From NCBI RefSeq assembly GCF_039555335.1, contig NC_092628.1:59631547-59695546 (forward strand): a stretch of 64,000 nucleotides of DNA, in the 5' to 3' direction. Below the pieces are notes generated by a model. The model did no database searches, had not been told where the DNA came from, and saw only the letters and a list, made by a program, of their open reading frames with translations. The DNA comes from Amphiura filiformis (Eukaryota > Echinodermata > Ophiuroidea > Amphilepidida > Amphiuridae). Shown here one piece after another: positions 1 to 64,000 of the stretch; the first letter of the stretch is position 1; every line of letters starts with the position of its first letter. A program made the position numbers and the translations under genes.

Positions 1-1409
1 CATGTTCCTCAAACTTGGTGGGTGGGTGCACCTTGACCCGAGCCAGAACAAGTTTGTTTTGGTTAGTGGGTCAAGGTCACCCGAGGTCATCTGAGATCAA
101 ATTGGTAAAAACTGTTTTTCTCGGAGACTAGGGGTCGCATGTTCCTCAAACTTGGTGGGTGGGTGCACCTTGACCCGAGGCAGAACAAGTTTGTATAGGT
201 TAGTTGGTAAACCTCACCCAAGGTCATCCAGGGGTCATCTGAGGTCAAATTTGTAAAAACTGTCATATGGGCATGAAACTTGGTGGGTACAGTCAACATT
301 TAGAGCGAAATTTTTGGAAGGTCATTACAGGGTCACCAAGGGTCATCTGAGGCCAAATTAGTAAAAACTGTCGTATGTGCATGAAACTTGGTAGGTACAG
401 GCACCATTTAGAGCCTAATTTTTGGAAGGTCATTTCAGGGTCACCAGGGGTCATCTGAGGTCAAATTAGTAAAAACTGTCGTATGGGCATGGCATTTGGT
501 GGGTACAGTCGCCATCGGACAGGTAATTGTGATAGCCGAGAACCGCCGAGACAGAACAAGTTTGTATTGGTTAGTGGGGAAAGGTCACCCAAGGTCATCC
601 AGGGGTCAAATAAGTCTCGGAGACTGGGGGTCGCACGTTCCTCAAACTTGACGGGTGGGTGTGTCTTGACGCGGGACAGAACAAGTTTGTATTGGTTAGT
701 GGGTCAAGGTCACCAGAGGTCATCTAGGGGTCAAATTAGTAAAAACTGTCATATGGGCATGCAACTTGGTGGGTAGGTGCATCTTGACCTAAGACGGAGC
801 AAGTTTGCATTGGTTAGTGGGTCAAGGTCACCCAGGGGTCATCTGAGGTCAAATTAGTAAAAACTGTTTTCCGCCTATTTTCTCAGAGACTAGGGGTCGC
901 ATATTCCTCAAACTTGGTGGGTGGGTGCATGTGGACCCAGACAGAACAAGTTTGTTTCGATTAGTGGGCCAAGATCACCCGAGGTCATCCAGGGGTCAAA
1001 TTAGGAAAAACTGTCGTATGGGCATGAAACTTTGTGGGTACAGTCAACTTTTAGAGTCAAATTTTGGATGGTCATTTTGAGGTCATCTGGGGCCACCCAG
1101 GGGTCATCTGAGGTCAAATTAGTAAAAAATGTTGTATGGGCATGAAACTTGGTGGGTACAGTCTACTTTTAGAGTCAAATTTTTGGACTGTCATTTTGGG
1201 GTCATCCAAGGTCAAATTACTAAAAACTTTTGTATGGGCATGAAACGTGGTGGGTACAGTCAACATTTGGAGCAAAATTTTGGAAGGTCATTTCGAGGTC
1301 ACAAGGGGTCATCTGAGGTCAAATTAGTAAAAACTGTCCTATGGGCATAAAACTTGGTGAGTACAGTCACCATCAGCCAGGTAATCGCGACAGCCGAGAA
1401 CCGCCAAAT
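1..1409. repeat. GGTCA-rich tandem repeat array (enters from left edge)
   Basis: Degenerate tandem units run in from the window edge. Two unit types are mixed. A shorter one (about 107-115 bp) holds the phrases GGTACAGTCAAC, TTTTGGAAGGTCATTTC and AAAAACTGTCGTATGGGCATG. A longer one (about 124-147 bp) holds CAGAACAAGTTTG and GGAGACTAGGGGTCGCA. The anchor AAAAACTGT recurs near 110, 257, 365, 471, 737, 861, 997, 1112, 1224 and 1333. A shared motif containing GCCGAGAACCGCC occurs near 533 and 1392, the second copy marking the right end. GGTCA occurs several times per unit. No coding potential; short open frames here are incidental. Confidence 0.85.
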
Positions 1410-2130
1410 ACTGGTAACTGCCTAGTTACTAAATATTTATATTAGGATTTGGGCAGGTAACCTTGTCCTTACATATCACAATGTTCTTTTAGATGGTTGG
1501 GACCTTGGTGAGTTGGATACTTTTTGCTCTTAGTAGAGACTTTGCGAAATGAAGTTAGAAACAAGCAGGTGCATAACATTTATATATATAACATGTCATA
1601 GATTGTGCCTGGTAAGAGAAGGGGTAGGGAGGAGGAGAGGGAGGGCATTGAAAGTGGACAGGGAGGTGCTTTGCTGGTAGCCAGGGGGGCAGCTCCCCAG
1701 TGGGACATCTTGTCCTCCTTCTTGACCCTCCCCTTTTGGATGCTGGCCGCTGTGATATTTTTACGCTTTTAGGCCTTTTTCTGCCATTTTAAGCCCATTT
1801 TGTAAAAACGTTTCCCTTTGAGAATCAGCCCACGCCCTCCTAACAGAAAAACCCTGACAAAGTCACTAAGGAGGGACATGAGTGCGAGTGGGTAATTATA
1901 GGAGGGTCAAATTTGATAGAGTGAGTACAGATAGAGGGGAGAAGGAGGGGGGAAATATGGAGAAAGTCGGGAAGGTGAAACAAGAGGGGAAGGGGAGAGA
2001 GATTCCGAAGGAAGGGAATTGAAAGAAATAAAGAATATGTATTTCATTAGGCTTTGCGTAGTAATTGGAATATGAAATTGATAAAGCTGACGAGCCTTTA
2101 TTAAATAATAAATAGGCCGATAGGCCTATT

Positions 2131-3011
2131 ACTCGGGGAGCTAGGGCCACTTTCTGTGCACCCCCACAGGACCAAACCAAACCAACTTTTTAGGTTCCTG
2201 AGATGACCCCAAAACATAATCAGGATGTTCCCAAAAATATAAACTGGCCCCAAGGGGGGTAAAAGGTCATCGAACTTTGCATAGGGTCAAAATTTCAAAC
2301 TTGCTCAAATTGTGTTGAAAACTATTCCAATGTATTCCCTAGTCACAAGGATTCAGAAAATGTATAGTTTGACATATCTAGGATGTACTAGCTGTTCTTG
2401 AGTTATAACCAAAAAGGTCAAAGGTCACATCAAAGTGCTCCGATTTTGCCAAAAGAGGTGTCAAAATTTTCGTTTTGATGAAACAAATCAAATAAGGATA
2501 GGATTACACCATCTTGGATGTTTCGTTACTTAGGTAATACAGCAAAATAGGTCAAGGTCAATAGGCCTCAATATGGTAGGGCCTATTTTGCTGTGTTACC
2601 TAGGTAACGAAACATCCAAGATGGTGTAATCCTATCCTTATTTGATTTGTTTCATCAAAACAACAATTTTGACACCTCTTTTGGCAAAATCGGAGCACTT
2701 TGTTGTTTTCGACCCCTATAGAGGCAAAAATGTGACCTTTGACCTTTTTGGTTATAACTCAAGAACGATACGTCCTAGATAGGTCAAACTATACGTTTTC
2801 GGAATCCTTGTGACTAATACATTGGAATGGTTTTTAACACAATTTGAGCAAGTTTAAAATTTTGACCCTATGACCTTTTACCCCCTTGGGGCCAGTTTAT
2901 ATTTTTGGAAACATCCTGATTATGTTTTGGGGTCATCTCAGGAACCTAAAAAAGTTGGTTTGGTTTGGTCCTGTGGGGGTGCACAGAAAGTGGCCCTATA
3001 GCTCCCCGAGT
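2131..3011. repeat. 881-bp foldback (long palindrome, ~420-430 bp arms)
   Basis: The left arm (2131-2551) and right arm (2582-3011) are reverse complements over almost their whole length, separated by about 30 bases. The ends read ACTCGGGGAGCTA and TAGCTCCCCGAGT. The right arm carries an extra segment of roughly 25-30 bases near 2705-2735 that the left arm lacks, and there are scattered substitutions. Each arm holds several GGTCA/TGACC motifs like those in the 1-1409 array. A transcript would form a very long hairpin. No protein is encoded. Confidence 0.9.
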
Positions 3012-3015
3012 ATAT

Positions 3016-3058
3016 AATTATCGTAAGAATATTAATTATTAATATTCTTACGATAATT
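3016..3058. repeat. Perfect 43-bp AT-rich palindrome
   Basis: Two 21-base arms (3016-3036 and 3038-3058) are exact reverse complements around a single central base. It lies immediately outside the right end of the foldback. It could extrude as a cruciform; no function is assigned. Confidence 0.9.
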
Positions 3059-3429
3059 TAATTGAAACGTATAGCTAGTTTCAAAATAATATGATAAGGA
3101 GATTAATGCTGGGTCCCGACATAATCCTCGTTGAGTGGTATCGCGAGTTCATTCATGTTTACTCAAACGAAGCTCTTAAGGTAGAGTCTTTTGTCTTGAA
3201 GTGGGACTAATAACCACTTGACTTAACAAAAGAGAGACATTTTGATGTAGTCAGTTACAAGCTCTTACACATACACATGCTCTTCTTTTGAACGCACATG
3301 ATACACGTCCCGAGTTTATGAGCGACAATACGCTGTTGTTGCAGTAACCAACTATACGTTCGCGTTGGAGTAAAGTTGCCGTTCCAGTTAAAGTAAATTT
3401 TCTAACTTCATTTCGCAAAGTCTCTAGTA

Positions 3430-4364
3430 TATCAAAGGGCTGATGTTGCCTTTTACTTAACAGGGGTGTCTATTCTTCCATTAATCGCCCCCAAATGTGA
3501 CCCGGCAGCACAAATGAGCCGTAAATTCCCTAAATTGTATTCCGAGTTACGGTGTAAAATGTGTACGAAGGTCATATTCATCGGTAACTTAAGCTGGCCC
3601 GACATCCGTCTCATTTCGATAGTCAAAACTAATCAATAATCCTATTGTTGAAGTGGATAATAAGCTTCTACCTTAGATGGCTATAGAACTTTTAATAGCT
3701 CTGGTCTTTGTTTGCTTATATTGCTAAATCCTGTTCAAGTGATGGGTTACCAGGTATTGTATTTTGTACAGGTATGCATAACCAACAATTAACAATGAGA
3801 GAACTTTCTTAAACCTCGTTGACTTGGGGATGATTTGAAATGACCGCCAATTATGACTGTTTGATATTTACTGCCAACAATGTGGAAAAAGAGACACATG
3901 TAAAAACGTAAAAAGCTATAATTTTGTTGAAGGAGCAAAGTTTAACAAACCATAACCCCGCTTCTGGATATCGTTTGAAGTCAAATGATATACCATTTTA
4001 AAGTTTATGATGTTTATTTTTTAAACACGAAATAAAACAAAATTGACAGGGGGAGGAATTTACGGCTCATTCGCCGTGGATGGTCACAAATTACATTTTC
4101 GTAATTTTGAGTTTTTAATGGGGGGGGGGTAAGAGTTCTGATGTGTAATTCTAGTTTTAAACAGTAAAAACAAACATTACACTGAGCATGTAACAATTTA
4201 TTCATTGAACAGTAACAATCTATTTCTATAAAGCAATCTGAAATTTGGCAGTTAAGATTTAACATCTGATTGGAAGTACTTTTTGAAAGTTTTGAAAGTT
4301 CTTTCTAAGATTATAAAGGTTTTTTTTAAAATATATAATATATTGTGTAAAGAATTTGTATTTA
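3430..4364. other. Non-coding spacer, nothing recognised
   Basis: AT-rich DNA without a protein-like open frame, splice-site pairs or recognisable RNA. A short run of G occurs near 4120. Confidence 0.5.
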
Positions 4365-4707
4365 TTAAAGGAGTATTTCGTGATCCTAGCATCCTCTTTT
4401 TATGACATTTTTCAGTACATATCCACGAAAAAGCATATTCCCAAAATTTCAGTTGATTCCGATATTGCGTTTGCGAGTTATGCATGATTATGTGTATTAC
4501 ACTGCTCCATAGACAATACGTTGTAATTTCGTTCTGGTGCACCAGAACGAAATTCAAATTTCACGATATCTTTGCTAAACGAATTAATCTGCAAGAAATA
4601 TTTTGTACATAAACATTATGTAGCCAGAGGTTTCCAGTGATATAAAAATCTCAACTTTTTTGAGAAAAGTGGGGGATGAGGCTGTGGATCACGAAGTGCC
4701 CCTTTAA
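4365..4707. mobile_element. MITE with TTAA ends and 22-bp TIRs
   Basis: The left end TTAAAGGAGTATTTCGTGAT and the right end (reverse complement TTAAAGGGGCACTTCGTGAT) match at all but three or four positions over 22 bases. Both ends start with TTAA, the target used by piggyBac-type elements; whether TTAA is target or TIR cannot be separated from one copy. A perfect 30-bp palindrome (4525-4554, centre GGTGCACC) sits inside. No coding capacity. Confidence 0.75.
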
Positions 4708-6078
4708 GAAAGTATTGCATACATTGTGTGCATGCAATATTTAAATTGCCATCCACATTCATTATGTTATTTCAGCTTATTCCAAATATATAAACATTTA
4801 TAAATAAAACTATATACATGTATCAGACTTGTATTGCTGTGTGAGATAAATTTCTATGCCATGATGTACAGGTCATCGGCATCGTAGGGTTCAGCTGAAT
4901 ACTTGTCAAAAGTTATGGTGGTGGTGCATTGCACTTTCGAACATTCAGCAGTTTCAGCCTCTAGGTTTATCAAAAGTTGTAACATGGTGTTATGGCACAC
5001 AAGGGTCCTCAAGAAATTACTAACCTTATTACTGAAGGATAACCAGGCAGATCAACTATATCACTCTTAATGTTGGTCTACTTTTTTGGCGTAGTGGTAA
5101 AAGCCTAACAATTCCCGCCGATTACGAGCTGCTCAAAGTATATGGTAATATATATCGTGATTATAATATTTTATAATAATAATATTTCTTCATTTGTGCT
5201 ACTGTAATATAGCCTGATTATAATATTTTATAATAATATTATTCCTTCACCATGCAATTTCATCTTTTAATCTTACAAATCAACTATACATATGTAGGTA
5301 CAAAAATAGTAGTTCCTAAACCTCATTAAAGATCCACTCAATCATTTAAAAATCCATGAAGTATTTCTATAAGATCTGACTTGGTAGTATTGTAGCTTTG
5401 CCTATTATCTAAAGTCATCCAACCAAAACTGAAATCATTTGCTTTGGTAAGGCAGTGTTCTGTTTAGTGAAACATTTTTCATGAGTAGCCTCTTCACTCC
5501 ACCAGGCTGTATAAATCTTGCTACTGTATTGTAACCTAGCTCCTCTCCCTAATGATACATGTACACATGTCCCATTGAATCATATTAGTAGATGCTTTTA
5601 CACAAATACACCAGTTTCATCTACATAATATGAGGAGTTCATTTGCAAATATCTGATATATCCATTTTTCTCAATTTGAGATATATTGGCAAATATAACT
5701 GATCTAGCAAATACTAAGAATAATGTACTCTTTCTGATCATATCTTGGAATTTTATAGCGGGGTGTCAATTTAACACCATCATTATAGGGCACATGTTGA
5801 GATGTTGGGGCCTTTAATATCTCAAAAAGCTTGAAAATGGCGGATATCATGCTTTGCATAGAACTCGTCATACTGTTATGATTAGATTGTCCAAAGCTAA
5901 GGCCAAAAACTTATAATAGTATGTCTCAAAGCTTGCGAATGCGGATTACAGAATACGATTTTTCTTTCCTCAAACCTTAAGTCAAAATAAGTTTGAGATG
6001 CTTATACTTACATGTATACACAATGAAATATCATCACTATCACAAAATACCAACAAGGCTTTTAACATTTTTAACATT
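4708..6078. other. Non-coding spacer with a dispersed repeat copy
   Basis: No gene is visible. It contains the dispersed repeat at 5042-5141, annotated separately. A locally duplicated AT-rich segment near 5160-5240 has the phrase GATTATAATATTTTATAAT twice. Confidence 0.5.
5042..5141 (+). repeat. Dispersed ~100-bp repeat, copy 1
   Basis: This segment (phrases GGCAGATCAACTATATCACT, GTAGTGGTAAAAGCCTAA, CGCCGATTACGAGCTG) recurs in inverted orientation at 23239-23335. A fragment of it lies at 23470-23499. It is an unclassified interspersed repeat. Confidence 0.75.
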
Positions 6079-6084
6079 TTTATT
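6079..6084 (-). promoter_or_regulatory. Candidate poly(A) signal of the TRIM gene
   Basis: AATAAA on the minus strand, about 145 bases past the TRIM stop codon. Spacing and orientation fit the gene's 3' end, but the motif is common in AT-rich DNA. Confidence 0.45.
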
Positions 6085-6227
6085 GACATTTTTGGGTATT
6101 TTTGTTTTTAAAAATTTGCAGGAAAACTAAATTGGAAAATTCCTCCAAGACAAATGTACATCACAAAATTATGTGTGGGGCAGCTTTGAGACATACTTGT
6201 TTTTGCCTGACATTTTTTGTTCAATCG

Positions 6228-8254
6228 TCACTCCAAAGCAAATACTTTGACTCCACTCTCATTTCCTGTCCATCTTCCCTGGCTCACCAGCAACTTGGGA
6301 CGACCATCTTCTTCACTTGATGTAATCCCCGTACCCCAGCTGACTATATTAGCGATCATACCCAAATACTTCCCAGTCGATGCACAGAAGCAGTACACAC
6401 CACTGTTAAGAGCAAAGTTGTTCACAAAGATAAGATCATGAGCGACGCAGAGTCCTGTAGGATACCACATGTCTGGCGATAATCCTGTAGGTATGCTACA
6501 GTTATGAAGGAGTATCCTTCTTGATCGTACATATTCACAGCATGTTCTTCATAGGAACTTGCTACGATAACTGATTGAGCTGTCACCTGGATATACCATG
6601 GTTGTATATCCACTTGTATGCTACTTATATGTGTACCATCCAGACGATGCTTACTGATGTATTTGGATTTGATGTCACCAACAAGAACATGTTGAGTGGC
6701 AGCATCAACAGTGATGCCAATAAGACTGGATTCTTCATCTTCCTGATTGGAAGGCACGTTGCTAGGAGATACTGCAGGAAACTTATATTGCAAGGTACCA
6801 TCAGCATTGAAGACTTCCACCAAATCTGCAAGCCCAGTGACAAAGTAGAGGCCATTAGCACTAACAGCAATCCCATGAGTACCTCCACTATTTGACCTTC
6901 CCCTTGTACCTTGTATTGGAAATTTAAACTCCCCCAGTTTGTTGTACACAGCGACTCGACAGGCTCCAATATCTGCAACAGCAATATCACTGTTTGGATG
7001 AACTACAATACCTCTACCTTGGTTTATCTGACGATGAGAAGCGAAGTGCTTCAGTAACACCCATGTACCCAACTCTTCACTACGCCTTGGGGTAAGATAA
7101 CCAAGAGGTGGAACTGAACAGCTGCTTGATGAACTCGAGTAAGCAGCAAACCTTACTCCTGCAGATTCATTGCAGAATTTTGCAGGTTTCAAATTGGCCA
7201 GCTGTTGAAGTGTATCAGTTAATGTTGCATAAAGTTCAGCAGTAGCATAAAAGGAGCTTGAGCTTGTCGCTTGACTGACCATATCAAGAGCATTCTTAAG
7301 GCGAGCTTGGTGGAACAGAAGGTCTTCAAGGTGCTTATTCATTGCAGTAGATTGCTCCATTTCATGCCTCTTCAGTGACTTATCAAGATCCTGCTTTCTC
7401 TTATCAAGTGTCACCAACATCTGTGCTCGTGCGACCTGTGAGGACTCATCGATTCCATCAAAGGCTTTCTGTACAGAGTCTTTGAACTCATCTTTTGTCT
7501 TTTTCGCTTCATCAATCGCATCACCGATTTCTTTCGTCATCTGTTGACACTGCTCTGCTAGTTCCTTGATTCGTTCTTGTTGATTAGTGTCACTCCCTGG
7601 TAGATCTACGTAAGTATGACTTCCTGATGGGTGCGTTTCTTCACTACAAACTTTGCAAATTGGAATATTGCAAGTATAGCAAAACAGCTGCAGAGTCTCT
7701 CCCTTGTGCACTTCACAAAACTGCTCCTTGGGTTTGGAGTTAAAATCAACAGTCCCTGATTTCAACTCCTTCAAGGTGCAGACACGGTGGCTTTTGAGCA
7801 CTCGAACAGTCTTGTGTGCATCATAACATTTCTCACAAAGAAAGTCCTTGCATTCTAGGCACCTGGCCACTGCTATTAAAGTAGAATCATTACATGATGT
7901 GCAAGGAATCAACTTCTCTTGCAGGGATCTCCTGTCCTTCAAAGTTGTTATGTAGAAATTGGACACAACCAAACTCTCTAGGCCAGAGGGTGGTATTTGG
8001 AAGCTCTTTTTACACATTGGACATTGGATTGACTTTCTAGGTACTTGGCTGCTTTGAGCTAGTCGTTGCATACAAGGAAAACAGAAAGAATGAAGGCATG
8101 GGAAAGCTCTAGGATCGGTCATCGTACGAAGACAGATGCTGCATTGGATGAGACCTGCAATTTCTTTGTCCTCCTCTTCATCTTGATCTTCTCTTCCTTG
8201 GTGCTGCTCACGCATGAACCGCTCAAATATTTTCTGACCAGGTTTATCTGCCAT
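6228..8254 (-). CDS. TRIM-type E3 ubiquitin ligase (RING, two B-boxes, coiled coil, NHL-like C-terminus), one apparent frameshift
   Basis: A single coding exon of about 675 residues once one frameshift is allowed. Visible in order: RING finger at residues ~38-81 (C38, C41, C53, H55, C58, C61, C78, C81); a first B-box-like zinc cluster ~118-156; a B-box 2 starting C180-x2-H183 and ending near 216; a Lys/Glu/Gln-rich coiled coil ~226-345; then beta-propeller-like NHL repeats from ~400 (phrases such as GRGIVVHPNSDIAVAD and THGIAVSANGLYFV). This order is that of TRIM2/3/32/71-class proteins: the RING recruits a ubiquitin E2, the coiled coil dimerises, and the propeller binds partners or RNA. The orthologue cannot be assigned. 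The first frame terminates at 6422. From about 6491 downward the next frame continues the propeller (MWYPTGLCVAHDLIFVNN...) to a stop at 6228. A single-base indel near 6491 therefore breaks the gene, or is an assembly error. The start ATG follows directly after TTTTCAG, a 3' splice site, so a 5' UTR exon should lie upstream (above 8260). Confidence 0.88.
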
Positions 8255-8260
8255 CTGAAA

Positions 8261-9215
8261 ATTATATAAAAAATATTTACATTCATTGGCTGCAGTTCAA
8301 TCAACTTTCAGTTTCAAGTCGTAATAGACTATGCCAGTTGAAATCCATACACCCTCTGTGGAAGTGACAACTGACAATATAGGGAAAATGGAGTGAGTAT
8401 ACATGACTAACCCTAACCCAACCAAGTCTCACTAAAGCTCACTCAGCAGGAAACAGACTAGGAGTGTGAGAGTTGATCAGTCAATTTGAGAAAGTACTAC
8501 GATGTAGTACGAAACGTCATTGAGGTATGTTTATAACATCTTTATACCGAAATACTTTTGGATTTGTACACCAGAACTTTTGTAAATAATGCTCTATAAA
8601 TGGTTAGGAAAACACTACAGAAATGTTCATATGCAAATTTTGCAAAAGGCAACTTTTTTGGAGACTTGATCATGAATTCATGTATACACTGTAGACATAT
8701 ATATAGTGAAAATTGCACTTTTCTTAAAGCTATACTCCCTAGCCCTAATATTCTGGTCATAGTAACTGTTTTTACTTTTACTACCACCTGGCACTTTACA
8801 TTGAAAATGTGGGAGGGAATTGCATGAATAAACCAGAACAAAAGTAGAAAGCACTTCAATGGTTGAATGAACCAATACAAATGTGTGTTGGGTTGCTAAT
8901 ATAAATAACCACTTGAGAACACACAATTGTTGGTCATTTCTAAATACTGTATTACAGAAATGCGAATTGCACGCATTATCACAGTCTGTGGAAATCGCCG
9001 CCGTATTTGCATACTGAACATGCGCACAATTTGCTGTTTTGCAAAAGCAACTGGGTATAGACTGACCCCGAGACTGACGTCCTCAGTCGATCAACGTTCA
9101 CTAGTAAGCATTACACACATCCTGGGAGCTCTCCACTAAACCAATGCATCATTCATGTTCCGATAAAAGAAGCCTTGTCTATATTTTGTGCTCCTATGTG
9201 GACAGACGCTACACA
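8261..9215. other. Non-coding region upstream of the TRIM coding exon
   Basis: It probably contains the 5' UTR intron and promoter of the TRIM gene, but no specific 5' exon could be fixed. No other coding sequence is seen. Confidence 0.4.
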
Positions 9216-9344
9216 TTAAAGACTGAATTAAAAAGACTAGTTTGCGTCTGACGTCATTGGTTGCTGACCTGCGCAGTACAGCATTTTTGGTCTGGATGAC
9301 AGGACGTCATACGCAAACTAGTTTTTTTTAATTTGGTCTTCAAT
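9216..9344. mobile_element. Short palindromic MITE (~129 bp)
   Basis: The left arm, starting TTAAAGACTGAATT and reaching ACTAGTTTGCGTCTGACGTC, is matched in reverse complement by the right arm (GACGTCATACGCAAACTAGT onward) over about 40 bases with a few mismatches. The loop is about 48 bases. No coding capacity. Confidence 0.75.
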
Positions 9345-9382
9345 TATAGATGCTTGCTGTTTGTATGCATCTCCCTGAGTGC

Positions 9383-10860
9383 TTCTTCTTCTTCTTCTTC
9401 TTCTTGGTTGAGTCGGTAGATACAGATTATTAGCTGCAGTTCACCAACTTTTTGGGTCATGGTCGCGGATATATGGTGCGTGTCTGACGGTGTCTCTATC
9501 TAATTGTTCTGTTTGGTTGACTGTTGAGCCGGTTCTTGAAGCTATCAATTGTGCTTGCCTTGATTGTTTCTTCTCCTGTTGCGTTCCACTCCCTAATTGC
9601 TCTTGGAAAATAGCTGTACTTGTATGTGTTGAGTCTTGCATAAATTGGTTTATAATTGCTGCTGTTCTTCTTCCTGGTTCTTGTTTCTTTTATTAGCTCC
9701 ATATGGTCGTTCTTGTTTATGCCCACCATGTTGTTTGTTATCTTATACATCATTGCTAGTCTTGCTTGCTTCCTTCTATCTTCCAATAAATCCCATCCTA
9801 ACTCCTGTATCATCTTGGTCACACTACTTCTTTGCTTGAAGTCCCCATGCAAAATCTGGCAGCCTTACGCTGCACGGCTTCAAGTTGATTTATTGCTCCA
9901 TCCTGGTATGGCCCCCAGACTGTGCTTGCATATTCGAGTATTGGCCGCACTAAAGCCATATATGCAGTTTCTTTAACTTCCTTGGTGCAGAACCATAGGT
10001 TTCTTCTGAGACAACCAAGCACCCTGTTTGCTTTAGAAATTGTGTTTTTCCTCTGTGTATTCCAATTGAGCTTGTTATCAATTTCTATTCCCAGGTATGG
10101 GTGCGATGACACTTCTTGCAGTTTTTCTGGCAAAAAGTATAATCCATATCCGGAGGTTGCATCTTGTTGCTAATTTTCATTATGTAGCATTTTGCTGCAT
10201 TAAAGGACATCCCCATCTATTCTGCCATTCTTCAAGCTTTCTCAAGTCATCTTGAAGAGTTTGAAGGTCCTGCTGTGTTTTTGCTGCTGTGTAGATGACA
10301 CAGTCATCCGCGAACATTCTTGCCTTGTTTGCAAGGTTATCTGGAAGATCATTTATATAGATCAAAAATCCAGTGGTCCTGTGACTGTACCTTGTGGTAC
10401 GCTGGAAGTGACTTGCTTGGTTTCAGATGTGATCCCATCGCAAACAACTCTTTGTGTTCTTTCTGTTAAAAAGTGACGAATCCATTTTTGCAGATTCCCT
10501 CGGATTCCGTAGAAATCTAGCTTACTAAGCAGACGTTAGATGCGGCACTTTATCGAATGCCTTTTGAAATCTAGAATAGCCATGTGTACAGTTTCTCCCT
10601 CTTCCATACTTTTTGTCAGATCATTCAATGTCAGTATTAACTGGGTCTCTGTTGAATGCTTGGCCCGGAAACCATGCTGGTTATCAACTAGAATATTATG
10701 CTCTTCCAGATGATCCATGATGTGCGAATGCACTATGTGCTCTAATATTTTGCACACAACACTTGTTAAGGAGACAGGTCTATAGTTACTTGGTTTAGCC
10801 CTGTCACCTTTTTTAAATATAGGACATATGTCTGCCTGTCTCCATGTGTTCATGACTAAA
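9383..10860 (-). mobile_element. 5'-truncated, frameshifted non-LTR retrotransposon (reverse transcriptase part of ORF2)
   Basis: Minus-strand fragments in three frames form one decayed reverse transcriptase. 10853-10536 holds CPIFKKGDRAKPSNYRPVSL and GFRAKHSTETQ. 10365-10180 holds IYINDLPDNL and the catalytic FADDCVIY (variant of YADD). 10133-9819 holds HPYLGIEIDNKLNW and VRPILEYAS. 9852-9496 holds the C-terminal PRAIREWNA signature common in Jockey/CR1-like elements. The endonuclease is absent, so the copy is 5'-truncated. A CTT run on the plus strand at about 9384-9407 reads (AAG)n after the coding end, a plausible 3' microsatellite tail. Clade assignment is not certain. Confidence 0.88.
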
Positions 10861-11176
10861 CTTTAAGCTTACCTTGGCTTTTAAGCTTTTACAAGCAAAG
10901 CTGATCGATTCATATAATGCTCAATAATAAATCAATTACACGTCTTCGAGTGAATACTTCATTCATGTAAAAATCATTTATTTTACAGGTCAGAAAAGAT
11001 GATTTACATAAATCGCATCTGATCTTTGGCAGTTGTTTATTTCCGGGTAGGAAGCCAGCCGGGAGTTTCCCTGTGACCTTTGACCTTGTACCATGATTGC
11101 ACAGTCAGACAGTGCCAGACCATTTGAAGGAAAGCAGCAAGAATTAACATACAAAAGAAAAGAGAAACAAATTTAT

Positions 11177-11616
11177 GTGCCCAATTATGAGCCCTAAAAG
11201 GGGGGACAATAATAAACAAAAAATTTTTAAAAAGGGGGGAGAGCAAATTTTGGCAAGCCAAGGGGTGGGGCAAGCAATTTTTGGATTTTTGGCACAGTCA
11301 TGGAGCCAGAAGACGGTGGCGTTGCCAGCACTTACTGAGGGGGAGGAGGCAGGGGGCAAGCCAACTTTTAAGGGGGCGCAGACTTTGACGAAAATTCCTG
11401 GCGAAAATTGTTTTTAAAAAAGTGCTAAAAATCTTACATATCAGGGCAGTCAGCAGGGGGGGGACTTCACACAGGGGGCAGCTCTCCCTCCTTGCCCCCT
11501 GGCTACACCACTGGGCCGGAGTGCCTTAAATAAAACTCTAAAATGGCTACGCTCGCAAAATATACGCCTATCTGGACTTTTTGGCAAACTGAGAAGGGGG
11601 TCTCATGATTATTGCA
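11177..11616. mobile_element. MITE of the GTGCAATAATTATG family, with another MITE nested inside
   Basis: The left end (GTGCCCAATTATGAGCCC) and right end (CTCATGATTATTGCA) are degenerate inverted repeats. They resemble the ends of the element at 29073-29260 (GTGCAATAATTATG). The interior is G-rich and similar to that element in composition. A second element (11314-11513) appears inserted within it. Confidence 0.5.
11314..11513. mobile_element. MITE of the CAGTGGCGTAGCCAGG family (nested copy)
   Basis: The left end CGGTGGCGTTGCCAGC pairs with the right end CCTGGCTACACCACTG. Relatives lie at 19063-19284, 53615-53785 and 60952-61221. The interior is rich in G/C runs. No target duplication is visible here. 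Confidence 0.55.
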
Positions 11617-12400
11617 TAGCCCCTATTATTTTGGAACCTTCTCACAACAGATAGTAAAATCTCTTGCATTGTCAAAATATTGTTAATGGACGAAAATATT
11701 TGTCCCTAAGTTCCTCCCTCCCCCACCTATTTAGATTCTTGAGCACCCTGGTGAAAAACATTTGGGGTTAACAATTTAGTTGGCAAACAATATTTCCATC
11801 TCCACACCCCTGTTCAACAATATCTGATTCCAAGCAATTGTGAAAAGTTGACAGCCCTGTATACCTTGGAGGGGGATTGGAAACAATTGGAAGGGGGGAA
11901 TTAAAAACATTCACCTCTCAAAAACTGAAAATGGGTGTGTGGGGATTGTTCAGTCATTGAATTGACTCCTTTTTAGACTCCGTATCTCCCAATGACACCT
12001 TTTTAATATGCATTTTAACCCCCCCCCCCACACTTTGAAATCAACAGTCTTATTTAATTGTGGGACATGAAACCATTTGAAAGGCTAAAAGCAAATAAAA
12101 AATAACCCAAACACATTATTGTACAACAAATAATCCATTTTTAACTTTATTGGATTATACAAATCAGCAACCCTGCCGATATTTTAACAAAATAGTGTAT
12201 TGAAACTTATATGTATAATACTCCCGGTTAATACTATACATACATGTTTTTATGTTTTAATTAATATCTTTATATCATACTGGGATAGTTACATAATAAG
12301 AAAAGGAAATAATTGTGTGTTCCTTTCTCCTATTCGCTCTTGAATACATTACAATAAAAGGAATTCTTTGAGTTTTGATTGCATGTATTTTGATACAGAT
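11617..12400. other. Non-coding spacer
   Basis: No gene is seen. A lone AGTTGACAGCCCTG end near 11847 matches the TIR of the element at 26696-26987 and is probably a solo or decayed fragment. Confidence 0.4.
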
Positions 12401-13263
12401 CCGGAGGGGGGGGGGGGCACTTGTATTTTAAGGTGGACACCATGCTCAGTTACAAAAACAAGTAAAAAGGGTTGTTTTTCAGCATTGGGCAAGTACAGCG
12501 CTGTACCTGCTTAGGTGGTCAAAAACGCCAAAAATCAGGAAAAAGGGTATACTTTTCCAAGCAAAATACTTGCTTTAGTTACCAAAGTAAAGTCATAATA
12601 TAATATTTGCTGAGGAAAACGCCCTCAATATTTTTCAAAATTCTGGTTTTTACATGATCATATTGTACTTTATTAAACATACATACCCTGCCAAAATCAA
12701 GATTATAGAATTTTGAATAAAATGAAGGAACCGTCATTTTATTATTACGATGGAAATATTAGTCGAACGCGTACACGATGTTCACTACACAGTACGTACA
12801 TGGCGTGCGGAACGGATATACACATCAAAGGATAGTACCATAACACAACCGACGGAGTGATACACATTAGCGACATCGGCGCTGGTAGTAAATTCCAATT
12901 TTGTTTGCTTTACCTCAACTGTTCGGCTCAAAATTTAAAGGGACATATCTGATAATAAAAGCTAACATTTTATGGCAAAGAAATACTAATCTGTATGGCA
13001 ATGTTATAATATGACTTTAATGGCAAAATAAAAAAGGGTGAAATAGGCTATGTCTGGCTTCTATCAGTAAACATCGTAGGGTAAAACATTAAGAAACTTC
13101 AAGCTACTTATATTAAACAAGAACCTGAACATGCATTTTTACTTTCTTAGTGTTAAAAAAATGGCAAAATACTTGTTCGTTTTGCACGCGCTGAGTACTA
13201 AGACTCGTTTAGGGTGTGTTTCGAGAGCATGGTGTCCATCATGTAATGTAAGTGCCCCCCCTA
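12401..13263. mobile_element. 863-bp TIR element flanked by a 9-bp direct repeat
   Basis: The direct repeat GATACAGAT occurs at 12392-12400 and 13264-13272. Just inside, a G-run followed by GCACTT and then GGACACCATGCTC is repeated in inverted orientation, giving a TIR of about 37 bases with internal mismatches. A 9-bp duplication is typical of Mutator-like elements, but the superfamily is not proven. No transposase frame is readable; short frames inside are not protein-like. Confidence 0.72.
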
Positions 13264-13272
13264 GATACAGAT

Positions 13273-14167
13273 ATCCACTTGCTATTTTAGTTTCATAAAT
13301 CTGCATCAATCCACGCATCAAAGAAATTGACATTCTGCATTAAATATCGCCTCAAATACACCTGTTTTGCAAACAAAACACAACGGCAAAGAGCAGTCAC
13401 AAAACCAGAGTATAATTCCATCACATCAACATCATTTTTTTCTTGCTGTGTTGAAGATGATTATTGTCCTCTTTCTCATCTTTACTGGTTTCCTTGATAA
13501 ATCTGTTACTTGTTAATACTTTTTAATGATGCTATTATATTGTAACAAGTACAAATTTGATTAGAGATTAATGACTGCACATCAGTTGTTTTAACTTGAG
13601 CCCCCCCAGCATATTCCTCAGTTTCAAAAGCAACAGTTTAGATTTTTCACAATACCAAAAAAATAAATGGTGCAAAGTCATTAACCTCATTCATAACCAT
13701 CACTTTTCAATTTGTTTGATTCTATCTGTATAATATTATCAATTATCATAATTTTTTTAAACAAAATACAATTTTAACTTAACCTTTCATTTTCCCTTTT
13801 AAAAAATAGAATAGCTGACAGCACTAAGTCATGCGATGTACAAATACGGTAGATGCGTGCACGTAAATTGTTCATTTGTGAAGAATACGCACGCTGAGGT
13901 TACTAATGTTACGCAGAGGCAAATAAATAAATTTGATTGAATGCACAAGCATCGCATATATTCATGAGGTTATGAATGTCTTAAAATGAAAATAGCTTAT
14001 CCCTCAAATCTATGCATTATCAACAATTCCACATGAAAAAAAGTGAAAGTCTGTGGATAACATATCATTTTCTGCAATTAGCACAGATCCTCCCAAGCCT
14101 AAATGTATTTTTCTCTAAATATCACAATGTTTTATAGTGTTTTTATGATGTTTTTATAGTGTTTTCT
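13273..14167. other. Spacer downstream of ASPSCR1
   Basis: Non-coding and AT-rich, with no repeat structure recognised beyond short homopolymers. Confidence 0.4.
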
Positions 14168-14173
14168 TTTATT
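14168..14173 (-). promoter_or_regulatory. ASPSCR1: Candidate poly(A) signal of ASPSCR1
   Basis: AATAAA on the minus strand about 305 bases after the proposed stop codon. Confidence 0.4.
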
Positions 14174-14477
14174 TGTTTTTGTTATCCTGTGATGTACATT
14201 AAATTATATCAATTGTCCTGTACATTTCATAATTCCTTTCTACTGATTCATGTGCCAGGGTGACTGACTGATTCATGCTATGTCCATCTATTTGGTGTCA
14301 GCTACAAAGAACATTATCCTGGATTTGTCCCTGTGACTAATGATGCACTTTTACACATATAACTGAAGGATCTTTGATCTGTCCAACATTGAAATTTGTG
14401 GTCACTGCTATTTCATTATGCCATATCATTGGAGACTCCAGGGCAGGCTGACAGACAAGTAGACTTCTATTTCATTT

Positions 14478-17400
14478 TCATTTCTTTCCTGTAAAAGTGT
14501 AAAAAGAGAACAAATGGGTACCAATCAAAGAATTTAGATAAGGAACTCCTAAGCAGCTCCATGCTATACATGAACATCTGCCGTACGGTACTAGATTGTC
14601 ATTATCAGAACATGAAGAGTGAACCTCCTGTTTTGTTTGCAAAGGTCAAAATCATGAATGCAGGAAAGGTTTGTGCAAATGATACATAATATTTTATCAA
14701 TACACTCACAAAACAGGCAAATTTCAGCAGAAACACACAAACTAAAGCAATAATCATTGTCAGATGCATGGAGAAACAATCCGGAGATATACTATGTCAC
14801 AGCCAAGCATTAATTGAGTAGGGTGACACATAACCCAATCTCAATTACGCACACATACCCTAAACAAGTATAATAGTAGAATTTTCTTATTAAACAGGTA
14901 TATTACATGATCTTGGAATGAATGAATCTTGGAATCTAGCAATAGCAAGTATCAAATACATCACATAAATGACTCTGCAGCACAAAGACTTATATCCATT
15001 AAGATGTATGTATGATTGCCTGTGGCTGTGGTATGCATGAGTTCCCTCATGCATTCCAATACAGAGTATTCACTACACATGAGAAAACTCATCGATATCA
15101 CAGCCATACAGCAAAATGGACATGGGACATACCTCTTTCTTATGCTGAGTCATGGCAAAATATATGCTTACCAACTTTAAACCATTTGGGGACTGTGCCA
15201 GATGTTGATGTAGTATTAGCTTGTCTCCTATTCCCTGTGTCCCTATCAGCAGGTACCTGTAATCCTGCTGATGAGGTACTTGCACCTGCTGTAGGTGCAC
15301 TACTTGATGAAGCACCTGCTGTGTCAGTACTTGATACATGAGATGTGCTGCTGCTAGGATGGTGGGATGTTTGTACACTGAATGTAAAGAATATATAAAT
15401 GTGATGATTAACATCAACAACATATTTACCTATTTAGTGCACCAGGTGCTTAAGTCAGTCACGGTGGGGGGGGTGGCTTATTAAAAGTATGAAATGAAAG
15501 TCAAAATTGGGAATTTAAACACATAAAAAATAAAAAATATATTGTATCTATACTATCTAAATAAAGTTAAAATGTGATACGATCTGCTCCATGGGGGCCA
15601 AAGGAGGCATTTTTAAAATTTGAGTTACAATAATTATTACCTTACACAAACATTAGGCTATCATATACTGAAAACACCAAAGGTCTAGCATACTTAGTTC
15701 TAAAGTTCTGTGAGGTCTATTTTCTTATGTCTTTAATTGGTTTTTTTTTAACCTTTATCTCAATTTCAAATTTGGACCAGATCATGTCACAAATCAAGCT
15801 AAACCAGAAGATTGAAATAGTAATTTTATTTAGATATTTGACAGAATTTAGTTGCACAGGTGAATTCTCGCTTCACAATCTGATGTGCCTCCAACGGTCC
15901 CTGGTCGAGGCCAAAATACGCAGTACATCATGGGAAAATGTCGACATCCAAAGCGCGCTTAATACAGGAACATACATCATTGTGGGTTTAAATGTCATTA
16001 TAATGATGTTACATGCAAATGCACACTAAAACAACAATTTACAATTAAAGTAGATCCATTTTCTATCTATTGATTACAGGGAATCCTTGGTGGAGCGGTT
16101 TTCAACATATTTATTATCACACTGGCGTGAAAATTCAATAGCAGTCGACTCTGGAGTCAAAAATTTGACTGTCAAGAGCAACCGCTGGCGGCGCAAAGTA
16201 TTGTGAAACACAAGAATTGAAGAGGGTGTTGTCCCTTGAAAAATGCTGCAGGGGGGAAATTGGAGAGGGGTAATTATGTGATACAGTAGTAGTACTATTT
16301 CCACTAATGTATCTCGTAAGTTTCATAAAATGAATTTGTAGTGATTTTCGGTACTTACTGTTTGGCTACCAGCTCATCTGCTTTCATCAATGTATCTACT
16401 TGATTCAAGGTGCTCTCTGATAAATAATGATCTACACAAAGATAAAAGAAATACAAATTATTTTGGGATGGCAAATCTTTGTATTCATAAGATACAACTT
16501 ATTGGCAATTGTACAGTAAACATGTTTTTTTCTTGATAAAGCTTTACAAATGTGATTGATTTTTTTTATAATGTCAAGCATATACTATCTAGCCATTAAC
16601 AGCTGATATTTGAGCCATAACACTGACCAAGCAACTTGAGCCAGGTCAAGCGACTTTGTGAAGGGGTCACCGTAAACAGCAGGTCGAGACATTATTACAG
16701 GATATGCAAGTGTTGTGGGGCATTACTCTAATGGGAACCGACTGTATCAAGGTCTTTATCATGGGTCATCTGATATGCCTTTTCCAGAAGAACTACACAG
16801 GAAGAAGGGATATGATTTTTATTTTGGTCCTACAGAGATTTTGAACCTGGACCCTCTTGCACCAAGAGCAAAAACCTTAACCAGTGTGCCATCATTACTG
16901 CATGTCATGCGACTCTCCTCAGATATTGCGTTATAAGTATGTTACATTGGTTTTGACAAATTTAAATTTATATGGTCTACAATTACCAAACCACATGAAC
17001 CTGTGTTTTTATCAGGCAAATAAGGCAATAAGTTTGTTTTTATCTAGAAAGGTCCCTGTTTAAAAAGAGAATATTTTTCAAATAATCAACAGCTTGTACA
17101 TACCATTCTGTGATGACGTTCCAAAGTGAATAACTGCTGCTGGACATAGTTTAGCCTAAAAGAAAAGAAAATGTAATCATGTTAATGATTCCTATTTGTA
17201 AGTCTTCCTTTTATTCCTTGATGTTGAATAAATTCAGATGATTATTTCGTTATCATAAGGCAGCTATTTCACTTTGATAATCTTTCTAAAATGGATGCAA
17301 AATAATCTTTCAAGCAAAATCTTATTTTTTCACTGAATATTTTGCCCATTTTATAGGGATCCTGCAATATGCTAGAAACTAGGAATATGCTGCAAGACTT

Positions 17401-20400
17401 TTTCAGAAGTCAACACCAAATAGCAATTACGATTACTATGATGACTACTTAGACTGATTTCAAAATCTGAATAAAAGCTCAAGTATTTCTCAGAGCCTAA
17501 AATGTACTAATAACCAAGGTATTGTCATAGATCAGATGATGCAAGTAACATATTATATGAATCTTTACAAGTCAATAGTCCAAAGAGTCATCGGACATTG
17601 AAATAAACCCTAATCCTTGCCCTAATCCTAAACTTCACCCTAACCTAACCTTTAACCTAAGTCCTAATCCTAAATCCTAACCCTAAGCATGAATTTGGCC
17701 ATAATTCAAAAATACAGATTTGCAATTTTCTTCTCATTTTGTGGAAACAGGTTTCATTTTTGTTCAAAAATTAACAGCCACTTGAAATTAATAAGAAAGC
17801 CAAATGCATTGGTTTCAGTATGATAAACTTTCTTACTCACAGCATACAAGGTCTGTTTTGATCTTTCAGGACAGTCTTGGGTGGAGTTGTATCTGAAAAG
17901 GAAAGAAATATGATGTGTAAAATTTGATATTAAACAGTGTGAAAAAATGAAAACTTACTCAGGATAAATTGCACCTGTGCAGACTTTGCAAATGTGGACC
18001 TTTATCCCAATAAAAACACTTACATCCCACATGTGGACAGAACTCCCTCAAAATTTAGTTTTGGGTGTTATTTTTGAACAGTTTGACATAGAAATGTGGT
18101 TCTTTTGTTAAGTTTTGCTATGTCATTTGGACCTTCTTGGTTACATTTTAACATGTTTACCCTGAAAAGTGGATATTTTGGTCAAGGGGGCTATGTGCCT
18201 GATCCCATTGTATACTCACATAGATAAAACTTGTCTGATGAGTCTCCGAGATGTGACTTAACAAATTCACTTACTGCTTCAACTGTAAACAAAACAAAAG
18301 CATACAATCTTAGTGATGTCCAGCAAATCAAAACAAATCAAATCAAATCAAAACAAGTCTTTGACCTTTAACGCAAGAAATCCTTTGCAGATGAAACTAC
18401 AGTGAAAATTCCAATTGAATAAACACAGCCTGACATATTGTGATGATTTTTTGCGTACACTGCTCGATGTACGCCAGCGTGTGCGACTGTGCGTGAGTGA
18501 CGCGGACGTGAATCCAACCATGCCAACGCTCTTGTGATTGGTTAGTATTGTATCCAAGGTTGTGCGTTCGCATTGTAGTTTGGACTATAATGCGATCACG
18601 GTTGGATCGAATACAGCTGTTGAAAGCTGTGTTCATTCAATTGGAATTCTTAATGTAAGAATACCTCATCATTAATGCGCACATAGTTAATGACAATACT
18701 TCATCATCAATATGCACATTGTTACTGCACATTATTCGACTGGTCAAGAGTGTACAGTGATAATGTGTGCTTATAACATATCGTATAAAAGAGTCCACTT
18801 TGTTTGCACTTTTGAATCTAGAAACCATTTCTGTATTATGGCAGCTCTTGGAAAGAACATTGACATTGACAGAACAAACTGGTTTAAAAGTCTGGAAAAT
18901 TTAACACTACATGTATGAGACTTACCTTTCTCCTGAGGTCTAAAGAATCCTTGTAGGATGAGCTTATCAGGGAAATGAATCCTAACTACCACCTGTAAAT
19001 ACAATCATAAATTTAGTTTATTTCAAATAACATTCTTTCTTTCTGTCTCTCTCCCCTCTCTCCAGTGCAGTAGCCAGCGGGCAGCTGCTGCCCCCTGAGA
19101 AGTCTTGCTCCCCCTCTTTCCCCCACCCCTATAGGAACAGATGTTGGCCACCCTGACATTTAAGATTTTAGGCCTTTTTGTACTTTTTAGCCATTTGATT
19201 TACCATTTTCATCAAAGTTTGCCCCCCTTGAAAGTTGCCTTCCCCCTTTGCCCATCCTCAGAAAAAGTGCTAGCTACACCACTGCCTCTCACTCTCACTT
19301 TCCTCTCTATGGAGTTTCTTTATTCAACTGGATACACACATTGCCTTACCATGGACTTTTTAAGTTTAAACAACAAAGTGAAAGTCACTATAACAGCTTT
19401 AACTGTGGAAGTTGTCATAATGCAGTTTATGTTATTTTTTTTATTTAGAAACACTGTCCAGGAACCGTGGACATCTAGTTTAACAGTTTCTGTGCGTCTA
19501 CTAATTGTATGTACACAGATTTCTCATGTGTGCTAGTGTTCACAAAACCACAAACACACACCCACATAAATAACATAAAATATTATTTGTGATTAAATTC
19601 TTACCTTTGGATATCTTTGCATTTCCCTTAGTTCCCTTGCTTCTCTCATTGCCTTGGTTTCTAATCCTTGCTCTCCAATTCTTACCTTTGGATATCTTTG
19701 CATTTCCCTTAGTTCCCTTGCTTCTCTCATTGCCTTGGTTTCTAATCCTTGTTCTCCCATTCTTACCTTTGGATATCTTTGCATTTCCCTTAGTTCCCTT
19801 GCTTCTCTCATTGCCTTTGTTTCTAACCCTTGCTCTCCCCAGTGCTGTACGGTGCAAAAACTGATTGAGGAGCCAATGGCTCCTAACTTTATAAATTTAG
19901 GCGCCCAAATTTTGCTCCCAGGTAAAAATTCTGAGGTGCCAACGTAAACTGAACAGCCACATGTGTTGAATGTTCATAGCTGCTGTACTCTGATCTACAT
20001 ATTCCCATTGAATGCTACATACTTCATACGCAGCATGTACATTGTAGGCCTATATGTTTTCCAGGAAGTCCCCATTGAGACATGATGATAAAGGCATATT
20101 CATATACATTCGTACCGTACTCTTGAATGCTACATTACATACATGTTTTGTTTTTGGCGATTAAAAGCTTCAGCAGTTGGTCGCCATTGGCGCCAGGGAT
20201 TGAATATTTGGTCGCCATCAGCAAAAATCTAGTCGCCAATGCGCCTAAAATGGTCGCACCGTACAGCACTGGCTCTCCCATTCTTACCTTTGGATATCTT
20301 TGCATTTCCCTTAGTTCCCTTGCTTCTCTCATTGCCTTGGTTTCTAATCCTTGTTCTCCCATTCTTACCTTTGGATATCTTTGCATTTCTCTTAGTTCCC

Positions 20401-21982
20401 TTGCTTCTCTCATGGCCTTGGTTTCTAATCCTTGCTCTTCCATTCTTACCTTTGGAAATATTTGCATTTCCCTTAGTTCCCTTGCTTCTCTCATTGCCTT
20501 GGTCTCTAATCCTTGCTCTCCCATTCTTACCTTTGGATATCTTTGCATTTCCCTTAGTTCCCTTGCTTCTCCCATTGCCTTGGTTCTAATCCTTGCTCTC
20601 CAATTCTTACCTTTGGATATCTTTGCATTTCCCTTAGTTCCCTTGCTTATCTCATTGCCTTGGTCTCTAATCCTTGCTCTCCCATTCTTACCTTTGGATA
20701 TCTTTGCATTTCCCTTAGTTCCCTTGCTTCTCTCATTGCCTTGGTTTCTAATCCTTGTTCTCCCATTCTTACCTTTGGATATCTTTGCATTTCTCTTAGT
20801 TCCCTTGCTTCTCTCATTGCCTTGGTCTCTAATCCTTGTTCTCCCATTCTAGCACTGTCAATAAATTAATATCACATTATTTTGTAAACAATCGTTAATA
20901 TTGGATGAAACAAGAAATTCCATTAAATATTCTTTTATGTATTTTGATATATAATTATAATACCGACACTACACTATTACAGACTTAATTCTGTTAGAAA
21001 AATGCACTGACAATTTCATGTTAGATGTCCATATTCCAAATGGAGTCACCCATTCAGTATTAAAAACCCATTTGAAAATCACACTCCCTGTGTGGGAGAT
21101 TAAGACCATGTCTTCCCTATAGGGGTTGTATGGATTTCAACTAGAATAGCCCTATCTGATTCCATGGTTTGAGTTCAATTGCTCCTGTGGTTTGGAATCT
21201 AGAAGCAAAAAAGTGTAGCACAATGGCCCACAGAACAGGACAAGTAGTATACCACCATGGGAGATTACACTACCATGTTTTGGATCACTTATAATTTAAT
21301 GGAAATATATGTGACCCGTTCTGATAAAACCAGGAACAAGTCGCATTTTTGACATTTCATGATTTGAATAAAAATGTAAGCACGGGACAATAAGCTTCAA
21401 AATGATACCAAAATTATAAACATAACATCAATACTTTTCAAGATATATAATTTGTAAATGATACCTTGGTATTTTTGCCAAACTGCTATCCTGAGAAATG
21501 GGCTCTACACAGGATTGAATAGGGATTATCATAGTTCAACTGTCACTTATTGATTAAATAAACCTCTTTTTAATAAGTACTTTCAAGGATTTGAAAGTCC
21601 ACTCAGTCCCAAGGTCAAATACCATGAAATTAAAAATTCCAAAATTTGATTTTTTTTTATGGGAATGTTATCTTCAAAGGCCTATAACTCAAAAACATGC
21701 CTGGCGAATTGTACCGGGTTTTGTTGGGGCTGGTCACATATTATTACTGTGGTTATGTAAAAAATATGAGCTTTCTTCAACAACAATCACACATTAAATG
21801 ACTTGCTACTTATATCTAACCCTCACCCAGCCATATACCAACCTTTGAGTTCTGAGATCACTATACATCTTCCTGACATCAGAGACAGTGACATCAAAGA
21901 ATTCTTCAGGTACATCACCAACTTGAGCTTCTTCTGGTAGGCTAGCACTTGTATTGTACACAATGGGCAATCTATCACATGG
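14478..21982 (-). CDS. ASPSCR1: ASPSCR1 exons 9-17: extended UBX module and C-terminus
   Basis: Exon 9 (21982-21843) encodes PEEFFDVTVSDVRKMYSDLR. Exon 10 is the repeated helix exon. Exon 11 (18992-18926) encodes VRIHFPDKLILQGFFRPQE, the first strands of the UBX fold. Exon 12 (18282-18220) encodes FVKSHLGDSSDKFYL, exon 13 TPPKTVL, exon 14 (17155-17104) LCPAAVIHFG, exon 15 (16431-16359) YLSESTLNQVDTLMKADELV, and exon 16 (15377-15172) a Ser/Thr-rich tail ending VPKWFKV. Exon 17 (14488-14478) gives GKK and stop. The human order is the same, so the p97-binding module is complete apart from the exon 13 indel. Confidence 0.9.
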
Positions 21983-24900
21983 CTACAGGAACGATTAAAA
22001 TAAAATGATATAGAAAAATGAAGCTTATTCAATAATAATTTCAAAATTGCATCAAACTCCTGAAAAATCTCCTTGATCTTGATGTGTTACTGCACAAATC
22101 ACCCCAATTGTGGCTGTTGACGTGCAGCCAGCTATATATTCAGATTACTGCACTTGGTAAAATAAAGAATGACATTATTTAAAATCATTTGCCCCAGTTT
22201 GCTTAAAATAGCTATTTTACAACAAAGATAATAATGTACAACAGTTTTTGACCTCTTCCTATAAAGACACAGAGGCATTCAGTTTAGGTTTGGAACCAAT
22301 TAAAGCCAGAGGTTATCCTTTTGCTGCATCACATAATTACAACATTATACTTCTACAAGAGAAGCTGCTGTCCCTTACTCAGTGACTATTGCAACACTTA
22401 CCTTAACTGTAGTTTGGTGTTGATCACTCTCCTTGGAACCAGACAGCGGCACTGATGGAAACTAATGAAATAGTAACAAGAATAATAGGGATTGAATTCA
22501 GAGAGGCATACAACAACTTTATTGGATGTTAATATCAAAACCATTTATTTTGTTCACATCAATGTCCACATCACAATTCATAATTATGGAGTGAATCAAG
22601 ATTTAAACGTTGTAATTTTCAGTACTTTTTTGCTACTTTTGTATAATCATGAACTTTTATTAACTGTATGGAATGATCTGGTTCATCTCAAGGGCAAAAA
22701 GTTCCCTTTCATTTTGTGGTAAAAATAATGTTTTCACTATTTTTTCATTCTTACAGTTGACTGACATAACATTTTTGTTTTTAAATTTCAAACATTCATA
22801 AAGGTCTATTTACAGAGGATAGCCAAGATCAGTGTGCTAGGCACTGCTTTACAAAACGCCCCTCTGTACATATAAAAAAACAAAAATATCAATGAATCAA
22901 CTTACTTTAAAGTTTGCAAATGGAGATGGCTGTGGTACAAATGATGATGATGACGATGATGCACCTCCTCCTCCTCCTCTATGCTGCATGATAGCCTGGG
23001 CCATGGCTGCACCCATTTCATTGGCAAGCTAGAGATATAATCATAGATCAATAGCATGTGACAAGGTCTCACATATGCATGATACCTATATCATTTAATC
23101 AAGATTCATTACTGAATATGTTTATCACAACTGGTACAAATTTCGAGGCCAGTAAGTTTTACTCTAGTACTAGAAATTTGGACTATTATAATCAAGATTC
23201 AGTTTCTATAAACCTTGCTTTTATTCAGCAACCATATATACTTTGATTAGCTCATAATCGGCGGGAATTATTAGGCTTTTACCACTATGCCGAAAAGTAG
23301 ACCCACATTTAGAGTGATATAGTTGACCTGTCTGGTCTATATTGTGCAAGTTAAATAAAGTAGACAAAGTATAGGGCTTGAATTATAAATCTGTGATACT
23401 TCTAGCGAGATGTCACAAGAAAATTCTCGAAATAAAATATATTGATATTAATCCGCAATATGTTATAATGCCCGCCGATTACGAGCTGATCAAAGTATAG
23501 TTGAAAATTAGCAGTAGTTTCACACCCAATAGCACCTGTTATAGCTGCTATGTGGCCAATGATATGTTTTACATAATCCACTACAATTCACTTGCACTGT
23601 TGCACAGTTATCACCTATGATTTCATTCATACAGCAATTGTAACAACTGAATCCTGTTTAGCTCAAAAGGGATTCCGGAAATATACTAATTCCAGTGACT
23701 CACTTTTAACAAAAATTGAGTACCATTAGAAAAGATCAGTATTATTATTATGAGAGATTCACTTTTATGTACCCTGGAGATGTAAAAATAGCAACACAAA
23801 TATTTTTTATATAGAGTTGAATTACACTTGCCATATATTCTGCAACATAAAAACTCACCCTATTTCCCAAAACTTCAAAATCATGAAAATTTATGTATGC
23901 ATAAATATAACAGCATAATAGAGTAGTTATTCTTCATTGCTTGGATATTTTCACTACATGGGCTTGACTCAAATACATTGATACTCATTTTTAAAGGTCT
24001 CACCTGTTCTTGTTCCTTAGTGAGAGTTATCGGTGGATCACTTTCTTTTGGCCTTGCCCCCATCTCTTTGGCTTTTCCATCAGATGATGACAACCCCTCT
24101 GAAGAACTTGATACATCTACATCCATAGGTGTGACAGATGTTCCAGACTGATTAGAGCCTCCCCCTGATGTTTTAGTAGCAACAGATAGTTTACTCGAAC
24201 TTGAATCTACATCCATCTGAGTATCTTTACCCTGTTGACTGACATTGTCTCCACCCTTATTAGCAGTGGACTTGTCCATATCACTGTGACTGCTTGATAC
24301 AGTGGTAGGTTCCACTGTGACTGCAGAGGTAGGCACTGTTTTTGTTTCAGATGTTTGAGCAGGTATTGCTGATATGTCGGCTGCTCTGTGGATAAGTCTG
24401 AAGGGAAAGAAAGTAGGATGTTTCGATATTACAGTGTGCAGTACAACTCACATGGTTACTACATGTGGATGAATTCAATACATCAAATTTGTTTCCCCGA
24501 ATACCGTATTGTTTGTATTTAACATGCCGGGGAGGGCGTTTTTTTAATTTTCAATAAAAAAGCTTCAAAATCGGCGGTGAGTGTTGGAAGAATCACTCAA
24601 TTCCGGGTTCATTATGTATCTGATTATATGTATTATGATAAGACACATGCTGGAGGACATCATGTCTAAATATCTCAAAATGTTTTTTCCCTCCTGGAGA
24701 TCATGGAATGTGACTTTAAAATTTATTTTGCATGACCATGAACTGCACACATATGCATAAGTAAGGTAGCAGTGCAGATTCTAGCAGTGCAGATTCTTGC
24801 CTGTATAGGGTAATGTACTCTTTCTGTAATACTGACCTTACAAGGGCCTTTCCTCCAACCAGTCCAAGTGAGTGTAGCGTTGTTGACTGTAAAGCCGCTT

Positions 24901-27900
24901 GACCAATAATCTGACAATAAAAGCATGTATTTTAGCACATTTTTAAGTTGACCATTTACAACAGGTTTACAGTTGGACACATATAAAACTGTCAATCTTC
25001 TGACAGGATTAAGTCTTGACTTCTTCAGGTTCAGGACAAAACAAGAAGCTGTCCTGACAAAAGCTTGACAGTTTTCCAGTTCTGCAAATCTTTACAACAG
25101 TGAGTCCAGGATATTCTCCAAGGATACAAGATCTATGCATTTGTCACCTTTGGTTTTTCATAATATTGTAAATATTACAGGTACAGAAAAGGTTCCTAAT
25201 TACACCTTGACTAACCCAGTACTGGTCACCAAGTTTCTAGACCACATGCTGTCTAACAGATGAAGAACTGAGTGTCAGGTTATTACACATACATTGTTGT
25301 ACATTCAGAGAATAACATTAAAATAAGAAGGAGCCGCGTATCAAGCGATGGATAAAGGAATCCATATGGATCAGGAGGAGAGGAATGAATAACACCATGA
25401 ACTGAGACGAGGGCACCTACAACCTGAGCAATCTCTACAACCCTCTGCTACAAAGCGACTCAAGGACTGGCAACACTAGTTCACATAGTAGCAGAAATCC
25501 GACTGAACTAGATGGATGAATCGTCAGTTGGTGAGTTTTTACCATCACTTCACTAAATGTTTTGGTTTTGTAAAAACAATCTGATATTACAACCTGCTGC
25601 AATCAAATAAATTACATCTCTGCCCAACAGATTAAGTAGGAATATTGTGTGGACACAGGAATACAGGATACTATAGGCATAATATAATTACATTTTGATC
25701 AAATAACTCACTTCTTGTCTCAAATAAATGCACACTGGGTGTAGAAGCTCTCCATCCTCCCCTGGTCTGGCTGACATCAGTTGACCTTTGTGGACACTAA
25801 TAAAAAGTACAAAAAGATGAGAACATGAGTGCAATGGTTTCAAATGTAATTTACTTTAGATAGACTTCATTTTAGTTATAGAATATAATGTCTGGTGTCT
25901 CACAGAATAACAAATCTGGTGTATCACACAGTGACAGATGTGAAAATGGGATGAACTACATAGTGACAGGTGTTGTTCACAAATTTTATCAAAAAATGAA
26001 TATCAGAGAAAAAATTAGGTGAATTGCATTGGGCATAAATAACTTGCCATTATTGTTCAGCAATTCATGTGTCTATTAAAAGTAGTCCTTTGAAAGTTAT
26101 TTCAAAATATTGAAATGTTGTAAAATCCTACTCTCACATTATGCAATAGATTACCAGTTCTATGTTGTGAGATAAGAATTTTTCATGAAATTTCAACATA
26201 CACTATGGATCCACCTGATTGTTCATATCCATCAGTATGCGAAACATGTTCATCAAAACAATGATATAATTTGACAACCTACCTTGCTGGTTGGTCTTCC
26301 CAATGCCCCAATACATCCCATAGTGTAGATGATGGTGCAAAGCTATGCTGAAGTCTGTCCCCTGATGCAAGCTGTAAAGCCAACTGAGTGGGAGATTCCT
26401 TACGAACACTATCAGATTTGACAAGCTCCAATTTGGCATTGTTGGGAAGATTGGCATATCGAACTGGAAGCTGGGCATCAACAACAGATCGCTGATGTCT
26501 GTAATGAATATAATTGCAATATTAAGTAAAACCTGACTTTGGAAATCATGGAATACATTAATGCTTAATAGTATATTTTGGAACATGTAAACTGATTGGA
26601 CTATACTAATAACCTAATAAGGTACCTTTTCAGAGTTTTCTACTTTCATGGTCTGGTTAAGTTTAGCACAGAGCTTGGGATGCATTACAACATCACAGGA
26701 CTGTCAACTTTTTGGAATTGCTTGGCGTGAGACAGAGGCGTAACGGGATTTGCCGACTCCAATGTTCATTTTGTACCATGATTATTTGAGCCACGGGCTC
26801 GGAAATGTGAAAAGCGGGGGTAGGAGTAACAAATTATTCATGACGATGCGTGAGATTTTACTCATTTTTCAGCTTTTGCGTGAGATTTACAACCTAGGCG
26901 TGAGATTATACTACCTTGGCGTGAGACCGTGAGAAAGTGACCCAATGCGTGAGACTCACGGCCAATGCGTGAGAGTTGACAGCCCTGACATCATCATTAA
27001 TAGGATTATACCATTAATCACTAGATGTCAAATACATTGCTGGCTCTATGCTGCAATGAAACAAACCCTGAAAAGGTAACATTCCAAGTAATTATCTTGA
27101 TACAATATCAAATAATTTGCCAGATTCCTACCATTATATCCCCTATCATGTTATATACCAGGTGGGTGCTCTTAAAATCATACATTATGGCTTTAAATAA
27201 CCTTTCTATATTTTCCTTATAATGTTAATCATGGTCATATACACTTATTGGCAAACTTACTTGAGATTGTGTTCTTTTGGATCAAATCCTTGCTTAGCAC
27301 ACACGGTTTCAATTATCTGTCAAAACAAAAGTTTTAAGAAAAGGTGAACTAGCTGGCCACAGGCTGGCCACTTGCTGAATACCCTACAGTTCATCCATAT
27401 TCAGATTGTTGATGTTTTGGAACATGCATGTGAATGTGATACTGAAACGGACAAATGGCAAACATGAAACAATCTGATAAAGACAAAATCGGATATCAAA
27501 ATGAAGAAAGAACAGCCCTCAAATTAACCCATGGCACCCATGGCATTTTGCCGTGGGTGCCCATCCCCACTGCCGTAATGCCTTCAAAATATGTTCTTTA
27601 CCCAAGGCAGTCACTTGACGTGCCCTCTAATAAAGTTGCCGTCGGTGCCCCAGCCCTGCCCCTTCATAAAATCATGATCTACCGGTATCTATGTTTGTGT
27701 GTGAAAATTGCCATGGTGCCCTTCTCAAATTTTCAACTTTGCCATGATGCCCTCTTGAAATATTACAAACTGCTGCGCTGCCTTGCCTTTTCAGTGAAAA
27801 TTATCAACTTGCCCTAAAAAAGTTGCTGTGCCCCTTCAGATCCTTAATTCGAGGGCTGAGAAAGAATATAAGTATGTTCATTCTTTTATTACTTCGGTTC

Positions 27901-29456
27901 CATTTTTTTCTTTTCACAAGACAAGGGACAAGTTGTCAAATTCAGTATGTCATGGTACAGAGTTAGCAATAGACACTAGTGGATAGCAAATGAATCTTTC
28001 AGTTAGAGTGAGTTATTTACATATTTTATTGATATATTGCAATCGGTCTATTACAAAATTGCTGACCATTTGGTGGTGCAGAACAAAACTGACTGACTGG
28101 AATACCCTGACAGCATATAGCACCATCACTTAACACAGCTTCATGAAATAAGAACTCGCACACTCTCACATTTGATCTAGACCTAATTAGTTCTATTAAA
28201 GTTGGCAATTGTAGGACTGTAATTAGTTGAAGCTGCCAACTTAACAGGTATCCAGATCCAGAATATTTTTTACACATAAAATCACTGAAATGAAAGTGAC
28301 CTCCGATGGAATAAACAGACTGACCATGCCAAAACAAAGGCCTTCCGGGTTCTAAACTTCCTGAGGAGGAACTTCTATGACACCTCATCCTCCATCAAAG
28401 AAAGACTGTTCAGTACTCTTGTCCGTCCACATGTCGACTATGCCACCGCCGCCTGGGATCCTTATACATCCAAGAACATCAAAAATGTTTCAAAGTTTCA
28501 AAATGCTGGGGCGAGATATATGTTACTAACACCTATGGCAAGGGCACCAGTGTTACAGCTTTGAAAAATTCATTGAACTGGCCACTCCTTCAAGACAGAC
28601 GCCGTAAAGGGAGGCTGACCTGTTTCTACAAGATCCTCAATGCCACGGACAGATGGACATCGACCACAATAACTACATCACCCCTAAAATAAGCCGTTCC
28701 AGAAGAGGTCACAACAACCAATTCCAAATACACCAGACCAGGACTGACGCATACTCAAACTCATTTTTTCAAAGAACCGTCAAGGATTGGAACTCTCTCT
28801 CACCTACTACAATCATCCAACCATCCATAGCTACTTTCAAGAATTCCCTGACAGATGACTGTGCTCGACCACGCCTTAAAAATTAGTCCACTCTCACCAC
28901 AGCTCCAGTTTAAACTCCACAGGAGTATTTCGGAGGTTTTCTCATCCAAGATCCAAGAAAGGCTTTGAAGTTGAACTTAAGGCAGGCTGTCCCCTACCCC
29001 CTATAAATCTCCTCAATATAAATATTGCAGTAAGCTTATTATATGTTATAAAAAATATAATAGTTAGGAGCAGTGCAATAATTATGGGCATGGGGGTAAG
29101 TTGGTAACATTTCAAACATTTGGCATCCCAAAATTGCTACCCCCCCCTCTTTTGCACCTCCCCACCAGACCTGCCAACAAAATTTAGCTTGTCCACCCTT
29201 TTGGTGGTGTTGATTGAATTCCGAAAAATCCCCCAAGGTCATGGCTCATAATTATTGCACACTCACAGCCCCTTAATCATTGTACCGTATCATGATTTAT
29301 ATTTTAAGCAATGATTAATTTATTTTAAGCTTTCTTAGATAGTAAGCTTAAAATAACTATTTTTTCAATACGAACCTGTAAAATTCGTGTATTGGCATTC
29401 ACTTTGACGTTCTGACGTCGTCCATTGGGACACAAAACATTCACTGTCGATGTCAT
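14478..29456 (-). CDS. ASPSCR1: ASPSCR1 (TUG / ASPL), tether containing a UBX domain for GLUT4; 17 coding exons
   Basis: Exons, minus strand, 5' to 3': 29456-29376, 27316-27261, 26498-26283, 25796-25712, 24910-24837, 24397-24004, 23028-22906, 22461-22402, 21982-21843, 20854-20773, 18992-18926, 18282-18220, 17892-17841, 17155-17104, 16431-16359, 15377-15172, 14488-14478. All junctions are GT-AG. Phases agree throughout except exon 13, which lacks one base. The product is about 611 aa (human about 553). It matches ASPSCR1 end to end: N-terminal ubiquitin-like fold (STVNVLCPNGRR), second UBL region, Ser/Asp-rich linker, EEFFDVTVSDVRKMYSDLR, the helix ETKAMREARELREMQRYPK, UBX core (RIHFPDKLILQGFFRPQE, FVKSHLGD, TPPKTVL) and a C-terminal VPKWFKVGKK. 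In mammals the protein binds and disassembles p97/VCP hexamers through the extended UBX and retains GLUT4 vesicles. Exon 10 is tandemly repeated. The last exon (three residues and a stop) is the least certain part. Introns not listed separately look featureless. Confidence 0.93.
16620..16915 (-). mobile_element. Candidate tRNA-derived SINE
   Basis: On the minus strand a pol III-like A box (TGGCACACTGGTTAAGG, 16891-16875) is followed by a B box (GGTTCAAAATC, 16847-16837). The layout resembles a tRNA with its variable region, but the flanks do not fold into an intact tRNA. Sequence continuing downstream to about 16620 would be the tRNA-unrelated body. It lies in the intron between ASPSCR1 exons 14 and 15. 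Boundaries are approximate. Confidence 0.5.
17608..17690. repeat. Degenerate TAACCCTAA-like tract
   Basis: A run of CCTAA-type hexamer variants (CCTAATCC, CCTAACCT, CCTAACCCTAA) in an ASPSCR1 intron. It resembles the telomeric motif TTAGGG in degenerate form, likely a simple-repeat relic. Confidence 0.6.
17841..17892 (-). CDS. ASPSCR1: ASPSCR1 exon 13, one base short
   Basis: The exon encodes TTPPKTVLKDQ and then should continue with QTLYA (human TQTLFQ), but the frame slips after the run of four A (plus-strand TTTT at 17856-17859). Its length is 52 nt where phase demands 53. Exons 12 and 14 are in the expected phases, so one missing A is the simplest reading: a real frameshift allele or a consensus error in a homopolymer. 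Confidence 0.8.
19063..19284. mobile_element. MITE of the CAGTGGCGTAGCCAGG family
   Basis: The left end CAGTGCAGTAGCCAGC pairs with the right end GCTAGCTACACCACTG. The flanks CCTCTCTC and CCTCTCAC agree at 7 of 8 bases, consistent with an 8-bp hAT-type duplication. It lies in the intron between ASPSCR1 exons 10 and 11. Confidence 0.65.
19600..20849 (-). repeat. Ten-copy 81-bp tandem array of ASPSCR1 exon 10 with its 5' splice site
   Basis: Unit boundaries (plus-strand CTTACC) fall at 19600, 19681, 19762, 20283, 20364, 20445, 20526, 20606, 20687 and 20768. All steps are 81 bp except one of 80 (one-base deletion in the unit starting 20526). The jump between 19762 and 20283 equals 81 plus a 432-bp insertion and its 8-bp duplication. 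Each unit is 76 bp of exon 10 followed by GTAAG, so each regenerates an AAAG|GTAAGA donor. Eighty-one is 27 codons, so adjacent units are in frame, but the third copy in transcription order (20606-20686) carries an in-frame TAA. The junction shows 5-bp microhomology (AGAAT in both exon start and intron). Confidence 0.93.
19840..20271. mobile_element. hAT-like MITE inserted in the exon 10 array
   Basis: Perfect 16-bp TIRs (CAGTGCTGTACGGTGC and its complement) are flanked by a perfect 8-bp duplication GCTCTCCC (19832-19839 and 20272-20279) taken from the array unit. Length is 432 bp, with no transposase. The CAGTG start and 8-bp duplication are hAT hallmarks. Confidence 0.9.
20773..20854 (-). 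CDS. ASPSCR1: ASPSCR1 exon 10 (first copy of the exon-derived array; helix before the UBX core)
   Basis: This is the only array copy preceded by a usable 3' splice site. Two acceptors lie six bases apart (GACAG at 20855, and CTAG inside TGCTAG), both in frame. The upstream one gives 12 residues between the exon 9 LR and the conserved TKA, the same spacing as human; the downstream one gives 10. Splicing from exon 9 (phase 2) and to exon 11 (phase 0) is then in frame. It encodes the helix with TKAMREAREL and QRYPK, corresponding to the helical part that precedes the UBX fold in human ASPL. Confidence 0.88.
22402..25796 (-). CDS. ASPSCR1: ASPSCR1 exons 4-8: second UBL end and low-complexity linker
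   Basis: Exon 4 (25796-25712) encodes PVCIYLRQE. Exon 5 (24910-24837) encodes LQSTTLHSLGLVGG, close to human LRGTTLQSLGLTGG. Exon 6 (24397-24004) is 394 nt encoding a Ser/Thr/Asp-rich linker with two MDVD motifs, with no close human counterpart; it accounts for the longer protein. Exon 7 (23028-22906) adds AMAQAIMQHR followed by poly-Gly and poly-Ser runs from triplet repeats. Exon 8 (22461-22402) is 20 codons. Donors are GTGAGT, GTCAGT, GTGAGA, GTAAGT and GTAAGT. Confidence 0.88.
23239..23335 (-). repeat. Dispersed ~100-bp repeat, copy 2 (inverted relative to 5042-5141)
   Basis: The reverse complement of the repeat at 5042-5141 with a few differences, in the ASPSCR1 intron between exons 6 and 7. 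A 30-base fragment in the first orientation lies at 23470-23499. Confidence 0.75.
26283..29456 (-). CDS. ASPSCR1: ASPSCR1 exons 1-3: N-terminal ubiquitin-like module
   Basis: Exon 1 starts with ATG at 29456-29454 and encodes 27 residues (STVNVLCPNGRRQNVKVN...) ending in CAG before a GTTCGT donor. Exon 2 (27316-27261) gives IETVCAKQGFDPKEHNL, aligning with human LEDTCRRQDFNPCEYDL. Exon 3 (26498-26283) holds RYANLPNNAKLELV, the hallmark of the TUG ubiquitin-like fold, then the start of a second UBL (PTQLALQLASGDRLQHSF). Phases 0, 2, 2 are consistent. Introns 1 and 2 hold a retroelement remnant and three MITEs. Confidence 0.93.
26696..26987. mobile_element. hAT-like MITE with internal GCGTGAGA repeats
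   Basis: TIRs are CAGGACTGTCAACT and AGTTGACAGCCCTG (13 of 14 match). ACATCA flanks both sides directly. Inside, GCGTGAGA is repeated about seven times at irregular spacing (near 26723, 26846, 26879, 26898, 26919, 26946, 26967). In the ASPSCR1 intron between exons 2 and 3. Confidence 0.75.
27513..27858. mobile_element. hAT-like MITE with perfect 8-bp target duplication
   Basis: Ends CAGCCCTCAAATTAA and TTAATTCGAGGGCTG are inverted repeats, flanked by AGAAAGAA on both sides (27505-27512 and 27859-27866). The interior contains a hairpin around CCCATGGC/GCCGTGGG. The open frame that runs across it is not protein-like. In ASPSCR1 intron 1. Confidence 0.85.
28314..28885 (+). mobile_element. Non-LTR retrotransposon C-terminal remnant
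   Basis: Plus-strand frames read KAFRVLNFLRRNFYD, FSTLVRPHVDYATAAWDPY and, after frameshifts and stops, FFQRTVKDWNSLSP near the C-terminus. This is the thumb and tail of an ORF2 reverse transcriptase of Jockey/CR1-like type. It is in ASPSCR1 intron 1, antisense to the gene, and cannot be functional. Confidence 0.85.
29073..29260. mobile_element. MITE of the GTGCAATAATTATG family
   Basis: The end GTGCAATAATTATGGGC pairs with GCTCATAATTATTGCAC. The interior is C-rich. It is related in ends and composition to 11177-11616. Located in ASPSCR1 intron 1 close to exon 1. Confidence 0.7.
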
Positions 29457-30210
29457 TATTTACTGCTTATTTGTATTACTAATGTTTGACTAAAACGGTA
29501 AATTCGTGGTTAATAATAATAGATAGACACAGATGACTGAGCGAAAATGACTGAGCAATGCTCGGCTGCCGAATTTTGCACTATGAAGAACTAGTGTCTA
29601 GCGCCCTCTTTTGCTCTGGGTTTTCGTTTGGGTAATTCCCGTGATGATCCAAACAAATCGAGTAAATAAAGTTAAGGAAACTATATTTAAATAAGAGTCA
29701 AATAAAGAAAGGAACATTTTCATTTGTGTGAGTGCTCAAAACACAGTGAACAATTAATTGAAAGCTATTATAGCAATATCGTAGTGGCCTATACATGCCA
29801 CACTTGCCAGCAGTGCTGTGACGGTCACCCGCAGAGCAGATGAGCCTAGAAAAACTCGGGAGAAATACATCTTCTCTGGTATGGTAAAATGAAATCGGAA
29901 TGATAAAATAATTCACGATTAAAGTTAAATTTGGTGTGATTCTATAAAAGGATGCAGCGTCATTCTGGGATACGTCTGAATGCGTCAACAGGAGGGTGCC
30001 AGAGCACTCCTAAAAGAGTGAAAAACCCAATCCGAAAAGAGTGGAGTGATTTTTTTAGTAATTTCCATTATATGAATATCATAGGCTTTTATTGAACTAA
30101 GAATGCTTTCCACTCTTGAGTAGGCTCTTTGGGAGTGATTTTCACTCTTTTACAACATTTTCAGTTTTTGAGATATTGGGCAAGTAACTTTTTCTTAAAG
30201 TGAGCTGTTG
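29457..30210. promoter_or_regulatory. Region upstream of the ASPSCR1 start codon (putative promoter)
   Basis: The 5' UTR and promoter of ASPSCR1 should lie here, but no TATA box or other element can be fixed by eye. Related phrases around AAAAGAGTGAAAAAC (30010-30030) and GAGTGATTTTCACTCTTTTA (30134-30153) look like a decayed inverted-repeat element. Confidence 0.4.
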
Positions 30211-30491
30211 GGGACTGTTCACAAACACTTGTAACAGGGGGCCCTGATGCAAAAAGGGGGGCCCTGAAAATTTGTATCCCTCTGAAGGGGCCTTTAAAAA
30301 AATAACCTTAATTTTTATCGTAGAACACGAGTTTACACTATTTTCTATGGGGTTGACGTACATTTTTCATGGCCAAAAGGGAAGGAGGCTCTGAAAATAA
30401 TTTGAGGTCCCAAAGGGTGGGGGGGGGCTGAAAAATGTGAATTTTTCATTTTGCACCAGGCCCCCCCTAACAAGTGTTTGTGAACAGTACC
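30211..30491. mobile_element. MITE with ~45-bp TIRs
   Basis: The left arm (GACTGTTCACAAACACTTGT, then a G-run, GGCCCTGATGCAAAA) matches the reverse complement of the right arm ending GTGTTTGTGAACAGTACC. Length is about 281 bp. No coding capacity. Confidence 0.82.
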
Positions 30492-31459
30492 TTAGAATGG
30501 TATATATAACACAACCCTGTTGCTTATTTTTTGCAAGGTAGTACTTGAACAAGATTATCTGCCCCCCCCCACCATTGTCATTTTGTGTTGAGTGCCCCAT
30601 GCCCCCCCCCCCAGGATCACCAAAGTATATAAACACTCCCTACTAGTATACACATACCTTAATTTTGAACAAAGTGTGTTGCCCTATTGTGAAATGATAA
30701 AAAGGCTGTTGGTTTATATGGTTTTGTTTGCTATGATCAGTGAGTAACCTTTGAGCCTCTTGGGTTCTTGTGATCATGATGTAACTGACTCAACATCATA
30801 AACAGTGTGGTATCACTGGTACGCAGTATAGTAAATGTGTGAGTCTATAGAACTGAGAATATGCCAAAATATATTGTGGTGTAGACGATGTCACTGCATT
30901 GGAGAGCATTGATAATTTGACTTCATGTTGACGTAGAAATACATACAGATGCTAAATGGTAAGTACATTGTGGTCCTTAAGTTATGAAAATTCTATCCAT
31001 TTTGTTTCACAAATTGGATGCAGTTGGTTTACGAATAATCTAATAAGTTAAACAGTGCAAAGGGAGGACATAAATATTGTGTCAATAGGAATTCGTCACG
31101 TCTCGTGAGTCGTGAATTATACGGATATGTCGAGAAAAGATGCGGTATAAAGTTTGAGACTTTGAGAAGCAGTCAAAAAACCCTGACAACTAAATAATGT
31201 CAACTATATGGTAGCATGGCTGCCCATGGTGAACCGTGATAAATTAATATTGACCATGATCGACCATGATCACCACTGTCAAGCAGGGCTAGCCGTAACT
31301 CGCCTATTGGTTAACGGTAACTCACCCAATTGTCTAATCATAACTCGCCAAATATAATAACTATCGTCCGGGACTATCGTAACTCGCCCATAATTGTCTA
31401 ATCGTATTACTCGTACTGGGGACTGAGAGGGTTTTTTGCTGAGACGAACATGCATGGTC
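30492..31459. other. Spacer with short GTAACTCGCC repeats
   Basis: Non-coding. From about 31292 to 31395 a phrase like CGTAACTCGCC is repeated four to five times at irregular spacing. A CCATGATC direct/inverted cluster lies near 31253-31273. Confidence 0.45.
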
Positions 31460-33480
31460 ATTCACTGGTCTCTTGCACTATCTGATGACCCAGAAGAAGC
31501 TTGCAGCAACAAATACCGCTATTATCAGTGATGCAATGGAGATTTTCACACCAGCAAAGCTTTTCAAGAAGACTGGTGACGACACGAGTTAAGGTTTGAT
31601 GACCACTGCAGCAACCACTAAGAAGCGACGCTTATTCAGGAAGCTAAAAAAGAGCAACACCAACATGACCAAGGGAAGCAAGGATGAGTTTACAAAAGCT
31701 AGAAAGGAGTACAATCATGCAGAGAGGGTATAGCCAGAAGAAGCTATAACAACAAGTTGAGGAAAGAACTCTCAGATAGCAGCTTCAGCAGCAAGAAATG
31801 GTGGAACACTGATAACACCCTGTCTGCTAAGTGCATCAGAGTTGATATACCAGTGCTGAATGATGGGCGTCAAGTCTACCCTATGCATCAAAAGACAACA
31901 TTTTGTCAGACCTTTGCCGATAAATGTCAGCTTTAATAGCAGCGCAGAACATTCTGCTCCTGAAGTTCAGTATTAAGCAATATGCTCAATGGAAAAGATA
32001 GCCTTCAAGGTCAAAGATGTTAGGAGGCTTCGTAGGAATCTGCAACCAGATAAAGATACTGGTCTTGATGAAATCCCTGCAAGAGTCCTGACGGAGTGCA
32101 GCGCAGAACTTGCAAAACCATTCAGCCTGCTGTTCGAGCTTTGCTACTCCAAGGGAGTTTTCCCGAGCCACTGCATCTGTCATCTCTATTCACAAGAGAG
32201 ATTCGAAATCTAATCCATCTCTGTACCGCCCCATCTCTACTCTGCATCTCTCTGCTCTGCATCATCAGCAAGGTCATGGAGGCTGTTATACAGAACCAAC
32301 TTCAGAAGTACCTCCTTGGAAACCAACTGGTGTCAGATAGACAGTTTGGATTTAAGCCACACCATAGCACAGCTGACAACCTCAACATTCTGACCCACGA
32401 GTGGTACAACTCCCAGGACAGAGGCAACGAAGTGCGCCTGATTGCCCTGAACATCAAAGGAGCATTTGACAAGGTCTGGCATAATGGTCTTTGCTCAAAA
32501 CTCATGGCAAAATGAATATCCGGCAAGCTGCTCACCTGGATTAGTTACCTGACAGATTGTTCCATCAAAGTTGTCTTATTTGGCCAGTCATCAAGTACTT
32601 CCTCCATCAATGCATCAGTTCCCCAGGGGTCAATATCGGGCCCACTTTTGTTCTCTGTCTTCATTGATGACCTTGATGATGAATGTGAAAACCAACTCTA
32701 CCTCTACGCAGATGATTCCACCTTGTTTTTGGAGATTACATCTAGAGACAACCCTGAAGCCGTTACTGCTATCCTGAACAGAAACTTGTAGAAAATGAGG
32801 ATCTGGGCAGACAGATGGAAGGCGACCTTCGAACCATCGAAATGTGAGGCAATGACAATATCAAGAAAGAGGAATCCAACCAAGCTAGATCTTCTATTTG
32901 GTATCACCAAACTGGCTGAGAAGGAGGAGCTGGAGATGTTGGAAGATACTCTCTAGTCGACAGCAAGCTGACCTTGACAAAGCACATTTGTCTCATCCGT
33001 GTATAAGGCTCAAGTTCGCAGTGTCATTGTCTTGGATGAGTGCCAGCGCCACTATACCACTCTAGGATTACTAGACTTTATCCAAAGGAAGGCCCTTCGA
33101 ATCATAGGCGTGAGCGAAGAGGAAGCAAGCACTAGCACCGAGATCAGTGCTTCAGGTAGGCACAAACACACAAGCTTGCGTTCATTTTTGTTCATGATCT
33201 CGGTGGAGTAGTCGGAGACATTATCTGATGACGGTGCTTCATCCTTCAAGATCCTGATCTGATGCATCCTTCAGTTGTCCCACAGCCTGACCTGGAGGAG
33301 AAAGAACCGTCTGTCAAAGTTCTACTTGAATAGTTGACGCCATGGCTGTGCTCCAGAGTATGAAAAAGACACAAACCATGATGAAGCTGTGAGATTTTCA
33401 GAATACATTCAACAAACATGACAAATGCATTGAAAAGATGATGGATGGCAATATGATGAGGGTCGAGTTGTGCTTGATTT
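31460..33480 (+). mobile_element. Decayed CR1/Jockey-like non-LTR retrotransposon
   Basis: Successive plus-strand frames give the inter-domain region (KKWWNTDNTLSAKC), the start of the RT (DTGLDEIPARVL, LCYSKGVFPS), ISKVMEAVIQNQLQKYL with QFGFKPHHSTADNL, the palm NIKGAFDKVWHNGL, SVPQGSISGPLLFSVFIDDL, the catalytic LYADDSTLF and a C-terminal IQRKALRIIGV. Stops and frameshifts interrupt it repeatedly, and no endonuclease is recognisable. It is a 5'-truncated, non-functional copy. Confidence 0.88.
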
Positions 33481-33943
33481 TTCTTCATTAGTATCTACTA
33501 TTGCATTAACAATATGCCTATTGTATAACAACAGCACAACTTAATAACACATTAATTTATAGGCCCAATATGACTCTTGTCAATGGTTTTGTCGACAACA
33601 GTTAATTTTTGCCGACAAAATTATGAATTGGGGGGAGTAACAATCGATCTTTTTTGTTTTGTTATATGATTACAATTGTTTTATAACGGATATATTTTGC
33701 CATAACCTACATTTGGTGCACAGAGGATTGACCTGTTCAACTTCAACCTATTTTGTTTGTAGATACAGGTTTGTAGAATACCTTATTCATATTTAATCAA
33801 TGTTATCTATATGATATAGGCCTACCAACTGGTAAATGAGTCAGGCTTCAAAGTATCAATCCACAATAAAGAACTTAAATATTTTCCCGGGAATATTTTA
33901 TTCCATCATGACCAAAGATTCTTAGATCCCTGTCACTATTATA

Positions 33944-34152
33944 TTAAGTGGCGGCACCAGGAATTTTTCGGAGGGGCATGGGGGAAAAGTGAATTTCAGT
34001 GGAGCAAAATTAAACACATTTTGCGCAAAAATGCTGCAAAAAGTTACAATTTTCGGAAATTTGGTTAAAATGGGGGGCAAATTGGGCTGAAAGAAAAATA
34101 TTGGGGGTGGTGGGGGAGTCCCCCTTGCAACCCCCGTAGTGCAGCCACTTAA
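33944..34152. mobile_element. TTAA-flanked MITE with GTGGC ends
   Basis: TTAAGTGGCGGCACCAGG at the left is matched by GTGCAGCCACTTAA at the right. The interior is G-rich with the phrase CATTTTGCGCAAAAATGC. A similar left half occurs at 58706-58860. Confidence 0.6.
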
Positions 34153-35568
34153 TATTTATCCATTTCCATGACATTTCGTTTTTGTTTTTCTGACAATGGC
34201 AGTATAAAATTACAAAAAGTGTTTAGTTGAACCAATAAATCACGAATATCGGAAGAAACGCATAGTTTCCGTTTTATTTTGTCAAGTAATTATTTAAATT
34301 AAAAATATATCCAACTCATTATTTGACAAGATTATCCATTTCAATTTGAAAAGGTTCTGTTATATCCCCCTCGGAGAAGACAAACTATTCAAATTTCAGT
34401 TTGTTTTGGTCATGTTTGATAATCATTTTCGACAAGAACCTATTCATTTTCTTATCAAATTTGATGAGTTTCTTGTCATTTTGAAGAGAAATCTGTTATG
34501 TCCCCCTCCAAATAGTCGTACTTTTCAAATTTGAATAGATTCTATTCATTTTGTGAGCAGTTAATTGTTAGAGTGTGCGACATAATTGCTGTTACCGTTT
34601 TTCTGTCCTATTTTCATTTAAACACATTAGAGCCTAGATAATGGCATGATGCTGTCATGTCGATATCTATCTATCTTAATAAAAATGGAGATGATAACAT
34701 TTATCATGTTTATGTTCATGACTTTATTTTAATTAACCACGGAAACCATTGCGTCAAACCTCTCACGGTTCTTCCAAGTGACATTATAATTTATATATTT
34801 TCAGTATTTTCATATTTACTCTATGGGCTGTCCAAAACGATTATTGCCTTATCTCGGAAGTAGACATGGACTTTGCTCAGTTACTCAGCAAATAATATAA
34901 AAGCTCTGAAGCAGTAGCTTATGTAAGTCCCGATCTAAGTTTGACATTTATAATCAACGACAAGGAAGTCTCCTGTATACCAGCTTGCCTAATGCCCCTG
35001 CCCCGAGTGTAAACGCATATAAATACAGTGTCCCCTTCTCACAATCGACTGTCTCACAGAATCCTTCGTATCAAGTCCTGCAACAGTCTGCTTTGGCATT
35101 CGCATTTCAGGGCTCGGACTGTTTCAGTCCTTTTTATTAAAAAATCTAGTGGCGTATAGCGTGAGTCATTTGATTGGGAAAACCCAGCCCGATTGAGGGG
35201 TAGGGACACCAACCGTTTTTCAGCATATTTCGATGGGAATTTTGTATAATTATGTTCATTTCGTTTTCTTCCCCCTACTCCCATTTCTTTCCTTTTCTCC
35301 TCTTTCTTGTGCGTGTCTTTATCTCTCTTTTGGGGAATTTGGAGTGTGGGGGAGGAACGTACGCCATGGTTGCGCTTATGGATGCGGGCGGTGGCGGTGC
35401 GAGTGCAATAATAGTCATAATGGGCTACTTAATATTTTTAATTTTGACTTTTTTACAGGCTAAGTAAGTTCGGCAAACCGTATCTGGCTGTTCATTCCTG
35501 TTTGGAAATTATATATTACATTATACACAGCCAAGTTACAACAGATATATCACCGTGATTTAATCAAA
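34153..35568. promoter_or_regulatory. Upstream region of the ABCA gene
   Basis: No coding sequence is recognised. The 5' UTR, any leader exon and the promoter should be here. A CACAG at about 35526-35530 could be a leader-intron acceptor, but this is weak. The spacer also holds a local repeat around TCAAATTTGA (34380-34550). Confidence 0.35.
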
Positions 35569-36399
35569 ATGGCGTTAGGCGCCTTCAAGCAGTTCATTCT
35601 GCTTTCCTGGAAAAACTGGATGCTACAAAAACGAAAAGTCTGGACGACACTCTTTGAACTTGGATTTCCCCTGCTTTTCTCAGCAATTCTTCTTATTATC
35701 AGAAACTTTGTACCATTTGAAGACTATCAGACACCAACTACCTATGAAGCATTTGAAATAGATAAGTTGCCGAATTCTTTGCTACCCCCTGATGCCACAA
35801 GCGGATGGCCGCCATATTTCTGGAAATTGGCATATGCGCCGAACGATACAATAGTGGGAGAGATAATGGAAAAGACAGTGGAGAATCTTCAGTTTGGACC
35901 AGTTGTGCGCCTGTCAGATTGTGAGTAACTAACTTAACCAAGTTACGTGTTCACCCCGGGGTGTGTGCGGGTGTGGGGTGTGTGTGGGGGGTGTGTGTGG
36001 GGGTGGGGGGTGATAGGTGTCATGGGTGTGTGGTGGATCTGTCTGGGTGTGTTTCTACTACCCCCATTTCTTTGGATATATATGCCGTAATAAGCGTATG
36101 CCAATGTCGATCAAAATGTGCTCTTTCCATAACCAGCAACGCCACGTAACAAGCACTTTGTTAAAAGTATAGAAATAAGCGATCATACGCGCCAGTGGTA
36201 TAACTAGGCCTATTGAACATACGATTGTGACGACTATGATGATGCATGATGATGACGATGATGGTGATGATGATGAGGAGGAGGAGGCGGAGGAAGAGAA
36301 AGAGAAAGCCTGGGAAAATAGGAGGAGCTTTGATGATGAGGATGGTGGTGATGATGTTGATGTTGGTGTTGATATTGATATTGATGTTGTTGATGTTGG

Positions 36400-36467
<68 letters not shown>

Positions 36468-39400
36468 TTGATCATTGATGTTAATGTTGCTGTCGTAATT
36501 TACATGCTTGAACTTTATCTTGTAGCTATTGGGTATCCAACAGAAGAAGAGTTACTGGACTATTTTGCTGCTGCCAACTCATCAATCTCCAATGTGTTGG
36601 GCGGTATTGTTTTCCACAATGAGTTCAGCGGTGATTCCATACCATCAGATCCTACATATAGCATCAGATTAAGTGCCAATCCTAAAAATGCTCCGTTGGA
36701 GTTCATGGATGATGCAACTTGGCTTACTACGGAATTGTTTCCGTTTTACCAATTTCCAGGACCAAGGGAGAAGAATTACACAGATGGGGGAATGCCAGGT
36801 AAAACATTTATGCAAAAAAAAAAAAAAAGGGATAGTTTGACAAATGATCGTTTAGGCGTCATATGTGGTTTTGAGGGGTGTTTTTGAAGCTTCCGAGTAA
36901 ATACACCATCGCTGACAAAATCACCCCTCCCCCCACTTTCGTCAGTCACTCGGGGGGGGGGGGAGGGGTGCTGGCAATCGGGAAATGGGAGAGTGAGCTG
37001 TTACGGCGAAAGCCGAACATTTTTGAACAGTCGGAGTATCGAGACCCGAAGCCCCTACTTTTGAAAACCAGTACGCAAAAATGTACAAGTTTAATGTTAA
37101 AATCATCTAGAATGAGACGCGGCCTAAAAAAAGATGCACACAGTGAAAAACAACCCTTAGACATGGGTCTCTTTTTAACATTTGTCCGCGCTTCGCGCGA
37201 AAAACACATTCAATAAACACATTATTGACCCTAAGATTTTGCCATAAATCCCATTTGTTTGTGCGCTACGCACGAAATTTAAATTATACATACAATCAAC
37301 AAATCAATTTAAAAATAATGAACGTTTTTCGTGTTTTGGCAAAAAAATAAAAGTTGCTGCCGACGGGAAACCCGGAATTGACTTTCATTGGCCTCTGGAT
37401 CTAAAAATTATAGCCTAAAGAAGAAAATTTAAAGCATTTTTTTCCAACGGTTTTCTTCCCTATTTAGACATCTTGTTCGTATGATTGTCCAAATGCCAAG
37501 GTCTGGGTCTACACATACCCAAATCGGGTACATTTTTGTATCATGCTCCAATGCTCCATACATAATAATGTGTAGGAATGTCAACCGTATGTTTAAAAGT
37601 TTTTCAATTAGCTGATTGGCCGAATGCGGACTAAGTACAGTCCGTAGTACAACCTCGTACAATGCGGAAGAAAACATTGATGGAGAAATAAGGAACTAAG
37701 GCCAAAACCGCTGGAAGATTATTTAGAGGACCGTATACAATCAAGAGCAGAGACAGTTTGTTAGTTCAACTTAGTTGGTTGGTTAGGTGTTCACCAGTTC
37801 AAGGAGAACTACTCAATAAACTGGACTTGTACGTGACTGTTAAGCTTAGCTTTCACAAGCTTTCACCCTATTCCTTCCTAAGAGTCAATGGAAATCGTAG
37901 TGACGAAGGTCCGAGTACTTCGGGCTACAAAATGTCATACTAATAGAATTTTTCTCACTTTGCCTTATACACCCAAATAAAAAAAAATCAACATATAGGT
38001 TCCGGTGCAAGCTCGTGTTATTGTAGCATACAAGTATTGAAGAATAAAGGTTTTGTTTTTAGTCGCTGCCGTGCATCTGTTGTCTCATATAGCACAGGCA
38101 ACATAATTATTTTAAGTATAAAACAAATAGGCAAAGCTGAGTTCCCGGCCCCCAACTCAACACAAAAGTTGGCAACCATGAGAGTTACCAAATCTTTCAA
38201 AGACCCCCTTTGCAATGATTTTTCATCAAATTTACCCCCCTTTTTCATACAAAATCGAGGACAAACTTGGCCAAAAACAACCCCTTTTTTCTGGTTTTCA
38301 ATGACTAGAATTTCAAGCACCCATTTTCAATGACTAGAATTTCAAACACCACTTTTCAATGACACTAAATATTGACATAAAATTACCGGATTTTCTCAAG
38401 TACCCCTTTTATCCAAATTTCGCGGACAGTGCATATTAAATACCCCCTATTTTGCTGATTTCACAGTCAAATTTTGTGGACAGTCCAACTTAAATACCCC
38501 CTATTTTGCCAATTTCGCGGTCCTTGCTACTGGTAAAAAAAATTACCCCTTTTCCGCTATTTGGTAACTCTCATGGTTGCCAATTTTGGGTTGAGTTGGG
38601 GGCTGGGGCTGAGTTGTTTTACACCCCCAACAAAAGATGTCACATGTGTAATATATGAGACGATAGATGCACAACAGCAGCTAAAAACAATAATTTTATA
38701 CTCATTCTTAAACACTAGGATTTAAATAAAAATACTAATCATAAGTGCATTAAATTTTAATCAAATTAAATCCTACATTTTATTAGGAATTACCTAGAGT
38801 TTAGAATTGATCAGTCCCGTTGTTGCTATGCACTACCGATTTCAAATAGGGCAAACGAGTATCACATCAACCATGTTATATTGTGTCATATCACATAGCT
38901 AAGAACCACTAGGATTGCAGGATCTTTCTGAAGTGTTTAAGAATTTACATAATTATCATATACGGTATATAAATTTAAGCATTTTTAAGAAATTGTCCAA
39001 TATTAATCCAAGTAATTATTACATGTTATTTACAGGATACTTGAGAGAAGGCTTCTTATCATTACAATATGCGATAGATAAAGCCATTATGGAACTCAAA
39101 GGAGGCAACAATAACCACACTACACTACTACAGCGCTATCCGTATCCACCTTATTTCTATGATACATATATCCTGATATTGCAGACAAGTTTCCCTGATT
39201 TAATTATGTTGAGTCTTGTGTTTGTTGCATTGAACATAGCAAAGAGTATTACCCATGAGAAGGAGACCAAACTAAAGGTTAGTTTGTTCTTATTGTTGAA
39301 TTATTTGGAATGTTTGTAAATATCATTTAATTTATACCATTGCTTTATTGATAATGATTAGAAAATGTAAGTGCTATCTACAGGCTATGAAAAGTATTTA

Positions 39401-42400
39401 GCCCTTTTCAACATTTATTGACCATTTTGTGAATGAATGGTTCAATTTCAAACTTGGATATCAGTGACTTACTCCTACATGATAAGCCTAGCAGACTATA
39501 TCTGCTATCTACTGAAGATAGCAACATTCACAGATAGACAGAGAAAATGATCCGGTGATATAAGACTCAAGAGAAGCTTAAAATGTAATTTATTTTGCAT
39601 GTGTCATCTTGTAAATACCATAACTAACTAACAATTTTCAAAATAGATTCAGCCAAAGAGCTGGCCACACAAGATCATTACATTTACCACACTGGCATAG
39701 GGGTATGACTAGGCAATTTCTTGTGACATGGTGGAATTGAAGATAAAAAAAAGTTACTTTAACAGTTTGTAACCAAATGAAATCCATAATCTAAGTTCAG
39801 TTATCATCAGTGCAATTTTGTTGTTAACCAATACTTGGTTAAGTTGTTCTCATAGTGATGATTGTGCTACCATTATTTGATATTTTTTCAGGAGTCAATG
39901 AAGATGATGGGTTTATCTGGTTGGATCCATTGGGCAGCGTGGTTTGTCAAATCCTTCGTCTATCTTCTCATCACTATCTCTGTTATGACACTTTTCTTCA
40001 GTATTAAGGTAAATAATATAGGTCATGAAATAAGGATAGTCCTGAAGCCTGTCATCATGTCTGTAACTTAATTTGGATTGATGAGAACAAAGTTACAGTG
40101 TCACAGTTGGTTGTGGCTAACATGAGCATAATGAGTGCATGCAACTTGTGTATATTTTACTCAAAATAGAGGTGGAAACCTGTAAAGCTCTCCAAATGCC
40201 CAAGAAGAACATTATACTTTATTTGGCTTATACTAGTAATTGGCAAACATGTTCAGTTTTTATTACGCCCATCAATAAAGTCCCAAAATATGCTTGTCAA
40301 GTTGTGTAAATACATAATGTTACATACAAGTCTCATTTTTTTCACTGATCATCCATTGAACAAAATATAGAAGAGATGTTTGGACCAATGTCCAATGACC
40401 ATCAAAGCAAGCTTTTAATCAATCCCAAATGAAGATGAGCAAACACTTTAGTACTATGTGTATGCATTTTACACAACTAAAAATGGCATAACAAATCATA
40501 ATTCATGTAATATGACGATATCCATAATATTTATATCATATTTTTATTCTTCAGGTTGGCAAAAATCATGCTGCAGTTGTGAACAACAGTGACAAGTCCA
40601 TAGTGTTCATATTCCTCCTGCTCTATGCTATTTCCACAATATGCTTCAGCTTTGCTATAAGTACTATGTTCACAAGAGGTATGTAAATCATTCCAGTATT
40701 TCTGGTTTACCAATTAGGTGTTGAAAAGTAATGCAAATAACAGAGTAATATTAATAATGGATAGCTTGATACAGGACCAAGATAAATCTTAAAATGCTAA
40801 TTTTCCATAATCTGTATCCTTTCACAACATGTTTTGACCATTTGTGTATATGAGTGTATGCGAGTAATCCTAACCAATATGGTTTAGACATACTGCTGCT
40901 ATCTACTGAAGATAGCAATATTTAGAGAGGGTACATGAACATTATCTCACACATTAGGAGCTATTAGGCTCAAAAGAAATTGTTTTTCACAGTGGTGTAT
41001 GGAGGGGCTCGGCATAGTGCTGATCTGTTGTCACATCATCAAGTCAGAGGATGATTTAAGCACCTCCCACCACGCCACTGTGTTGACTTGCGGTTAGCAC
41101 AGCTGTGCGAGTGAACATGACACCACTGCTCGCACATTGCATTGACGGGCATGGTTAAATTTGAATTTGGACTGATATATTTACAATAAAAACGCATTCA
41201 AAATGCTAGTCGATTTCACATTTTATGTTACCTACAGAAGGTGTGAATTATCCTTTATGCATACATCACTTTTGTTCTGAAATCGACCAAGTAATAATGA
41301 CACACGCACAATTCTTAAACAACATCTTTTGCACAGAATTCAATGGGATTTGAAAAGTAAAGTGGCAGTTGAAACTCTAGTGATAACACGTTTGCAGTGC
41401 ATGATGGGGCTTCCTTAAATCATGCTCTGTCATCAAGTAGTGTACCTCAAATATTTTTATTTGGGGAGGTAGAGACAACGTACAACTATTACTCAATGTA
41501 TTCAATCTAGACACTCACATTTGGTATTTTTCCATTTCAGCCAACTCAGCAGCGGTTGCAGCAGGGGTACTCTTCCTCCTCACCTACATGCCCTACTACT
41601 TCATCTTGTTCTATTACAGTAATTTAACTCTAGCTGGTAAACTCTCCTCAGCATTACTCCATAATACTTGCATGGGGTTAGGTGGCTTGCTCCTTGGGCT
41701 CTATGAAGGCACAGGTAAGGAAATAATCATTGCGCAAACTGAAATGGTTGATGAGTACAAAACAAATCAACTTGATTTTAGAAAGATACACTTTTGAATG
41801 GATTTCTATAACAATTGCAACATTATATTTCATTTGGCATTAGGAACACCATTGATAGCTGCACAATCAATGCCTGTTTAGTTGAAATCAGCATCTTGCA
41901 ATTAACTCTCAAATACACACAACCTTTCTTAATAAAGAAGTATAGAATATGCTGACATAATCAAGTTTGTTTAATACAGATCAGTGCAAAGTTTGAAGAA
42001 ACTTTAAAACAACATGTATCCCCTATTCTAACTTGAATCCTAATCTTAAAGGAGGATAGTCTGATTCATCACATGCTATTTCTTCCTCCTTCTTTGAATG
42101 ACCTTGACCACCGACCCCAATCACCACCTGCAAAGTTTCATGCCAATATTTGAATCCATTTGATACGAGAGCCAAAATTTACCTTAAAAAGTGTGTTTTT
42201 GACACATTTTGGCTTTTGAAATATTAACAAAACATCTTTCAGCCCCACTATTTTTTAAAAGGTAAATGAGAAATGTATAGGCTTTCAACTGATACCAAAT
42301 GCTCCATTTTTATAAAGTGAAGTAAGGAACTAAGGATGAGGTTGTTGATCGGATCATCACCCTGAATTTCAACACACATTTTTAAACTCTTGCCCTTACA

Positions 42401-42679
42401 AGCATATTGGTGATGATCTATATTCTCAAGTTTTACTGAAATATCTTGACAGTAACCATAAAGACTGATTGTATTTTATTCTGTTTTTTCATTCCAGGAG
42501 AAGGAATTCAATACAGCAATATCAATGTTCCCTTCTCAGTAGATGATGACTTGACATTTCTTCACATCCTTCTCATGTTCATGGTAGATATTGTTTTCTA
42601 TTCATCTGTGTGCTGGTATGTGGAGGCTGTTTTCCCTGGTGATTATGGAGTGCCTCAACCATGGTACTTCCCATTCACG
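35569..42679 (+). CDS. abca3: ABCA exons 1-7: first transmembrane domain
   Basis: Exon 1 encodes the cytosolic start, the first membrane helix ([15 protein letters not shown]) and the beginning of the extracellular loop. Exons 2-3 complete that loop ([37 protein letters not shown]) and enter the helices. Exons 4-6 give [16 protein letters not shown] (human MMGLSSWLHWSAWF), [22 protein letters not shown] and [13 protein letters not shown]. Exon 7 ends with the last TMD1 helix and [17 protein letters not shown], nearly identical to human ABCA3. Phase is continuous. Confidence 0.93.
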
Positions 42680-45600
42680 GTGAGTGCAATCATTGGTAGA
42701 TATTGTTTTCTATTCATCTGTGTGCTGGTATGTGGAAGCTGTTTTCCCTGGTGATTATGGAGTGCCTCAACCATGGTACTTCCCATTCACGGTGAGTGCA
42801 ATCATTGCACAGAATTAGAGAAGGAGAACCGGGACTCCCTATACCGCCACGTACAATCGAGCCGTCAGCTATGGGGAGAAAATTGGGGGTATTCGGGTCC
42901 TTGCCGACGGTGCGCGGAGACGAACGAAAACAATTATGCGCCTCATCTGAAGCGCCTTGGTACTCGCGTGCAGGTCGCATCAAGTGCGTCTCTCAAATGC
43001 GCACATCATCCATGTCGCGCTTGATGACGCATTTAATGCCCCGAGCGCATTCCGAGGGAAACCGAATACCCCCAATTTTTGCTCCATGCCTGTATCAAGA
43101 TGGCGGTCGAGTCCTGGTTCTCTGGTTTTAATTCTGTGAATCATTGGTAGATATTGTTTTCTATTCATCTGTGTGCTGGTATGTGGAAGCTGTTTTCCCT
43201 GGTGATTATGGAGTGCCTCAACCATGGTACTTCCCATTCACGGTGAGTGCAATCATTGGCAGATATTGTTTTCTATTCATCTGTGTGCTGGTATGTGGAG
43301 GCTGTTTTTCCTGGTGATTATGGAGTGCCTCAACCATGGTACTTCCCATTCACGGTGAGTGCAATCATTGGTAGATATTGTTTCTATTCATCTGTGTGCT
43401 GGTATGTGGAAGCTGTTTTCCCTGGTGATTATGGAGTGCCTCAACCATGGTACTTCCCATTCACGGTGAGTGCAATCATTGGTAGATATTGTTTTCTATT
43501 CATCTGTGTGCTGGTATGTGGAGGCTGTTTTCCCTGGTGATTATGGAGTGCCTCAACCATGGTACTTCCCATTCACGGTGAGTGCAATCATTGGTAGATA
43601 TTGTTTTCTATTCATCTGTGTGCTGGTATGTGGAGGCTGTTTTCCTGGTGATTATGGAGTGCCTCAACCATGGTACTTCCCATTCACGGTGAGTGCAATC
43701 ATTGGTAGATATTGTTTTCTATTCATCTGTGTGCTGGTATGTGGAAGCTGTTTTTCCTGGTGATTATGGAGTGCCTCAACCATGGTACTTCCCATTCACG
43801 GTGAGTGCAATCATTGGTAGATATTGTTTTCTATTCATCTGTGTGCTGGTATGTGGAGGCTGTTTTTCCTGGTGATTATGGAGTGCCTCAACCATGGTAC
43901 TTCCCATTCACGGTGAGTGCAATCATTGGTAGATATTGTTTTCTATTCATCTGTGTGCTGGTATGTGGAGGCTGTTTTCCTGGTGATTATGGAGTGCCTC
44001 AACCATGGTACTTCCCATTCACGGTGAGTGCAATCATTGGTAGATATTGTTTTCTATTCATCTGTGTGCTGGTATGTGGAGGCTGTTTTTCCTGGTGATT
44101 ATGGAGTGCCTCAACCATGGTACTTCCCATTCACGGTGAGTGCAATCATTGGTAGATATTGTTTTCTATTCATCTGTGTGCTGGTATGTGGAAGCTGTTT
44201 TCCTGGTGATTATGGAGTGCCTCAACCATGGTACTTCCCATTCACGGTGAGTGCAATCATTGGTAGATATTGTTTTCTATTCATCTGTGTGCTGGTATGT
44301 GGAGGCTGTTTTTCCTGGTGATTATGGAGTGCCTCAACCATGGTACTTCCCATTCACGGTGAGTGCAATCATTGGTAGATATTGTTTTCTATTCATCTGT
44401 GTGCTGGTATGTGGAGGCTGTTTTCCCTGGTGATTATGGAGTGCCTCAACCATGGTACTTCCCATTCACGGTGAGTGCAATCATTGGTAGATATTGTTTT
44501 CTATTCATCTGTGTGCTGGTATGTGGAGGCTGTTTTCCTGGTGATTATGGAGTGCCTCAACCATGGTACTTCCCATTCACGGTGAGTGCAATCATTGGTA
44601 GATATTGTTTTCTATTCATCTGTGTGCTGGTATGTGGAGGCTGCTTTTCCTGGTGATTATGGAGTGCCTCAACCATGGTACTTCCCATTCACGGTGAGTG
44701 CAATCATTGGTAGATATTGTTTTCTATTCATCTGTGTGCTGGTATGTGGAGGCTGTTTTCCCTGGTGATTATGGAGTGCCTCAACCATGGTACTTCCCAT
44801 TCACGGTGAGTGCAATCATTGGTAGATATTGTTTTCTATTCATCTGTGTGCTGGTATGTGGAGGCTGTTTTTCCTGGTGATTATGGAGTGCCTCAACCAT
44901 GGTACTTCCCATTCACGGTGAGTGCAATCATTGGTAGATATTGTTTTCTATTCATCTGTGTGCTGGTATGTGGAGGCTGTTTTCCCTGGTGATTATGGAG
45001 TGCCTCAACCATGGTACTTCCCATTCACGGTGAGTGCAATCATTGGCAGATATTGTTTTCTATTCATCTGTGTGCTGGTATGTGGAGGCTGTTTTCCCTG
45101 GTGATTATGGAGTGCCTCAACCATGGTACTTCCCATTCACAGTGAGTGCAATCATTGGCAGATATTGTTTTCTATTCATCTGTGTGCTGGTATGTGGAAG
45201 CTGTTTTCCTGGTGATTATGGAGTGCCTCAACCATGGTACTTCCCATTCACGGTGAGTGCAATCATTGGTAGATATTGTTTTCTATTCATCTGTGTGCTG
45301 GTATGTGGAGGCTGTTTTCCTGGTGATTATGGAGTGCCTCAACCATGGTACTTCCCATTCACGGTGAGTGCAATCATTGGTAGATATTGTTTTCTATTCA
45401 TCTGTGTGCTGGTATGTGGAGGCTGTTTTCCCTGGTGATTATGGAGTGCCTCGTGAACCATGGTACTTCCCATTCACGGTGAGTGCAATCATTGGCAGAT
45501 ATTGTTTTCTATTCATCTGTGTGCTGGTATGTGGAAGCTGTTTTTCCTGGTGATTATGGAGTGCCTCAACCATGGTACTTCCCATTCACGGTGAGTGCAA

Positions 45601-48600
45601 TCATTGGTAGATATTGTTTTCTATTCATCTGTGTGCTGGTATGTGGAAGCTGTTTTTCCTGGTGATTATGGAGTGCCTCAACCATGGTACTTCCCATTCA
45701 CGGTGAGTGCAATCATTGGTAGATATTGTTTTCTATTCATCTGTGTGCTGGTATGTGGAGGCTGTTTTCCCTGGTGATTATGGAGTGCCTCAACCATGGT
45801 ACTTCCCATTCACGGTGAGTGCAATCATTGGTAGATATTGTTTTCTATTCATCTGTGTGCTGGTATGTGGAGGCTGTTTTCCCTGGTGATTATGGAGTGC
45901 CTCAACCATGGTACTTCCCATTCACAGTGAGTGCAATCATTGGCAGATATTGTTTTCTATTCATCTGTGTGCTGGTATGTGGAAGCTGTTTTCCCTGGTG
46001 ATTATGGAGTGCCTCAACCATGGTACTTCCCATTCACGGTGAGTGCAATCATTGGTAGATATTGTTTTCTATTCATCTGTGTGCTGGTATGTGGAGGCTG
46101 TTTTCCTGGTGATTATGGAGTGCCTCAACCATGGTACTTCCCATTCACGGTGAGTGCAATCATTGGTAGATATTGTTTTCTATTCATCTGTGTGCTGGTA
46201 TGTGGAGGCTGTTTTCCTGGTGATTATGGAGTGCCTCAACCATGGTACTTCCCATTCACGGTGAGTGCAATCATTGGTAGATATTGTTTTCTATTCATCT
46301 GTGTGCTGGTATGTGGAGGCTGTTTTCCTGGTGATTATGGAGTGCCTCAACCATGGTACTTCCCATTCACAGTGAGTGCAATCATTGGCAGATATTGTTT
46401 TCTATTCATCTGTGTGCTGGTATGTGGAAGCTGTTTTTCCTGGTGATTATGGAGTGCCTCAACCATGGTACTTCCCATTCACGGTGAGTGCAATCATTGG
46501 TAGATATTGTTTTCTATTCATCTGTGTGCTGGTATGTGGAGGCTGTTTTTCCTGGTGATTATGGAGTGCCTCAACCATGGTACTTCCCATTCACGGTGAG
46601 TGCAATCATTGGTAGATATTGTTTTCTATTCATCTGTGTGCTGGTATGTGGAAGCTGTTTTTCCTGGTGATTATGGAGTGCCTCAACCATGGTACTTCCC
46701 ATTCACGGTGAGTGCAATCATTGGTAGATATTGTTTTCTATTCATCTGTGTGCTGGTATGTGGAGGCTGTTTTCCTGGTGATTATGGAGTGCCTCAACCA
46801 TGGTACTTCCCATTCACGGTGAGTGCAATCATTGGTAGATATTGTTTTCTATTCATCTGTGTGCTGGTATGTGGAGGCTGTTTTCCCTGGTGATTATGGA
46901 GTGCCTCAACCATGGTACTTCCCATTCACGGTGAGTGCAATCATTGGTAGATATTGTTTTCTATTCATCTGTGTGCTGGTATGTGGAGGCTGTTTTCCTG
47001 TTGATTATGGAGTGCCTCAACCATGGTACTTCCCATTCACGGTGAGTGCAATCATTGGTAGATATTGTTTTCTATTCATCTGTGTGCTGGTATGTGGAGG
47101 CTGTTTTCCCTGGTGATTATGGAGTGCCTCAACCATGGTACTTCCCATTCACAGTGAGTGCAATCATTGGCAGATATTGTTTTCTATTCATCTGTGTGCT
47201 GGTATGTGGAGGCTGTTTTTCCTGGTGATTATGGAGTGCCTCAACCATGGTACTTCCCATTCACGGTGAGTGCAATCATTGGTAGATATTGTTTTCTATT
47301 CATCTGTGTGCTGGTATGTGGAGGCTGTAGATCTCCTGGTGATTATGGAGTGCCTCAACCATGGTACTTCCCATTCACGGTGAGTGCAATCATTGGTAGA
47401 TATTGTTTTCTATTCATCTGTGTGCTGGTATGTGGAGGCTGTTTTTCTTGGTGATTATGGAGTGCCTCAACCATGGTACTTCCCATTCACGGTGAGTGCA
47501 ATCATTGGTAGATATTGTTTTCTATTCATCTGTGTGCTGGTATGTGGAGGCTGTTTTCCTGGTGATTATGGAGTGCCTCAACCATGGTACTTCCCATTCA
47601 CGGTGGTGAGTGCAATCATTGGTAGATATTGTTTTCTATTCATCTGTGTGCTGGTATGTGGAGGCTGTTTTCTCTGGTGATTATGGAGTGCCTCAACCAT
47701 GGTACTTCCCATTCACGGTGAGTGCAATCATTGGTAGATATTGTTTTCTATTCATCTGTGTGCTGGTATGTGGAGGCTGTTTTCCTGGTGATTATGGAGT
47801 GCCTCAACCATGGTACTTCCCATTCACGGTGAGTGCAATCATTGGTAGATATTGTTTTCTATTCATCTGTGTGCTGGTATGTGGAGGCTGGTGTTCCTGG
47901 TGATTATGGAGTGCCTCAACCATGGTACTTCCCATTCACGGTGAGTGCAATCATTGGTAGATATTGTTTTCTATTCATCTGTGTGCTGGTATGTGGAGGC
48001 TGTTTTCCTTGTTGATTATGGCGTGCCTCAACCATGGTACTTCCCATTCACGGTGAGTGCAATCATTGGTAGATATTGTTTTCTATTCATCTGTGTGCTG
48101 GTATGTCTGTGTGCTGGGAGGCTGTTTTCCTGGTGATTATGGAGTGCCTCAACCATGGTACTTCCCATTCACGGTGAGTGCAATCATTGGTAGATATTGT
48201 TTTCTATTCATCTGTGTGCTGGTATGTGGAGGCTGTTTTCCCTGGTGATTATGGAGTGCCTCAACCATGGTACTTCCCATTCACGGTGAGTGCAATCATT
48301 GGTAGATATTGTTTTCTATTCATCTGTGTGCTGGTATGTGGAGGCTGTTTTCCTTGGTGATTATGGAGTGCCTCAACCATGGTACTTCCCATTCACGGTG
48401 AGTGCAATCATTGGTAGATATTGTTTTCTATTCATCTGTGTGCTGGTATGTGGAGGCTGTTTTCCTGGTGATTATGGAGTGCCTCAACCATGGTACTTCC
48501 CATTCACGGTGAGTGCAATCATTGGTAGATATTGTTTTCTATTCATCTGTGTGCTGGTATGTGGAGGCTGTTTTCCCTGGTGATTATGGAGTGCCTCAAC

Positions 48601-51600
48601 CATGGTACTTCCCATTCACGGTGAGTGCAATCATTGGTAGATATTGTTTTCTATTCATCTGTGTGCTGGTATGTGGAGGCTGTTTTCCCTGGTGATTATG
48701 GAGTGCCTCAACCATGGTACTTCCCATTCACGGTGAGTGCAATCATTGGTAGATATTGTTTTCTATTCATCTGTGTGCTGGTATGTGGAGGCTGTTTTCC
48801 TGGTGATTATGGAGTGCCTCAACCATGGTACTTCCCATTCACGGTGAGTGCAATCATTGGTAGATATTGTTTTCTATTCATCTGTGTGCTGGTATGTGGA
48901 GGCTGTTTTTCCTGGTGATTAGTGCTGTTTTCCTGGTGATTATGGAGTGCCTCAACCATGGTACTTCCCATTCACGGTGAGTGCAATCATTGGTAGATAT
49001 TGTTTTCTATTCATCTGTGTGCTGGTATGTGGAGGCTGTTTTCCGTGGTGATTATGGAGTGCCTCAACCATGGTACTTCCCATTCACGGTGAGTGCAATC
49101 ATTGGTAGATATTGTTTTCTATTCATCTGTGTGCTGGTATGTGGAGGCTGTTTTCCCTGGTGATTATGGAGTGCCTCAACCATGGTACTTCCCATTCACG
49201 GTGAGTGCAATCATTGGTAGATATTGTTTTCTATTCATCTGTGTGCTGGTATGTGGAGGCTGTTTTCCTGGTGATTATGGAGTGCCTCAACCATGGTACT
49301 TCCCATTCACGGTGAGTGCAATCATTGGTAGATATTGTTTTCTATTCATCTGTGTGCTGGTATGTGGAGGCTGTTTTCCTGGTGATTATGGAGTGCCTCA
49401 ACCATGGTACTTCCCATTCACGGTGAGTGCAATCATTGGTAGATATTGTCTTCTATTCATCTGTGTGCTGGTATGTGGAGGCTGTTTTTCCTGGTGATTA
49501 TGGAGTGCCTCAACCATGGTACTTCCCATTCACGGTGAGTGCAATCATTGGTAGATATTGTTTTCTATTCATCTGTGTGCTGGTATGTGGAGGCTGTTTT
49601 CCTGGTGATTATGGAGTGCCTCAACCATGGTACTTCCCATTCACGGTGAGTGCAATCATTGGTAGATATTGTTTTCTATTCATCTGTGTGCTGGTATGTG
49701 GAAGCTGTTTTTCCTGGTGATTATGGAGTGCCTCAACCATGGTACTTCCCATTCACGGTGAGTGCAATCATTGGTAGATATTGTTTTCTATTCATCTGTG
49801 TGCTGGTATGTGGAGGCTGTTTTCCCTGGTGATTATGGAGTGCCTCAACCATGGTACTTCCCATTCACGGTGAGTGCAATCATTGGTAGATATTGTTTTC
49901 TATTCATCTGTGTGCTGGTATGTGGAGGCTGTTTTCCCAGGTGATTATGGAGTGCCTCAACCATGGTACTTCCCATTCACGGTGAGTGCAATCATTGGTA
50001 GATATTGTTTTCTATTCATCTGTGTGCTGGTATGTGGAGGCTGTTTTTCCTGGTGATTATGGAGTGCCTCAACCATGGTACTTCCCATTCACGGTGAGTG
50101 CAATCATTGGTAGATATTGTTTTCTATTCATCTGTGTGCTGGTATGTGGAGGCTGTTTTCCTGGTGATTATGGAGTGCCTCAACCATGGTACTTCCCATT
50201 CACGGTGAGTGCAATCATTGGTAGATATTGTTTTCTATTCATCTGTGTGCTGGTATGTGGAGGCTGTTTTTCCTGGTGATTATGGAGTGCCTCAACCATG
50301 GTACTTCCCATTCACGGTGAGTGCAATCATTGGTAGATATTGTTTTCTATTCATCTGTGTGCTGGTATGTGGAGGCTGTTTTTCCTGGTGATTATGGAGT
50401 GCCTCAACCATGGTACTTCCCATTCACGGTGAGTGCAATCATTGGTAGATATTGTTTTCTATTCATCTGTGTGCTGGTATGTGGAGGCCCTCTTCCTGGT
50501 GATTATGGAGTGCCTCAACCATGGTACTTCCCATTCACGGTGAGTGCAATCATTGGTAGATATTGTTTTCTATTCATCTGTGTGCTGGTATGTGGAGGCT
50601 GTTTTTCCTGGTGATTATGGAGTGCCTCAACCATGGTACTTCCCATTCACGGTGAGTGCAATCATTGGTAGATATTGTTTTCTATTCATCTGTGTGCTGG
50701 TATGTGGAGGCTGTTTTCCCTGGTGATTATGGAGTGCCTCAACCATGGTACTTCCCATTCACGGTGAGTGCAATCATTGGTAGATATTGTTTTCTATTCA
50801 TCTGTGTGCTGGTATGTGGAGGCTGTTTTCCCTGGTGATTATGGAGTGCCTCAACCATGGTACTTCCCATTCACGGTGAGTGCAATCATTGGTAGATATT
50901 GTTTTCTATTCATCTGTGTGCTGGTATGTGGAGGCTGTTTTCCCTGGTGATTATGGAGTGCCTCAACCATGGTACTTCCCATTCACGGTGAGTGCAATCA
51001 TTGGTAGATATTGTTTTCTATTCATCTGTGTGCTGGTATGTGGAGGCTGTTTTCTCTGGTGATTATGGAGTGCCTCAACCATGGTACTTCCCATTCACGG
51101 TGAGTGCAATCATTGGTAGATATTGTTTTCTATTCATCTGTGTGCTGGTATGTGGAGGCTGTTTTCCCTGGTGATTATGGAGTGCCTCAACCATGGTACT
51201 TCCCATTCACGGTGAGTGCAATCATTGGTAGATATTGTTTTCTATTCATCTGTGTGCTGGTATGTGGAGGCTGTTTTCGTGAGTGATTATGGAGTGCCTC
51301 AACCATGGTACTTCCCATTCACGGTGAGTGCAATCATTGGTAGATATTGTTTTCTATTCATCTGTGTGCTGGTATGTGGAGGCTGTTTTCCTGGTGATTA
51401 TGGAGTGCCTCAACCATGGTACTTCCCATTCACGGTGAGTGCAATCATTGGTAGATATTGTTTTCTATTCATCTGTGTGCTGGTATGTGGAGGCTGCTTC
51501 CCTGGTGATTATGGAGTGCCTCAACCATGGTACTTCCCATTCACGGTGAGTGCAATCATTGGTAGATATTGTTTTCTATTCATCTGTGTGCTGGTATGTG

Positions 51601-54600
51601 GAGGCTGTTTTCCTGGTGATTATGGAGTGCCTCAACCATGGTACTTCCCATTCACGGTGAGTGCAATCATTGGTAGATATTGTTTTCTATTCATCTGTGT
51701 GCTGGTATGTGGAGGCTGTTTTCCTGGTGATTATGGAGTGCCTCAACCATGGTACTTCCCATTCACGGTGAGTGCAATCATTGGTAGATATTGTTTTCTA
51801 TTCATCTGTGTGCTGGTATGTGGAAGCTGTTTTCCCTGGTGATTATGGAGTGCCTCAACCATGGTACTTCCCATTCACGGTGAGTGCAATCATTGGTAGA
51901 TATTGTTTTCTATTCATCTGTGTGCTGGTATGTGGAGGCTGTTTTCCCTGGTGATTATGGAGTGCCTCAACCATGGTACTTCCCATTCACGGTGAGTGCA
52001 ATCATTGGTAGATATTGTTTTCTATTCATCTGTGTGCTGGTATGTGGAGGCTGTTTTTCCTGGTGATTATGGAGTGCCTCAACCATGGTACTTCCCATTC
52101 ACGGTGAGTGCAATCATTGGTAGATATTGTTTTCTATTCATCTGTGTGCTGGTATGTGGAGGCTGTTTTTCCTGGTGATTATGGAGTGCCTCAACCATGG
52201 TACTTCCCATTCACGGTGAGTGCAATCATTGGTAGATATTGTTTTCTATTCATCTGTGTGCTGGTATGTGGAGGCTGTTTTTCCTGGTGATTATGGAGTA
52301 CCTCAACCATGGTACTTCCCATTCACGGTGAGTGCAATCATTGGTAGATATTGTTTTCTATTCATCTGTGTGCTGGTATGTGGAGGCTGTTTTCCCTGGT
52401 GATTATGGAGTGCCTCAACCATGGTACTTCCCATTCACGGTGAGTGCAATCATTGGTAGATATTGTTTTCTATTCATCGGTGTGCTGGTATGTGGAGGCT
52501 GTTTTCCTGGTGATTATGGAGTGCCTCAACCATGGTACTTCCCATTCACGGTGAGTGCAATCATTGGTAGATATTGTTTTCTATTCATCTGTGTGCTGGT
52601 ATGTGGAGGCTGTTTTCCCTGGTGATTATGGAGTGCCTCAACCATGGTACTTCCCATTCACGGTGAGTGCAATCATTGGTAGATATTGTTTTCTATTCAT
52701 CTGTGTGCTGGTATGTGGAAGCTGTTTTCCCTGGTGATTATGGAGTGCCTCAACCATGGTACTTCCCATTCACGGTGAGTGCAATCATTGGTAGATATTG
52801 TTTTCTATTCATCGGTGTGCTGGTATGTGGAGGCTGTTTTCCCTGGTGATTATGGAGTGCCTCAACCATGGTACTTCCCATTCACGGTGAGTGCAATCAT
52901 TGCATTTCGGTGTTTAAGAATACTTTGCAGTTATGTTTAAATATCAAAGAGTCAAATTGTAACATGTTCTGGATTTTGAAGGAATGGCTGACTTAAAACA
53001 AATTAAGGTTTCATTCAAGTAAGTGAGATTCACAATACAGTTTTAATGGTTTGGGAATCAGTATACTTTTCAGAAAATCATTGTAAAATAATAAAATGTC
53101 ATGATTTAACAGGGGTATGGAGGATATTATAATATGATTTCATGAGTTTGATTGATTTCACTTGGTTTCATGATAATTTTCTTGATTTCTTAATTTTTCT
53201 CAGCAATCATATTGGTGTGGAAGTCCTACAGTAACTGAAGTCTATGATGCAGAAGGTTTCATGATGGAATCTAAAAATGCAGAGTTCTTTGAAGCTGATC
53301 CCAGTGGTGTTGGTGTTGGTATTAGTATTAGGAATCTCAAGAAGGTAAATAATCAATGTAACATAATAACATAGGAGTTGTAAGATGTGGGTTGAAACAG
53401 CAAAAATATATCTAGATCTTATTTTACGACCCAAGTGATACACAGGGTGGAACCAAGGGGTACCACACCCCACAACCCTGCAAACTCTGCTAATTTGTGA
53501 GTACTAACATCCAGTTTTAGCCTCTAAGCTCTTGAACCCTGGGTAATGTTCCAAACTGTTTTAAATCCTGGATCCACCCCTGACAGCTCATGATACAGGG
53601 ATTTACCTTTTGCACAGTGGTGTAGCGTCATAGGGGCACGGGGTTGGGGCCCTCCATCGATTGCAAAATTTAGAAAATCCCATAGGAAAATGGTCAAAAA
53701 ATGACTTGTGCCCAATCAGACCCGGTGCCCCCCAATCATGGTCGGTGCCCCCCCCCCCAATACGATGACCCATGCTACGCCACTGCTTTTGCAAATGTCA
53801 ATGTAGTCATGGTAGTACTTCAGAAGCCAACAAAATAGTTGAGCAGGTGAAGGAAGATGTGGTGATCACCTTTCAGTATCGCAGTACAGCCTGTCTCAAA
53901 AAAAGTTGTGCAAGTGAAAAGCGCCCTCTTTGGCAATTAGAAAATACCGTTGTGACACGATGCTTACATCAACGTCACGGGCATAGTCTTAGCTCTCAAA
54001 TACCGTTTGTTCTGTTCAATTTGCTTGTTTTAATCTCGAGATATGCTTTATTAACTACGAAAGGGTAAAATCACAATTGTGCCACTTTTACTAGGGAAGA
54101 GAGCTTTGCATGTAAATAAGCGATAGCATCAAGTTTATCAAGAGTTCCTTTGTGAAATCAAAAGAATGCATCAATTACACAACACAAATGTTTTTTTACT
54201 GTTTTCACTATTTCATCATGATGCAGGAAATAATGATTCTCTTTTTCCACAAAAAAGATAAATAAATATTTCACATTCTGCTGTAAAATTAAATATAATG
54301 TGCACGTCAATGGATTTATCATGGTAAGTACTGTTCTCTTAGTTACTCAAGACATGTTAAAAGACAAAAAAATATTGCACACTAAGGTCCGCATGCACAA
54401 AAGAGTTAGAGAGGGTCTAAAGTTAGACCTGGTCTAACTGGAATTAAATTCTACCAGGAATGGTCCTTTACTCTTATTTCCTTCCTAGAGTAGCTAGCAA
54501 ATTCTAAAGATTTTAATGCAACATTCAAAAATAATAAAAAATAACTTATGCAAATGTAAAGGAAAATGTCCTTTCTCATGGTACTAAATTCCACGTAGAT

Positions 54601-57600
54601 CAGGTCTAACTTCTTACCCGGTCTAACTCTTTTGTGCATACGGACGTTATAAGTTTATATTACTTGTTGGGAGAGAAATTAGACAAGGTAATGCACGCGC
54701 GCTGATGTTGATGCGAATAATGCGTCTAATGCATGAGCCCCGAAGGGAGAGTGCATTAGACGCATCAACATCAGCTATGTCATTGATTTACATGTACAGC
54801 TCTTTTCCCTAGTAAAAGTGGCACAATTGTGATTTTACCCTTTCGTTGTTAAATAAACATATCTCAAAATTGCAACAAGCAAATCGAACAGAACAAAGCG
54901 GCATTTGAGAGCTAAGACTGCGCCTTGACGTTGATGTAAGCATAATGTCACAACAATATTTTCTAATTGCCAAAGAGGGCGCTTTTCACTTGCACAACTT
55001 TTTTTGAGACAGGCTGTATACTTGCCAGAATCTTTTGCAAAGACACTGAATCTATGTCATCATTGATGCGCAGATCACCACTGTACACTTACACTGGTTA
55101 AGCCTGTACAGGAATGTTGTGCATATCAACAATGATGTTTTTTAGGTTTTTGCAATTATGGATTTAGGGAATTACTTAAACTTAGTCTAATATGGCACCT
55201 ACTAAGTGTACCATGTTGTAACAGTCAGACCTTATTTGACAATATACTGTTGTCAAATTTGAACCAAAGGAAATACTTGTGATAATTAAGTGATCATGAT
55301 GTTTTGATCATTCTAGTTTGCATTGCTGTATAACATAGTTTATCTTACCTTCTTATCATTTCATTTCGCTTCTTTTCAAGGTTTTTCAAGGTCATGATGG
55401 TGTGAAAGTTGCTGTCAATGGGATGTCTCTCAATATGTATGAAGGCCAGATCACCGCTCTCCTTGGCCATAATGGAGCTGGTAAAACAACCACTATGTCA
55501 ATGCTTACTGGTTTATTTCCTCCTACTAGTGGCACAGCAATAGTCAATGGATGCAATATCAAGACAAACCTGCAGGGGGTCAGGTCAAGTTTGGGACTTT
55601 GCCCTCAGCATGATGTTCTTTTTGGAGACTTGACTGTAGAGGAGCATTTGTATTTCTTTGCCAAGGTGTGTATTGACAAGAAAGTTATTTTTCATAAACA
55701 AGCTAAAAGAAGGAGTAAGTAATCTTTTTGGGTTGCTGGCCCTAGTTTCTCATGTGAAGATTACTTCTGTCCACATGAACTCAAATATTTGTCAAATGAA
55801 ACTGGATTGGGAGAGATACAGTGTGAAATAAAGTGTTAAAATATGATATGTTGGCAGATTGGTCCAGTTCTAAGTGACACTTTGCATTTTTTGTATTAAT
55901 GCTTGTTTCTTATTGCATAGGTAATGCTAAGTGCAGTTACAAACGAAAAATGTTGCTATACCTGAACCTGTTTTGATGCAAAGTTTCCACGGGAGAGGGG
56001 TGGGGGAGGGGATTAGAGGATGTAGGATGAAGATGCAGTTTCTAATATGGCACACATGAACAAGATGGTTTGCCCTGGAGCAAGGGAGAAGACTAACAAA
56101 TGACATTGGTGCCGTCCCTGGCAACTATGTTTTATATAGGCTAGATCTAGAGCCACATGGTTGCACAATTATACCCCGAATTATACAATAACTAGCTTTA
56201 TACTCACAGTGAATAGGAAAGTTTCACAAGTAGCAACAATTGTACTTAATAATTTCGAATTGTTCTCTATTTTTCTTTGATATCACACAGCTGAAGGGTC
56301 TGGATTCCAAGACTCAGGTGCAGTCAGAAATAGAGCACTACCTGTCATCAATGGGTCTTGAAGATAAGCGCAATCAATTCTCTAAATCATTATCTGGTGG
56401 AATGAAGAGAAAACTATCATGTGGTATTGCCCTCATAGCTGATTCAAAGGTAGGCCAAGTAAAAGATTAGTATTTTTTGAAAGGAGAAATTGTAAAATTC
56501 CCAATCGCGGTTGACAACCAAGTCCAAGAGGCTGATTGGGTTCAACTTCTGGATCATTGCACAGATTAGGCCTACATCATTGCACACACAATATAATGAT
56601 GATATTTGTGACTTTGCTCTACAAGTTCAATCTCTTTGCCATCCACAGGTTGTGATGTTAGATGAACCTACATCAGGTATGGATCCTGATGCAAGGCGTT
56701 CCACCTGGGACCTGTTACAGAGACATCGTGAAGGACGTACAATTCTGCTGACAACGCATCATATGGATGAAGCTGATCTCCTTGGAGACCGCATCGCTAT
56801 CATGGCAGAGGGAGAACTGCAGTGTTGTGGCTCATCTCTATTTCTCAAGAAGAAATATGGTAAGAACTGGTATTCAAATAGCAAGACATGCAGATATCCC
56901 ATAGCTGCACACAGAGTGCCCTTGTTGAAATTTGGATGTTGTTGTACAATGTACATATTAAACAGTTTTTAACCGATAAAATTGGAAAGCTACAGATGAA
57001 AATAAAAATGGACCAATATTTCCTCATAATGGTCTACTCTACCTGAATGACCGGGCTGCCCATTTGCTCTTTATAGTGAAATGTTGACTTGGCAAAATGA
57101 TGCTCCAAAGGTGATTTTTCAACATGTAGTTTGAACATGTTGAATAAGAAGTCAACCATTTGGTGATGTTGAGGACAACAAGTTTGTAGTGTAAAATTAA
57201 GTCTACCTAGAAATACACATGTCCCCTGTCTAATGATGAAAATATCTTGTCCAAGCATTCAAGCAAAGTGACAATTATGGTTCTAATGTTTTCTCAAGAT
57301 AAAATGTTGTAGCTTGAGACTTTTGGTGTTTCTCAGAATCAAATTTATTTTGTTGCTTTTTCATTAACTTTAGGTGTTGGTTATCATATGGTATGTGTCA
57401 AAGACTCTCACTGTGACGTATCCCAAGTTACCAATTTAGTCACATCCTTGGTACCAAATGCTGGCCTAGAAAGCAACATTGGAGCAGAATTATCTTATGT
57501 TCTCCCACATGAATCATCAGCTAACTTTGAGAGTCTCTTTACGAATATCGAAACTAACAAAACCAATCTTGGTATATCTAGCTATGGTGCATCTATTACT

Positions 57601-60600
57601 ACCATGGAGGAGGTGTTTATAAAGTAAGTAGCAAAATAAAGAGATAATGTGAATTCATATATTTAAGTCATCATGCAGTTATCTACACAGCAAATTTAAC
57701 ACAATCTTTATTCAGGTTTTGTTACTGCGTGCGTCAATAAAGTCCCAACTCACGCTTGCATTAATTTACATAAGCGTGCAACAGTCACACATTACACAAC
57801 ACCCAACTAGCTCCATGCGGGTGTCGACTGCAGACGACAAGTTTCACATTTTATTTGAATTTTCAAAAATTTCAGAATTGTAAATTTTCATGACCATATT
57901 TGAAATCAGCATGAAAAATGCATCAAAATGAGTACAAACAAGCCTATTATTGGTTCAGTGGTTATTATGATAGCTCTTGATATTTTGAGAAAATTTCTCA
58001 AAACTTGGCCTTTTTATGTTGAAGCTTATGACTAGCACGCAGAGAATTAAGCACCATGCCCAGCAAGTTTTTGTACCTTAAGGGGGTACTACACCCCTGG
58101 CCAATTTTGTGCATATTTTTGCATTTTCTCAAAAATTATAGTGCATTGGTGACAAGTAAGATATGTATATTATAGGGGCAAGGACTGCAACTACTGCACT
58201 GAAAATTCAGCAACTCACAGCAAATATTGGTTTCCCTCATTTTTGCCAGTGCAGTAGTTGTAGTCCTTGCCCCTATAATATACATATCTTACTTGTCACC
58301 AATGCACTATAAGTTTTGAGAAAAATGGAAAAATAGGCACAAAATTGGTCAGGGTGTAGTACCCCCTTAAGCTGAATAAACTTTAGTAGGTTGTGGAATT
58401 AATCTGCATATGTTATGTTTCTTGATTATTTGTCATGAAGGGTTGGAGAGAAATCAGACCACACCATTGAAGCCAAGCTACACCACATAGATGAAGGCAA
58501 AGAAACTCTTCCTGATTCAAGCTCTGCATCATCAGAAGACAGTTGTCTTAAAGAGAATACGAATACGGCATATGGTGCCTTACCATCAAGATCTAAAGTG
58601 AGTCCCATAACAACAGGAAATGATAGCAATGTTCACATGGATACATTTGGATCCACAGGTAAGCTTATTAATGACACTACATTAAAGAGTCCAGTTGCTC
58701 TATTCAGTGGCGGTGCCAGGTAATTTTTCGGGGGGGCATTAGGCGGAGAAGGTAATGCCGGGGGGGGGCAAAATCAACAAATTTTGCACAAAATTACAGC
58801 AAAAAGTGGAAATTTTCATAATTTAGGTTTTTTTCGGGGGGGGGGGGGGGCAACAGGGGGGGCAATAACATCAAATTCGACAAAATTTTTGGGGTATAGC
58901 TATTACCAGGGGTATGCAGAGGTGCATATGTCCACCTCATTCCTGCAAATTTGCCATGATTTTGTAATTAAAAATGTTGCATCTCCTTCTTGAAGGATAC
59001 CAAAGCATGGAAAGTCAATATTGTAAAGCAAAAGAAACAGGGAAAAAAACAACACCCCCCCCCCCACACACACACACAAAAGAACCAAAACAAGAAATCC
59101 ACAATAAATTGTATTTATACCCCAGTTGCCATTGCTACATCCCTGGACAAAAGGGTTAGAATGAAATTAGTACAGTATTGCAAATGAGCCCCCCCCCCCC
59201 CCATTCCCATGATCAATATTGAATCCTGACATTTTGTTCATGTGAACTCAGTAGTCCCCAACATTGATTGGTGGGGTAGGGGAGATTGGGGGGGGGGCAA
59301 TGTTTAGACTTGACACTAAAGAAAGTGCTATTTCATCACTCTAAATATAAAGAAAATATAGCCATTACAAGGTGCACATTCTATTTTTTATTCCAACCTA
59401 TTTTGTCTAGCATTGTAGTTTAATAAGGACTCTTAATTTTATTGACATGAAACAAAAACAAAATTCTAATCAATTATTAATATTTTTCATTCCATTTCAG
59501 ATCAGATTATCAAGTCACAGATAAATGCAAACCATCGTAACACTGGTGTTGCACTCTACTTCCAACAATTCTACGCAATGCTTCTCAAGCACGCCCTCCA
59601 TAGCCTCCGTAACATCACTGTTGCTCTCGTCCAATTAGCACTGCCACTCATATTTGTTGCTATTGCAATCATTTTGGTCTCCTTGTTTCCAAGCAGTGCT
59701 CCACAACCACCATTAGAAATGACCGCTGCGATATACAGAGCCAGTATAGCGCAATATTCTTGTGGTGAAAATGCATCAACACCACTTACAGAGAGCCTGT
59801 GTGATAAATATGCAGCATACTTCAAAGATACTACAGAGACAACCAACATTGACGATGAAACGGCCATACCACACGATATGATGGAGTACCTGCTGAAATT
59901 TGCAGACGACGCTATCAACAGTTTCAATTCTCAAAATCTTGTGTCTGCTACTTTCCAAGATTCAGGGGAAGGGGAAATTGTTTCAACAGCTTGGTTCAAT
60001 AATCAACCCTTCCATTGTCCTCCGTTAGCATTGAATGCAATACACAATGCATATGCAAAACACTATATTGACCCAAATTTCAAAATTACAACAATCAATC
60101 ATCCACTACCACCCAATCTTCAGCAACAAGTGCAATCGGAATCAGAAAGCTTTGGAACAGGAAGTCTCGTTGCTTTTCAAATGATCACTGGACTCTCATT
60201 CTTAGCGAGTAGTTTTGCAGTTTTCCTCATCACAGAAAATACATCAAAAGCAAAACATCTGCAATTTGTCAGTGGAGTACAACTTTCAAACTTTTGGCTA
60301 TCCACATATCTATGGGATATCATCAATTTTATGATCCCATCTTTGCTTATTTGCTTAATGTTCTGGGCTGCTGGTGTTGATTCATATGGTACTGATGGAA
60401 GAGTTTGGATCACCCTGTTGATTCTATTCCTAACAGGCTGGGCTATTATCCCATTCACATACCTGTTATCATTCCTATTCCGAGAACCTGCTACAGGATA
60501 TATCCGTGTGTTACTCATCAATCAGATTGGAACCTTCATCTTCTATTTCCTCTATGAACTCTTAGCTTTGGAAGGGCTTAATTTGAAGTCTGTGGCAGAT

Positions 60601-63600
60601 ATTTTACAATTGATCTTTTTGCTGATGCCTTTGTATACTATGGGTGAAGCATTTGAGACTTTCTATATGCAATACTCACTCAAGGAGGTATGCACGTCAT
60701 TCCCACCATACAGCCAAATATATTGTGATGTTGCAGGTATGTTTTAAAGTGTTTCGTTTTGTATTTGTTTATTTTTATTTTTTGATATTTCTTTTGCTTG
60801 GTACATTCAATGCGAGACACCTGAACTGGCTAGTCATATTGATGCATCTAAAAATCCTATTACTATAAGATAAAGAACAGAAAGCATCCCCCCAAAATAC
60901 TATCTTCTCCTTGGCTCTTGGGAGTCTAAAGAGAATTTTTGATACTGTATCCAGTGGCGTAACTAGGGGGGCAGGGGGCAACATGTCCCAGGCGCCACCC
61001 TTAGGGGACGCCAAATTGACCAATTCAGTATCGATTCTGCACCCCTCCAAGCGATGAAAGTCAAAATTTATGTGTGCTTCGCGGCCATTTCAGCACAAAA
61101 TCAATTGAAAGAACATTTTAAGACCGATATTCAACTTTCCAGCGCGCAATTGTTTCAAGAATTGGTGGGGAGCATTATGTATCCTTAGCCCTGGGTGCCA
61201 CAACCCCTAGCTATGCCACTGCCCGCGTCTATGACATTCTTGGGTGGGGGTAGGGGCGCCAATTTTGTTTCTTGCCCCGGGCGCTAAGGATTTCAAGAGA
61301 TATCATAATCTGTTGGCTTGAAGACTAAAACAAAGACTCTTGAGGTGATTGAAATTTAATGGCTAATGGTTTGTTAATTGATTCATTAGTTGATTGACTA
61401 AATGGATGATCAATTGATTGATAAACCATGTTGATCCAGTGATGTTTGATTGATTGACATTATTCTCCAGGTATTCCTTGGGAGACTGACTACCTAGCCT
61501 GGGGTAATGGAGGTATAGGAGTGTACCTGGTGTTCTTAGGAGTGGGGGGATTCTTCTACTTTGGTCTGGTATTCCTTGTTGAAAGTCAACTGATTGGGAA
61601 AATCAAACATCATTATGCAAGAAAACGCTATCAGAAAACAGACAACTTAATATACAGTGAGTCAGGAAGAGCAAGAGGAGTAGAGGTAGGCCTACAGTAT
61701 ATTCTAATTTTCAAATTACATGCCGAAATAATATATTTGGTTTTGGCAGTTAAAGGACTGTCAATTATTGTTTTTAATATTTTGTTTTACAGATTGCTTG
61801 TTCTGAGTTATACTTCAGTTGTAATTGTTGATTGTTAATATAATTTGCACTAATTTTCAAGATGATATTGGTATATAATTCACTTTAATCTAATTGTTTT
61901 CATTTAAAAAATAAATTTTGAATCCCATCATGCATATCAGATGGAAGCAGTTGTATTCAGTGAGCGAACAGTAAGTATCATTGGCAACATGCTAACAGAG
62001 ACTCCAAGCATGCATGATTTGCATTTCGGGGAATTTTTGCTAGTATGTTCGTTTGTTTGTTTGCTTTTTTTTGTATTTGCTTCATTTTCACTGCATTTGA
62101 TGAAAATATGGTGATATTTTGACATATGTATGTGAATTTGACATGGGCATGTTTCAATATTGTAGATGTGATTGAGCTGTATTATTTATTTATTTCAATG
62201 TCCTAATTAAAGTATGACCCAAAGTAATGTTTACATCACTGAATAATTTAGTGGTTTCTGACCTAATTATTGTTTTTAAAAATTGAATAGTAGGATAATT
62301 ATTAATTGTTTGTAAATTTTGCAGTTTGCACCACATTCTCTGCCATAAGTTTCACTACCAGCACTTTATCATGTTTATTTTATGCTCAGTATTTCCTACA
62401 TCTGCTGCCAGTTAGCAGTATCATTGGTTTCTATGCATTTGCCTTATTTATTTGTTGACTGAAGAGGTTCATCAGGTCTGTTAATTAATCAGCTATTTAG
62501 AGTTAATTTGTCAAGACCAAGTGAAAAACTTACATTTTTCTGCTGACAGCTTTGAGAAAGCCAGAAGGTTTCTGGCGAAACTGTCAGCAGAAAAGTTTTT
62601 CACTTGGTCTTGACAAATTAACTCTAAATAACCAGTTATTTATTTGTTGCCTAACTTGCCTTTATAATATTATTGGCCATACACATTTTGTGAAGTTGTA
62701 TGATCATTTTGTGTGTTTTGAGCATGAAATTAGTGTTTTGAACACTGGTAATTTGAGCCCTACACATAGTCATGTATTTGAGTTTGCACCAGTATACCTT
62801 CTACGTAAGTTAGTTTATACTGTACTACTGCTACCAAAAGCAATAATGAGCACAAACACATGAGCTTCAGATATGTGATGGTCTGACATTGTGTTATATA
62901 AAGTGTAGCTTTGGTTTAGTGGTGTAAAATCATATTAAACATATACGAGTGGATATTCATACGTAGTGGTAGATAAAATGATTAAAGAGTTTAACTTCAA
63001 CACTACACTATTTTTCGCTCACCTAGAACGTTTTCACTAGTTCGACTAGTGTCTTCAGCAGATGGTGATGCTGTGATGATATCTTGTCTACGATCAGGAT
63101 AACCTTCCCTGATGATGTCATATGATTGACAGAATGACGTCATAGAATGACGTCCCACAGAGTTCTGGAAGCTATACACATAAGAACTCAGAAACCGAGA
63201 CTGAATCGTGACAAATGACTCGAAATAGACCCTATCTGGGACAACCTGCTGATGCCCAAGGAGGGGGGGGGGGCACTACATCATAACTTCCTATGACATC
63301 ATTCTGTCAATCATATGACGTCATCAGTGAAGGTTATCCTGATCGTAGACAAGATATCATCACAGCATCACCATCTGCTGAAGACGCTAGTCGAACTAGT
63401 GAAAACGTTCCAGGTGACCGAAAAATAGTGTAGTGTTGAAGTTAAACTCTTTAATCATATTAAACATGTTAAAATTACCCTTTGACTATTTTGCTTACAG
63501 GAAGATGAAGACGTAGCTGCAGAAAGAAAGCGCATAACAACTTTGCCAATGTCTCAGCTTGAGCAGGATAATATGCTGATAGTCAAGAATCTAAGAAAGG

Positions 63601-63913
63601 TATATTCACTGAGGGGAATGAGAGGAAACCTGCTAGCTGTAGAAGATATATGTGTGGGTGTGCCACAGGGAGAGTGCTTTGGCCTTCTTGGTAGGTATTA
63701 ACAGCATAATTGCCTTAATTACAGTGAGTAATAGCAAATATGTTTGAACAGTTTCAAAGGTGCTGGTACTGATGGGCATTTGCAACATCCTTTATTACAG
63801 GTATCAATGGAGCAGGGAAGACCAGTACATTCAAGATGTTGACAGGAGATGAAGCTGTGACAGCTGGCTCTGCATATCTCAAGGGTTATAGTATCAAATC
63901 AGACATCAAAAAG
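35569..63913 (+). CDS. abca3: ABCA3-like full ABC lipid transporter, 18 coding exons, 3' end beyond window
   Basis: Exons: 35569-35920, 36526-36798, 39036-39277, 39892-40008, 40555-40678, 41541-41714, 42498-42679, 53204-53344, 55381-55665, 56291-56449, 56649-56859, 57374-57623, 58441-58658, 59501-60736, 61471-61685, 61941-61970, 63501-63690, 63801-63913. All are GT-AG and keep one frame for 1,504 codons. The product aligns from its first residue ([20 protein letters not shown]; human ALLLWKNYTLQKRKV) with ABCA3, which is 1,704 aa; about 200 residues including most of NBD2 lie past the window. Layout is TMD1 with large extracellular loop, NBD1, regulatory linker, TMD2, NBD2. In mammals ABCA3 moves phospholipids into lamellar-body membranes; related invertebrate members are less characterised, so substrate is inferred. 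Exon 7 has spawned a 10-kb tandem array in the following intron. ABCA family membership is certain; ABCA3 subgroup is likely. Confidence 0.95.
35955..36022. repeat. GT/GGGTGTG simple repeat
   Basis: G/T-rich microsatellite in ABCA intron 1, shortly after the exon 1 donor. Confidence 0.8.
36234..36475. repeat. Large (GAT)n trinucleotide repeat
   Basis: Imperfect GAT/GGT/GTT triplets lead into a pure (GAT)n run of about 23 copies (about 36399-36467), ending roughly 50 bases before the exon 2 acceptor at 36526. The open frames it creates (poly-Asp, poly-Met) are artefacts of the repeat. Confidence 0.92.
36943..37210. other. Intron 2 low-complexity segment
   Basis: Contains G-runs and an A-run near 36817. 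No protein is recognised in its open frames. Confidence 0.4.
38048..38692. mobile_element. Long-TIR foldback element in ABCA intron 2
   Basis: Left arm phrases GTTTTTAGTCGCTGC, GTGCATCTGTTGTCTCATAT, CCCCCAACTCAACACAAAA and CAACCATGAGAGTTACC recur in inverted order and orientation on the right (GGTAACTCTCATGGTTG, TTGAGTTGGGGG, ATATGAGACGATAGATGCAC, GCAGCTAAAAAC). Arms are about 140 bp, diverged. Between them a ~33-bp phrase (CAATGACTAGAATTTCAA) repeats two to three times. Confidence 0.8.
42498..42679 (+). CDS. abca3: ABCA exon 7, source exon of the 112-bp array
   Basis: 182 nt, entered after TTCCAG and ended by ACG|GTGAGT. Its last 96 bases, from GTAGATATTG at 42584, plus 16 intronic bases form the repeated unit. 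Splicing 42679 directly to 53204 joins PWYFPFT to QSYWCGSP, as in human (PWYFFIMPSYWCGKP). So the authentic product needs only the first of about 89 donors. Confidence 0.92.
42584..52902 (+). repeat. ~89-copy, 111-112 bp tandem array of ABCA exon 7 end plus 5' splice site
   Basis: The unit is 16 intronic bases (GTGAGTGCAATCATTG) followed by 96 exon 7 bases from GTAGATATTG to TTCACG. Copies run head to tail from the real exon to the last donor at 52887, interrupted once by a MITE (42808-43138). Length and mean period give about 88 copies beyond the exon. Copies are nearly identical. Differences cluster at T4C3/T5C2/T4C2 before TGG, at GGA[A/G]GCT, at GG[T/C]AGATATT and at CAC[G/A]GTGAGT. Occasional irregular units lie near 45450, 47327, 47600, 48105 and 48919. 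Units lack a polypyrimidine-AG acceptor. Open frames of 60, 97 or 134 codons are by-products of the repeat. Confidence 0.96.
42808..43138. mobile_element. hAT-like MITE inserted in the ABCA array
   Basis: TIR-like ends CACAGAATTAGAGAAGGAG and its diverged complement (ending TTTTAATTCTGTG) are flanked by perfect 8-bp copies of the array phrase AATCATTG (42800-42807 and 43139-43146). It is 331 bp with no transposase. It sits after the second donor, near the 5' end of the array. Confidence 0.85.
53204..57623 (+). CDS. abca3: ABCA exons 8-12: first nucleotide-binding domain
   Basis: Exon 8 bridges from TMD1 (YWCGSP). Exon 9 carries Walker A ([10 protein letters not shown], from residue ~564) and the Q-loop ([11 protein letters not shown]). 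Exon 10 carries the ABC signature (LSGGM, residue ~664). Exon 11 carries Walker B and D-loop ([12 protein letters not shown]) and the H-loop ([20 protein letters not shown]). Exon 12 covers the post-NBD regulatory domain to [10 protein letters not shown]. All catalytic motifs are intact. Confidence 0.95.
53615..53785. mobile_element. hAT-like MITE, CAGTGGCGTAGC family, perfect 8-bp duplication
   Basis: The left end CAGTGGTGTAGCG and right end TGCTACGCCACTG are inverted. CTTTTGCA flanks both sides exactly (53607-53614 and 53786-53793). This copy defines the target duplication for the family also seen at 11314, 19063 and 60952. Confidence 0.85.
53886..55017. mobile_element. 1.1-kb element with ~250-bp TIRs, containing a nested MITE
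   Basis: The outer arms (53886-54135 and about 54775-55017) begin ACAGCCTGTCTCAAA and are reverse complements over about 250 bp at moderate divergence. TA borders CAGCCTG...CAGGCTG on each side. Nested inside are a MITE at 54384-54648 (AGGTCCGCATGCACAAAAG / CTTTTGTGCATACGGACG) and a hairpin at about 54700-54775 (TGCGTCTAATGCA pairing). In ABCA intron 8. Confidence 0.8.
54384..54648. mobile_element. Nested MITE (AGGTCCGCATGCACAAAAG ends)
   Basis: Inverted ends of about 28 bp with GGTCTAAC motifs repeated just inside each end. It lies between the arms of the larger element and so was probably inserted later. Confidence 0.7.
58078..58370. mobile_element. TTAA-bounded palindromic MITE
   Basis: TTAAGGGGGTACTACACCC at the left pairs with GGGTGTAGTACCCCCTTAA at the right. 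The inverted repeat continues inward over most of the ~293 bp (GGCAAGGACTGCAACTACTG and its complement), leaving a ~40-base loop. In ABCA intron 12. Confidence 0.88.
58441..61970 (+). CDS. abca3: ABCA exons 13-16: linker, second transmembrane domain, 30-nt micro-exon
   Basis: Exon 13 is a Ser/Asp-rich linker. Exon 14 (1,236 nt) is unusually long and encodes TMD2's first helix ([18 protein letters not shown]), the second extracellular loop and several helices ([40 protein letters not shown]). Exon 15 (61471-61685) gives the last helix ([18 protein letters not shown]). Exon 16 (61941-61970) is a 10-codon micro-exon, [10 protein letters not shown], with good AG and GTAAGT borders and phase 0 on both sides, so it can be skipped without frame loss. 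Confidence 0.9.
58706..58870. repeat. Partial copy of the GTGGCGG...GGGGGG repeat
   Basis: It starts AGTGGCGGTGCCAGGTAATTT and resembles the left part of 33944-34152, with long G-runs. No matching right end is visible, so this is a fragment. ABCA intron 13 also has C-runs and a (CA)n near 59057-59080. Confidence 0.55.
60952..61221. mobile_element. MITE of the CAGTGGCGTAGCCAGG family
   Basis: CAGTGGCGTAACTAGGGG at the left pairs with CCCCTAGCTATGCCACTG at the right. Flanks do not match, so the target duplication is decayed. In ABCA intron 14. Confidence 0.78.
62490..62643. mobile_element. Palindromic MITE (~154 bp)
   Basis: ATTTAGAGTTAATTTGTC... is matched in inverted orientation by ...GACAAATTAACTCTAAAT. 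A second inner hairpin (TCTGCTGACAG / CTGTCAGCAGA) lies at the centre. The open frame starting in it is not protein-like. In ABCA intron 16. Confidence 0.82.
62979..63457. mobile_element. Foldback element with ~155-bp arms
   Basis: ATGATTAAAGAGTTTAACTT at the left is mirrored by AAGTTAAACTCTTTAATCAT at the right. Arms share CTGCTGAAGAC-type, GATCAGGATAACCTTC-type and ATATGACGTCAT-type segments in inverted order. A G-run lies in the loop (63260-63275). The right arm ends about 43 bases before ABCA exon 17. Confidence 0.85.
63501..63913 (+). CDS. abca3: ABCA exons 17-18: start of second nucleotide-binding domain
   Basis: Exon 17 holds the acidic lead-in and first strands ([26 protein letters not shown]). 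Exon 18 supplies Walker A ([16 protein letters not shown]) and ends in phase 0 at KK before GTAATC. Signature, Walker B and the C-terminus lie outside the window. Confidence 0.93.
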
Positions 63914-64000
63914 GTAATCAACAGTAGGTTTACTCACTGGTCTTGTGATTGTGTAATTGTGATTTTAATTAATACAATTGTCTTGATCAGGAATGTTACA

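Follow-up and report, generated by a model that had tools for sequence, protein, structure and literature searches.

A coding exon end and its 5' splice site form a long tandem array in an ABCA transporter intron of Amphiura filiformis

How does a gene cope with tens of copies of one of its own 5' splice sites ahead of a single 3' splice site, and which copy would be used? Work on donor choice among identical sites has so far relied mostly on engineered sets of two or three. In the window, by which we mean the whole 64,000-nucleotide stretch of Amphiura filiformis DNA analyzed, a natural gene has 84 identical strong donors ahead of one acceptor, and the donor chosen can be told from the reading frame. 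An earlier note had described this locus as an exon end and its 5' splice site repeated about 88 times in an ABCA gene. We confirmed the array in the given sequence with TRF (112-bp period at 42582-42807 and 43139-52902), and cutting it at its own junctions gave, with the exon end counted as unit 1, 89 head-to-tail units, the copy number being that of one assembly (Table 1). Chance is ruled out as the source of an array this long.

Table 1. Positions in the window of the two exon-and-donor arrays, their inserts, and their flanking exons
Feature	Position	Strand	Remarks
ABCA exon, seventh ABCA-like coding exon	42498..42679	+	last 96 nt (42584-42679) = exonic part of unit
First 5' splice site GTGAGTGC and next bases, taken as functional	42680..42695	+	the unit's 16 intronic nt
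Exon-and-donor array, 89 units, modal 112 bp, split by one insert	42584..52902	+	
331-bp MITE-like insert, ends CACAGAATTA.../...TAATTCTGTG (inverted)	42808..43138	.	8-bp TSD AATCATTG at 42800-42807 and 43139-43146
Rest of intron, unique, with the intron's sole strong acceptor	52903..53203	+	
Next ABCA exon (QSYWCG...RNLKK)	53204..53344	+	frame joining and protein match
ASPSCR1/TUG exon, 82 nt	20773..20854	-	all but the first few bases recur in the array
Second array, ten exon-and-donor units, CCAAAG|GTAAGAAT	20854..19597	-	81-bp spacing (one 80); 7 before and 3 after the insert; units at 19597..20850
432-bp MITE-like insert, inverted ends CAGTGCTGTACGGTGC	19840..20271	.	8-bp TSD GGGAGAGC (minus strand)
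Next ASPSCR1 exon (VVVRIHFPDKLILQGFFRPQEK)	18926..18992	-	

The spliced exons 7 and 8 match human ABCA3 (E 1.9e-25) and also ABCA1, ABCA4, and ABCA7, and the downstream frames contain ABC_tran (5.6e-19) and ABC2_membrane_3 (6.9e-35), identifying the gene as an ABCA transporter as had been proposed. The rank of seven comes from stop-to-stop frames judged by eye against ABCA motifs rather than from an aligned gene model. The boundaries claimed before also held: the exon ends at 42679, the donor GT lies at 42680, the acceptor reads ...CTCAG|53204, and the exons at 42498-42679 and 53204-53344 join into a single open frame. The intron is 10,524 bp long now and would measure 317 bp without the array.

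Each unit consists of the last 96 coding bases of the exon followed by 16 intronic bases, GTGAGTGCAATCATTG, which are retained in 89 of 89 units. Most units are 112 bp (59) or 111 bp (25) in length, with two of 114 bp and one each of 115, 121, and 133 bp. There are 35 distinct sequences among the 89; the commonest type accounts for 19 of them, and the exon copy is identical to that type. The array cannot be read as a protein repeat because 112 is not a multiple of 3, and its frame is not open throughout.

The donor reached a score of 10.75 of a possible 12 bits, which only 3 of 2927 other plus-strand GTs equaled. Its context is ACG|GTGAGT in 84 of 89 units, ACA|GTGAGT in four, and GTG|GTGAGT in one. 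We joined all 89 donors in turn to exon 8: donor 1 alone gave an open frame, whereas the other 88 all ran into a stop at one shared position (index 84), in agreement with the claim that the exons are in phase only if the first donor is chosen. Counting from the acceptor of this exon, splicing at donors 1, 2, 3, and 4 would define exons of 182, 294, 745, and 857 nt.

The jump between the second and third of these sizes reflects the 331-bp insert, which separates copies 2 and 3, so that donor 3 lies at a distance of 745 nt from the acceptor of the exon. Because the usual exon-definition size is about 300 nt, the insert pushes the donors from the third on beyond it. A comparable element of 432 bp sits between donors seven and eight of a second array, in ASPSCR1. 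Both inserts carry terminal inverted repeats and an 8-bp target duplication, as hAT-type MITEs do; we take them to be hAT-like by the length of this duplication only. In both arrays, the target duplication lies at +9 to +16 from a donor, a coincidence with a chance of about 1 in 81 that was noticed post hoc.

The gene carrying the second array was identified as ASPSCR1/TUG, since its spliced exons match the human TUG structure (E 2.6e-34) and include a UBX domain (8.6e-08). This array shares the architecture of the ABCA array: an exon with its donor is repeated, and the series is split by a MITE-like element. Here, donors 1 and 2 of the 10 leave the joined frame open, whereas donors 3 to 10 lead to a stop; copy 3 contains a stop, and copy 4 is short of one base. 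In the ABCA array, 1-bp losses break the frame in the 25 units of 111 bp. Bases have been lost and stops gained freely, and the extra copies of both genes therefore show no sign of coding constraint. TRF reported four tandem loci with units of at least 50 bp in the window, two of which cross a donor. Assuming 30 donors per 64 kb, about 4% of 100-bp units placed at random would span one, and two of four loci doing so would be an event of about 1%, both figures being rough and post hoc. The earlier note had overlooked the inserted element and the ASPSCR1 array, as well as two features described below, a mutation patch and four acceptor-like copies.

The flanks of each array reveal the ancestral single copy. 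At the breakpoints, they have 2 bp in common in ABCA and 5 bp (AGAAT) in ASPSCR1, which would fit ordinary microhomology-flanked duplications. Variants within the ABCA array are linked: the copies with A at site 96 each precede a copy with C at site 2 (4 of 4), while the site-2 C occurs in 7 of 89 copies overall. This recurring linkage is as expected if blocks were copied within the array. The site-2 and site-96 variants were also clustered within 20 units, with uncorrected p values of 0.0045 and 0.039, respectively.

Changes found in a single copy are distributed very unevenly along the unit. Thirteen of 20 fall into a 14-bp patch of the 112-position unit, the TTTTCCC region (binomial 6e-08), which also holds one further form present in two copies. 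When 14-bp windows were scanned over the whole unit, 0 of 20000 uniform draws reached 13. For the three common patch forms, clustering was slight (1 of 9 tests at p 0.04), and we saw no association with site 42, which lies 8 bp away (p 0.24). The 15 rare forms were clustered over distances of up to 10 units in the array (p 0.005). The patch looks like recurrent mutation at one spot of the unit. A hairpin was tried as its cause and rejected, as the single-stranded DNA folds no better than shuffled sequence (z 0.61; 146 of 200 shuffles fold as well). The RNA fold of three units gave a z of -1.15. Outside the patch there are seven single-copy changes, none in the 16 intronic bases; the chance of this is about 0.29, so the intact donors are not evidence of selection, and recent copying is enough to account for them.

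A close human counterpart of this arrangement is the ABCA7 intron 18 VNTR, described by De Roeck et al. 2018 (PMC5954066). That array likewise lies in an intron of an ABCA gene, abuts exon 18, and includes a donor in each unit, the exon's own donor among them, and its alleles reach about 9.7 kb. Its unit is a C-rich, purely intronic 25 bp starting with GT, unlike the 112-bp unit here with its 96 coding bases. It precedes an exon within the first nucleotide-binding domain, whereas the present intron lies before that domain; the two positions are probably not equivalent. In that study, the canonical donor is provided by the first GT of the VNTR, retention of one unit amounts to ~2 ± 1% and causes a frameshift, and exon 19 skipping rises while expression falls with increasing VNTR length. 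The ABCA7 case shows that a tandem series can be dominated by its first donor and that the length of the series can matter.

We consider it probable that the ABCA array stems from a duplication across the exon/intron boundary that expanded and has been tolerated through use of the first donor, mainly as a near-neutral feature. A short tandem duplication over the boundary would have placed a second exon end and donor in the intron, and the duplicated copy would have expanded to 89 units, presumably by unequal exchange or copying of a similar kind. Donor 1, the upstream-most and the sole donor next to the exon's acceptor, would be the one used, and the other 88 would leave with the intron, which would be why the array is tolerated. 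Use of donor 1 is favored because it alone of the 89 keeps the frame and because the match to ABCA proteins runs across the junction of the flanking exons. We infer that the array itself is mainly selectively near-neutral. Some use of donor 2 is likely given its strength; this low-level side effect would add 112 nt, yielding the 294-nt exon with a frameshift and stop. Array length may also affect expression or the way in which the next exon is spliced, as ABCA7 has been reported to show. Against this explanation, the very strength of the donor means that later copies could compete. When identical donors are duplicated in classical competition experiments, the one closer to the acceptor can prevail, which here would favor late donors. 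Moreover, two like arrays in 64 kb suggest more than purely random placement.

If the array were instead a functional splicing device, its redundant donors might slow or tune intron removal, act as decoys, or hold U1 against premature cleavage, cutting or delaying ABCA output. The 89 intact GTGAGT donors are far denser than the three equally strong GTs elsewhere on the plus strand, and it is the link in PMC5954066 between VNTR length and both exon 19 skipping and lower expression, rather than our own measurements, that makes such tuning plausible. The same source describes the one-unit retention isoform as unchanged with VNTR size. In our data, the donors were no better conserved than the remainder of the unit outside the patch, and the donor context is altered in 5 of 89 copies; we regard this reading as rather unlikely. 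Bulk binding of U1, a function that the earlier note had offered, is unlikely too: nuclear U1 abundance is far beyond one gene's nascent transcripts, which would occupy a minute share of it. An assembly artefact, in which a short array was over-expanded or misassembled, appears quite improbable. Such arrays are often misassembled in copy number, and the TTTTCCC patch could partly reflect consensus error at short runs, but the unit's other TTTTC run (positions 11-15) is changed in just 2 of 89 copies. The 35 distinct units, the insert with its exact 8-bp target duplication between copies 2 and 3, the recurring linked variants, and the independent second array in another gene all speak against it.

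The statement that every copy recreates CACG|GTGAGT and has no acceptor was borne out for the standard unit, whose AGs are weak (-1.12 to 1.11 bits), but not for the four ACA copies. There, the ACG-to-ACA change produces a CAG acceptor-like site (CACAG|T; AG ends at 45142, 45927, 46372, and 47154) alongside a weaker donor (6.95 versus 10.75 bits). With a rough acceptor matrix, this site scores 5.69 bits, inside the range of 3.29-11.82 bits for nine inferred real acceptors of both genes, although 245 of 2964 plus-strand AGs outside the array score at least as high. It is thus a plausible acceptor, though an ordinary one. The ACA copies could then be putative internal mini-exons, with a strong donor 110 or 111 nt on, and exon birth would be under way; given how ordinary the site is and that the standard units hold weak AGs only, we find this highly improbable. 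A wider and speculative reading, which we also hold to be rather doubtful, is that exon-end/donor arrays form a class that recurs in this genome, given the two genes in 64 kb and two of the four tandem loci. Donor-crossing duplications would be repeatedly captured and expanded, masked from translation by the first donor, and would provide a natural series of identical competing donors and a source of intron growth and, by way of changes that create acceptors as in 4 of 89 copies, of new exons; the shared insert offset and the mutation patch would then point to local break-and-repair.

Returning to the boundary-crossing duplication that we favor, several known systems share parts of it. A study of human segmental-duplication paralogs (Genome Biol 2009, PMC2812944) describes internal tandem repeats that cross exon-intron boundaries and can alter splicing; novel introns are stressed there, whereas here tens of donors lie in one existing intron. 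A boundary-crossing tandem repeat is also described for an intron gain in potato (PMC4974935). As in the Rogers model, with which Hellsten et al. are cited, a tandem duplication across a boundary reuses existing splice signals. Unlike intron gain by tandem duplication, however, an old intron was enlarged here, with the donor duplicated and the acceptor not. UBC likewise has many tandem splice sites in one gene, its dual-specific sites using AGGT inside the coding repeat as donor and acceptor (PMC10809524); the site in our standard unit, CACG|GTGAGT, lacks an AG. Searches of the open-access literature turned up no array with tens of units in which the end of a coding exon is joined to its donor. 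Different from the known cases are the mostly coding unit, the 89 copies, the insert setting two copies apart, and the second instance in another gene. Together with the ABCA7 VNTR, a human disease-risk locus that follows the same principle, the array offers a comparative case for array length versus splicing, and the second array suggests that the genome could be mined for dose series.

Of 451 donor-like sites on both strands of the window, 204 are copied within 4 kb. Apart from those in the two gene arrays, every one among the matches listed lies in a minisatellite at window positions 1-1400. A pattern search for relatives in viral contigs matched six stretches, none of which was confirmed, and Rfam gave 0 matches at the gathering score. 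We saw no convincing higher-order periodicity in unit types at lags of 1 to 30, the lowest p being 0.088 at lag 15. The TRF score for a period of 335 bp is slightly above that for 112 bp.

Across the 89 copies of the ABCA exon-end unit, the mutation patch occurs in 17 forms, and 13 of these were observed only once. The patch surrounds TTTTCCCTGG in copy 1, the exon end itself, and occupies the equivalent place in the remaining units.

A further array of an exon end with its donor, with a unit of 81 bp, lies in ASPSCR1/TUG and is interrupted by a MITE-like insert. In both this insert and the one in the ABCA array, the target duplication falls at positions +9 to +16 from a donor.

Other features of the window include a TRIM-like (RING/B-box) open frame, which is intronless and comprises 624 codons, and a fragment that, judged by eye, resembles reverse transcriptase. 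We also noticed a long palindrome (~860 bp) built of nested inverted repeats and a diverged minisatellite with periods of ~98–265 bp, which has no gene link here.

Positions of the described features in the window
Feature	Position	Strand
Minisatellite	1-1400	
Palindrome	2142-2998	
TRIM-like open frame	6422-8296	minus
ASPSCR1/TUG array	19597-20854	minus
Insert with its target duplications, ASPSCR1/TUG array	19832-20279	
Reverse transcriptase-like fragment	32072-32515	
Mutation patch, ABCA copy 1	42628-42641	
Insert with its target duplications, ABCA array	42800-43146
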